Notes under the pieces: model-generated
The model's input: only the letters and a program-made list of their open reading frames with translations
What the model was told of the DNA's origin: nothing
Database searches by the model: none
In this document: piece by piece, positions 1 to 64,000 of the stretch
Layout of the letters: each line of letters opens with the position of its first letter
Numbering within the stretch: the stretch's first letter is position 1
Assembly (NCBI RefSeq): GCF_964355755.1
Contig: NC_092679.1
Coordinates: 5,704,001 to 5,768,000, forward strand
From: Antedon mediterranea
Taxonomy: Eukaryota; Echinodermata; Crinoidea; Comatulida; Antedonidae
Length of the DNA: 64,000 bases
Direction: 5' to 3'
Translations under genes and position numbers: made by a program

Positions 1-1119
1 ATATAAAATCTGTTTTGTGAATTTCCTTTAAAACAAGAGGACAATGATAAGGAACTATTTCAACGGTATGGAAGTCATCATCATCTCCAGCAAACAGCGA
101 CCATGTGTCAGTCCTGCATTCCCGGGACATGATAGTGTTTTTTCTTTTTTCAAAACGATTATGTCAACCTCTATTAATAATTAAATATGTAAGTGGCTAT
201 ATCTTTAAATCATTGACAGATTGAGCCTGTTCTTTCGTTAGTCTTATTGTTTAAATGAATGTTATAATCTAGGCCTATAAGCAAAATGTGTACTTGTCGG
301 GAGTGCGAAAAATGTTTGATGCGCTACTGCTTTATTGCGGCGAAATTTCAATCATGATTCTGTAAGGAAAATGAATGGGAAAACTACTTCCCTGGAAGAA
401 AATGTTTGGATAATCGGCTTCAAAGTTAATTCAAACAATAATACGAACATGAGAATAAAAAGGAGTCACCAACTTCCTGTTGTTAGGCTAAGATTAATAA
501 TCGATTGGGAATTATTTCCTTTTGGTCGGGAGGGAACAACCATTACTCCGTGGAACAATTACAGCCCGACAGTCTTCATAGAACGACTGGCCAGCTAACA
601 GCTAACAGGTAAGATTACAACTTTGTTTTTGTTAAAATATTAATTTTCAAACAAATGACTGCAAAGTATTTTATTTAACGAATCAAGCAACGTATTAGAG
701 GTTGATATCGAAGAGTAAACATTCGAATTTCATGTCGACCCGTTTTGAATGTTTGTGGAGGGAGACACCGGCATTTTGCAACACAAAATAAAATTGGAAA
801 AAAGCAACAATAAAAAAAAACAAATTTAAACAGAGTTCTAACAAAAAAGTCAATTGCTGCTTTATTTCAGCTGCTTGATTAACTAAACAAAATTGGAAAG
901 TATTATCAAGTTATTTAACGCCCCACAATAAAAAAAAAAGTGGGGCGGTGGATGTCTGTACAACACCATCCTAATAACAACCATTAATCATGGTCTCTAC
1001 TACACTTAAACATTGCATAAATAATGCACCCAAAATGAATAAAATTATCTAATGGTTTTAAAGTTTCCTTCGAGTTGAAAAAATATAAATGAACTTACTT
1101 TTCTTTAATTTTCGTGCAG
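1..1119. other. 5' flank of the secreted-protein gene, with a possible non-coding first exon
   Basis: No convincing coding exon is seen. A good splice donor (CAG|gtaag) lies at 608/609 and a strong pyrimidine-tract acceptor ends at 1119, three bases before the ATG of the gene that follows, so a non-coding first exon ending at 608 is likely. The open frame at 335-598 has no ATG at its start and no recognisable protein character, so it is not called. No TATA box could be assigned with confidence. Confidence 0.35.
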
Positions 1120-1122
1120 ACT

Positions 1123-3638
1123 ATGGCTGTCCTTAGGTTTTTTTGTTTCGCGCTTATTCTGAGTCTTTGTTTCGGCAGAACTATGGCGAATGAAACGGAG
1201 AATATAATTAAAAATATTCGAGCATTGATTTATAAGGCACTCTACGATAATGTTCTTGAGAAGACCGGAGGACCAAATGAGTTGAATACCCTTGTACTCC
1301 TAGATCCAAGTGTTCCTTTGAACAAGGAAGACATTGGACACACACCAGATCCATCAACGCCACCAGATTTGTCAGAGTTCAATAATCTACTTCCTACAAA
1401 ACTTTTAATTAATCATCTGAACTACAAAAATGGACATATAATCCAAAAGAATGGCGTTGCACAAGTTTACAAAAATATACTCGACAAAATGATCGTTGAA
1501 AAACCAAAGTTAAATAACATTGAACAGAATAGTTACAACGAAGCGGAGACTTTGACTAACGAACGCGTTTCTGGTTCGGTGATTGGACGTACAAGTAATG
1601 AAGACGTAACAAAATTGGAAGTTTATCGCCATTTTCGATCAATTTACTTCAATGCCAAAGAAACCAAGGAGAAAGAGATATATGAAAAGAAAAATACACT
1701 GAATTCAATGGAATATCGAAATTGGTACAAGTACAATTATAGAAAATTAAAAGATAACGAAAAATCTGCTCTACAAGATTGGGTAATTAAAGGCTACAAG
1801 AAGATCATAAGTGAAGCGCTGGAGATCATTGATGACGTTGATGAAATTTCTATACTAGAGATAGACGATGCAAAGAATGAATACGAGGCCGCTATTTACA
1901 AAAACGAAAACGCATTGAGCTTAAAGAACATAATCAAAGATGAGATTAAATATGATGTTGAATATTCCCCAACAAATTGGAACGACCATCTTTATGATCA
2001 AATGTAAGTTTTGTTTTTAAGACAAGTATATTCTCTATCATGCCTGATATTTTATTCCATTGATTTTGCAACCGATTCTCGGTACTCTAATCACTGGTAG
2101 GCCTACATTAACTAGCAAATCCCACAAACAATTATTTTTAATGTTATGATTTGTTTACAGACATGCTCCGACACCAACTTCTTCTCAATATCTAAACATG
2201 ATTGTTGATCTGAAAGAATATTCAATCGTACTACAGGCTATCGCCAACGCTCACGCATCAGACGCAATCGAAGCGCAAGACAATATAAATACAGACGAAG
2301 CGACTGTGAAGGCTCAAGAAGATGCACTAGTAATACAGGTTGCTGAGTTGATAAAGCAGCTTGACGATTGCAATGAATTAAATATGAATTGCTTAAGCGT
2401 CGATGCACTCGCTGAAAAACAGAAGAACGATACAATCAAGTGGGAAGAAAATCAGACACAACTCGATGAATACAAACTAATTCTAAAGAACGCCATCAGT
2501 ATCAAAACGGCGGTTGATAATCTTATCATAAAGATTGGAGATAAAATAACCAAGTATGAAGAGGATTACGAAAATGAAAAGATAATTGAGTTAGAAACGG
2601 ACAATGATTTGTTAAATAATCATGACTTCCCTGAGGAGGAATGGGAAACCTTCTACTTCAATTCCCAAATTGAGCTGAGAAATATTAACAACGAAATTGG
2701 AAGAGTTGCGGAATTCAAACCAGCAGTATTCAATATCGATAGTCCTCATAACGTACTTGATGTGATTGTTCGGAGAAATGAGAATCTAGAATATGAAATC
2801 AGAATGCATTACAGAGGTGTTGGTATCTATAGGCCTTGGTTTAACGAAGAAATATTTAAGAACGATAACATCAAATTTGTAAGTTGCCGTTAATATATTT
2901 CTCTTGAATTTTTCAAGTTTTTTTTTATCAGCATGTTAAGAAAAGAATGGAACGTAGGCCTATATCTCAACACTTAAAGCCATTTTAGTCTGAACTACTT
3001 ATCGTTATTTTAGCTATTGTATCTTGTAAATTCTGAAGTCTATTTTAATATCAGGCAGGAGAATTTCTTGACAAAAAAAATTGATCTTTTAAAGGGAAAC
3101 TTTGTGTGGGTCCTGAGAATGTCCCTTAATATTTGTTTACTGTGGTTTTACGGGTTTTTTCATGTAACTTAAAAAATTATATTTATGTTTTTATTTTCTG
3201 ATTTAGAATGACAACACATTGGTATCACCTGGCTACAAAGACGACCTGATTAACGAATTAAAAAAGAAAACAAACAACAACAAAGAAGATCTGTACAAAT
3301 TCCCTCTTTATCCGACGGGCCTCCTCATTGCCAAAGATATCAAGATAAAAATCCGTAATTTGGATGAGAAAGCGGGCAAGGAGTTGATCAAGAATTCCTA
3401 CAACGCTGATCAAATCGGCATCGATCCTCCAGAAATTGTTGCTGATGATAACAATGACAACGATAACAATGCAATCCACCACTATGGAAAAATATTCGGG
3501 TTTACGTACAATAACCGTGATACCAATGCAGTTCGCTATAGAGTGAGACAGGACTACAATGACGTCGACATAGAATTACTCGAGCCACATATTATTGGTC
3601 AGTACTGTGACATCATGAAGAAATTCCCTAAAAAATGA
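1123..3638 (+). CDS. Secreted helix-rich protein of unknown function (676 aa, three exons)
   Basis: Exons 1123-2003, 2161-2878 and 3207-3638 join in phase with consensus GT-AG borders and end at a TGA. I chose the ATG at 1123 because it directly follows a splice acceptor and opens with a clear signal peptide (MAVLRFFCFALILSLCFG), so the product should enter the secretory pathway. Residues about 20-290 are charged and mainly helical. Residues about 300-420 are rich in Glu, Lys, Gln and Ala and look like long amphipathic helices or coiled coil. The last ~200 residues look more beta-like and contain the short motifs GIYRPWF and LYPTGLLIAKDI, which vaguely recall uncharacterised bacterial and fungal proteins; that is an impression, not a family assignment. 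An Asp/Asn run (DDNNDNDNN) sits near the C-terminus. No transmembrane segment follows the signal peptide. I do not recognise the family. Confidence 0.8.
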
Positions 3639-4070
3639 GGACCTTTTAGTTTTTCTATGTAGTAAATACTTGTAGTACAGTAGATTTTAATCCTTAAAAT
3701 ACACGTGTAAACTTTTAATCCAAACTTACCACTGGATATACCTGAATAGAGAAGAAGACAGATTTCTGATATAATTTTGTTACACATTGGAATACAAATA
3801 ATTCATGAATTGAATCTAGTATTGTATTGAGTATGAAATTGTTAAAAGTAATAGTTGACGCGAATTAGTAATAGTTGACGCGAATTAGTAGTAGTAGTTG
3901 ACGCGAATTAGTAGTAGTTGACGCTAATTAGTAGTAGTTTAAGCGAATAAGTAGTAGTTTTATACTTTGATATTGTGACTCTAAATATAGTACAAATGTA
4001 AAACAGTTTTTAAAGAGTTCCAAATCAACATGTTGAAACATTTAATAAATCGTTTTTTTCAATAATCTTT
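3639..4070 (+). other. 3' UTR with tandem repeat and poly(A) signal
   Basis: AATAAA at 4044-4049 is the best poly(A) signal for the secreted-protein gene. The UTR contains five imperfect copies of a ~20 bp unit around TAGTAGTTGACGCGAATTAG at about 3845-3955. Confidence 0.55.
3845..3955. repeat. Short tandem repeat, ~20 bp unit
   Basis: Five imperfect copies of AGTAGTTGACGCGAATTAGT lie between the stop codon and the poly(A) signal of the first gene. Confidence 0.85.
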
Positions 4071-4961
4071 GTTTACACTCTTGTTTAAGACTTCACCATT
4101 ATTTTGTACATTGAAGGAACTTACTGAGTGTATAAAGCTACTATATAAAAAATATAACAAGTAAAGAATCCATACAAAATGAATATTATAAATAAATATC
4201 TGCTACAAAATACCTACAACTAAGATTATCAAACAGAAAGCACCGATATATGAAGACTGGCAACTAACTACTACTGTTCTCAAATATTAAAAGACCATGT
4301 CAAAATTATTCTACTTTTTGCTTAATTTTTAATTATTCAGCGAGTTTGGGAGTGACCGCATCTTTGAAAGAAATTATATACATAACATCTTTTTTTACAG
4401 TATAGTTGTTTCTGCAGTACAATAATTTTGACATGATGACTAACTCAATTCCATTTTGCATTGAGATGTATCAACATTAATTGATCTTTACAAACAATCA
4501 AAATTCATTTTGGATGGACAACTTAATTTTAAGCTGTCTTGCAGCTGAGAGTTGTACATAATATATTCAAATGTTCAACATTTTTTCCATAAAAATGTTA
4601 ACTGTGTGTCAGTGGAATTATCACTGCTTCATAGTCTAATGGAAGTCAACCTCTAAGGCAGAAAAGCTTGACCTCTGGCTCTGACCTCAAAACCAAAATT
4701 CACCCCTATCAACAGTTTAAAAAACAAATGACCACATGATTTCTAGCCCTACACTAATACATATATATAATTTTCTACCATATAGTTCTACCGTTAAGAT
4801 GTGCATCTCTCTACGGCCAAACCTTCCTACAACCTTGTGCCTATTATATCACAACCATGTAATGCGATGTATAAGTTCATACAACATTCCAGAATGTTTC
4901 TGAAATGGAAGTATTTAACACACAACCTTTGTGAAGAAAGAAGAGTGAATCTTCGGTAACA
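4071..4961. other. Gap between two convergent genes
   Basis: AT-rich sequence between the 3' ends of the secreted-protein gene (+) and the annexin-like gene (-). It should hold the 3' UTR of the minus-strand gene. No further gene or strong repeat was seen. Confidence 0.4.
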
Positions 4962-7900
4962 TCACTTCTTGTCGTTGACACTCCGTCGTGGTGACCTCCT
5001 TGGCGACGTTGAAAGAAGAGGATTTGCTGAAGCTATTCGGACTGTCTTTTTCTGAGTGGGTTTGTGAAGAGGCTTCATTTTTGGTGGGGGTCGAAATTTA
5101 GGTAAGCGAACAGATTTTGTTTTTGTATTATGAGTTTCATTCTGAAAGACACAAAATTATGAGAAATAAAACAAAACTATTTTTTACAAATTATAAAACT
5201 ATGTATATTTGAAAATGATAAAGGGTACAGTTACGCAAAATGATACGAGCACTGTTTTGGAAAATAAGGTTAGAGCCAAAGACACGAACAATGAAAGTGA
5301 TATCATACAAATTTTAGAGGGCAGTATCTACCTTGTTATAGAATGTAAATTCCGAACATGATACAAATCTCAAATCCTTCTAAAAACATCTGCTCAATTG
5401 TCATATTACCAAAATTACCAGAAAGGGGTTAGTCAAGGAAGCTATCACAACACAGGTTGGTATGTAAGCATGTGCCTGTGTTTATGATCTATTGTTATGG
5501 CTATAATGTTATGGCAATAAAAAACTTTTAATTAATGTAAATATCAAGATGGAGAATATTCAAAATCAATAGAACCGTACCGTGGTGGTAATCGCTGGAG
5601 CATGAACACTGATCATGTGAACAAGCATCTTTTTCAAACGACCAGTACACTTTCTGTCAACGTCATCTTCAAGCAAAACCCCGTACCTTCGCTTATATTC
5701 ACGTCGAATTAACACAAGATCAATCTAAATGAAATAATAAAATTAAATTCATATTTTTTTTAAGTGAAATTTAAACAATTATGTAAAAAAAAACATAATA
5801 TGAAATAATTTTGCATACATGCATTTTGCCTGTGGCATTATAAGGCAAAATGATTTCATGCTATTGATCCCATAAAAAAAAAAATTAATAAAATGTGAAA
5901 ATGTGTGTAGTTGGGCGCTTTCTTGTAGATGCTTTAATTGTAGAACGTAATTATTTATTAATTTTTTTCTTTCTGTGCTCTGTTCTGGGTTGACCAACTA
6001 GCATAGGTGTTTAGCACCTGTTTGGTCTTTCCTTGCCTTTTATAATTGTTTTGTCTTCTTTGTAATGTATATGACAGAAATTGAATAAATACAATAAATA
6101 AATAATAAAATAAAAGGTGAATAAAGAAAATCTCAATATGCTATTCGGAAGTGCAGAAATCATCTTCTGGGTGTAATAGTCATTCCAATTACCTCTGCTC
6201 TTGTTGTGATAATTCTCAAGACAGTCAAATTATCACCTTTCTTCAAACTGCTGTGTAGAACATCCACAAAATACTGGACACAGTTATCAAAACATTTCAC
6301 TGGAATAAATAAGATCAAGTTAGTTAAGTTGAAGATGCTCTCCAGGAGGAATGCCATCCTGAGATGAGTAGCAGTAATTAGTCTTGTTTATTTTATTTCA
6401 TTTATATGTAATGTTTACTTTCTATGGACCAGAGATTCCGAAAAAAAAAAAGGTTGAATGAAATAACAACAATTATTAGAAATCCTAATACACTGGCGAA
6501 TGGTTTGTCTATCACTGTATATCATCTGTCAATTTACTGAAATATTTACTACTCTGCATCCTAAATTCGAAACACACTTATATGTCCTCGTCTCCCACCT
6601 AACCTAGATAAAAGTTATTTAATTTTATAATAATATAATAATAAAAACAGTTTCTTTAAATTGTATTTGTTGAATGGTGAAGATATTTCATAAGTTAAAA
6701 GATTGACTGAATCTTTCAACTCATAAAGTATATTCTCCATATTTAACTCCTGAACTTTTATTATTTGTATAATCATCTTACCTAATGTTAACATCATAAC
6801 TTTCATATCAGCTGCTAGAACATTCTGTAGTTCACGCTTAAGATTTTGTCCAGATTTCTAAATCAAACATTAAAATAAACATTAATTTCAAGTTCTTCTG
6901 TGGATAATATAAAACAGATATTGACTGCTTAGAGGTTAAATATTTACATAGGCTATGTAATATAAAACAATATTACATAGCCTATGTAAATACGCTAATG
7001 TGATTGGTTGAAACTGCATCACATGATTACCGCTGCGAGGATCGTAAATCGTATATATCCTCGAGAACGATGATATTGACTGTGTAATTTTCGCGTAATT
7101 ATCGTGTCCCCTGTCATTAAACATATAGATTCTCGAGTACGATGATATTGACTGTGTAATTTTCGTGTGCCAACACTAGCGTTGCCGATAAATAAACAAA
7201 AGTCATCTACTCGATCTTGAACTCGGGTGGAATTGTCACTCCATCGCAAGACAACGCTTCAACCGCTGCGCCACGGAAGTTGCTTGAAGAAATTAATCAT
7301 CTAAACTATTTAAACTATGCATACATAGCGCCCTCATTTGTTATAAGTCCACCCTAAATGTGATGAAACACCGTTTGTGATTGGTCAATACTCACGGTAG
7401 TAACCTAGTAACTAGTACGCGCTGAACATCCGGTGATTCGGCTCCTCGAAGATCGAGAAGAAGACGAATTGTTTATTCGGCCTACCTGATTATAATATTA
7501 TTATTTTTAATAGGCTTATTGATGGAAATTCTTCTGTTAATTTAAACGACCTAGGCCTAAGTGAATATTTTATTGCCAAGGAATCATTAATTAGTAATTA
7601 TCTGTATATTATTCTTCGCAAGGTAAGGTGTCTAGGCAGGCTTGTTTAAATACAATACAAATACTAGGATAGGAGGCCTAGCCTAGCTTCACCCAACCCA
7701 GCAGACTTGTTCTTGGCTATATAATATAACAGATATTGCCTTTTATATCGGTTAAATATAAGATTTGACATCCCCTCGGGAATGATATTAAGTTCTCGGG
7801 AAATATATATTCCCTCGAACTTAATATCATTCCCTCAGGGATGTCAAATCTTATATTTAACCTCTAAGCAGTCAATATCTGTATAGTATTGAATCTCAAA

Positions 7901-10900
7901 GTTGTATTTTAAAACCTTGTTCTTACCTGTGTGTATCTCTGGAAAACACTACCAATGTGTTCAAAGCTTTTATTTTCCATTAAATTAAGCAGCTGTCCTT
8001 CCACATTCCAGCGGCTGTCTCCAGCATCTATAAGGTAATCCACATCACTCTCCACTTCCTCTTCGTCCACTGACCCTGTCTCTCTCCTTGCTCCCTGTGA
8101 ATAAAAGAATGCAAAACATATAGGCCTAGAAGATATTATAACATAATCATCCATCCCCATGATCAAAGAGAATAACTGGTGTTTCTCAACGATTGCTCAA
8201 AAGAGTATCCAGATAGTCCAGTTAACTTATTTTTATTGCATGGCCTATGGGGTAACAATGAATCACTTCTTCTTGGAATTTCAAATATAAACATTTCACA
8301 TGCAGTTTCAATTTTGTTTAAAAAATGTTTACCAATTTGAAGAAACAATAAGCAAATACTTTTTAGTACACCAAGTGGTTTACCTTGGCTAAAGCTAGCA
8401 TCATCTTCATTGAATCTCCACTAAAATTGTCTTTAATGCCATCCTCAATAGTTTGATCAAATTCCATTTTGTAGGCATCCTTAATGAGGCTGATGGCCTG
8501 TAGGTACATGTAGAAGTATAAACAATGTAATGAATTGAATTGAATAAACTTGATAGGTGAACACATTAAACAACTAACTGCATATATAGAATCTCACCCT
8601 ATTCTGGGAAGTGAATACGTTACTGTGAAATGAACAAGGGGGAAATATACAAAAAAAGAAACACTGTACACTACTTAACTCCTATTCAGGGAATGTCCCT
8701 TGGTTGTGTCCCAAAGGTGTCCCCTTAATATGATTATTATTATATACACAATTGTTTTGTCACACACAATGCATAGACAGCTGGAGAATACACAATATAC
8801 AAAAGTAACTATAGTCTCAGATTATTACAGTAAAGTTTCTGTTTCATTACCATGATTACTTTTTATTATCAATCAAAAGAAAATCTGTACCTACCTTATT
8901 ATTTCGTGTACATAAGATTTCAACCATAGTTGTATAAGAATGGGTCTGAGGATAAAATGAGCATTTTTAGAATGTAGTAAACATTTAAAATAGACTATGT
9001 TGTTTTCCTCAGCATTCCCCATTTTACAACAAATCAACAAATTAAGAATTGTAATACTGGTAATTTCTTGTTATATAAAAAATGTCTTTTGCAAGTTTTT
9101 TCAGTTTATGGAATGGGTGTAGTTAAACACAACTTTTGTGTTTAAACATGTACAGAAAACTTACCAATAAGGCATGATTTAGGCACAAAGCATCATACGT
9201 CTGTCGTTCTTTAAGTAACGCATCAAAAATTGCATCATAATCTTCGCCTAACTTCGTTCTTAATTCAGTTTCAAGGTCCTAAAAGATAACAATTATACAC
9301 TTATAATGTCCATATTATAAGCCTACAAATCATTTTTTTTTCTAACGTGCTATTATGACCATATTGGCTTAATTGACAAGTTCCATAAAGCATCAGAATA
9401 TATTCTGCAACTTTACATGATCATGCTTGATTGTAAAAGTGATGACGTACAGTGGCATAAAAAATGTCTTATGATCATTAAAAATATTCAATTTCTTGAT
9501 ACTTACTAGTTTGTACTGAGCTTGGAACTTGACTTTTGTTTGGTGGCGCTGTGCATATGTCCGACGAACCAGTGCCTCTATCAGGTTTTTCTGTGTTTGC
9601 CCTTGAAAAATGAAAGATAAACAAATTGAAATAAATATTTCAACGACGTCTAAAACATAAATTCACTTGCAATGTAATATGCATCCCCATAAATTGGTAA
9701 TAGAAAATCATTGTAGAGGTTTTACAAATACATATGTACTGTAATACATAGTGGATATGTTGCTTTGCATTAAGTATGTTTAAACAAATCCAACAGCAAA
9801 CATTTTGTATATAAACATGAATTCACATACCTAGACCCTTTATTACCCTAAATAATTTAGTGGAATCTTCACCATCATCATATTCTTTTGGTTTACTAAA
9901 TTCCTTTTTCTGAAATTAAAACAATACATATAATATAATATTCAAATTTAATGATAATAAACTGAAATTTTTAATATAGCCAACAATTTGTACTCCTTTC
10001 CTAAATTAAATTTACCTTTTTTTTCTCCTGTTCCTTTTTTCTAAGGTTACCAATGGTTGGTAGTTTTGTTGGCTGTTTCTTTAACATTCTTTTTTCTGGA
10101 GAAGGTTTAATACTTTCTTGTTGCTATGGAAATAAATAATACGTTTAAAGGTATGCTATTCATTGTTTAAATAACACCTTAATAGCTAACCAAGGCCATT
10201 GGCTTCTAGTGTCACTAAACCTGATGGATGCACTGGACAACCTGTAGAACCAAGGTGAACCCTATTATAACTGAATTATTACATGTTTTTATTTATTTAT
10301 TGAACTTCTCACTAACTTACTGTTAGTGAAGGATCGGGATCAACAGGTGGTAAACAGTGGCTGTGTGTGACAGTGGCTGTTTGTGACAGTGGCCGTGTTT
10401 TGTGTGGACTAGTACACCGGGGTAACACCCTACTCGTCTGAAAAGATATACTAGGTTTTTTAAAGTGAGCTGTGTGTACACGATTTAGTGTCCTTATCTG
10501 AGAAGACTCGTTCTACCACCGGAACCATGGAGCGAGTGAGCCTCGAACCCTTGTAGTTTATGTCTTCAATTCACTTTTCTTCTTCTTGTGTAGTAATAAA
10601 ATAATAATCTCTCCCGTTTAGGCATGACAACCTTATTAGTTAATTAAAAACAGTTATTCAAATAATTATTAATTTCAACCTACCACTTCTTCCTCTTGTT
10701 TATCCCCAGTGTCATCTTCATTTGAAATCTTCAGACCTTCAAAACCTCTAGTATCTATCTCATACGATTTTGTTTCTTGTGTTTTTTGCGATAGGTAATA
10801 CTCATGCATCAGATACTCATCCTCCTATGATAATCAAAAGTTTAAATAACTCAAGTTTACAAAACAAGTTGAATATACCTTTCAAACTTATTAAGCTTGT

Positions 10901-13900
10901 TCACCACTAGAAAAAAAATTCTATCACAACACAACTGACTAGGCAACATAAGAAAATCTTCTTCTATCAATCTTGCATCCCCTCTTATGACATGTTGAGT
11001 CATCACTTTTACAACATACACAAAGCAGAAAATGATGTTCATTTGCCATTTGTGACATGCAAGTATGTTTTTACAGCACTTCGCATTGATACGTTACGGC
11101 ATTGCGTTCCTAGTGGAAACCAAGCTTAAAGTGTAAAATAAAAAAGGTCATATACCCATTTATCTGAATCATAGACGCCATTAACATTGTTTAATCGTCT
11201 CTGTATTTTAGAATTCTGTTGTGCTATTTTCTCTTGTTCTCGTTCCATAAATGGGCCATTTAAACTAGAAATTAAAGAAAAAAACAATAACAATATAAAA
11301 ATATGGAATACGCCTCATTATGAATAAAAAAATGTCCATTTCATTGTTCTGTGTGTTGTATGTACTATACAGTGTAATGAAGTTTATAAATTATGTTACC
11401 TTTTTGGTTCATAATCCCAATTCCAATTGTCTAGATGACCATTTGACCGAAGCACATTGGTCAGTTTTGCTAACAGAATACGATTTTCATAATCTATTAC
11501 AGCTTGTCTTTGTTCCTCAGCCTAAAAATAAATGAATTTTAGCTTTTAAAACAAAATAAATTTAACTTTTAAAAAAGTTAGTAATAGGTAGAGTAGGCCT
11601 AAATTGAAATACAAGTTGATTGATATAAAAGGCAATAATATAATAGTAAAGAGAATAACAGCATTTTGGATAAAGTCTGTCAAACACTTATATGAAGAGA
11701 ATCTAAGTCTAGTTCGGTTTTCTTATGTTTCTTTCGCTTCTCTGTAGGTCAGGTTCGCAAAAATGACAATGCCAACATCCGAAATTTTTTTATTTGTTAA
11801 CAAACATGGAATACAGTGAGATGGCCCTTTTTAGGTTAACCATGTTTTACAATATAAATTTTTTAATATATGTTACCTGTATTTTCTTCATATTAATTTG
11901 CATGTGGTAAAATGTTTTGGGTTTTTTTGTGTCTAATCCATGTTTCATACGGTTCATCTAAAATGAAAAAAGAAAGTAAATTTAAACCATTCAATCTTAT
12001 TCATTAAAAAATCACAACTCTGTCAATTTAAAGATGTACTGTACTGTCCTCCAAAAACATGAAAAACAAAGTTTAATAATAATAATGAATAGTTTATTTT
12101 GTAGTTTTAATAAAGTTAATCACTTCCGTAGAAAAAAACAAAATAAAATAATGTTTTCACTTATAAAATGACAAATACTGTAAATGGTTAAATTCAACCA
12201 AAAACCCATTGGCTGGCAGCCAATTTGACAATTTTTTGCTTTAAATTATAGTTTTTTCAGGTAAATACATTTTTTTTTTATCCAAGTTTTGGTCAAAGTG
12301 GATAACTATTATGTTACATTAAAATGGCATATTCAACAACAACAAAATTTAAAAACTATTTTTCAGGGGGACAATACATCTTTAAAAGATTATTTTCACT
12401 GGAGAAATATCTGAAAGAGAAGAAGAATTATTTTTTTAGGGGGACAATACATCTTTAAAAACTTTAATAAAACATGAAGTTTGTTAATAAGACCATATTG
12501 GAGATGACAATATACTAAATAGATGTCAAATTGGCTAATGAATACAATATTGCCTGTGTTGATATTAGTAATTATTTTTATTTCGAGCAATTCCAAATTT
12601 GTTTTTATATTATTTCAATTAATAAGGAGTGGCTACAGTATGTGTCTTCAAAAGATCGTTCTCATCAACAACGTATACCTGAGATATTATTAGGATTTAG
12701 CGAATCTGAGCCACTGGTTGTCATAGAAATACAAAACAATCCCTTTTAGTCAAACACTATTAATGAAATCAATGTTATCTTGTACAATATTGGCAAAGAA
12801 TGTTTGATTAGCTAATGAGATTTCAAGACCGTATTTTAGAGAGGCATTCTTAAGTGTTTTGGCTTTCATAAAGATGTATTGTCCCCCAAAAACATTAACA
12901 ATGAAGAATTTATTTAAAAAAAATCAAACTTTGAATATTCTGTATGTCATTTAGCAGTTTTAATAAAGTTATTCATTACTATAGAAGAAAAAAATGAATA
13001 ACTATAATGTAGTGACATTATAATGGCATATTGAAAAACAAAATTATAATTGCTTTTTTTTCAGGCAGGAGGTGGGGGGGGGGGGAGGGGTGGGATATAC
13101 TGTAATATAGTGTTGTGTTGAGGTACTAATGAAGGACTCTTACTCGCTTAACTGTCGTAACACATATTGTTTATTCAGTATAATACTTCAGTACAATATA
13201 CAACTATAAGTATAGATAAGGAACGGAGGATCAGTGATGCTGTCGGTGAGGTGTGAAGTGTGTAGGTCTGCTTCTGAAGAAGTGGCTGTGAGGTGTGTGC
13301 TCCGTGAGGTGGCTGTAAGGTGTGTGCTCCGTGAGGTGGCTGTAAGGTGTGTGCTCCGTGAGGTGGCTGTAAGGTGTGTCTGGGCTCTTCTGAAACTTGG
13401 GGGTATATTGGCTTCGGTTCATTTGCATATGTCACAACGTCATCTGTGAGGGTAACGATTGGTCCTAAGTTGGTCCAGGGGTGTTTAGTTAGAAGTGATT
13501 AACGGTATAATAAGGTATTTCTATGATGGATGACACTGTCAAATCTGTACTTAAATAGTGTCAATCTCTCCTGGTTTAACGATGGAAGTACGTGTTTTCT
13601 TTAGGGATTCTATTATGGTTATTAAACATCTGGACAAACTCTCCTCTGGACTTTCTGGGTCAAGTTTGTGAACTTATTTGAATTCTGATACAAAGGTCAA
13701 TTTCTTAATTATAAAAGTATATCATTATATTACAATACCTTGAAAAAATTAATAAATATTCTACAGTATCTTTAATTCATTTCATTTGAATACATACAAG
13801 ACATATTAAACTATTTTATTTCAGTACAAATCTTGGAATCAATACTTTTTAACCATGGATGGAACTAATTCCTCTACCCTCTTACTCAAATGAAGAAAAC

Positions 13901-14355
13901 AGATGTGTTTGCAAATGTACATTTCAAAGCAGGGTTAGAATTGAATGGTCAAATAGTCTAAATATATTTTAATACAAGGATTTCATTAAAAATGTCCATT
14001 GATATCAATAAATCAATGGCATAACATTAATTGGTACAATATTTTTAAAACTATAGCATTTACACATCAATTGATAAAAAAAACTTGGATTGTGAGCATG
14101 GATTATTAGACTAATTTCCATGGTGTGTGAGAAAGAAGATAAAAATAAAAAACGAAAATCAAAACGATAAGTCTACCATTAAGAACATACAAAAAACATG
14201 TAATTTCATTTGCAAATTACAAAAGATAAAAAGTTGGGACATGTAGGCCTACTTACCTTTTGTAAGTGGAGTTTATAAGCTCTGTCATTCCATTTCTTTT
14301 GAAGTCGATTACTACAAGCAGGAAAAGCAGGTACTGTTCGAGGCATGCTGAGCAT
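4962..14355 (-). CDS. CFAP97-like / annexin fusion protein (634 aa, 17 exons)
   Basis: Exons in transcript order: 14257-14355, 11877-11957, 11400-11521, 11156-11264, 10684-10824, 10321-10437, 10016-10123, 9831-9909, 9507-9601, 9165-9278, 8895-8945, 8384-8497, 7927-8094, 6782-6857, 6193-6299, 5581-5724, 4962-5141. All borders are GT-AG and all phases match. Residues ~20-105 carry the CFAP97 pattern (KPKTFYHMQINMKKIQ, then a basic/acidic helix, YENRILLAKL and NWNWDYEPKS); that family is tied to cilia and sperm flagella. Residues ~138-270 are a charged, low-complexity linker. Residues ~275-575 form four annexin repeats: I (LIEALVRRTYAQRHQTKVKF), II (MVEILCTRNN, with DNFSGD), III (NVEGQLLNLMENKSFEHI) and IV (NLTVLRIITTRAEIDLVLI). 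Type II calcium loops (GxGT) are mostly degraded; repeat I has GLGQT. The tail is basic and Pro-rich and ends in RRSPRRSVNDKK. A second in-frame ATG at 14346 could be the start. Annexins bind anionic membranes, so a membrane link inside a cilium is a reasonable inference. Confidence 0.85.
6914..7882. mobile_element. TIR element of ~970 bp in an intron of the annexin-like gene
   Basis: The left end ACAGATATTGACTGCTTAGA at 6914 is mirrored by its reverse complement ending at 7882. Inside are a second inverted pair (ACATAGCCTATGTAA near 6950-6990), a ~90 bp direct repeat (7040-7170) and a hairpin at 7749-7862. No transposase frame is visible, so it is non-autonomous. The same terminus occurs alone at 49248-49276. 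Confidence 0.75.
7749..7862. repeat. Near-perfect hairpin within the TIR element
   Basis: Arms of ~45 bp: GGTTAAATATAAGATTTGAC reading in from the left and its reverse complement at the right, with CTCGGGAATGATATTAAG close to the loop. Confidence 0.85.
12027..12386. mobile_element. MITE with termini TTTAAAGATGTATTGTCC
   Basis: The left end TTTAAAGATGTACTG at 12027 and the right end GGGGGACAATACATCTTTAA at 12386 are inverted repeats. It lies in intron 1 of the annexin-like gene. A further terminus follows at 12432-12460 and a related copy at 12871-13070; the internal motif ACATTAAAATGGCATATTCA recurs in other copies. Confidence 0.7.
12871..13070. mobile_element. Second, truncated copy of the same MITE
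   Basis: It begins AAGATGTATTGTCCCCC and keeps the internal GTGACATTATAATGGCATAT. The right end runs into a G-rich tract (GGTGGGGGGGGGGGAGGGG, 13071-13090). Confidence 0.65.
13284..13378. repeat. Minisatellite, ~30 bp unit x3
   Basis: Three near-identical units around GTGTGTGCTCCGTGAGGTGG in intron 1 of the annexin-like gene. Open frames across this stretch on both strands are by-products of a unit divisible by three. Confidence 0.9.
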
Positions 14356-14554
14356 GTTTAGAGGTAGAATTATTAGGCCTAGACTATTATAATTCTTAGA
14401 CTATCTGCCCCAAGAAAGTCACTGACTAGCGGCTAGTACTCAGGGTGAAGGTCTCCTATTATCTACTTCTAACGAGTAACGTCCTCGTCGGGATTTTTGA
14501 CAAAATCGCGTTAGTTGAATTTCGATCACTAAATTTCATTAAAATATTCACACG
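14356..14554. promoter_or_regulatory. Candidate bidirectional promoter
   Basis: A ~200 bp gap separates the start codon of the minus-strand CFAP97-annexin gene (14355) from an ATG on the plus strand (14555). Head-to-head genes at this spacing often share a promoter in animals. No TATA element was recognised. Confidence 0.4.
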
Positions 14555-14761
14555 ATGTTCGAGATGTTTGTCGAATTTACTCCGTTATCACAGTACAGCG
14601 AAACAATTGTTACTACAAACAAACCAAAGTATTATGTTCCAACTCGCGACTCAAAAGATGTGATAAACAAACTAATAAAAGTAAGCATGCGCGTCATGGA
14701 AACCATTCAATCAGCATTCAATAGACTTACGGTAAATCCAGACGTCGTAAAAGTGGGTTAA
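14555..14761 (+). CDS. Small divergent ORF or first exon (42-68 aa), unknown
   Basis: ATG at 14555 opens a 68-codon frame ending at a TAA at 14759-14761. The first 42 codons (from MFEMFVEFTPLSQYSETIV) look protein-like and end at a consensus donor, AAA|gtaagc at 14680/14681. It may therefore be the first exon of a longer gene, but no following plus-strand exon could be identified before the cofilin-like gene. No known domain was recognised. Confidence 0.35.
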   Translation: MFEMFVEFTPLSQYSETIVTTNKPKYYVPTRDSKDVINKLIKVSMRVMETIQSAFNRLTVNPDVVKVG

Positions 14762-14969
14762 CTCGTGCAAAGCCAGTTTTGGGAAAAAGTTTTACATTTT
14801 TAATATATACGCAAAAAAGCAGTATAGTATTGAAAATGTCGATTAGATTGAGGATTTGCATGTCAGTTTAAACCCATTTTTTCCTCAACTGGGATAGTTC
14901 CTTTGTATAGTCTCCATCTTCTTGTAGGAGTAGGCTATAGTATACAAATAATGAATGTTTATGATGAGT

Positions 14970-15085
14970 GTGATGGTACAAATAATGGCATGAGGAAGGT
15001 TATACATCAACGAGGCGACAACCGAGTTGATATATAACCTTACATCATTCACCAAATGCCATTATTTGTACCATTACACGAATAT
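14970..15085. mobile_element. Small hairpin MITE
   Basis: Inverted arms: ATGGTACAAATAATGGCAT at about 14972 and its reverse complement ending near 15076, with GGTTATACATCAAC and GTTGATATATAACC paired inside. Confidence 0.7.
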
Positions 15086-15385
15086 ATAAAACATAAATGC
15101 ATATAAATGCACCTACTAGCCTAATTCTAACAATGTCTTGTAGAGATGTTCCCATTAATCAAAATCCTAAAAACGAATTAGATTAGATATATATCGCTCC
15201 AAAAATGTCCTTCCATATCGATACCAGTCATATCATTAACAATAACATTTGCGACAAAAGTACAAAATAGGTGGCGCTGTTGTATTTCAAAAGCAACAGT
15301 ATACAAAAAATATTTTCCAAACACGAACAGATTTTTTTTTGTACACGAAAAAAAGTACTATTAAACAATCATTTAATAGTGCATG

Positions 15386-16725
15386 TTATAATCGTTAATG
15401 TAGAAAACGCCAGCTAATGTCGAAACAACCGTTAATGTAGAACAACCCACCGCTTATGTAGTAAAACCTCCAGCTTATGTAGAAACACCAACAGCTTATG
15501 TAGTAAATAAAAATCAACACCAGCTAATGTAGAAACAGTCAACAGCTTATGTAGTAACGAAAATTGCCTCCCAGCTTATGTAGTTACTATCGCCAGCTAA
15601 TGTAGAAAATGTTATATATTTTACAAAAATGTCTCATTTATGTGCAAGCATCGATCTTTACTTAGCTATCAGTCTTTCCACCTCTCGTAAGCAACCAACT
15701 TTCTAAAACGACCACACATCTCCTTAGTAGTGGCAACCATCTCTGTTAAGGGACCGCTTCTCATAATCGACCACCTCTCGTAAGGGATTACCTCCTCTCA
15801 TAAGGGACCACTTCTCATAACCGACCACCTCTCGTAAGCGACCACCTCTCTTAAGGACCACACCTTTCGTAAATGACCACCTCTTTTAAGGGACCACGAC
15901 CTCTTTCTCTCTATTAAAGGACCGCTTCTCATAATCGTCAGTGACGACTCTTTTAAAGGACCACCTCTCTTAACGACCCCACCTCTTGTAAGTGACGACC
16001 TCTTATAAAGGACAACCACCTCTATTAAGGGACTGCTTCTCATAATCGACCATCTTCCATCACAATGACCTCTCGAAAGTGACCACCTCTATTGCGACGA
16101 CCAGTGTCTCTGTTAAGGGACCGCTTCTTATCATTGACCACTTCCGAGAGGTGGTCGATTATGATAAATGGTCCCTTAAAAGAGACGGTGGTCATTCAAT
16201 AGAGGTGATCACTTACGAGAGGTGGTCTATTATAAGCAGTGGTCCCTTAATAATAGAAACGGTGGACGTTCAACAGAGGTGGTCACTTACCAGAGGTCGT
16301 TGTGACGGGAGATAGTCGATTATGAGAAGCGGTCCTTTAATAGAGAGAAAGAGATCGTGGTCCCTTAAAAGAGGTGGTCATTTACGAGAGGTGTGGTCGT
16401 TAAAAGAGGTGGTCGCTTACGAGAGGTGGAAAGACTGATAGCTAAGTAAAGATCGATGCTTGCACATGAATTATAGACATTTTTGTAAAATATATAACAT
16501 TTTCTACATTAGCTGGCGATAGTAACTACATAAGCTGGGAGGCAATTTTCGTTACTACATAAGCTGTTGACTGTTTCTACATTAGCTGGTGTTGATTTTT
16601 ATTTACTACATAAGCTGTTGGTGTTTCTACATAAGCTGGAGGTTTTACTACATAAGCGGTGGATTGTTCTACATTAACGGTTGTTTCGACATTAGCTGGC
16701 GTTTTCTACATTAGCGGTTGTAACA
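15386..16725. mobile_element. Fold-back element, ~1.34 kb, almost wholly palindromic
   Basis: The outer arms (15386-15690 and 16430-16725) are inverted copies made of repeated CAGCTTATGTAGTAAA-type units. The inner halves (15690-16130 and 16135-16430) are tandem runs of ~20 bp units like CGACCACCTCTCGTAAG, inverted on the right. No transposase is present. A truncated one-arm copy lies at 38946-39388. The layout matches fold-back type elements, whose inverted repeats are themselves tandem arrays. Confidence 0.85.
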
Positions 16726-17418
16726 GTGCATACTATTGCATGCCAATTGACCCACAATCAAATGACAGGAATTTATTTAGGTGTTATATATTAGGTACTG
16801 TTATATATCTTAAGGGAACACTCACACATCATTTTTATTGTTTTGGATAGTTTATGTGTTGTGCACATACTTGTGTAGCAGTCTATCTATGACATCACGT
16901 GCTACGTCTAAACTTTAAACCGTAGTTTTCTATTCGTAAAATGCGATGCCAACTCATTATTTTACTTACTATTCTCTTCAATATCTAGTAGAGAAAATTA
17001 TAAATATATACATATCGTGATATTTGTTGGGTTACTCAAAACATCGGGAGTAATCTCAATTTAGCAGGTGATGATTCGGAATATCGGCAGTGGCATAACG
17101 CACAGGCCTGAGGTCCTTCAACGCTGGAGGTCTCCAACGTTTTTAGCCTTTCCGGCATATTTTAATGCCCGTTCTTTTCCTCCGGGCACTGCTCATGGTC
17201 CCATTAAGCCCTGGGGACCCTGGGTTTTAGCCAGTAAGCGCTCATATCTTAACTAATATAATTAAAATTTTTTTTTTTATTTTTGATTTTATGTACTTTC
17301 ACTATTACATATTTATATTTTAGTCTACTCTGTAGCAATGTTAGTACGTATACTTATAGGTATACGGGGGTCACGACTTAAAGTTCAGTGAACTTACTGT
17401 GACCTATAAATGTAAATT
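16726..17418. other. Intergenic, no gene seen
   Basis: Nothing coding is supported. A GC-richer patch at 17060-17235 (CGCACAGGCCTGAGGTCC, then CCCTGGGGACCCTGGG) differs in base use from its surroundings and may be the remnant of a mobile element of unknown type. Confidence 0.35.
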
Positions 17419-17442
17419 ATATATATATATATATATATATAA
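17419..17442. repeat. (AT)n microsatellite
   Basis: A run of about 11-12 AT dinucleotides. Confidence 0.95.
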
Positions 17443-17701
17443 GTGAGTGGCAAAAATAAATAAACGAAACGAAATAGCTGAATATCGGGTAACTCCTGTA
17501 ATTATTTCTAAAACGTGATGTTGTACAAAAAGGACTGTCATTGCTATTTCACGTCATATTTATCTCTCCCATTTTAACAATATTTTAAACAGTAGGCGTG
17601 GCATGTCAAGTGTTGACGTCTTCTTTTCATTCAAAATTCTGTTCATGTTGCATCATCCACTTGATTAAATTTGCCGTTTTTTTTCTTCTTGTAAAATAAT
17701 A

Positions 17702-17921
17702 TACCGTATTTATTTGAATAAACGCCACATGCACGTATACACAATATTGTATTTCTATTGTAGAATTCTACAATTTAACAAACATTTTGAATTTTTACTT
17801 TATTTTATCAGTTTTTGGTAGAGTATTAATTAATTACGGCCAAGTAAATAAACCTCCCTTGAATAAACGCCCTCTACAGAACAATAAACGCATGTGGTAT
17901 TTATTCAAATAAATACGGTAT
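17702..17921. mobile_element. MITE with ACCGTATTTATTTGAATAAA termini
   Basis: The left end TACCGTATTTATTTGAATAA is mirrored by TTATTCAAATAAATACGGTA at the right, and further GAATAAACGCC motifs sit inside. Degraded relatives containing GTTTATT or AATAAACGCC are seen near 30045-30250, 31680-31730, 32470-32530 and 37525-37560. Confidence 0.8.
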
Positions 17922-19357
17922 GTAATAGTTTGATCCAACTAAAAACAAACAACAGACAACTATGTATTACGCTTGATTATATTTCGATAACAAATGTGAG
18001 CTTTTAAAGAGATAAAATTAAGATTCATTAAGGGAGAACAACCTATATTAACCTTGTTTCACCACCAAACTGTGATTGTCATTTTGTCATTAAAGATGGT
18101 GTACATCCTTTTCATGATTCAAAATCATTTACAATCTGGAAAGCACACTATATGCCATACCAGTACAATATACATTTTATTTCTCCCATATATTAATATT
18201 CATTTTAGGAAATATAACAACTAATCTTTTATATTACCAATAGGCTTTTAATTTAAAAAAAACAAAACTGGAAAAGGAAGACAGGTTAGTTATAATAGTT
18301 AACAATTTTAACAAAACAAAAGTTAGTAATAGTATGAACTAGAACTAGATGTCTTAATTGTGTTACTACAGTAAACTAAACTGAAATGCCAAAACAAAAA
18401 ATCTATTTTTGGTATCGGTTAATACAGTGTTCCTATGTAACAAATTATTTCACTTTGTAAATTTATTTTGGCCTATAGACAAAGAAGCAAAGAATTATAA
18501 AACAAAACATTATTCAAGCCACATCGCTCACAAGAATCTGCACAAAATCAAAACATTGACATTTTTAGAGTTGTTTACACCTTGTAATTATACATTGAAT
18601 TTAAGCCAATATGATTTGTATTGATTTAGTGGTTAACTAAAAGCTAACAAAATGCTTGATTACACCAAGAGGGCAGCAGATAAGTAAGACCTTTCTGGAT
18701 AGTACACTATAGATTTACAAATCCCAGCTCAATTTTGTGTTTATCACAATTTCTATCATTAATATTATTACATAACTTTTTTTAATTTGTTGTTAAAAAG
18801 TAAAAAGGATAATAAACCGCTTGAATAATAAATCTATTTACTATTTGGAATCAAACTGTATTTACATAAAGCATGTTTATGATTAATAAGCAATGTTTCT
18901 GGAGTACTTTCATGAGTTGTCCAGTTTGTTGTCCGTGAATAAAAGGGTTTCTAAGATGTACCATTAGATTCTAAAAGACAAAAAGGACACTGAATAATTA
19001 ATCAATATTATGTTAAATATAATGTTGAAAAAAAAACCCACAACAAATGAAAATAAATAAAAATCAGACTTTAAATAAGCCATTTTACAGATCTTGCTTA
19101 TAAAAAGATCAATAAATAGTTAAATTTAACCAAAATTCATTATCCAACCAAACAATTTGGCTATTTTAAATACAATTACATTGTACAATTTAGTATTAAT
19201 TTATGCGACATTAAAATGGCAGATTCAACAAAAAATAAAGACATTAATTAAATGTGGGATCAAAAGAATTAGTCTAAAAAGACTGAAGTTTTTCTACTTA
19301 ATTTCACAGTCCATATAATAATACTCCCTCCTATTACTTTTGTATACCTTTCTAGTG
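17922..19357. other. Intergenic AT-rich DNA with a MITE remnant
   Basis: No coding exon is supported. A remnant of the TTTAAAGATGTATTGTCC family lies at about 19070-19240, recognised by its internal GCGACATTAAAATGGCAGAT. Confidence 0.4.
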
Positions 19358-19363
19358 TTTATT
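19358..19363 (-). terminator. Poly(A) signal of the cofilin-like gene
   Basis: AATAAA on the minus strand, ~50 bp after the stop codon. Confidence 0.55.
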
Positions 19364-19410
19364 TTGTTAATTCAAGTGTAATGTGTACGTACCTTTATCA
19401 AATACATCAC

Positions 19411-22371
19411 CTAAAGAGTTTTACAATAGCCTTTGAATATGTCATAAGTCAGTTCTGAACCATCGTTGCACTGAATTATATTACTTGCAAGGTTTGGCAA
19501 TTTACTTCCTATGCCACTTGATGATGATGCATACACCATCTTGGTTCTCATGTTTGCCTTGTCATCATCAACCCTACAACAAAAATGCCATGTTTTAGTA
19601 TTAGAGCATGTCTTTAACACAACATTTTTTTAACCTTTGTGATGTAGAAAATGGCCACGACACACCAGATACAGTATGTACACTCGAAACATCCTCCCCA
19701 ATTTCAGGATTTGAGTATGATAGAATTTGAGACTAGGCCTCCACCACCACACAATTTTTTTTAGAATTGCAGAAGTGTAAATTACAGGCACCACGAAAAG
19801 TATAAAGTGCAGTCACACACAGTTTGATTTTGGTCCCAGAGCACTGTATATTCGTGCTGCAGATGAGAGAGCTCTCTATAGGAAGAAAAAGTAATTACGT
19901 CACGCTTCCGACTGCACTGGGGCCAAACAAAGCTTGGTCGGCCATCTTGTCCTATTCTAATACATTGATTTAACACCGCTTTTTCGTACATCCTGATAAA
20001 TTTTGTTTTTACATAATTTAGAGTTGTTCATCTTGCTTTATTTTACTATGTTAGTACAGTAGAACCTGTGTTTTACGTACCCTGATTTTACGTTCCCTTG
20101 ATTTTACGTACGCTTAAAATAACCGATGACGTCATCATTTTCTTACATTGAGGGCGCAATTTAACAACAAGAAAGCTGTGGCTGTGTGTGTTAGGAATTC
20201 TGCTGTGTGTTTGAGACAAGCTACGCACGTGCATTTAACCAGCGACTGTTTTTATTGATAGAAAATACAAGAACATTGATATTTTACATTTTATTTAAAC
20301 ATCTCACAGCCTGTATATACAGTACTGTACTTTTCTAGTTAGGCCTCACATCTTGCTAGGCCTGCTAGCCTGGCCTGAATAGTCTAGGCAAGGCCTAGCT
20401 AGTGACAACCTGCATGCTGTTCAGTAAAGTAGACAAACAGGGTAGCCTTTATAGCTACGATCTCTACGTATTTGGGGTCAATTTAAGGTCAACCTTGATT
20501 TTACGAATCCTTTGTTTTACGTACGCCTTTCGGTCCCGTACCGTACGTAAAATGGAGGTTCTACTGTACTGTAGTGTTGAATATTTTGCTTGGCCCAGTG
20601 CAGTCGGCAGCCAGGAAATGTGACGTCACACTTTTTCTCCCTATATTGTATCGACATATTTTTGTACTCCTTTGTCAGTCTCTTTTTGCAATGCAAAACC
20701 ATATTCACATAGGCTAGTGGAAAACAAGCTTGAAGCTATATTTAATAATAATAATAATAAAATCTTTATTTTTGCAACGGAAAAAAACTCGTTCACCAGA
20801 AAGATTCTTCCACAAGGCCGTATAACATTGTACATAACACACAAAGTATTGTAATAAAGAATTAAAATCAAGGTTAAAGTCCTGTTCCCTACATTTTTGT
20901 AGATCTAATTTAACGGTACAAACTACATGTAATGTAAAAATAAATACTATATGGTCCTATTGCGATAACTTTTTTCGTCTTTGGTTAAAAATGTGAAAAA
21001 TAAGTAAATTCTAATCATTTTAGCGACCCGCTATAAATCCCAACATGTATTGCGCGCAGATGAATATTTTAGGATTTCTTCTGTGATTCATCTACTTTCG
21101 ATCGATTGTGAAGGCCAAAATAAATGGAAGAATTGTAACTTTTCAGCGAAAATACTAGGATTTTCCCCCAATTCATATTACGGATTCTGGAAAAAACAGA
21201 AAAAAAATTACTGCGACAACTAGAAAATGTCAGGATAGGTCTATAATTAATAGCTACAGTAGCATACAATGTCTGTACTTTACTGTTGTTTACCAGCTAG
21301 GCCTACAAAACTAAGCCTACCTAGGCTAGGCCTAAAGACCGTCCACGAGAGGACATTCACCACGAGCTACTTAGGTAGTGCATTGATTCTCTCTTTATCT
21401 AAGAAGGGAATAACCTGAGAAGGTCCCCGGTTCGAGCCCTGGCGAAACCTATTTTTCTTAAACTTATGGTGAAATATACTGTATACGTAATATGATATAC
21501 CGGTAGAGTATATCTCTACTCGGGGTACCGGAGTCTAGGACTCTCATCTTTTCCTCTTCCATCCGGACACTATTGAGTAAAAAGTGCGACTTATAAAGTA
21601 CTACTCCTCCCTCATTCGTTGTAGTATTGAGCTGGGATTTGACATGAATATATTACAGGGGCATGTCCTCAAATCTATAGAGCCGGATTTTTTAATTTTA
21701 AACCGGATGCAGCCATATCACATCTCGAAGATGGTATTTGGAATGTGTGACGTTACATCCGGTCTTATGACGTCATTACAGCTTCTTTTGCTGTACCCCA
21801 AGTATCACACATTCGTGCTATATTTTATATTTATCTGTTTTTTTATCGTACTAATATTTGCCAATTTCTATTGTTATTTTATTATGAATGGACAAATAAA
21901 GCATTTCAGTATATATTCACACTTTTTCATTCTGAACAGATAGATAGTGCTGTTTTCTTAAATATGGGAAATTATATAAAGAATTGAATGGCAGTTCTTT
22001 TTTGTTTGTTATAATTGTGCTTACCATCTAATCAAGAAAGATTTTGAACGTTTACTTCCATCATCCAAAACACAGTTGTAAATCATAAAGGCAGCTGGCT
22101 CAGCTGTGAGGATTTCCTTTATTCTTGTAAACGCTGCCCTGGGTGTTTCATCTTTAACTTGGCATGAATGTACAACTATCTTTTCCTCGCAATCTTTGTG
22201 AAACTGTTGGTAAATTGCATCATCATCTTCAATTGGGGCTGTTGAAATTCTTTCAGAGTCTACATACACTAATTGACCCTTTTCTATTCGAGCAAGGATA
22301 TACAAATACTTTTTTAAAGCCACATTGTCGGAAGCTAATTTTTTAAACCTTTCTTCGACTGCAACACCTGA
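19411..22371 (-). CDS. ADF/cofilin-family actin-binding protein, start exon not found
   Basis: Two exons: 22025-22371 (115 codons + 2 nt) and 19411-19573 (53 codons and stop), joined in phase across a Trp codon. The product is one ADF-homology domain. It opens SGVAVEERFKKL, like the cofilin N-terminus with its regulatory Ser, and later carries KSFLIRW followed by MRTKMVYASSSSG, matching the cofilin actin-binding long helix (KSKMIYASSKDA in vertebrate cofilin). About 168 residues are present, against 165-170 for the family. The first exon begins in phase 0 with the Ser codon; in many cofilin genes an intron directly follows the initiator Met, so the missing exon may encode only Met. Several ATG|gt sites exist upstream on this strand (for example 27668-27670), but none can be chosen. 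Role: binding and severing of actin filaments in the cytoplasm. Central residues are divergent, so it may be a paralogue rather than the main cofilin. Confidence 0.8.
20052..20571. mobile_element. MITE with CAGTAGAACC termini and TA target site
   Basis: TA|CAGTAGAACC at the left and GGTTCTACTG|TA at the right, with GATTTTACGTACG repeated in the subterminal arms. Short TIRs of this type with TA duplication are typical of the pogo/Tigger branch of Tc1-mariner; this copy has no transposase. It sits in the intron of the cofilin-like gene. Confidence 0.75.
20725..20880 (-). mobile_element. 3' tail of a non-LTR retroelement
   Basis: On the minus strand the sequence ends GCAAAAATAAAGATTTTATT followed by (ATT)n, a common ending of LINE/SINE 3' tails. 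Confidence 0.5.
21340..21455 (+). repeat. tRNA-like sequence, possible SINE fragment
   Basis: GGTTCGAGCCC, a perfect type of internal B box, is followed by TGGCGAAACC. An A box is not clear, so it is not called a tRNA gene. Confidence 0.3.
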
Positions 22372-22719
22372 CTGTAAAATAAAAAAAATTGGTAAGTAAA
22401 TGTGAATATTTAAATACAGTAACAGTAAAGTAATAAAAACTAGAACAGTATCTAGGTTTCTATATTTCTTCCACAAAATGTATATTGCTAGCTAATAATT
22501 TTGTATCAATATTATAATTTATAAAAATAAAATTAAAAGCCTAAAAGTAACCACTTGGGACCAGGTTACAGTATCTGTACCTGATACAACAACATGCACA
22601 CGTTGCTAGAATAGTACTACTAGTAGTGTAGGAAATTGACCCGTCATCCTATGGCCTGAACAAAATTTGTATTAAATACTGCATACAGTAGTGATAAATG
22701 TATGTCTATTTTATATAAT

Positions 22720-23860
22720 GCACTTGTCAATTGCATGACCCACTATACAACCCTTGAGAGAGGTGCATCATTTATAATAATTATAAATGCAGGGATGCGT
22801 CATGGTACGTCACATACCGTATATTTCGGTGTATAAGTCGCACTTTTGACACACAAATTTGACCTCTAAATTAAGGGTGCGTCTTATACACCGAACATAA
22901 ATGCCTCACCACACAGAGTGTACATATCGTCACCTCGTTGGCTAGGCCTTAGTAGGCTAGGCCTAGCTACAGTGTACTAACGTAACGGCAACCTGCTTCT
23001 GCCTAGTTTTCAAGGCATTTTAGCGTGATGTTATACTAAATATGATGAAAAGATTTGTTTATTATGGAGCTGTTTTAAGCGCTCCGATAAAATTTCATTT
23101 GTAAACGTTTACGATCGATTGGAATAGTATTTATTTATAGTTATTCGCACGATCGCCGACCGCCGTACGCACGATCGCCGACCGCCGTACCCCCAGCGCA
23201 AGCCCTTCTTGGCGGCCACATGTTGTACGGTATTCGACTAGTATATTCTCCAGGTGATTATAGCGTGGACCTAGCGTACACACTTCTCGGATACATAGAT
23301 ACTAATCGAATACGATTGTCCGTGAAAACGTGCGCCCTCTCGAAATGATCGAGCGAGGCTAGCCCACACACGTGCGTGTTACACACTGTACTCGGTCATG
23401 CACTCGATGTTGCGGGTGCGAAACTCATGAATAACAAGTTAGAAACAACTTGTTGAGGCTGGGCGCGGCCGAGCCTAGGTAAGAAAAAACCTAAATAAAG
23501 GACGTCGTTGTAGATATAACAAAATATATTATTACAATAATATTGATTACAATTTAAAAAAAACATTGTTTTGATGAAATATAAGGTGCGTCTTATACAT
23601 AGACGATATAAAAAATACCGATATTTTACTCTCAGTTAGGGGGTGCGTCTTATACACAGGTGCGACTTATACACCGAAATATACGGTAATTAATAAACAA
23701 TGGTGTGTCAATGTCCGTCACTTTACCACCCACCATATCATGAACAACATGGTACATTGTTCTTTAAAATGTGTGCATCTTGGTCATCTTGGTTACAAAT
23801 AGTAACTTTTTGACGCAGGGGTGCATCATGGTATTCATAATGTATGACACACAGACAAAT
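22720..23860. mobile_element. MITE (TGACGCAC family) split by another transposon
   Basis: AATGCACTTGTCAATTGCAT at 22720 and GACGCAGGGGTGCATCATGG near 23814 belong to the same element as the intact copy at 27206-27541. The two halves are separated by the element at 22819-23687. Confidence 0.7.
22819..23687. mobile_element. TIR transposon, ~870 bp, CGGTGTATAAGTCGCAC termini
   Basis: TA|CCGTATATTTCGGTGTATAA at the left and its inverse followed by TA at the right, with GGGTGCGTCTTATACA repeated inside each end. The interior is GC-richer and has no transposase. A 22 bp unit, CGCACGATCGCCGACCGCCG, is duplicated at about 23146-23190. Confidence 0.85.
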
Positions 23861-24007
23861 GACACACTCATACATTCTAATTTTTTTAAACAAAACATAA
23901 TTGTGTGAGAAAAACATAAAAGTAGATATCCCAATGAAGCAGTTTTCCGTTATGGTGATTCGAACGAATGCTCGTGAAAATTCAAAAAGTGACTTATTTT
24001 CCAAACT

Positions 24008-24208
24008 TTAAAAAAAAATCTATGCTGTGCAAGTTATTCTGGTTGTGCGTACAATTGGCTGAATATTCTGTATGCGCAAGTGCTATGCCTATTAGTAGTT
24101 CCAGTACAGTCAAATTGCTATATTGGCAAACGGCGCTCTATACTATTAGTACTGCAGCCAATTGTACGCACAACCAGAATAACTTACACAGCATGGATTT
24201 TTTTTTTA
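24008..24208. mobile_element. 200 bp MITE with ~50 bp arms
   Basis: Left arm AGTTATTCTGGTTGTGCGTA and its inverse at the right; each end continues through CTGTG(C/T)AAGT into an A- or T-run. Confidence 0.85.
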
Positions 24209-24489
24209 CCAATGTTGAGTTTGGAATGTGTCAAACATATTGTTCAAATGTAAAAATAAATTAGACAACAATATCATCTTCATTTTTGTACTTATTTTGA
24301 TTGTTTTGAACAACAAATTAAGCATTAACTAATGATTTTTAAACACCATACTCAATAGCGCGCGCAGTCAGACTCAAGAAATTGGATCATTTACTATTTG
24401 TGGTCCACAACCACACCAACAAGCGGTACGCATATTCTCCATATACGCGGCCTAGCGCTACACTATTTTGACCAAGAAAAGACTACATA

Positions 24490-26540
24490 TACAGTACAGG
24501 ACAGAATTATTGCAAAAATCCCAACGCATTCAACACGTTGTCGTTGCGTTGTGTTTGTGTTGCGTTGAACGGCTTTCAACGTTTAGTTGTTTATTCAACG
24601 AAAGTCATTATCAGCATGTCAAGTAAACAATTAGTTATTTCAACGCTAGCTGCTGCAGCGCTAGACTGGCCGATTGCACGCCTGAACGATCAGTAACAAC
24701 AACAGGCAAAATACCTATCGGCAGTCACTACCAGATATTTTAATATAAATAAAATATATATGAAGCTTAGATATATTTTTAAGTATTGAACGGACAGTTA
24801 CCAAATAAAACACACAGTGATATTTCCCAGTGTTTAGTGAAGGAAAACATCGAATAATAAGGTCGATGCCAAGTCTAACAGTTAACACTGTACTGTAAGC
24901 CTTCCGGGGGAAAACACGATCTCACGTCGTAAAATCAAACAACGTGGAAATTACTGACATCAACACACGAGGCCGCCACCCTGGTTTCCTCAAGAAAAAC
25001 ACCACGTGTGTTATGACGTATTTAACGATCGTTAATGACGACGAAGTAATTAATTTTATTTAGGCCTACATTTTTTAGCTGTTCGAGATTCAAGAGATAA
25101 AGTTAAAATATTGTTTCTCTATTTTGGTTTTTATTTTATAATTGTCCCATTGTTTGTTGTAATGTAATTTGAAAGAACTAAAAAAGTTGACGTGTCCGAC
25201 ACCCATGAACCAATTTAAATCTTTATAAATCGAACAACATTACATTTTTAAGTACAACAAGCGTTTTGAATACGTTAACAATAGAGCGTGTTGAATGTGT
25301 TGAACCCGTTGACCGTTCATTGACGACGTTAAACAATTGAATCCCATAGCGTTGAACGCGTTGAAAACGTTGCGCGTTTTGAAAAGCATCACACTGTAAA
25401 ACTGATTAAAATGTTGGCTGTTCGCTCGCATATTCTCGCAACTCCATCCCATTCATACAGTTTCAGGAGGAGGCCAATATAATTATATTAAGAAACAATA
25501 GTATGTTAAAGAGAAAACGCCTAAACCTCGCCTGTAATAATATATTGTCTTGCATCAGAATAAAGTGGTTCTTTATTCTGAATTGTTTGGTTATTCAAAT
25601 ATTTGTGGGTTACACCTTGGCGTGAATAATATGGTATGGCACAGGTTTTGATTTTAAAGAAAACGCCTAACATTGCCTATTGTCATCAAATTGGTCATTC
25701 CTATTTCTTGGTTATTATATTTAACGCTTTTCTCTGCATGGGTTACGTTAGGCATCACAATAATTAATTTATAATATAATACATGATAATGATATATTTA
25801 TGGATAATAATAAAAACTAAACGATTTTTTCCCTTTTAATTACGCGTTATTTCATAATGAATGAACTCTTCACCTTTCGATCAGTTCGTCCCTCACGTCA
25901 CGAAAAGCATGCGTGAAAAAGACGACGACCATGCTGGATCGCTATGTTGGTGGTGTATTGTTGCCTTCCATGGCGGCGGGTGTAGGCTACGTTGTTTTTA
26001 TAAATAATCGAGAAAAATGTAGTACAGTACTGCGAAGTTTTTAGTTTGGAAATAATTAATTACGATGTGACCTAGCCTCCAAGATTCACCGCCGCCTTAA
26101 CTTTGGTATTTAATACTCCAGTTAATATAGGCACACAGTAATTGAGGACATGACCACTACTTTTAACTGCGATGGCAGACGCGGCTCATATACACACGGG
26201 GCCTACTCGTTAGTAGTAGGCCTAGCCTAGTGTAATATATTAAGCTAGGTTTCCGCGGAAAAATACACATTATGTTTGTTTTCTTAAATATTTGTAATAC
26301 TGTATTTTATACTATTACTACTACTACTAATACACACTGGCAATCTGTAAATACCATACGAATCCGATTGTTCGTTATTTCAACGCAAACTCAACGCAAC
26401 ACATTGTGTTGGTTGAATAAACAGTTCAACGAACTCAACACTTTCAACGCCAACGGACAACGCAGTTTCAACGCGTTGTCAACACTTTAACAATGCGTTG
26501 AATGCGTTCAAAATCTGCAATAATTCTGTCCGGTACTGTA
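24490..26540. mobile_element. 2.05 kb TIR element with AACGCGTTGAA-type internal repeats
   Basis: ACAGTAC(A/C)GGACAGAATT at each end in inverted orientation. The terminal ~120 bp and a central patch (25260-25380) are full of CAACGCGTTGAA-like motifs. No long open frame is present. Confidence 0.8.
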
Positions 26541-27205
26541 GTAGCATATTTAAAATTTATTTCAAAACTTTAAGCATGTATTAATTAACAGAGATTTTTC
26601 CAGTTAGAAACTGCCACCGCCAGCGTTTTTAGTCCAATTTGATGTTTTTATTTACCGTAAGCTGATTGAAACTATGTATTGTATGTGATTTGATTTATAT
26701 GTCATTTAGACTAAAATAATCATAAAGATTTTAGCTTTACAATGGTACCAAGAACGATTTTCAAATCGCAATATGTAAATCGTAATAGTAAAATTTTCGT
26801 AGTTTCGGGCCAGAAAGTAGAGATATTCGCGATTTTGTGCAAGACATCACAATATGAAAATATCGCCCGGTGAGATCAACAAACAACGAAAAGTTACTTA
26901 CATGGCACCGATAGGCCTATAAAAACAAGTTATCGCTATCGAAAAATGTTTTACATTTTATAAATCATAAATCTAACATCAATGTTTCGCCAAAATCCAC
27001 ATAGTAAAAACACCAGGCCTAAAGTTGGTCTGGAACCGTTTTACGACTAGGCCTTATAAATGATGCCCTGAATACTGTATCTCCAAACAAGTTTGTTGCG
27101 CGAAACTTGGTCACTTACAGTGTAACACCAAAACAATTAGGGTATACATACAATAATAAAATTAAAGACTTCATATTGAAAATTACTCCATTATTTTTTA
27201 TTCAA
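26541..27205. other. Intergenic, no gene seen
   Basis: AT-rich sequence without coding exons or strong repeats that I could recognise. Confidence 0.4.
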
Positions 27206-27541
27206 ATAATGCACTTGTCAATTGTATGACCCACTATACGACCCCCGGGAGAGGTGCGTCATTTGTCCTATGTGCGTCATACTTTTGAATACCATGACGC
27301 ACCCATGCGTCAAAAAGGTGACTTACCTTTAGGTGACCATGACGCACCCATTTTGACGCACTGTGACCATGTTGTTTATGATATGGTGGGTAGTAAAGTG
27401 ACGGACATTGACACACCTTGTTCATTGATGTGACGTACCATCTAGGTTTTTTGACGTCAGTAATTATTTGTAAATGACGCACCCATGACGCACCTCTCCC
27501 GGGGGTCGTATAGTGGGTCATACAATTGACAAGTGCATAAC
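27206..27541. mobile_element. MITE, intact copy of the TGACGCAC family
   Basis: ATGCACTTGTCAATTGTATG at the left and its inverse at the right; the arms continue through ACGACCCCCGGGAGAGGTGC. A 109-codon minus-strand frame across it is a by-product of the inverted arms. Confidence 0.85.
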
Positions 27542-28990
27542 AAACAAACATGCCAATCCACAAACCCTTTGTAATGCTTTGGCGGCATAGCTAGCGCGCA
27601 ACCGATACACAATGCGCCAAGCCATCGCTCTACTGTGATGCGCGGTGTATGTTATTTCGACAGGTACCATTTTGACAGTCGTTCGTAACCAGATTAGTTA
27701 CTTTCAAATAGTAAAATATTGACGGTCCAGACCGAATATAATAGTGTCCATATTTATACTAGGGCCTATACCAATAATTAACCTATCTACCCGATTTCGT
27801 AATAAAACGCGAAACACGAACATCTTCGTGTTTGGCAGTCAAAGTGTTAACCAATATTTACTATCAAGTTTCATACAATTTTGTTGCCAATATTTTTAAT
27901 TATTTACTAAAATCTTCTAGTATTTGAGCTATTGAGTAGGCAGTGTGTCCATTCATGCATTAAAATGGCCTCAATATATGTCGACATTAAATACCATTTG
28001 TAGTCTGGTGGAAGTTAGGCCTAGGCTAGCTCGGCCTAGGCTACAGTACTTTTTACTTCCGCATAAGGTGTGGGGGAATCATCTATTACATTCCGAGACC
28101 CGGACATTATTATTCGGAGCCATTATTGTTTCTGCTCTTACACATTCAATGTTATCTTATATGTAGGCCTAACTTATAACTTTCTAAATAAAGCATATCT
28201 AATATTTATTCTTACCGACATTGTGATTGATAGCAAAAATTCTAGGTACAACAAAAAAAGACTTTAACAACCGTTCTCTAACCGACGAACAACCACCAAA
28301 GAATGCGCACCGTCCAGATAGTCGATGACGCCGATTCAATATGCTAATCATCAACTATGGCTTCAAGTAATCGATATAGCTATTGGACAGAGTTTCCAGG
28401 AAGCAAATATTTATTTGGGATTTAACCAATCAATATTGGTTTTACAGATGGTACGATGTTGGGCGTGTGACAATGACATCATCTATAGCCTAGTCTAATT
28501 TTTGAAGATTTAGACTTAATCATAAAGATTTTTGTTATAAAAAACAAAATTGTATTATTTGTATTACATCTTATAATTCTTTATACACTAGATACGTTTG
28601 TTTCATTATTTACGTTAAAAATATTACCTTCTCTGTACCACGTGATAAATTATGGCGCCAACGTATTACCTTATTTGGAAGTCTTCTCTTAACAGGGAAA
28701 CACATGTTCCATATAAGGATAATGTTTAGCGATGGGGTGGGGCGTGAGTTACGGACGGCAGTACGGATTGGAGAACACATGATTAATATCAATGATTGTA
28801 ACTTTGCTAACTAAAACCTACTCCCCATCCATGGTAAATAAATAAATAGAAGACCAACCTTTACACACCACATAAAATACCATAAAATATAGGGACTCCC
28901 GGACTCATCTGAAGTGAACAAGCAACGTCAGTGTAGACCGCACCAACAAAAAAATGATGTAGCCTACAATTGTTTCTTTCGTGGGGTGCA
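27542..28990. other. Intergenic; may hold the first exon of the cofilin-like gene
   Basis: No exon is supported with confidence. A minus-strand AAAATG|gtacct at 27666-27673 fits a Met-only first exon but is not unique. A plus-strand ATG at 28359 opens 22 codons (MASSNRYSYWTEFPGSKYLF...) with no donor or continuation. Confidence 0.3.
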
Positions 28991-29369
28991 GGTCAAGTCG
29001 GCCCTAAACCGTCTCGGCTAAAGTCAAGTCGGCCCCACGTCAAGTCGGCCCCAAGTCAACTCGGCCTCAAGTCAACTCGGCCTCACGTCAACTCGGCCAA
29101 AAACTAATCGGTCAACTCGGCCACAATAAAGTATGGAACGCAAAAAGTGCTTAATATTATTATGATTCTTACTATCCACGCTTAAAATAAAATGAAGAAA
29201 TAAAAAAACTAATATAATTAAATAATATATAAAAAAATGAACTCATTCATTGCCGATATGAATATAAGTACCCGCGTGTTACAAAAACACGTGCAGGTAC
29301 CGCATTTTAGTAAATCGAAGACGGAGGCCTACGTTCCACCATTTGGCCATAGAAAAAATGGGTTCTAGG

Positions 29370-29600
29370 ACACCTACCCCCTAGACAGTTACCCCCCGGA
29401 TATTTACCACCCGGACAACTACCCCCTTAGGACAACTATCCCCCGGACAACTACCCCCCGGACAACTACCCCCTTAGGACAACTACCCCCTTAGGACAAC
29501 AACCCCCCGGACAACTACCCCCGGACAACTACCCCCTTAGGACAACTACCCCCTTAGGATAACTACCCCCCGGTCAACTACCCCCCCCCCCCCCCCCCAA
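29370..29600. repeat. Tandem repeat ACAACTACCCCCTTAGG, ending in a C-tract
   Basis: About twelve copies of a 15-20 bp unit end in a run of C at 29580-29598. It is the left middle arm of the layered palindrome. Confidence 0.9.
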
Positions 29601-29644
29601 TCCAAAAGTAGACAAACGGTTTCTGTAAAAATGAAATCATCTGT

Positions 29645-29990
29645 TTTTAACGGGTGTTTCGAAACTAGAGACCCGAGACCAGAGACCTGACACGAGACCC
29701 AATACGAAAAGGGAGACCTATATTTGGGTCTCCCTTTTCGTATATTAGGGTCTCCCTTTTCGTATAGTGTGGTCTCTCTTTTCGTATAGTGGGGTCTCCC
29801 TTTTCGTATATTTGGGTCTCCCTTTTCGTATATTTAGGTCTCCCTTTTCGTATATTAGGGTCTCTCTTTTCGTATAGTGGGGTCTCCCTTTTCGTACGTG
29901 GGTCTCTCTTTTCGTATATTTAGGTCTCCCTTTTCGTATTGGGTCTCGGGTCTCTGGTCTCGGGTCTCTAGTTTCGAAACACCCGTTTTT
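29645..29990. mobile_element. Hairpin element carrying ~21 bp tandem repeats
   Basis: Outer inverted arms CGGGTGTTTCGAAACTAGAG and its inverse enclose about eleven copies of GGGTCTCCCTTTTCGTATA. The first unit near 29703 is inverted relative to the rest. Confidence 0.85.
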
Positions 29991-30511
29991 AACCGATTAT
30001 TCTGTTTAACAGCACGCTAGACCCTAGATGTGCTAGATTTAAAGTACCGTATTTATTGACAAAACGGCCTGGGCTGTTTATTGTTTAGGTGGTTTTTAGG
30101 TGGACATTTATTGGAAGAAAGTTGTTTATTCAATGGGAGGGGGTATAATCTAATGGAAATAGACGCCGATTATTAATTCCATATGATGTTTCATGGGAGT
30201 GACATGATCACCGTTTATTTGAGGGGAATTTATTTAAAGATCGCCGTTTATTCGGTGAGTGAACATTGAGGTCAAATATCAAAAGTGATATTATTCTTCA
30301 AGTGTACAAAAATACATAGGCCTATATGACAAATTTGAGACAAAAATTAATTCTTTTAAGACCAGTGGTTATCGAAGCATTGTCCTGACGCAAACATTAT
30401 TATTATTATTAGCGAACCCAGTCTTTACAGTAAATACAGGGAGTACTATATAATACGTTCGACTATCCTATGATCATGTGTGACAATCTTCAGTTTAAAC
30501 CAGGCTATATA

Positions 30512-31322
30512 CTCTAGTAGCTAGATCAACTTTCGTATGCACTTTGAGGTCCAGAGAATTTGACTTCAGAAATTGGTTTAGGGTGGTCAAACAATCATTT
30601 TTGGCTTGGTTACACATTTTGAAAATGTGGCGAAAGGTCAAAAGGTCAGGGTCAAAGGTTATAAAATCAAACACCATTATGTCCTTAAATCTCGACAACC
30701 ACTGGTCACAGCGAGGTAATTTTGGTCTTAAATTAATCAGAAGGTATACATTTATATTCAGTCTAATGAAACATTTTAGTCGAAAATGACCGGAAATGCC
30801 ATTTCTGACCTTTGACCCATAAACCAGGGCATGTCTGTATCTCCGTAACTATTGGCCGTAGTGACTTGAATTTGGGCTCAAATTGTTCGAAATATACATT
30901 TAGTTATTTGTTACACATTTTGAAAAATGTTACAAAAGGTCAAAGGGTCAAGGTCAAGGGTTATTTGAACAAATAAAAAAAGGTACTTGTATCTCGGCAA
31001 CCACTGGTCGCAGCAAGACAATTTTGGTCTCAAAATGTTCAGAAGGCATGCATTTATATTCCATCTAATGGGGCATTTTAGTCAAAAATGATCAGAAATG
31101 CCATTTCTGACCTTTGACCCACATACCAGGGCATCTTCATATCTCTGTAAGTACAGGTCGTAGAAACTTAAATTTGGTATCAAATTGTTCGAAATATACA
31201 TATTTACATTCATTGTAATAGAAAATGTGGTTAAAAGATGAACAGAAATACTATTACTAATGTTTCAAACAAAAAACATATCTACACAACTTATCATTAG
31301 ACAGTAATGTTATGCAATAACT
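30512..31322. repeat. Left inner arm of the layered palindrome
   Basis: Matches the inverse of 32684-33500 nearly base for base at the outer end. It contains ~300 bp direct repeats marked by GAAATGCCATTTCTGACC at about 30793 and 31094. Matching open frames in both arms are by-products of the duplication. Confidence 0.9.
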
Positions 31323-32683
31323 GATACTTTAAATTGTTTTAATTTCAAGTTATTGCTGTCCCCGAGGACATTTTGATAGAAACGTTAAGCTCAACAGTTC
31401 TTTTCAGAATGCTAGAAGTAACTTGCCATATGTATCCGATTAAACGCTCCAGGCATTTATTGTTCAAAAGGCTTTTTAGGGGGAAAGGAGGCATCTTTAT
31501 TTGGGGTATAATATGGTAACATGTATAATCAAATAAATACCACCTAGATGTAAAAAAATACTGCACAATTAATATCAAAAAGTGATAAAATTATGTCAAA
31601 ATGCTTGGTAAATTGTAGATTATGGTAGTTAATGAAATGTGTTGACGTGATACAATTATTCTGTAAATGTATGTGGCGGGGCGTTTATTCCACATGGTGT
31701 TCTATTGGAGGGAATGGTGGCGTTTATTTGAAGGAATACTCTAATTTTAATTTTTGTATTTCGTTTCTCAACTGATAAAAGGTACTTTACATGATTCGTT
31801 TTCCTCTTTATGCTTTTTAACGAAATGTTTCTGTCTTTTAAAATAAAAGTGATAGATTCCATTAAATGGATCTTCTCCTCCAGGTGCCAGTATAATGATA
31901 TAAAACAATGACACATCATTATCCTGACACGATTGCACTCATAATGGATCTTCGTTCTATCATCTATTTGTTTGTAACTACAATTTGACAACAATCTTTT
32001 GCATAGTTTTAAATGCCAATACATAGTTTCATTACTATTGTACAATATGTCCAGCTTTCCTGAAAACACCCTTGTGTATTGTAGTACAGTGTTGTAGTAT
32101 GATTTTATCATGATAAACTTCTGATGCTTTTATTGTCAATGCATTCAGTACCTAAAACATGTCAAAGTTTCTAGTGGTATTGATAATAAATCTCCAGAAA
32201 TATATATTGTTTTATTATCTACACTGGGAACAGACGTGTATGTATAAGTTTTGTCGTTGACATTCAAAACTATTATGCAACAGTGTTACGTAATAATGAA
32301 AATGACTTGGTTTATTATTGTGGTCTCCGATACCTTTTATTACATGACTGTACTTCCTCCAGGATAGAATGAGGTTTAATCCCGTTATTATTCTTATTAT
32401 ATATATATATATTTTTTTTATATATATATCTGGGGTGTATTTATTTGATTATACATGTTACCATTATTACACCCAACAAAATAAACACCTTCCCTGAATA
32501 AATAAATGCCAGAGGATTTTATTCGGGTAACTACAGTAAATTACTTCTAGCATTCTCAAAATGTTTGAACGTTCGGGGGTCAACAATACTTTCTAGCATT
32601 ATTATAAGCAAAAGTACAATTATTACAAACAGTAAAGGATTTGTTTTAATTCCTACAGTATAATGAAATCATTAAGCATCAAT

Positions 32684-33500
32684 TATTGCATAACATTACT
32701 GTCTAATGATAAGTTAGGTAGATATGTTTTTCATTTAAAAGATTAGTAATTAATAGTATTTCTGATCATCTTTTATCCAAATTTTCTGTTAGAATGAATG
32801 TAAATAATAATGTGTATTTCTAACAATTTGATACTAAATTTAAGTTTCTACGACCTGTACTTACAGAGATAAGAAGATGCCCTGGTATGTATGTCAAAGG
32901 TCAGAAATGTCATTTTCGGTCATTTTTTACTAAAATGTTTCATTAGACTGAATATGAATGTATACCTTCTGAACATTTTGAGACCAAAATTTACTCGCTG
33001 TGACCAGTGGTTGCCGAGATACAAATACCTATTTGTGTTTATTTATATAACCCCTGGCCTTGACCTTTTGACCTTTTGTAACATTGTTCAAAATGTGTAA
33101 CAAATAACTAAATGTATATTTCGAACAATTTGAGCCCAAATTCAAGTCACTACAGCCAATAGTTACGGAGATACAGACATGCCCTGGTTTATGGGTCAAA
33201 GGTCAGAAATGGCATTTCCGGTCATTTTCGACTAAAATGTTTCATTAGACTGAATATAAATGTATACCTTCTGATTAATTTAAGACCAAAATTACCTCGC
33301 TGTGACCAGTGGTTGTCGAGATTTAAGGACATAATGGTGTTTGATTTTATAACCTTTGACCCTGACCTTTTGACCTTTCGCCACATTTTCAAAATGTGTA
33401 ACCAAGCCAAAAATGATTGTTTGACCACCCTAAACCAATTTCTGAAGTCAAATTCTCTGGACCTCAAAGTGCATACGAAAGTTGATCTAGCTACTAGAGT
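32684..33500. repeat. Right inner arm of the layered palindrome
   Basis: Inverse of 30512-31322; ends GTTGATCTAGCTACTAGAG. Confidence 0.9.
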
Positions 33501-33609
33501 AATATTTATGTTCAATCTTTTACTTTTGTTTACAATAATGAATAGTAATTCGTCAAAGTAACGAATTAAAATATAGTTATTAATTCCTATTATACACTGT
33601 TGCAGAGTC

Positions 33610-34290
33610 AGGTTGTTGAATGGTCTGGGTGGTAGTTGTCCGTCCGGGGGGTAGTTGTTCTAAAGGGATAGTTTTCTGGGTGGTAGTTGTCCAGGGGTTA
33701 GTTGTCCTACGGAGGTAGTTGTCCTAAAATATTATTTGCCCTCGGAGTATTGTCCAGGTCCAGGAGGTAGTTGTCCTACGGGGAGTATTGTGTCAGAGGT
33801 AGTTGTCCGCGGGGTAATTACCCGGGGGGGGGGGATTGTCAGGGGGTAATTGTTCCTAGGGGATAATAGTCCGGGGGTAATTGTTCCTAGGGGGTAATTG
33901 TCCGGGGGTTAGTTGTCCAGGGGTTAGTTGTCCTACGGAGGTAGTTGTCCTAAAAGATTATTTGCCCTCGGAGTATTGTCCAGGAAGTAGTTGTCCTACG
34001 GGGAGTATTGTGTCAGAGGTAATTGTCCGGGGGGTAATTGTCCGGGGGGTAATTGTCCGGGGGGTAATTGTTCCTAGGGGGTAATTGTCCGGGGGGTAGT
34101 TGTCCGGGGGGTAGTTGTCCTAAGGGGGTTGTTGTCCTAAGGGGGTAGTTGTCCGGGGGGTATTTGTCCGGGGGGTAGTTGTCCTAAAGGGGTAGTTGTC
34201 CTAAGGGGGTAGTGGTCCAGGTGGTGGTTGTCCGGGGGGTAGTTTTCCGGGTGGTAAATGTCCAGGGGGTGAATATCCGGATACGGAAAA
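33610..34290. repeat. Tandem repeat GGGGGTAGTTGTCC
   Basis: Forty or so imperfect units of 13-18 bp (GGGGGTAATTGTCC and GGTAGTTGTCCTAAG variants). A ~170 bp higher-order duplication is seen (about 33690 and 33910). Confidence 0.9.
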
Positions 34291-35092
34291 AATGATCGTA
34301 CAGATATCGTTTTTGTCCATGATTTGCGTTTAAAAAAAAGGGGAATCCCCCCGGTCAGTGAAAACACGTAGCAGTTGTAGATATCGAAAAAGCTGCCAAA
34401 GGCGCAGGGAGGCGCAGCTACGAATTGTTTTCAATTGTGCAATTTGAAATTTTATTAAACGTAAATAAAAGAAAGTTGGTAAAATCATTCCTATTTTTTT
34501 TGCTAAATATATTATTGTCTAAATATTAATATTAATTAAAAGTCAGAATTATTTATAGTTAAAAAATTGTGAAGAAATATTATTTTATCAATCCCATTCA
34601 TTTGCACTTTTTGCGTTCCATACTTTAACGGGGCCGAGTTGACCGATTATTTTTTGGCCGAGTTGACGTGAGGCCGAGTTGACTTGAGGCCGAGTTGACT
34701 TGAGGCCGAGTTGACTTGGGGCCGACTTGACTTGGGACCGACTTGACTTTGGCCGAGACGGTTTGACTTGGATCGAAATCGTCTTGTCCATCCATCATAA
34801 GACCAATAAGCCAATAATTACGAATGCTTATGCTTTGAATATGTTTGTATGTAAAATTGTCAGGTCTATAAATTAATGGTGGCACCATATTTTTATATGC
34901 TATTATTTTCGATCCATACCTTTTTTCAACTCAAACAATCAATAATCTCCTCCTCTCAGGAGAAAGTACATTTTTGGAAATTTGAATAATAAATATATGT
35001 CCAATTAATGACGCAAAGTATAAAATCCCATAATAGTACAATTAGTAACTAACCATGGAGTAAACTCAGCTACTAGTACTAATACTAATAAT

Positions 35093-38000
35093 AGGATGTA
35101 AAGTAATGAAAAAAATATGTTGCCATTTTTTTTTAAAAGCTTAAGGGTGTCAAATCCAAGATGGCCGCCAATACGTAAAATATCCAATAAATGTACCATA
35201 TTGGACAAAGTAACACCCATTATGAATAATATTTTAAGTTCATATGGGTTCTCTGCTATATAAGAATTATTATAAACCTATATTCATAGTATTCTGACAT
35301 TTTGAATTTCAAAATGGCCGCCATTTTTTTAAAATGGATTAAATTTCTTATTAAAACATGTGCAAGTTATGACATTGATTGAAATCACATAAAATGATAG
35401 GCCTATGGCAACAACATTGGTGATTAACACAAAATGGCGGCCATTTTGAATTTTAAAATGGCCGCCATTTTTAAAAAATGGGTTAAATTTCTTATTAAAA
35501 CTTGTATATGTTAAATAAAATTAGATTGAAATACACAAAATGATATGCTTATGACAACAACATGGTGATTAACACAAAATGTTGACCATCAGGAGGTCTA
35601 CAGTACTGACAGTAGGCCTACACTTCTTCATATTAAAACATCTCATAAACTTCTTCAGTTAAATGACAACTAACTCTGCCAAAGTCCTTCAATGAAATAT
35701 TTCTAATCTTGAATGCGATACAGTAAGTTGACCTTCCTCCGTTCTCTACTACTGTATCCATCAAACTTCCACAGACTGATCTGCGTTCCCAACAACCTTG
35801 TTCAGAAACAAATTGGCAAAATAACTGAAATACCTCATTTCACCGGCAAATAATCTCTATTACTTTGATAAGTTTGTGACCTGTATTCACCGTCATATAT
35901 ATTTTTTGCCGATATTCGTCTTTTTCTTAGGATACCATATAGACAGTTTGCCTTCTACAAGACTTTTACCAATGCCTCAAACATTTTCTGTCCAATTTCA
36001 TCATGACATGGCCAACAAACACCTTTGTGCGAATTGCACCATTCTTCATTAATCGGGATATCATCTCTCTTTAAATGTTAGCTAGATTTGCCAGCTCTGA
36101 TGAAATAATTAATTTGTGTTATTCCAATTATACCACGCTCAATGACCCTGATCAATTGATGTAAATACAGCAAGTCCCACACATACATGTCCTCTCATAT
36201 ACATATAGGGATATAGTTTAACCACATCATTTAGATTTCGTCGACTCTCTGTATTCAAGTTAATATCTTTATGATCAGCCTCTTTCAAACAAAATGATAC
36301 TTAACTTAGAATCTCTTTCTCTATCTGCATTTGTAGAAGCAAGTTGTAGAGAGAAAGCAGAATTAGTGTGCTTTTGTCCTTTAGAGATGTTTTCCATTTA
36401 AGATATTTGTGTCACTGGTTGCAAGGTAATACAAGTTCAGTTTCAACAAAAGCACTTGCCTCAACACTATTTTCACAATGATACATGTCCAAAAGCCATA
36501 TAGTTCACCGGGTCGACATAATAATTGCTTTTTGATGTCATCTCTGTCCACCTCCACTCATCTCGGGCAAGAGTCATCACCAGGCATTCTTGTCTTTCCC
36601 TAGTACATGAGTTTTTATACCACAACCATGTGCACTCATCAAACGAGTGTATAATGCTGGTCTGTCTGTAGAGGGTACGCCTACATATCTAATGAAATTG
36701 GTTGAGATTGTAGAAGATGAGAAGTAGGAGTTCATTCATTTACAAGGTTATTTATAGGCAGAGCTGTATCTGTATTTCTTTCAAGCTTCTGCCAAAAGTT
36801 GACAGGTTGAAAACTTACCATCCATACTGGTGACTATGGCCCTGAAGGTTCAGACATTGATTTCACAATAAGGTATAAATGCACTTGTTTTATATTGTGG
36901 TCCTGTCTCCTGTCAAGTTTCAGTTTCATGAAAAGAAATGAGATCTGTAATTTAGAATCCGTATATATAAATTCTGACATAGGCGAGCACAATGGAAAAA
37001 CTTTGGAACAAATTTCTGCCTTGGATACCTACCTGAACTATCTTAGGTGTACCGCGAAATGTAAAACAGTTTTCACTATTACGATATTGTTCCATATTTC
37101 TATCTTAGGAATATATTATAAAGAGTTTTAAAACAAAATTTCTGATTCATTGGTAGATTTTCAACTCAATTTCAATTGTACGCGGTCAAAATAATTTCCG
37201 GATTCACGATGAGTTCACAGGTTCACCTTGCAACAACTACCTGGTTTCAGTTAAGTTGGTCGTTAGTGGCTATAGCTATTTTAGTTTTTTGTTTATTTTC
37301 AGATCGGACCGCGCGTGTGAAGGTACAGTAGTTAAAAAATAAAATCCCGATAGCCGAGTTTTATTGAGTAAGCTGGCAGGAATAACTGTAGGCTATCTGT
37401 GTCCCATTAGGGCCCATATTGCAAGCCGTCTAAAACATCTTCCTTCTTGGGCCGAAACGGCCTACACTGTCGCGGAAGTTAAGTTTCAAAAGATGTTTAA
37501 ATTAAATAATGTATTATGATGGTATTTATTTGAATAAACGCCTCCACAATAAAACATCACTTTGAATAATAATCGCCTATACCGCCCCCCCCCCCCACCC
37601 TCCTATTTATATACTATTTATAATAGAATTCATTACACTGTTAACTATAATTTTTTACCAAGCATTTATTATAATTTTTTACCACTTTTCATATCTATTA
37701 GAGGATTTTATTTGATTATAAATGTTACGATATTATTAAAACTAAAAAATACTTTTGCAACTCCAACTTTGAACGATTATTTAATTTAATAGTCATAGTG
37801 GGGTATTATATATCTGTTATATAGAGGACATTGACAACTTTAGACAGCGTTATATTTACAATTTACAATCCTGTGAGAAGTGACAATTTTAGAACATTGT
37901 GTACTAACAACAATTTATGCACACATATTTAAAAAAAAATTATTTAAAGAATTTAATTTTTAGTGGCGGCCATTTTGAAATCCAAGATGGCCGACAGATT

Positions 38001-38199
38001 ATCGCTTTACATAGTTAAGATTGTATAATGGGTACAGTAATACCATCAAAATGGACTTTTTCCACATTCATAATTTGTATTATAGGTGATATTCTGATTT
38101 TTAATAGGGTTATTTGAATGTTGGCGGCCATCTTGAATTTGGTCCTTTAAATTTCTTTTGAAAAAATGGCAACATATTTTTTTTCATTCCTTATATTAT
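35093..38199. mobile_element. 3.1 kb inverted-repeat unit carrying decayed coding-like DNA
   Basis: AAATATGTTGCCATTTTTTT at the left and its inverse at the right, with CCAAGATGGCCGCCA motifs in both arms and repeated at 35310-35470 and 37965-37995. Between the arms, the minus strand of 35640-36680 holds short open stretches with cysteine spacing like an immunoglobulin fold (see next entry). Confidence 0.6.
35640..36680 (-). pseudogene. Decayed minus-strand coding-like fragments, possibly Ig-type
   Basis: Broken minus-strand frames include VEASAFVETELVLPCNQ (near 36460), EEWCNSHKGVCWPCHDE (near 36030) and ISLKDFGRVSCHLTEEVYEM (near 35660). The last resembles the D-x-G-x-x-x-C end of an Ig domain. 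Stops and frame changes separate the pieces, and splice borders were not found. It may be a host gene fragment carried in the surrounding inverted-repeat unit, or an old pseudogene. Confidence 0.3.
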
Positions 38200-38945
38200 C
38201 AAGATATGAAATAAAGTCAAAGTTTGCTTTTAACAAAAAATATACACGACATTCATATAAACGACATACCAGCCTACACTAAAAGGTGCTTCCAAGTAAT
38301 AACATACACGAATAAATAAAATTACAGTATAGTCATTTTAAATAACTTTTACAGTATATTTATTAATTTATTTTTATTTTTTTTATTACCAATGTTTAGA
38401 TTATTGATTTATTATCCGTGGATCCCAATAATAAGCCTTTTTTATTTTTGGGCTATCCTGACATCGAAAAATCGTTTATTTTTTAAATATTTATTTACAG
38501 TCATCTCTTAATTCTATTATACTCGACCAAAACAACAACATGCGTTGTATTTGTGCCGCCTGCCCTCTTTTATTCTATACTAAAAAGAGGGCGCAGTTTA
38601 GGCACCTTACCACACACAGCAGTGTAAAGTGTTTGATTTGCCATAACAACACACTTTACCCGAGTTAAGTTTTAAAATACTTCAAATTATGGTTTTTTAT
38701 AAGATTGGTATCATACAAAGTAAGTAGTGATTCTGTAGAAATATTGCTATTCAGCTAATTAGTCTTCGTGGGGGTGTCGGTAAGCCCACCAATTATATAT
38801 ATACAGCAATACAATAGATACGTATGCCTGCCACCGATTTGTACAAACGGAGTAAGTAAACTTACTTTACTCTGTTTGACTTACTCAGAGTAAGTCAAAA
38901 AGACAATCAAATCAAATTGTTTGAGGTGATGGCCTTGTTAAACTT
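38200..38945. other. Intergenic, no gene seen
   Basis: AT-rich. A small hairpin (GTAAGTAAACTTAC and AGAGTAAGTCAAA repeats) lies at 38850-38900. Confidence 0.4.
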
Positions 38946-39388
38946 ACAACCGCTAATGTAGAAAACGCCAGCTAATGTTGAAACAACGTTAATGTAGAAC
39001 AATCCACCGCTAATTTAGTAAAACCTCCAGCTTATGTAGAAACATCAACAGCTTGGTAAATAAAAATCAACACCAGCTAATGAATGTAGAAACGGTTAAC
39101 TTTGAAGTAACGAAAATTGCCTCCCAGCTTATGTAGTTACTATATATCGCCAGCTAATGTAGAAAATTTTATATATATTTTACAAAAATTTCTAAATCAT
39201 GTGCAAATTGCATCGATCTATACTTAGCTATCAGTATTTCCACCTCTTGTAAGCAACCAACTTTCTAAAACGACCAAACATCGTAAGCAACCATCTAAGG
39301 GACCGCTTCTCATAATCGACCCCCTCTTGTAAGGGATCACCTCTTCTCACAAAGGACCGCTTCGCATAATCGACCACCTCTCGTAAGC
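38946..39388. mobile_element. Truncated copy of the fold-back element
   Basis: Colinear with 15386-15850 (ACCGCTAATGTAGAAAACGC at its start), with small deletions. Only one arm is present. Confidence 0.85.
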
Positions 39389-39908
39389 GTTTCAATAAAA
39401 AATAACTTTTGGTTTTTAATCTATATGGGCAATCATTAAAATTTATGAAATCACTCGTAAGTCATGTTACGCAAAAATAAATGCTGCACAATTTCATATA
39501 AATGTCCATATGTTGACAAAGTTATGAAATGTTGTGCTAACACATTTTAGAGATACGTGAGCCACAAAAAAGTGACAAAAAGAAAGAAGAAAAACATAGA
39601 AAAAGAAACAGGACGATTACAAGGGCTTATCTGCCGATTGTGTATAACCAATAAAAAAGATAAATGAAAAATTTTAATATTATTGAAGTAAAATTTTACA
39701 CTATTTATAATGAAATGAAAATCTACTACTTTTTAATGTTTTTTTTTACAGTGATTGAGATGCAATATATCAAATCAAAATGAACTGATTTTGATTTTTT
39801 TAAGGGTGATTTACATCACAAAGATTCCACAAGAAAACAAGAAAAGTTGCTGATAAATTCTTGATATAAATATTAATTAACTATATACAGCATATTTATT
39901 AAACAAAA
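39389..39908. promoter_or_regulatory. Upstream region of the two-pore-channel gene
   Basis: AT-rich. A possible acceptor (TATACAG at about 39890) just before the start codon suggests a non-coding first exon further upstream, perhaps in the A/G-rich stretch at 39560-39640. No core promoter motif was recognised. Confidence 0.3.
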
Positions 39909-42900
39909 ATGGAGTGCGAGGAAAGGGACGATCAAGAAGAGAATAATGCCCTTATAAGGGAGTATACAAACTGTATCCTTCAAATGGATAAAGAAGTAGA
40001 GGAGGCAGAAGAAAATGTTGAAGTTAGAAAGGATGTTAATACTGATGAAGTTAAAGATGCACAAAATACTTTAAAACTTGTTAATGATGTAAAGGAAACT
40101 TTGGTTGTAAATAAACCATCTCTTAAAACTTCTAAAGAAGACAAATTTAATCCTATTTTAACTCCTGTTGAGATTGTACCAAAAGACAGTCAGTCATCTA
40201 AATTAACGGACGTTAGTGAAAGAAATAACATTGAAGTTGCTTCTGATTTGCAAAATGATTTCCAAAAACAGAGTAAAAGTTTAGTTAGTTCTGAAGTCAT
40301 TAATGGTGATATGGAGAAAGAAATTGTGCCAGTAAACAATTGTGAAAAAAATAACGTTAATAATCCGGAATCAATCAGTCCGAAAAGACCTAGGAAGTCA
40401 CGAAAAAGTGCCATAATAGCACCAAATATTCCAATGCTTGTAAAAGAGAAAAGTGGAGATTATTTTGTTAAAGAGAATGTTACTAGAGAGCTTCCTAGGG
40501 TCGATACGAATTCAGATTTTACTTACGAGTCTTTGAACGGATCGCAGAGCGAGTTGATACAAGAAGTGATTGAGATCGAACCTCCAGTTTCGATACGTGC
40601 GTTTAAGGAAAGACCTTCCCACGAAAATTTTATTTTATATGGACTACTTACTCCAGCTCTATGTCTTGTTCCTGGAATTGATGGGGTGAGTTCTTTGCAT
40701 TGTAATAAATCTTAATTCTTCTTAAATATGAATTTAATCAGATGTCTTTTTATGAATGTTTTTAATCTATTGCTGTAAAAAAAACAGGTGCTTCATATTT
40801 GATAAGCTTTTTATCCTGTTTAAATATGTTTTTAAATAAATAAATAAATGATTATATTTAGTTGTATAAACAATTTTACAGCATGTTGGAAAATTATACT
40901 TATTTATAAATTCCTAAATCATAGAATTTAAAAAGAAAAAATAACATGTTAACAACAATGCATTAGAATTTGTTCAAAACCAAAGTTAAGAAAGGTCTTA
41001 AAATGGTACTTATCTGCAAAAGATAATATTGATCATTCCAACACTAACGTCACTGGCTACTTGTACTTTGAACGTCCATTTTGAACTTTTACTTCATTGT
41101 TTATTGCAACTTATTTTAATTTTGTTTACATGGCCTGATCATCAGTTCTAGATTTATTATTTTATTGACATTCCATGAATATTTGATTATATTATAAATG
41201 TTGTGTTAATTCAATAACAGATCTGGATTTTATTGCTAATATTTGTACATGTTTCTAATGTTGATTAAACCTATTGTTAATACATACTGTAATATTTTTA
41301 CATATTTTTACATTTCACTATTTTTTCACATATATATATATATAATATTTTTACAATATTTTTTACATTTCTGATGTTTCTACATATTGTTACATTTCAC
41401 TATTTTGTCACATTTATATTATTTTTACAATATTTTTACATTTCTGATATTTCTACATATTTTTAAATTTCTATTTTTTTAAACATATTTTCACATTTCT
41501 ACATATTTTTTTCATGTTTTTACATTTCTAATATTTCTACATATTTTTACATTTCTAATATTTTTACATTTTCACATTCTAAGATTTCCTACACATTTTT
41601 ACATTTCTAATATTTTTACATTTTCACATTCTAAGATTTCCTACATATTTTTACATTTCTAATATTTTTACATTTTCACTTTCTAAGATTTCCTACATAT
41701 TTTTACATTTCTAATATTTTTACATTTTCACATTCTAAGATTTCCTACACATTTTTACATTTCTAGTATTTTTTTGTATTTTCACATTCTAATATTCTAT
41801 TAAACATTTTCTAACATTTTTACATTTTCAAATATTTTTATTATATTTTAAAAATTATTTTAAAAACCAGCATGATGCATTGACTAAAAGCTTTACAGAA
41901 TTACATGGCGAGAATCGTGAATTGAAATTAGCGGCAGCACACATTGAAGATGCCCTCAGTGGAAGGGGAAAATATGGCAAGGCATGGTCGTATTTCAAAG
42001 ATAAATTTGGACGATGGTAAAGTATAAAATACTTTATAATTAATGGCTGGTTTTCCGCCGTCAATTTTGAAAATAGATATTTAATTATTTTTTACTTTGG
42101 CATTCAGTTTTGTATTTGTTTATTATTTAGTCCTGCAATTTCTTAAATGAAAAATTGTAAATGTAATCAGAGTCTGTGGTTTGAATTGAATCCTCGGAGA
42201 TCAACCTGTAAGTTGTTTTCTCTACACCTTAAGGACTCTTGATCGACTTTAGTCATCAAGTACAGTATATTAAAGAATAGGGTGTTCTAGTCTCGTAATG
42301 GCCCACTTGCCCGGCACAAATACATCTTCATACATCTGTGACAATGAGAATAATACAAAAATAATAATTCAATTCATCTTTTAATGGTTTAATTCATATA
42401 AAAATACGCTCAATTCTCCACCACAAGTAGACTTGCTCCAAGTCTGTATTTATTGTCTTTTTTATGTCATTCCACACGTCGTCGTTTTGATTTTTATCCA
42501 CACTCATATAATACACGTATGAAACGCCATATGTGCAAAAATATTTATATTTTTACTAATATTAAGACGAAAACTCTGTCTGGAGCTCAGACTACACCAC
42601 AAGGTAATGAAGGCACTTTTGGACAGTTTTGGACATAATTACGACGGACGTACAGATGACATACTTGATTCTTTGTCTCTAATTGACTTGATTATTAATT
42701 TACAGGTGCTTTACGATGATAGAGAGTAGTTGGTTTAATCGTCTGGTTTTGTTTATGACTGTAGTTCATCTAATATTAACATTTTTAGAACCACCAGGAG
42801 ATGTGTAAGTAGTTACAGTAATAAAGATTGTCCGTAATACAAGTATTTTGAGATTTAGGCTGTAGACCAAGTTGTGCTTTAATGTATTGTAGGCCTTCGG

Positions 42901-45900
42901 TAAACATAAGCAGATTCCAGGGGGAAGTGGCTCTTGTTCAACCCATTTACGATATTTTTATGCCCGGGCCTCCTATCCGCTATTTAAAAATCCGAGATCC
43001 TTCACTGACAAAGGTAAATGTTTCTGCATTGATGATTGAAATAAATTATTATTCAATGGCTTCGCTTCCCATATAATCTCTAATGGTTCTAAACACAGGT
43101 AAATACTTAAATTACTAATGAATATTGTAAAATCAATACTTCTAGCTGTCAGTATGTACAAACACCTGCAAATCTAATAATGTACAATCTTCTACTGTAA
43201 TTGCTGACCCTCTGTGTGTGTGACCTATTCAATAAGTGCAATCAGAAGTACAAACAATAGATAGATCTTGATGTTTATTAAAGACGTATTGTCCTCCTGA
43301 AAAATTAATTCTTAAACATTTTTCTGTTCAATATGCCATTTTAATGTCACCAAATAATTATCCACTTTGACAAAAAATTGGATCGAAAAAAAAAATATTT
43401 ACCTAAAAAAATGTAATTTAAAACAAAAAATAGTCAAATTGGCTTCCAGTTTAACCATTTATTTTGTAATTTTATAAGTGAAAACATTAATTTTTTTTCT
43501 ACAGAAATGATTTACTTTAATAAAGCTACAAAATAATCTATTCAAAGTCTGATTATATTAATCTTTATCACGCTGCTGCTCTAGCCCGCTACGTCACACG
43601 AGATGACTCATTTATTAGATGAAATCAAGCAGCAGTTATAGTACTACACTTTGACATTTTTGTTAAAATTGAAACTCGACTATAATTTATAGGTACCAAC
43701 TGTATTTCTGATATTTATGAGTCCCATGACAATACTGTATTTGGCTGTCAGATAATCATTGAATTATTATCAAAACAGTCCATGAAGTATCTTAAGGCGT
43801 GATGAAGTGACCTCCAGACTTGACCTTAGCAGTAAAATAAACTAAATTGAGTCTGTTTCATATCAAAGTTATTCACTTCTGTAACAAAATTCACATTATA
43901 AAAAGAGAAAAGAAAAATATTTTTCAGAGAGACAATATATCTTTAAAACTGTTATGTCAATAAGCGAGCAGCGTTTTTTGTAAGAAATATTTCTTGTTTT
44001 ATCATGTTTTTTGGGGGACAATAAATCTTTAATAAATTATAACTGAAAACACAACTTTGCAATCAGAAACACAAATAATAGGTAAATCTCTGTAGTTATT
44101 AATACATTATCATTTAAAATATTATTATCTTATCATTTTTTTTATATTGTAAATATTGTTTGCCATTTTAGGTGGCAATGAGCAAGCTTTGATTATTAAA
44201 ATTTAAGAGAAAAAGTAAAGTTTGTGATATTTGTTTTGGATATATTTTATATACTGTCACTCTTACTATAAACACTATTTCTGCTCAGAATTTATCAAAC
44301 TCAAACTTCAAACAACGCTTTTGGATCAGTGGTAAACGCTTATAAAACGGTGCATTCTAATATTAACAGTTACACAAATAAATTAAATCAAAACTATAAA
44401 AAAATGTAAGTTAATAAACAAATAAATAACAAGGCCATGTACAAGGCTGCAGTCGCGTACTCAAATTTAAATTAGTGTTTACCGACCATCAGACCGAGCA
44501 TCCAACCAATTGACTGACATAGTCAATACATATGTATACAAATGTAGATAAAACTGAATAAATAAACAAATAATTTTAAAATTATTAATTACTCAATTGT
44601 TCTGTAACCATTTTATTTATTACAGCACATATATCGTAGCAGTGTTTGTGCTTACCCCCATCTGTCTGTTAGTATATGCACTGGATGTATTCGTTCGAAT
44701 TAAATTTCTATCATGGAGAATATTTTGGACTTTGGATGAAAATAAATGGACAAGGTAAATACCAACTCATAATTAAATTTTCTTTTCATTGTTATCTTAT
44801 AGAGTATCACGATGCTGACGTCATAACGGTAGGTGGCACTGCGTGGTTGCTAGCCCAACCAAAAATGCGTTCAACCTGCCTGAGTGACTCTCAGGTCACC
44901 AATGATTTGGAATAGGCTTATTGAAGTAGTCATTTTAAAACTTAATCATTTTCAATAAAAACAAACTAAAATTTCAAAAGATCACTAAATATTTGTTTTT
45001 GATAATCTATTTATTCTTCAACTACAGTTTAAGTTTAAAAAAATCAAGCTAAGATACATAATTTGATAGAAATACAGATCTTTACTGTTTATCAACATAG
45101 TAGCGATGAACGCATTTTTTGGTTGACTAGCAACCATGCAGCGCCCTCTATCATTATGACGTCACACCGTGATACTCTATGCATGAGGAATTTATTCCAC
45201 TCATAAAAATAAAGAGCCACCACGTATTTGACATTTAATGATGTTATATCAAATATTAGCTCTAGTCACCAGCTGCGTATACTAATTTAGAGTAAGACTT
45301 TAAGAACCATGTCATATTATTGTGCTGCAGTTGTTTACTCTTTAACATGTTAATGCATATAAGCTTTTCTTTGATACAATATTGTTTACTGCAGTAACTG
45401 CCTCACAAACGTCTACTGAAACAAACTAAAATCATCACAATGTAGCTACTGCAGTAACTCCAGTACATGCAATAATTTTGATAAGATATCCCTTAAATGA
45501 TGCTAAGTGCTCAGTGTACACTGTTGTCAGAGATATTAATTTCCACAATTTTGTTGCAAACAGTTCAAAGTCAACCTGCTTAAATTTTGCATTTTGCAAC
45601 GATTGGTTTCGTATCAGTGGGCATTTCTGACCCCAGCAGAGTTTAATGATTAACATGGACAATAGATTTCATTGTTGACAGTTATCTACATACGTTCTGG
45701 TGTCTATTTCAAAACCTGTGTAGCATGACATTGTAAAACCAATAATAGATTTTTCCTCTTAAATTTGTAATGGATTTTTTAAAACATGATACAATACACA
45801 TTTATTTTGTTGCAAATTTTTATTTTGACATTAACCCTTCTATAAGCCTGTTTGTCATTTAGATAAATTTGTTCGCACAAATCATAAGTGGTGTTTTACA

Positions 45901-48900
45901 TGTACATACATATTCAACCAATCAGAGCTCAGAAATGTTTGATACACATGAATACATTCACTTACATGCTTAATATCTCTTATGTCATTACTTCTCTAGT
46001 ACTTTATTGCTGAATATTAATTAGCTTTTCATTTATTGTGTTAGCTTTAGCTTACTCTTAAAAGCATCTTTTCTTTTTGAAGTGCTCTGTTCAAGCACCT
46101 ACTTTAATGAAGCATTAATATATTAATACAGGCACATTCATATAAAATAATACCAGGACTTAATTATTATAAGTTTAGTAAGATAAAGAGAAACCATTTA
46201 CAGAAATAATATCATGATTAGTGGAAGCTTGATCAATGGTGAATGTGAACCTACAAGAGTGGCTTATCATGATCAGTAAGATTAAGAGAAACCGTTCACA
46301 TAGAAATAATATCATGATTAGTGGAAGCTTGATCAATGGTGAATGTGAACCTACAAGAGTGGCTGATCATGATCAGTAAGATTAAGAGAAACCGTTCACA
46401 TAGAAATAATATCATGATTAGTGGAAGCTTGATCAATGGTGAATGTGAACCTACAAGAGTGGCTGATCATGATCAGTAAGATTAAGAGAAACCGTTCACA
46501 TAGAAATAATATCATGATTAGTGGAAGCTTGATCAATGGTGAATGTGAACCTACAAGAGTGGCTGATCATGATCAGTAAGATTAAGAGAAACCGTTCACA
46601 TAGAAATAATATCATGATTAGTGGAAGCTTGATCAATGGTGAATGTGAACCAACAAGAGTGGCTGATCATGATCAGTAAGATTAAGAGAAACCGTTCACA
46701 TAGAAATAATATCATGATTAGTGGAAGCTTGATCAATGGTGAATGTGAACCTACAAGAGTGGCTGATCATGATCAGTAAGATTAAGAGAAACCGTTCACA
46801 TAGAAATAATATCATGATTAGTGGAAGCTTGATCAATGGTGAATGTGAACCAACAAGAGTGGCTGATCATGATCAGTAAGATTAAGAGAAACCGTTCACA
46901 TAGAAATAATATCATGATTAGTGGAAGCTTGATCAATGGTGAATGTGAACCTACAAGAGTGGCTGATCATGATCAGTAAGCATGATCAATGGTGAATGTG
47001 AACCTACAAGAGTGGCTGATCATGATCAGTAAGCATGATCAATGGTGAATGTAAACCTACAAGAGTGGCTGATCATGATCAGTAAGCATGATCAATGGTG
47101 AATGTGAACCTACAAGAGTGGCTGATCATGATCAGTAAGCATGATCAATGGTGAATGTGCTGATAATTATAACATTTTAGTTAAACATTGTTTTTATTAT
47201 CTTTCAGAGTGGAGTTTGTATTTGTTTTTCTTTACACCATAGATTTTATTATGTTAATATTGGATTCAGCATTATCAATAGTGAGTTTTTAATTAATTTG
47301 AATCTGCAATCATTGTCATACTATTAGCCACGAGCTTAAGAAACTCAAAAGAAAAATTTATATTCTAATCTTTCATTATTTTTATTAGCGTATTGTTCAA
47401 CCTTTTCGATGTCTTCGTGCAGCAGTAATACTTTGTAAATCCAGAAATGTTGGTCATATCTACGATGTTGTAACATCAATTGTTTTAAAATTAGGGAAGG
47501 TTAGTGTGTTTTATCTCAATTTTTCAACTTTGTTGGGGTCGCCGGGGTAGTATATTGTGATGTTTGTGGTTTGAAATCTATGTTTGTCTCATTACATAGC
47601 TCTCATAACGTGGCTTAGTCAATAACGCATGCCAAAGTCGTGTCTGGTCGGGTTTCACAATGCATTTGAATTAGGATGACTATAACGAGGCATTTAATAA
47701 AAAGGCAAATTGCCTTAAAATGTAAATGTGACATGTTTCGAGAAACTATTCTCATCATCAGAACAGTAAACAACGCCTAGAGTGCTTATATACCAATAGG
47801 ACATATTGTATGTAAATAAGTAAGTAATTAGCATAATAAAACAAGGAATGTTGAATTGTTTATCAAAATTTGGGAATACTTTTTGGGTTTTTAGCATCTC
47901 TCAAATGCTAGTCATGTCTAGCCCATCAACACAATATAACCAAGGAAATCTAACAACAGGATACTGAGCTTTGGAGATAAAAGGGTTTATCTGTGGCTGC
48001 AACAGTTCCACGCTCCTTAACAGACACTGCACACCGCAGAGAATACATAATATGTAATTAGTACAGAATTGTTAGTATTTGTCACAGCCAGACATAAAAT
48101 CAAAGGACTGTTAAAAGTTGGCAAAGCTAGCTCTGGCAACTCAGTGTCCTGTTGTTAAATTGCCTGGATATAATTTAGACAAGGATGGCGATTTGATGTA
48201 TCAAAATATGATGTTAGAAAGATATTATTGTAGTCATTGTAAATTATACATAAACAATACGGCCATACTGCGTTGAAACACCGGTTCTTGTCAGATCACC
48301 GAAATTAAGCAACGTTGGGCCCGGTTGGATTCTGGATAAGAGACTATCTAGAAATAGCGGCGGGTGCTGTATATAGAGGGTCAAGTTAGGAGCGTCCATA
48401 TTCATATACACACGGCCCTGGATAAGCTAATGTAGTGTATAGTCAAGCTAGAAATACCATGACTTCGGCTTACCTCAGTGAACTAATCGTAACACCACCA
48501 CAATAGTGGATTCAATTAGAAGAAGACTGTAAATTGATTGTGTCTTATCTTGTGTAGGTGTTTTTCATTATTTTTGCATTCATCATGCTGTTTTCCGCAG
48601 TGGGCGTTCACTTGTTTATGGAGGATTACCAAAGGATACCCATGGACTACAATTGTACAGATAATTATACCACCACCGAGACTAGTGTTTATTTTGGGTA
48701 AAATGTTTTGAAAATTACAAATTTTTTTATTTCATATTCACATCTTAAAATGACGATTTTCTTATATTTGTTTTTGACTTGTGTATATTTCAAATAAATT
48801 TGAAAGTTGTTCTCAACGTTTATAGAAGAACTACTTGAGTTTTTGTTACATCTTTACTCTCTAAAGCCTTGTCTACACTATCAAACTTTATGTGTCAAAA

Positions 48901-51900
48901 AAGTTTGATGTGCCTATATATGGTAGTGCTATGCTTAAATATGGTAGTGATATGACATCATCATGTCCATATATGGGCACATCACATTTTTTTGACACAT
49001 AAAGTTTGAAAGTGTAGACAAAGCTTAACATACTGTATGGAGTGAAACGATTAATCGGTGGCAGAAGCTTTATTCCTCTTTTACCACACTTTGACACAAT
49101 AATAATAATAAATCTTAATTGTTGTTTGAAATTAATAAAAATATTATGTTGAATTTTTGCTTTTCATTTCAGTGCTTTCAATAATATTGGCGTCTCTTTT
49201 TTAAGAATGTTTGTTTTGCTTTCAACTGAAAATTACCCAGTAAGTATTATACAGATATTGACTGCTTAGAGGTTAAATATAAGATTTCAACCAATCGCGT
49301 TCGCGTATTTATATAGGCTATGTAATATAATACTGTAGTGTGTTATTCCCTTTCTGTATGTATCCTGCAATACACAAAAGTAACAGATTTTATTTCAATC
49401 TATTTTTCGTCTTTTTCTGTATTTCAGGAAATAATGATTCCAGCGTATATTCCCAATCCATTTAGTTTTTTCTACTTTGGTATATATTTGTTTGTTGGTG
49501 TTTTCTTCCTCACCGCAATCTTGCTAGCTATTATTGTGGATAGTTATTGGTAAGCTAAAAACATTCTACATTTTCTTTCAAATGAGTTTTTTGTTATATG
49601 CTACGTGCTAGTACTGTACTCAGGCTCCTTCTGGCCTTAACCCCTCTCCCACTCAACTGTGGTTTTAAAATATAGTTTAAGATCTTCGCAATACAATTTT
49701 GGTCATTTTGATTTTTACCCAAAAAGCCAGTATGTTCTTATTATGACCGATTCTGATTGATGAATAAAACTAAACCAAGGCTGTTTAAAGCACCTTGGTT
49801 GGTGCTATCATTGATCAAGGGGCTTCTCTCATCCAGTGCCCACCTTAGTCACCAAATGTACAAATCCAATATAGTTCACTAACAATATTTGACATGAAAT
49901 CTGTGTCTGTAGGGAATTTGCCAAAAAAGATGTTAAAAAGGAAAGGTCTCGAGAAAGAGCAGAGTTAGCCAAGGCATGGAATCTCCTTGATCCTTTGGGA
50001 AGTGGTCGTCTGGACGTCGATGACAGCAGGTTTCTGAAACTTTTCAATATGCTCCGGCCAAAGGTACGGTCTGCTTGAATTCCCTCCTTTGGTTGGTCGA
50101 TCACAGTGGCATACATCAATATTATATCTGCTTGAATTAGTATCTATAAATACCTAGTGCTTTCAGAATCTTGACATCATTTGAACAGGATGTTAGTGGA
50201 AACTACTGTTGTTATAATATGTAAATTTGGATTTGTTTATAAAAAAATATAATTCTTGTGAGTATTGGAGTCAGGAATGATAGAATAAACTGTCTCTCTC
50301 AAATGAATTTTGCCAATCAGAAACTGTTTAGTATATTTTGCTAAATAATATTATTTCGTTATGATTTTAATTTTTTCAGAACACAGAACAAATGAATCTT
50401 CAGTTAATAAATTATTTAGATAGTAATGGCGATCAAGAGATTGATTCTTTTGAGTGGACAATAAGACTTTCTGAAGCTCTTAGCTTTGAGTTTGAAGAGA
50501 CAAAGAATGATGACATTGTGAGTATTGATTAATGAGCTTCTATAGATTGGCTAGAGGGCAAACTCCAATATTGATATTGCACAATATACTCTCAATATGG
50601 CTCTGACACCTTGCAATGATTTTTAAGTGACACTTTTAACATTTTGAACGGCGTTTGTAATGGCATGTGCTTCAGGGTGTTGGACACTGAATTATGGGGT
50701 CGTGGTTCGAATCCAACTCTCGTCGCATTGCTTGTATCCTTAGGCAAGGCACTTTACTTACATTTGCCTCGCCCCACCCAGGTGTATTAAATGGGTACCC
50801 GGTTAGATCAAGACACAACTTTGCCCTGATTACTAGCTGCATTATGGGAGTATGTTTCCAAATTGGGGTAATAATGCTTGTAAAGCGCCTTTGAGCATGA
50901 TTACTCATGAAAAAAGCGCTATATAAATGTGGTATTATTATTATTATTATATATTATTATTAGTTATCCGCTTAGTAGCGGATAACTCCTTGTAATCGTC
51001 CTGTTTCATCAAATTTATTGGTTATCCGCAACTTAGTAGCAGGATAACCCATGTGATTGTAAATATCTTTTTTTTTCATCATCATCTTCTTTGTTCTTCT
51101 TTCTTTCCCTGATTTTTGTGAGCAGCATATCCCCTATAGCTTATGAATATAACTTTTGTATAACTTTGTCATTATATGGGCATTTACCTGAAGTTGTGCA
51201 CCTCCATATTTTGAATGACGTCAGAGTTGCGCAACGTGACTTACGCGCGATTTTATGAATTTCAATGATTGATCATAGGATAAAAAATAAAAGTCATTTT
51301 GAATTGACACTTAGTGAAAATTTAAGTTATATCAAGGTCAAACTTTCTATGGATTAAAAATGGCATGTTTTACAAGAAGTTACGCGCGCACGCGCATTTA
51401 AAGTTTCAAAATGCGCAAAATAAATTTCTAATCAACTTTCTACGCTGATCATGACATTTTAAGCATGTCAAAAATTTCTTGAATTATGATTTTACAGCCT
51501 TTCTTAGTCATTTTAAAAAAGATTTACATCATTTCAAATTAAAATGACTTCATACGAGCACGTTGATTTAGACCATTTGCGCGCGTTTTAGTTGAAAAAG
51601 TTACAAATATTGTCAAAATAATGCCAATTTTGAATCTATTATAGCTCCTCAGGATCATCCACGACACCCAATTTTTTTAATTTAATATGTAAGCAGATAT
51701 GTTGTAGATATGAATTCATGCAGAATCTTTACCTCTCGGATGTTATGACGGCATCGTATGGCCACACGAATGTAAAATATAGGATTTTTTACTCTTTCGT
51801 TATTGCTCATCACATTAAATAGAGCGCATCTCACTTTTACGTGCCCAAAATTCTTCAAATTTGTTTTAATGTAATTATTTAGATAATTATCTTCTAAAAT

Positions 51901-54900
51901 TGTTATCTTTATATGTCAATTTGATGACGTCATTGTGTTAATAATTGGATTTAAAAGATGGGTCTCGTAATTTTGTCTATGCTACACTGTATATAACATA
52001 TACAGTGTATTCTGTAAATACTGTAACATGATGTATGCTGCAAAATATTTACAATTCAGCACTGTAAAGATATTTATTTCATGTCATAGGATGGCATAAT
52101 AATTGTCGAGATTCATATAGTTTAAAGTATGTGCATGTTGCGTTTGCACGGATAACCCGAACTCGTCAAAGTGACGAGTTCAAATCTAGTTTCCTGTATT
52201 ATACTTCTTTCTTTCTGTCATTTTTGTGCGTCGTGTTTCTCTAAAACTTGTAAACAGAACATATCGTAACTTTGTCAACATATCGAAATTTACGTGAACT
52301 TGTGCACCTCCTATTTTTGAATGACGTCAGAGTTGCGCAACGTGACTTACGCGCGATTTTATGAATTTCAATGATTGATCATAGACTAAAAACCAAACAT
52401 AATTTTGTTTTGACACTTTGTGAAAATTTAAGTCATATCAAGCGCAAACTTTCTATGGATTAAAAATAGCATGTTTCACAAGAAGTTACGCGCGCACGCG
52501 CGTTTAAAATTTTAGAAAGCGAAAAATCAACTTCTAATCAACTTTCTATGCGTTTCATGTCATTTTGAGCATGTCAAAAATTCCCACGCGCGCGAAAATT
52601 TTTACGCACGCGGTGCACACGTAGCGTTAAAAACATATTTTTTTCGCGTGATTTATGTTTTTTCAGCCTTTTCTAGTAATGTTACCAAATTTTAAACAAT
52701 TTCGACTTAAAATTACGTCATACGAGCACGTCGAATTAGATAATTTGCACGCGTTTTTGGTGAAAAAGTTCAAAAATTCGTCAAAATTATGCCTATTTTT
52801 AAACATTCATAGATTCTAAACTACATTGGGAACTTTTTTTTAATTACATATTCTGGAAGTTGATGAGTTGTAGATATCGGATCATACATTAATATGGCTA
52901 ACCGGACATTGTGACGTCATCGTATGGCCACGCGAATATAAAATATAGGATTTTTGTCTCTTTCGTCATAGCTCATCACATTTAATAGAGCGCATCTCCA
53001 CTTATTCGTTGTCCATTTTCACCCCGATTTTAATATATTCTAGGTCAATCAACTATCTTTTGCATGAATTTAAATTTTTTTAACGTCATCATTCCTACAA
53101 ATTTAAATTACTTTGGTCATTAATTTCATCTTTACAGTAAATTTTAATCTGTTATAGCTCGTAAGAATAAAATGTGATAATCACGATTAAAACGTTTTCA
53201 GGAAGCTATTGTATTGTAGATACAAAATCATGTGAAAATTGTGCCAATCGAATGTTGTGACATCATCATATGGCCAGTTATATAAAAAAAGTCGTATTTT
53301 CATCTTTTGCGTTATATTTCATTACATTTAAAAGAGCGCGCATCAATATTTCACGTATTCAAATTTCTTCTACACGTTAATATGTTGTTGCTGAGATAAT
53401 TTCATTCTGAAATTTCTACTTTTGCATTTCATTTTGAAGCCGTCAAGATGTTAAAAATTACAATAAAATACGGGTCCCGTAATTTCACCTATTTTACACT
53501 GTTTGTGATATGTATACAGATTGTACTGTGTATACTATGTATATGACACAAAATAACAGAATTCAGAAATAACATTTCATATTCTTCAGTTCAGGTCATA
53601 ATGCCTTAATATTTTTCTGTGTGCAATATTCTAACGTATGACGTGCACGTGGCGTTTGTCGAGCGGATAACTAACTCGTCAAAGTGACGAGTTTCATGTC
53701 TAGTTATTAATTGTTTTTGCTCGCTAATGAAATGGTGTTACAAACATTGTGGTATATAAATTTTTATGTATAGGAAAAGTTTCCAAAATGGTTCCAGGCA
53801 ATATGTCGAACAGCACGAACAATTGATCGATCTGTTGCATTCTCCAAGACTATTCTTGTGCTGATATTTATTCACAGGTAAATCTACGTTTTAGAAAACT
53901 GCCTTAAAACATTTATTTTAATACTAAAGAATTAATTAATTCCCTGACCACGATCTTGTGAAAAGTGTGATGTTTTTTTGTACATTTGCTTTTTACAAGT
54001 TCATCAATACCTTCATGTTTTTTTTTAAAAACTCAAAAATGTACATGAATAAAGTGCATTGTGTAGGATTGTAGATAGTAATAATATAAATCATTTTGTT
54101 TGACAAATCCAGTAAAGAATTTACTCACAAAAATTTGCATTTTGTTTTACTTGCTTCTGCATTTTCGTTTACTTATGCACTGAGACACTAGTTGCACTAA
54201 TATCAAATACAAAATTAAGAAACTATACCTTGTTTTTACAGCCTACTGTTTTGTATTCGCTGGAAAGGACAAAGTATTGAGGAGATATTTGCAATACAAA
54301 TTACTAAATCAGTCATTGTTAGCATATTCTTTGTAAGTATGCATCCTTAAGCCACTGCTACATAATGGTACAGTAATATACTTTCAACATTAAGCATACT
54401 TACTTTCCAAGGAGTTTTCAATGATTGGTGAATGATCAGGAACTGAGTTATGATAAGCAGATTGTGAACCCCTTTTGGTTTGTGTTACTGGATGTAGTAT
54501 GATGGCCATTGAAAGACTGATTTGTGGACTATGATATATTTTAGTAACTTGTTTGGTTTGTGTTACTGGATGTAGTATGATGGCCATTGAAAGACTGATT
54601 TGTGGACTATGATATATTTTAGTAACTTGTTTGGTTTGTGTTACTGGATGTAGTATGATGGCCATTGAAAGACTGATTTGTGGACTATGATATATTTTAG
54701 TAACTTGTTTGGTTTGTGTTACTGTATGTACTATGATGGCCATTGAAAGACTGATTTGTGGACTATGATATATTTTAGTAACTTGTTTGGTTTGTGTTAC
54801 TGTATGTACTATGATGACCATTGAAAGACTGATTTGTGGACTATGATATATTTTAGTAACTTGTTTGGTTTGTGTTACTGTATGTACTATGATGGCCATT

Positions 54901-57900
54901 GAAAGACTGATTTGTGGACTATGATAATATATTTTAGTAACTTGTTTGGTTTGTGTTACTGTATGTACTATGATGACCATTGAAAGACTGATTTGTGGAC
55001 TATGATATATTTTAGTAACTTGTTTTGTTTGTGTTATACATTGTTATATTCTTTGATAATTTTTTTAAATATTTATGTCAACTTCATCACTGTTTACTTG
55101 ATGCAATGCAATAAAGGAAATAAATAATTATACAAAAAACTGTATACTCAAGTCTATTATACATGTAAAAAGTTATACCATCCATGCCAAACTCAACTGC
55201 CTAAGTTGTATAAGTTCAATGTTGTAAAACCATCTGTAACCTTAAACCAAAACCAAGTCTCTTAACCTTTTTGTACTGGTACTGTTATTGACCTTGAGTG
55301 GTCATGCAGGATTTGAACACAAGATCTTGGGATTAGTAATGATTACAACCAACTTACGATGCCACAAACTGTCCATACCATGTTTCAATTTGTTGTAGAA
55401 AAAAGTTACGTTGGATGTCTATGTTGTATAACCACTTGCACCAACTCTGTCCTTTCTATACTAATATAGACATGATGATGTCATATCACTACCATATTTG
55501 GCCATACCAATACCATATTTGGCCATATCACTACCATATTTAAGCACATAACACTTTTTTTTGTCTCACTAGTTTTATAGTGTAGACAGAGCTTAAGTCT
55601 CTCAAGTTTTTTGTACTGGTACTTGGTCATGAGAACACTCCTAGTTCTGTGACCAAGCATAGATTTAAACCCAAGACTCTATCATTGCTAATGCTACCTA
55701 CTATACAGTGCCACTACTATTGGAACATATCCAGATTTAAATTAATTTTTTTGAAGATTGAATTGGCGCTAAGGATTATTGGAGAAAACACAAATTTACT
55801 TGATCCTGTAGAACTGCTCGATGTAATGCTTCTGATTACTGCTATTGTTTCCAACCTTCTTTGGTACATTGATGATATGGACGACGCGTTTACGTCACTT
55901 CACACTACGTGCACAGTTGTCTCGGGCCTTGCGGTGTTCTTTAGACTTGGATTCAACCTGTACCAGGTACGTTATACTGTTATACACATTATTTTGTACT
56001 TGTCCGAAATATACAATGTACAAAATAACATGTTTATCGTGAAAAGGATGCTATAAAAAACATTTATTATTATAAGCATATAGAATATCAATTTCAATGA
56101 TTTGTGTATAAAATTTATGTTTTTTAGACGAAGAAGCTGATTATACTGTTTAAAAACAGAATATTTCCAGTCATGTTTGACCTTATTGTTCTCGTCTTCA
56201 TCATAATGTGAGTTTTTCTTTGAGAATTCTATGAAAAATGTACAGTGGTGGTGTTATAATTATGGTATTCTTAATCCTAATACAATGTGTTTATTATTTT
56301 CAATTGCTGAGTGTCATTAAATTTATTTTAATTTCTTAAAATCCACAGTTATTTCTACGCCATAATTGGATTTGAAGCATTCAGTAATAAAGAGCGTGAC
56401 CCTACATACTCTTCCAGTCACTATGACTACTGCTGTGGGCTTGGCTTTGATACCTTTTCGTAAGTTGCCTGAAGAATGTCTCTCAAAATTGTCTCTTTCA
56501 AGCGGCTATCTATTGCTCTTTATCAAGGAGTTCTATATGGAAACTCACATGAAGCAGACATAGGAGAGTTTATAGACTATTTCCTAAGTAATAACACCAA
56601 TATTTTTTATAATGGCATCGCTTCTTTCCGTTCTATTATTTTACATCACTTAGTTAACCTGTAATATCATTTTCCTATGTTCGATCTTGTTTTTCTGTCT
56701 GTTATAAAGAATTATATTTTTAATGTTAAGTAGTTTTTCAGTCGCTTGCAACGCGACTCTATAGCTCACTATGTCGGTCGGTCAGTTGGTTGGTAAACAC
56801 TAAATTTGAGCACGTGACTGCAGTCATGTATATGGCCTTGTTTATATTAAGATTTTAACCAGCCTGTTTAGTGGCGATGATTAGCTGTGGGTTTGAAATG
56901 ACTCTGAATTTGAGATTCCTTCCCTCAACCCCTTTTAAGTTTGTAAGAAGGTTACTTCCCAAAAGGTCCTATTCTGTAGTGAACACATTTCAAAGTTTCA
57001 GGTTCAGTAAGATTTTGTTGAAAACTACCGTTATTGTCTTTTTCAGGTGTGCTCTTCTTGTAATCTTCCAAATAGTGACAACTAGCAACTGGCATGAGAT
57101 TATGAACTCTGTAAGTACTAAAATATTACATTAATCGTTAACATCTTAGGATGACAATAATAGCTGAATGATAACAGTTTTATTCAAAATTATATCACTG
57201 TTAACCTCTGTCTACACTATAAAACTAGTTATGACAAAAAAAGTGTAATGTGCCAAAATATGGTAGTGATAAGCCCAAGTATGGTAATGATATAACATCA
57301 TCATGTCCATATATGGGCACATCACATTTTTTTGTCACATAAAGTTTAATAGTGTAGACTGATCTTAAGGATATGACAATGATAACTTAATGATTTTTAA
57401 TACAGTATATTCGTTTGGATTATACATTTAAAAATACATTTGTATTGTTTTTTTTTATTTTTAGGTCATGAAGTCAGTATCTGATGCTACATGTCTCTAC
57501 TTTGTGTCGTGTTATGTTGTCATCAACTTAGTTGTGATGAAGTAATTATTCCACTGCATTCAATAATTAAGTTCTGTCCACACTATCAAACTAGTTGGAT
57601 AAAAATAGTGTAATGTGCCCAAATATTGTAGTGATATGGCATCATCGTGTCCATATATGGGCACATCACATTTTGTTGTCACATAAAGTTGAACTCGGAA
57701 CCATCTGATTTATAAACCAATCATGTTAAACACCAACCTACACTGTTACTATACTAGGCTGAACAATTCTAGTAAAAACTGTATTTAGTCAAATTCTTAA
57801 AAAAAACCTATCCTAAACTTTGTTTTGCTACCACAATTTTGAATTTTTAAATCTATTTTTTTTACCAGCTTGTTTGTTGCCATAGCAATTGAAGCATTCA

Positions 57901-60900
57901 ATAAGTTAGGAACAGAGAAGGAATTGGAAGCCGCAGAGAAGGAAAGTGAAAATGAGACACAGGAGGAGGAGGAGGATGAAGAAGAGGAAAAGGTTAATAT
58001 TAGTATTTTTATTATTAGTAATTAGATTTATTAAATAGTTTCATGACAATCGGAAATATACTGTGAACGTTTGATGAAGAAGGAAGTTACAGATTTGAAG
58101 ATATGACAAATGAAAATGTACAGAAAAAAAGCAAAGAAAATAAATCTTCTTGTCATTTAATCGACATTGAAAATTGAGTCTATACCTCCATGTTGGCTTT
58201 TCCTGTGCGCTTGGATAATTCTGATGAAAGTTGAAAACATGGTGAAGTTATAATTGATATTAATACTGTTTATTTCAGGGTAAACTGAATTCTGCGAAGA
58301 CGTTCCTCAATAACATATTTGAAAGCTCCCGAGTATGTATTATATTGTCTTTTATTATTAAAAATTTTCATTTTATGTGAGGTGAACAAATTTCTTTTAT
58401 TATCAGTATACATACAGTTTTACTTGAATATTAATATTTTTTTCTAGCTGGCAAATGTAATATGTAAGTTCTGTCTACACAATCAAACTTTATGTGACAA
58501 CAAAATGTGATGTGCCCATATATGGACACATTGATGTCATATCACTACCATATTATTTGGGCATATCACACTTTTTTTGTCAAACTAATTTTATTGTGTA
58601 GATAGAGCTTTACAGTACAGTAAATCCCCTCATTTACATACGGCACGAGCCTGCTGCTGTTTGTAATTCAAAATATTTGTAAAATTGAGGTTACATACAG
58701 ATTTAAGCTATATACATCGTATCACATAGGCATCATAGACGGGTCAAAGTTTTAGGCCTAAAAACAGCCACACGTCTTGGTCCGACACAATGATAGTCCA
58801 ATTCTTTCTCATTGTACCTTCTTGTGTGCTCTCAATTTGTTTGAGTAAAGTTTGTTTTAAGGGTTCGTATTTATAAATAAAAAATGAGGTGTATCAGAAC
58901 AAAAATATTATGCGTTTATCAGGTGGAAGAAGAAAAGGAGCGTAGTGTTAGACCAACAAATAGTCCTCGTATGAGGAGGCCGAGTAGAGTTGTAAGTAAA
59001 CAATGTCAAAGGTCATTGAACATCGCATATATAAGTAGTGATAGATTCAGTGCACTCATAATCACAAGTTATGGATATGACAAGTTTGAATTTCATTTAA
59101 TTATGCAGTAAGGCATGCTTTTGAACATTATATCATTGCAATATATGTAACGCACACCAGCCAAATCTCACATCTTAATATGCATGCTCTACACATTTAG
59201 ACAACATTTGGTGAAATACAATTTTTTCTGTCACATATGTAGTTACTGTACAACATTAAAAGTAATGGGTCATTACTACAGTATAATGTAGCCATGCTTG
59301 CTACACTATCGATTTTACCATACACAAAATCATGGGTACCAACTAGAACCAACATCTTGAACAAACTAAAGAAATGCACCATCTTTTTTACCAACATCAA
59401 TTACAATCACAGCCAATCGTTGCAACTGCAGTGATAGCATAATTCCCCTCCCCAACCCCAAATAAACTTCAGTTACAGTTGAAACTTTATTCAACAATCA
59501 CTAGTAAACAAAAACAAGTAGTAAGTAAGAAGTAAACTGGTCACTATCAAATTCATTGCATTAATTCTACCACAATCTAATTGATTAAATTTGAGTAAGC
59601 AACCAATGCATGTAATAAATTGTTTAGTGGTTCATTTTCAGTTTCATTCATGTTTGTAAAATTATTTTTCACAAATTATAATTATTTATAACCAGTAATT
59701 TATTTTTGTTGTGCAATATTATAGTGTGTTAATGTTTGCATATTTAAATGTTTAAAATATTATAAACATTATATAAAATCATTCACTAGAATTTGTGTTG
59801 CATTTCATTGAGTTTCCATAATTATTAACATTTGATAATTCTTTTATTTTTACAGTTTAATTTTCTACATCCTTTAATATTTTTTATATAGAGCATTGTT
59901 CATCAAAACCCTGGCATGTCTCCATTTGTGATGTCTCCAGTGTTAAGTCCACAATTAAGCCCTACTACAGTAGTTGAAGAAGATGCAAGTCAGAGTGTAA
60001 GTGATCTGTTGTATTATATAAATCCAAAAGAAAATTACTAAAAAATGACAATGCTGTGGGTGTCAGTGACTGAATCTCAATGGAGATACAAAAAAATAGC
60101 GAAAAGCTACATCAAAACGATAAAGTAAAACAGCCAGAAAAATTATCAGAGCTTTCGGGCAACACTAGACCTTCACAAGTATTACGTTGCACTGGTTTTA
60201 ATTATACACTTATAACATGCAAAAAGGAAGTATGATATAATGTGAACATTCTATTGCAATTCAGTATATAAAACAAAATTGAAGTTTCATGTTGTTTGTA
60301 TACCCATCAGTGATGATATTTGTATTTTAGCCCAATATGTGTTGATTGTTGAATTAAATATAAACATTTTTCAATAAAGTACACCTTCAAAAAGGCAAAA
60401 TGAGATAAATACAGGAATTTGTTTTATATAATATTGTTTACTATTGGAGAACTTGTTATTTTTTATTTTATTTAAATGAATACTTTATCATAGGATGAAG
60501 ATACTTCAGATTTAAAGAACATGACACCAGAAGAAAAGAGAGAACACAGGATAAAGAAAAAAAGAGCAAAAAAGAAGAAGAAAAGGTTGAATAAAACTAA
60601 TCCAAAAACAAAGATCATGGTGGTGACTGCTTATCGGGGAACTAAAGACCAAGAACTCGATCTTATTGTTGGAGATGAAGTTGAAGTAATACAAAAGGTA
60701 AGCCTTAAGATTATTGAATTGCACACAATGTGCACGTTCTTACCTTTAAGTGTTCTTACCTTTAAGTATTCTCACCTTAAGTGAATCAGGAGGCAAGTAC
60801 TCATATTGCCTCTTCTCTTGGATATGTAAAATTAATTTGTCTACGATTCTTGTGTCAAAAGAATTGTCTCTTGTTTTTGGTGTTGTGCCTGGATTTTGAT

Positions 60901-63900
60901 AGTGTCTTGGAGTGGCCTCTGAGAAGGTGACCTCCTGGTTTGTGACGGATGGAAAAGAAGGTTGCAACGTCCAGGTCATCAAATCCATTTATTATCTTGA
61001 AAGTTTCAATCATGTCACCGTGGTCTCTTCTCTGTTGCATGGTACGGAGTCCTAATCCATGTAGCTTTTCGTCAGGAGTTCTGGTACTAACTTGGTGGCT
61101 CTATTTTGCACTTTTTCAATCCCACATAATTAGTTTTCACATACTTAAAGGAGAGTCCTGTTTGATCCAGCACCTCATTCAGTTCCTCAGTGGTTTTTAG
61201 AGCAATTATAGTAACAGTCATTTGTCACAGATCACCTGAATACATTTATTTAACTTCTTCTTTAAGCTCTGTCTAAACTATCAAACTAGTTTGACAACAA
61301 AAGTATGATGTGCATAAATATGGTATTGATAATGTGCCCAAATATGTCAGTGATATATATCATGTCCATATAATGTATGGAATTTCGTGTATAAAAATGT
61401 TTATTTTGTTCACGAACTAAAATGGTATAAATATATTTACAACTACAGCAAGATGATTGGTGGGAAGGCAAGATCCGAGGTCGTAAAGGATGGTTTCCAG
61501 CCTCCCATGTTAGAGAGGTAAAACGAAAACCTGTAGAGCAACCTGAACTGCAAGAGAGGCAAGGTTCCAGCCCACCAGTTGCTGCCTGGACAGATAATCA
61601 CAGAAACAGCAATCCAAACTCTAGTCTTGTAAGCATTGCATTTGTCAATTACAAAAACAGAGTGTACAATAACAATATATACTTCTTTTTTCTTCTTTCT
61701 TTCAAATAAAACTTAAACATTTGACAAAAAAATCTATCAAAAAGAAGAGACAAGAGCCCTAGAAGTTAAACATCAATTGGATTATTCCAATCGACACTTG
61801 TGGCGGGCAAGCCATGTACAATAAATGTAGTAATGAAGAAAGGAAAAAACAACATAAAGACAAATCAAAACGCACACAAAACAAACGAACAGGAAGCATC
61901 AAGAAAATGAACGACACAAATGGTATCGTGGTATAATAAAACAATTTGTAAAATTAAATCAATTCCTCCGTTTGAATTATTAAGATAAAGTTTTTTTTTC
62001 TTTATTAAGCCTCTTACAAGTCAAGCCAATAATGGCGTCAATCGCTCACCAAATCCACCGGCCCATCGTAATGCGGCACCACCACAACGTAAAGTAGGGC
62101 CACGTGAAGTTGTGACGGCAATGAATGCTGTTCCTAAGTTGAAAGTGAAGAACAAAGGTGATTGGAGACGAGAAATTCTTGGTGACATTACGGTTATGAA
62201 TCCAGAAGAGGTAAACAATTTGTTTTATCTGGTAAAATCTCTTAAAAAAATGAAAATAAGAACACAATTCATGCACAACCAGACATATATTTTTACATCT
62301 AAAGTTTCGAAATACATTTCTGATTTCCAATAAAATATCTAAATCGTAATTCCTCTTGGATATACAAAAACATCCCAATATAATAGTACATATACTATTT
62401 AGACCCCACTACTGAACCCCTTTATGGGTAACTAAATATGATTCATTTCATGCCTCGATAAATTTTAGCTTCAATTTAATTTCTTTCTTAGATGAAGGCG
62501 TTGAATAAGATTCTTCGATCAGGTTCACTTGGTGGGGTAAGTAACTGTTATATAATCACACTGGTTTTCACTTTCGTATTATTGGATATAATGTTGCAAA
62601 CTTTCTAGCTGTTGCAATAGTAACAGTGAGTGTATTTTGAAAACAAATTTCACTTCAACATGCCCAATTATGCCCCAGCCAAAAGTGGAATAATTTCAGA
62701 TTATTTGTGCATCCAGTATCTAAACACAACACCTAATGAATCTTGGTTTAACTTTTTTTTTACACTTTTCAGTCTTTACCCATCAAGAAGCAATCCCTGA
62801 TGTAAGTTTCTGAATATTTATTTCTTGTTAAAGTGTTAAATTGAAACAAAAAATATATAATTAGGCTTCAACAATGAAGTTTGCTCCTAAATGGGAGAAA
62901 AAGATTTTATTCAAGCATACCACACTGTAGTCAATAAAACATTCCCACAATCTTATACCTTTTCACATCTGCATAAATTGTTACAACTTGTAACCAGGTT
63001 TGATCTCCTAATTTATTACACGTTTTCATACACGCACACGCGCCCCTGAGAAATCTTGCAGGGAAAGCGTATTTGCGCGCTATTTGATTACTATGATTGG
63101 TCAGTTTAATACCAGGGCAATACAAATGCGCGCATTAAGAACTTAGAACATCTCGGAACAAAACAGACCTCTCATCAGTGTGTTTTTCTGTGCAGTCTAG
63201 GGAGATTTTCCACAAAATTGTGTTCACACTATGCAAACCTGGTTACAAGTTGTTACATTTTACAGGTGTGGAAAGGGTATTAATCTTACTTAATTAAACG
63301 ATTCTTCCTTAAGTTAGTCTTTTCAATTAAATGTTTAATTTGATCAGATCTGATATAGTAGAGGAAGAAGAGGAACCAGCTGCACCTGTGAAACCTGATG
63401 AACCAACTTCGCCATTTACACTTCCAATAGTAAGTGCATTTTTGTTGATTCTCTTGTTCAATTTAAGATCCTGCTGCTGGTGTTCCAATGCCTAAATAGT
63501 TGCGCTCCCAAATACCTTAATAATAATTATTGACAATCAGGGAGAGAAAGCGAGAACTAAGGTCTAGTCATCAGGTGCTACTGGACATTCCGAGGAGCAA
63601 ACATAGTTGGGGAGATTGGACTTTCAGTATTGCTGGACCTAGGCTCTGGAACCACCTACCTTTGAACATTAAGCAAACATCATTATTGAGCACCTTTAAG
63701 TAACTACTCAAAACTCAGTAGTTGTTGAGCGCCATGAGCAATGACTGTTGGAATGGCGCTATATAAATTGAACGATAGATGATTTGATTGATTAATTGCA
63801 TTATTTATGTATGACATTTAAATGTCAAGTCTACCAACTGATTTGTATACTTAAACCACATTGATTGACAGCCATATAAATCAGTCTTTTTTCAGCGTTT

Positions 63901-64000
63901 TTATAGTACAAACAATATGTTTATCAGACCTGTGGCCTTGAATATTTCTACTTCACCATCAAAAGAAGAATTAAATTAATTCTGCAGAAAATAGAATGCT
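39909..64000 (+). CDS. Two-pore channel with EF-hands and SH3 domain (at least 1311 aa, 3' end beyond window)
   Basis: Exons: 39909-40685, 41871-42016, 42706-42804, 42893-43013, 44289-44331 (inferred), 44640-44754, 47208-47280, 47389-47499, 48558-48697, 49173-49239, 49428-49549, 49913-50063, 50380-50517, 53774-53877, 54242-54332, 55757-55966, 56128-56207, 56349-56459, 57047-57110, 57465-57541, 57869-57992, 58279-58332, 58923-58991, 59892-59996, 60494-60697, 61449-61628, 62010-62210, 62492-62536, 62773-62801, 63348-63429, perhaps 63988 onward. An acidic N-terminus (1-259) precedes two 6TM domains. Domain I has S4 RIVQPFRCLRAAVILCKSR and pore LLSTENYPEIMIPAY, the animal TPC signature; domain II has pore QIVTTSNWHEIM. 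The linker carries EF loops at ~631 and ~669. After S6 come an acidic run, Ser/Pro-rich and Lys-rich stretches, and an SH3 (~1105-1156). TPCs are endolysosomal Na+/Ca2+ channels of about 750-900 residues, so this one is much longer. S4 of domain II has few basic residues. Confidence 0.85.
41270..41850. repeat. Minisatellite, ~62 bp T-rich unit
   Basis: In the first intron of the channel gene. Units built on TACATTTCTAATATTTTTAC and TTCACATTCTAAGATTTCCT; the last four units are nearly identical. Confidence 0.85.
43277..43950. mobile_element. Copy of the TTTAAAGATGTATTGTCC MITE family, rearranged
   Basis: Starts TTAAAGACGTATTGTCCTCC (43278) and ends GACAATATATCTTTAA (43947). It carries the inverse of the internal ACATTAAAATGGCATATTCA. 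Another terminus, GGGGGACAATAAATCTTTAA, lies at 44013-44032. Confidence 0.65.
44289..44331 (+). other. Inferred 43-nt coding exon in the S1-S2 linker of the channel
   Basis: Exon 42893-43013 ends in phase 0, but the S2 exon must be entered in phase 1 or 2, so one exon is missing. CTGCTCAG|AATTTATCAA ... ATCAGTG|gtaaac supplies 43 nt (NLSNSNFKQRFWIS) and restores the frame into AVFVLTPICLLVYALDVFVR, using the acceptor at 44638-44639. The acceptor at 44641-44642 would also work, one residue shorter. Confidence 0.5.
44800..45182. mobile_element. ~380 bp MITE, AGAGTATCACGATG(C)TGACGTCAT termini
   Basis: TAGAGTATCACGATGCTGAC at 44801 and, inverted, GACGTCACACCGTGATACTC at 45159-45178. The inner arms also match (GGTTGCTAGCCCAACCAAAA and TTTTTTGGTTGACTAGCAAC). 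Located in an intron of the channel gene. Confidence 0.8.
46170..47157. repeat. Satellite-like array, 100 bp then ~53 bp units
   Basis: Eight copies with a 100 bp period (GTAAGATTAAGAGAAACCGT to GCTGATCATGATCA), nearly identical, followed by four copies lacking the first half (GTAAGCATGATCAATGGTGA). Each unit ends in the palindrome TGATCATGATCA. It ends 50 bp before an exon of the channel gene. Confidence 0.95.
47729..47768 (-). other. Hammerhead-like motif, possible Penelope-type element end
   Basis: The minus strand reads CTGATGATGAGAATAGTTTC followed by TCGAAACATGTC. CTGATGA, a 5 bp stem GAGAA/TTCTC and GAAAC resemble a hammerhead core, but with one extra base after CTGATGA. Penelope-like elements carry such motifs. 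No reverse transcriptase is present here. Confidence 0.3.
47948..48170. mobile_element. Small inverted-repeat element
   Basis: TAACAACAGGATACTGAG at about 47950 and the inverse CTCAGTGTCCTGTTGTTA at about 48140-48160. Arms ~20 bp, with an imperfect extension. Confidence 0.5.
48257..48373 (+). pseudogene. 5S rRNA-derived sequence (5S pseudogene or SINE3 head)
   Basis: TACGGCCATACTG at the start, AAATTAAGCAACGTTGGGCC in the internal control region, GGATAAGAGACT and CGGGTGCTGTA at the end follow animal 5S rRNA in order over ~117 bp, with scattered changes. Unrelated sequence follows to about 48510, as in 5S-derived SINEs. Confidence 0.75.
48864..49027. mobile_element. MITE of the GTCTACACTATCAAACT family, copy 1
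   Basis: TTGTCTACACTATCAAACTT at the left and its inverse at the right; central palindrome GTCCATATATGGGCAC. ~164 bp. Confidence 0.85.
49248..49330. mobile_element. Solo end of the 6914-7882 element family
   Basis: CAGATATTGACTGCTTAGAG followed by GTTAAATATAAGATTTCAAC and TATATAGGCTATGTAATATA, shared with the intronic element in the annexin-like gene. Confidence 0.7.
49913..50517 (+). other. EF-hand pair in the channel's domain I-II linker (two exons)
   Basis: Loop 1, DPLGSGRLDVDD, is partly degraded. Loop 2, DSNGDQEIDSFE, keeps Asp, Asn, Asp, Asp and Glu at loop positions 1, 3, 5, 9 and 12, so it should be able to bind calcium. Vertebrate TPC1 keeps the fold without these ligands; plant TPC1 keeps working EF-hands. 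Confidence 0.75.
50645..50957 (+). mobile_element. tRNA-derived SINE
   Basis: B-box-like GTGGTTCGAATCC at about 50701, a body with AGGCAAGGCACTTTACTTAC and CCACCCAGGTGTATTAAATG, a tail GCGCTATATAAATGTGG and (TAT)n. ~310 bp, in a channel intron. Open frames across it are by-products. Confidence 0.75.
50958..53704. mobile_element. Dimeric intronic repeat, ~1.1 kb period
   Basis: The block GACGTCAGAGTTGCGCAACG starts at 51218 and again at 52323 (period ~1105). Each unit ends CGGATAAC..AACTCGTCAAAGTGACGAGTT (52160 and 53660). GAGCGCATCTC-type blocks repeat at 51822, 52988 and, degraded, 53333. CpG and GCGC are enriched against the surroundings. No coding frame. Confidence 0.7.
54475..55030. repeat. 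78 bp minisatellite, seven copies
   Basis: Exact 78 bp spacing of TTGGTTTGTGTTACTG at 54475, 54553, 54631, 54709 and 54787. Because 78 is divisible by 3 and the minus strand has no stop in one frame, a 196-codon frame arises; it is not a gene. Confidence 0.95.
55465..55596. mobile_element. GTCTACACTATCAAACT MITE, copy 2 (5' end damaged)
   Basis: Right end AGTGTAGACAGAGCTTAAG is intact; repeated TATCACTACCATATTTGGCC inside; left arm truncated. Confidence 0.7.
57202..57367. mobile_element. GTCTACACTATCAAACT MITE, copy 3
   Basis: Both arms present: TAACCTCTGTCTACACTATA and TAGTGTAGACTGATCTTA; central CCATATATGGGCAC. Confidence 0.85.
57568..57692. mobile_element. GTCTACACTATCAAACT MITE, copy 4 (right end truncated)
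   Basis: Starts TAAGTTCTGTCCACACTATC 27 bp after an exon of the channel; lacks the terminal GTGTAGACAGAGCTTA. Confidence 0.8.
58465..58611. mobile_element. GTCTACACTATCAAACT MITE, copy 5
   Basis: TAAGTTCTGTCTACACAATC at the left, TTGTGTAGATAGAGCTTTA at the right. Confidence 0.85.
60778..61110 (-). mobile_element. LINE reverse-transcriptase C-terminal fragment
   Basis: Minus-strand translation gives GDMIETFKIINGFDDLD, then RGHSKTLSKSRHNTKNKRQF, the tail end seen in CR1/Jockey-like non-LTR retrotransposon ORF2 proteins (GDLIETYKI ... RGH ...). Broken frames; within a channel intron. Confidence 0.7.
61263..61380. mobile_element. GTCTACACTATCAAACT MITE, copy 6 (truncated)
   Basis: Starts TAAGCTCTGTCTAAACTATC; right arm missing; the centre is altered to TATCATGTCCATATAATG. 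Confidence 0.7.
63465..63785 (+). mobile_element. LINE 3' end fragment
   Basis: Contains GPRLWNHLPLNIKQTSLL in the plus-strand translation at about 63628, the C-terminal region of many L2/CR1-type reverse transcriptases, followed by a 3' UTR with GGCGCTATATAAATTGAACG. Lies in the last visible intron of the channel gene. Confidence 0.75.

Follow-up and report, generated by a model that had tools for sequence, protein, structure and literature searches.

The window, a 64,000-nucleotide stretch of the Antedon mediterranea genome (contig NC_092679.1, positions 5,704,001 to 5,768,000), carries on its minus strand a predicted gene in which a CFAP97-type axonemal domain is likely fused to an annexin core. 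Our main reading, to which we assign a probability of about 0.55, is that one gene encodes one 595-residue protein, which binds to ciliary doublets and whose annexin part serves as a calcium-independent scaffold. The fusion itself is likely; for the fused protein we infer a ciliary function by analogy. The predicted layout runs from a CFAP97D domain through a charged linker to a four-repeat annexin core, in which no type II calcium site is intact, and ends in a basic tail. To our knowledge, annexins have no settled role in animal cilia, and a single gene that builds an annexin core onto an axonemal domain would provide a direct handle on annexins in this setting. The fusion predicts both a location on the outer doublet surface and a calcium-independent role, which are testable in one animal.

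The predicted gene begins with a start codon at 14355 and ends with a stop codon at 4962, without internal stops, and is divided into 16 coding exons by 15 introns, all of which are GT-AG; the window contains no N. Its features are as follows.

4962-14355, minus strand: whole coding span of the CFAP97-annexin gene; open, introns all GT-AG
14257-14355, minus strand: exon 1, start codon at 14355, residues 1-33; the alignment to 8SNB CFAP97 begins at residue 9
11877-11957, minus strand: exon 2, CFAP97 domain; open frame, Pfam, spliced alignment
11400-11521, minus strand: exon 3, CFAP97 domain; open frame, Pfam, spliced alignment
11156-11264, minus strand: exon 4, end of the CFAP97 domain; open frame, Pfam, spliced alignment
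10684-10824, minus strand: exon 5, CFAP97 C-terminal extension and acidic linker; spliced alignment, in-frame codon score 0.32
10124-10683, minus strand: intron 5, overlapping AATAAA at 10301, 10297 and 10293; possible CFAP97-only end
10016-10123, minus strand: exon 6, basic linker with Met197; openness and splice sites, in-frame codon score 0.13
9831-9909, minus strand: exon 7, end of the linker and start of annexin repeat 1; spliced alignment
9507-9601, minus strand: exon 8 (95 bp), annexin repeat 1; Pfam, spliced alignment
9165-9278, minus strand: exon 9 (114 bp), annexin repeats 1-2; spliced alignment
8895-8945, minus strand: exon 10, annexin repeat 2; spliced alignment
8384-8497, minus strand: exon 11, annexin repeat 2; spliced alignment
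7927-8094, minus strand: exon 12, annexin repeats 2-3; spliced alignment
6782-6857, minus strand: exon 13, annexin repeat 3; spliced alignment
6193-6299, minus strand: exon 14, annexin repeats 3-4; spliced alignment
5581-5724, minus strand: exon 15, annexin repeat 4; spliced alignment
4962-5141, minus strand: exon 16, remainder of the basic tail and stop; openness and splice sites

The exon structure was examined with a home-made spliced aligner, to which foreign proteins were submitted as queries one at a time. The 8SNB CFAP97 fragment recovered exons 1-5 (score 246) and the annexin A6 core recovered exons 7-15 (score 293), in both cases with the same splice sites as the gene model. Control scores, obtained in six runs on four other 11.5-kb stretches of the window, two of them on both strands, did not exceed 103 for CFAP97 and 98 for the annexin A6 core, and the opposite strand of the locus gave 56 and 81. 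No homologue of exons 6 and 16 was found in the homology searches made, so their support consists of openness and splice sites, supplemented by codon usage for exon 6. In-frame codon scores were positive and off-frame scores negative for exons 5, 6 and 7; for exons 1 and 16 the reading frame was not the best-scoring one, and for exon 10 it was the best-scoring yet negative. The basic tail spans residues 527-595 (69 residues; 17 K/R, 2 D/E, pI 12).

Both halves were recognized by Pfam profiles. Residues 30-125 match Hmw_CFAP97 (PF13879) with 65.9 bits (cut-off 25.6; E 5.9e-18), covering positions 1-99 of the 100 in the profile, and the C-terminal half matches Annexin (PF00191) in four stretches with 138.1 bits (cut-off 25; E 1e-40). 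An earlier note on this DNA had proposed a CFAP97-type N-terminus joined to a complete four-repeat annexin core in one seamless open protein; these matches and the uninterrupted 595-residue frame bear it out. The span it gave, as well as the exons it placed at 11156-11264 and 9831-9909, agree exactly with our model, and its count of seventeen exons is corrected here to 16.

By sequence, the N-terminal half belongs with the short CFAP97D proteins, otherwise described as small proteins without other domains, whereas the window protein has 595 residues and an annexin core. Its closest PDB relative is CFAP97 in 8SNB (chain 4T; 97.2 bits, E 9.3e-27, query residues 9-159), a structure that we take to be the sea urchin sperm doublet, the search having named only the molecule. 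The next relatives, both named CFAP97D1, are 9V10 (62.3 bits, E 4.9e-16) and 8OTZ (54.7 bits, E 1.1e-13), whose chains align to query residues 15-150 and 15-152. At 231 residues for 8SNB CFAP97 and 164 for CFAP97D1, these proteins are too short to hold an annexin core; in contrast, the window protein has four annexin repeats after this part, and its sequence is more divergent. The same genome carries two further CFAP97D genes, on contigs C3 and C5, with 72% and 58% identity to the 8SNB fragment, as against 36% for the window gene. A long CFAP97 match, at C5:5112603, has the domain near the end of a serine-rich 429-residue open frame. The window protein has the Pfam domain in common with long CFAP97/Hemingway proteins, but the long form in this genome is a serine-rich frame with no annexin among the matches listed on its contig. 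More generally, the matches listed include no annexin on C3 or C5, the contigs of the other CFAP97 genes, and no CFAP97 on C2, C6 or C11, the contigs of the other modelled annexins.

Annexins are normally calcium-dependent membrane-binding proteins. The best PDB match to the C-terminal half is an annexin VI chain, aligned to residues 229-525, among the best 60 of 81 matches; a second set of PDB annexin matches comprises the best 60 of 70. The half is very divergent, with a top identity of 34%. In the alignment to annexin A6, the type II calcium sites (GxGT-(38)-D/E) are broken in all four repeats: K, N, V and K stand in place of the acidic cap, every GxGT loop is altered or shortened, and the loops of repeats 2 and 4 have lost residues. 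The earlier note had regarded most of these sites as degraded; the degradation is evident, and "most" understated its extent. Among the other annexins modelled in the genome, seven of eight keep most type II sites. The exception, L018 (G000:C11:2881500-2890499), is a second annexin of this genome with degraded sites, the GxGT loop and acidic cap occurring together in none of its four repeats.

The loss of these sites was compared with change elsewhere in the core. The eight comparison sequences (L018 and gapped columns excluded) are uniformly hydrophobic at 78 columns, 73 of which are still hydrophobic in the window core. The core also keeps 48 of 88 other conserved columns, but of the 18 conserved calcium-site columns it keeps only 2 (Fisher p 6.7e-4, with the caveats that columns are not independent and that the calcium columns were chosen by hand). 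With the hydrophobic core largely retained and the calcium columns largely replaced, general divergence alone is insufficient to explain the calcium-site loss. Compared with annexin A5, annexin A2, the halves of annexin A6, and the chains of PDB entries 6B3I and 6TU2, the window protein has the four repeats and the hydrophobic core in common, but it lacks intact type II sites and carries a CFAP97 domain before the core and a basic tail after it.

Intron positions bear on the origin of the gene, which was found in a single copy in the assembly. Eight other annexin genes were modelled, a lower bound on the number in the genome, since weak matches at C11:20979809, C11:2908060 and C4:4826477 are left out of this count. 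All eight introns of the annexin core match, in position and phase, introns of four of the eight modelled genes (L014, L016, L017 and L018 on C11, ten introns each), although one of these matches (residue 91 versus 89) hinges on the placement of a two-residue gap. Introns 1-3 of the CFAP97 half have the same position and phase as the three introns that the C5 CFAP97D gene has in the aligned part, intron 4 has no counterpart there, and the C3 CFAP97D gene has one of its three introns in common with the window gene. Because these positions are found in unfused genes, neither half is likely to be a retrocopy. Judging by these introns, the gene seems to derive from duplicates of two ordinary genes with introns, which were then joined: the CFAP97D duplicate would have landed upstream of the annexin duplicate, and the pair would have come to be spliced as a single gene. 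Both halves would then have diverged fast, with unfused relatives of both remaining in the genome. The annexin genes on C11 lie in two clusters, at 2.88-2.92 Mb and 20.96-20.98 Mb, and ten core introns are common to four of the five modelled genes there.

In trees of both halves, which included outgroup chains 9E2G and 9E78 that are presumably from protists, the window rows are long branches whose joins may be false, and no placement is given. The end branches of the two halves measure 4.01 changes per column (median 0.65) and 2.35 (median 0.38). Such lengths fit joint change since the fusion; they fit weak constraint too.

The homologous part of the CFAP97 side ends at 10759 and that of the annexin side begins at 9882, about 0.9 kb away, with intron 5 (560 bp) and intron 6 (106 bp) in the linker. 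We regard it as likely that both halves belong to one fused coding unit, whether or not it has alternative ends. An alternative that we consider unlikely is that two neighbouring genes on the same strand have been misjoined, a short CFAP97D gene whose end lies in intron 5 and an annexin gene that starts in or near exon 6, at Met197. The AATAAA hexamers at 10301-10293 would suit such an end, as would the stop met two codons after exon 5 is extended into intron 5, and translation from Met197, beyond which no further Met precedes the annexin core, would give the core a short N-terminal arm, as is usual in annexins. When both proteins were submitted as one end-to-end query with no linker, exon 6 was skipped and the join ran from 10746 to 9866, the other exons being kept; this query thus misses exon 6 and the join sites, and the linker is unconfirmed by homology. 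Against two genes, however, speak the short distance of 0.9 kb between the homologous parts, the GT donor of exon 5, which is in frame with exons 6 and 7, and the codon usage of exons 5, 6 and 7, each of which scores best in frame. Exon 6 begins at a splice acceptor with an in-frame stop directly before it. Exon 7, the first annexin exon, lacks an in-frame ATG of its own, and none occurs before the in-frame stop at 9918, three codons upstream. The frame also stays open with exon 5, exon 6 or both removed. Polyadenylation-type hexamers are also common here, averaging 3.5 per kb on the minus strand of the window. Still, a CFAP97-only transcript could end at the intron 5 hexamers or at either of two ATTAAA in intron 6, and an annexin-only one could be translated from Met197. 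A true fusion with alternative ends, in which a CFAP97-only form is polyadenylated in intron 5 alongside the full form, appears rather improbable: the intron 5 hexamers and the length of the read-through form (186 residues, compared with 231 in the 8SNB protein) would agree with it, but the three hexamers overlap in a single A/T-rich run, against the window mean given above.

Two further alternatives accept a fusion and differ on what became of it. The gene could be decaying, a past fusion under weak or no constraint, as the long end branches of both halves and the retention of only 2 of 18 calcium-site columns might suggest; the 595 open codons in 16 exons, the uniformly GT-AG introns and the 73 of 78 hydrophobic columns retained make this quite improbable. 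It could instead be that the annexin half still binds membrane with calcium through sites other than type II, for example as a signal-dependent clamp. Annexins have another kind of calcium site, type III, and the check made here covered type II sites; nevertheless, with type II broken in four of four repeats and loop residues deleted in repeats 2 and 4, we give this possibility a very slight chance.

Under our main reading of a calcium-independent, doublet-bound fusion protein, the CFAP97D part would dock on doublet microtubules in cilia or in sperm flagella, a location suggested by its relatives in solved sperm doublets, and would carry the annexin core there as a calcium-independent scaffold. 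Together with the basic tail, the core may be constitutively attached to a partner protein, to tubulin or to the ciliary membrane. A more specific and doubtful proposal is that the CFAP97D module fixes a calcium-blind annexin on sperm or ciliary doublets, where it forms a permanent bridge from the doublet surface to either the flagellar membrane or a fixed partner. If true, this would represent a new class of axonemal adaptor created by gene fusion, in which a calcium-switched protein fold has turned structural.

Published excerpts provide context for both halves. In mouse sperm, CFAP97D1 is reported to be located with TSSK6 and EFCAB3 and to be missing upon loss of TSSK6 (PMC13066092). It is described as a microtubule-associated protein found in sperm and not in other cilia (PMC11779644), and a review classes it as an outer-surface protein (PMC13406575). 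Its loss is reported to damage the axoneme in mouse sperm (PMC7444823) and in fly sensory cilia (PMC10425847). For annexins, ciliary-cell markers common to oyster, flatworm and urchin larvae are reported to include members of this family (PMC10396302), and an urchin annexin is described as expressed in the apical organ and ciliary band (PMC4300403). In the latter source, annexin and KIAA1430 (C17orf105) figure as two distinct genes of the apical organ with a sea urchin homologue apiece, which implies no fusion there.

The diplomonads offer the nearest comparison for an annexin at a flagellum. Annexin 3 of Spironucleus is described as staining around the outer doublets, where it is thought to lie near tubulin (PMC4863580). 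According to the same excerpts, alpha-14 giardin and Spironucleus annexin 3 retain type II calcium sites, while other alpha-giardins are mostly without intact ones and Spironucleus annexin 13 has lost all four. Since alpha-14 giardin and annexin 3 keep their calcium sites, they lend no support to a calcium-free flagellar role. Compared by description, the diplomonad proteins resemble the window protein of our main reading in being annexins at flagella; they differ in that alpha-14 giardin and annexin 3 have intact type II sites and that a CFAP97 domain goes unmentioned in the excerpts. Taken together, the ciliary literature on CFAP97D1 and annexins makes a calcium-blind annexin on the doublet plausible by extrapolation.

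No described CFAP97-annexin architecture was found among the open-access papers listed, judged mostly by titles and the starts of abstracts, in keeping with the earlier note, which knew of no annexin with this partner. This negative covers papers; automatic animal protein annotations may well show the architecture.

Elsewhere in the window, 36 open frames of at least 90 residues are present; ten were scanned with Pfam, giving one match, an SH3 domain. NCBIfam, whose models represent bacteria and archaea, returned no match. Long open frames of 304, 247 and 143 residues lie at 1093-3638 on the plus strand, the first with a signal-peptide-like start by eye, and none has a Pfam match. Several repeat structures occur in and around the gene. 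Intron 1 contains a 27-bp tandem repeat in three in-register copies (13279-13379). In intron 12, 38-nt inverted repeats that are 92% complementary and 909 nt apart delimit an element at 6906-7890 with an inner 53-nt hairpin at 7750-7862, which looks like a non-autonomous DNA transposon. Upstream of the gene, a fold-back element at 15609-16500 has perfect 26-nt outer arms, which may extend past 16500, the end of the search, and internal minisatellite-like units in both orientations.
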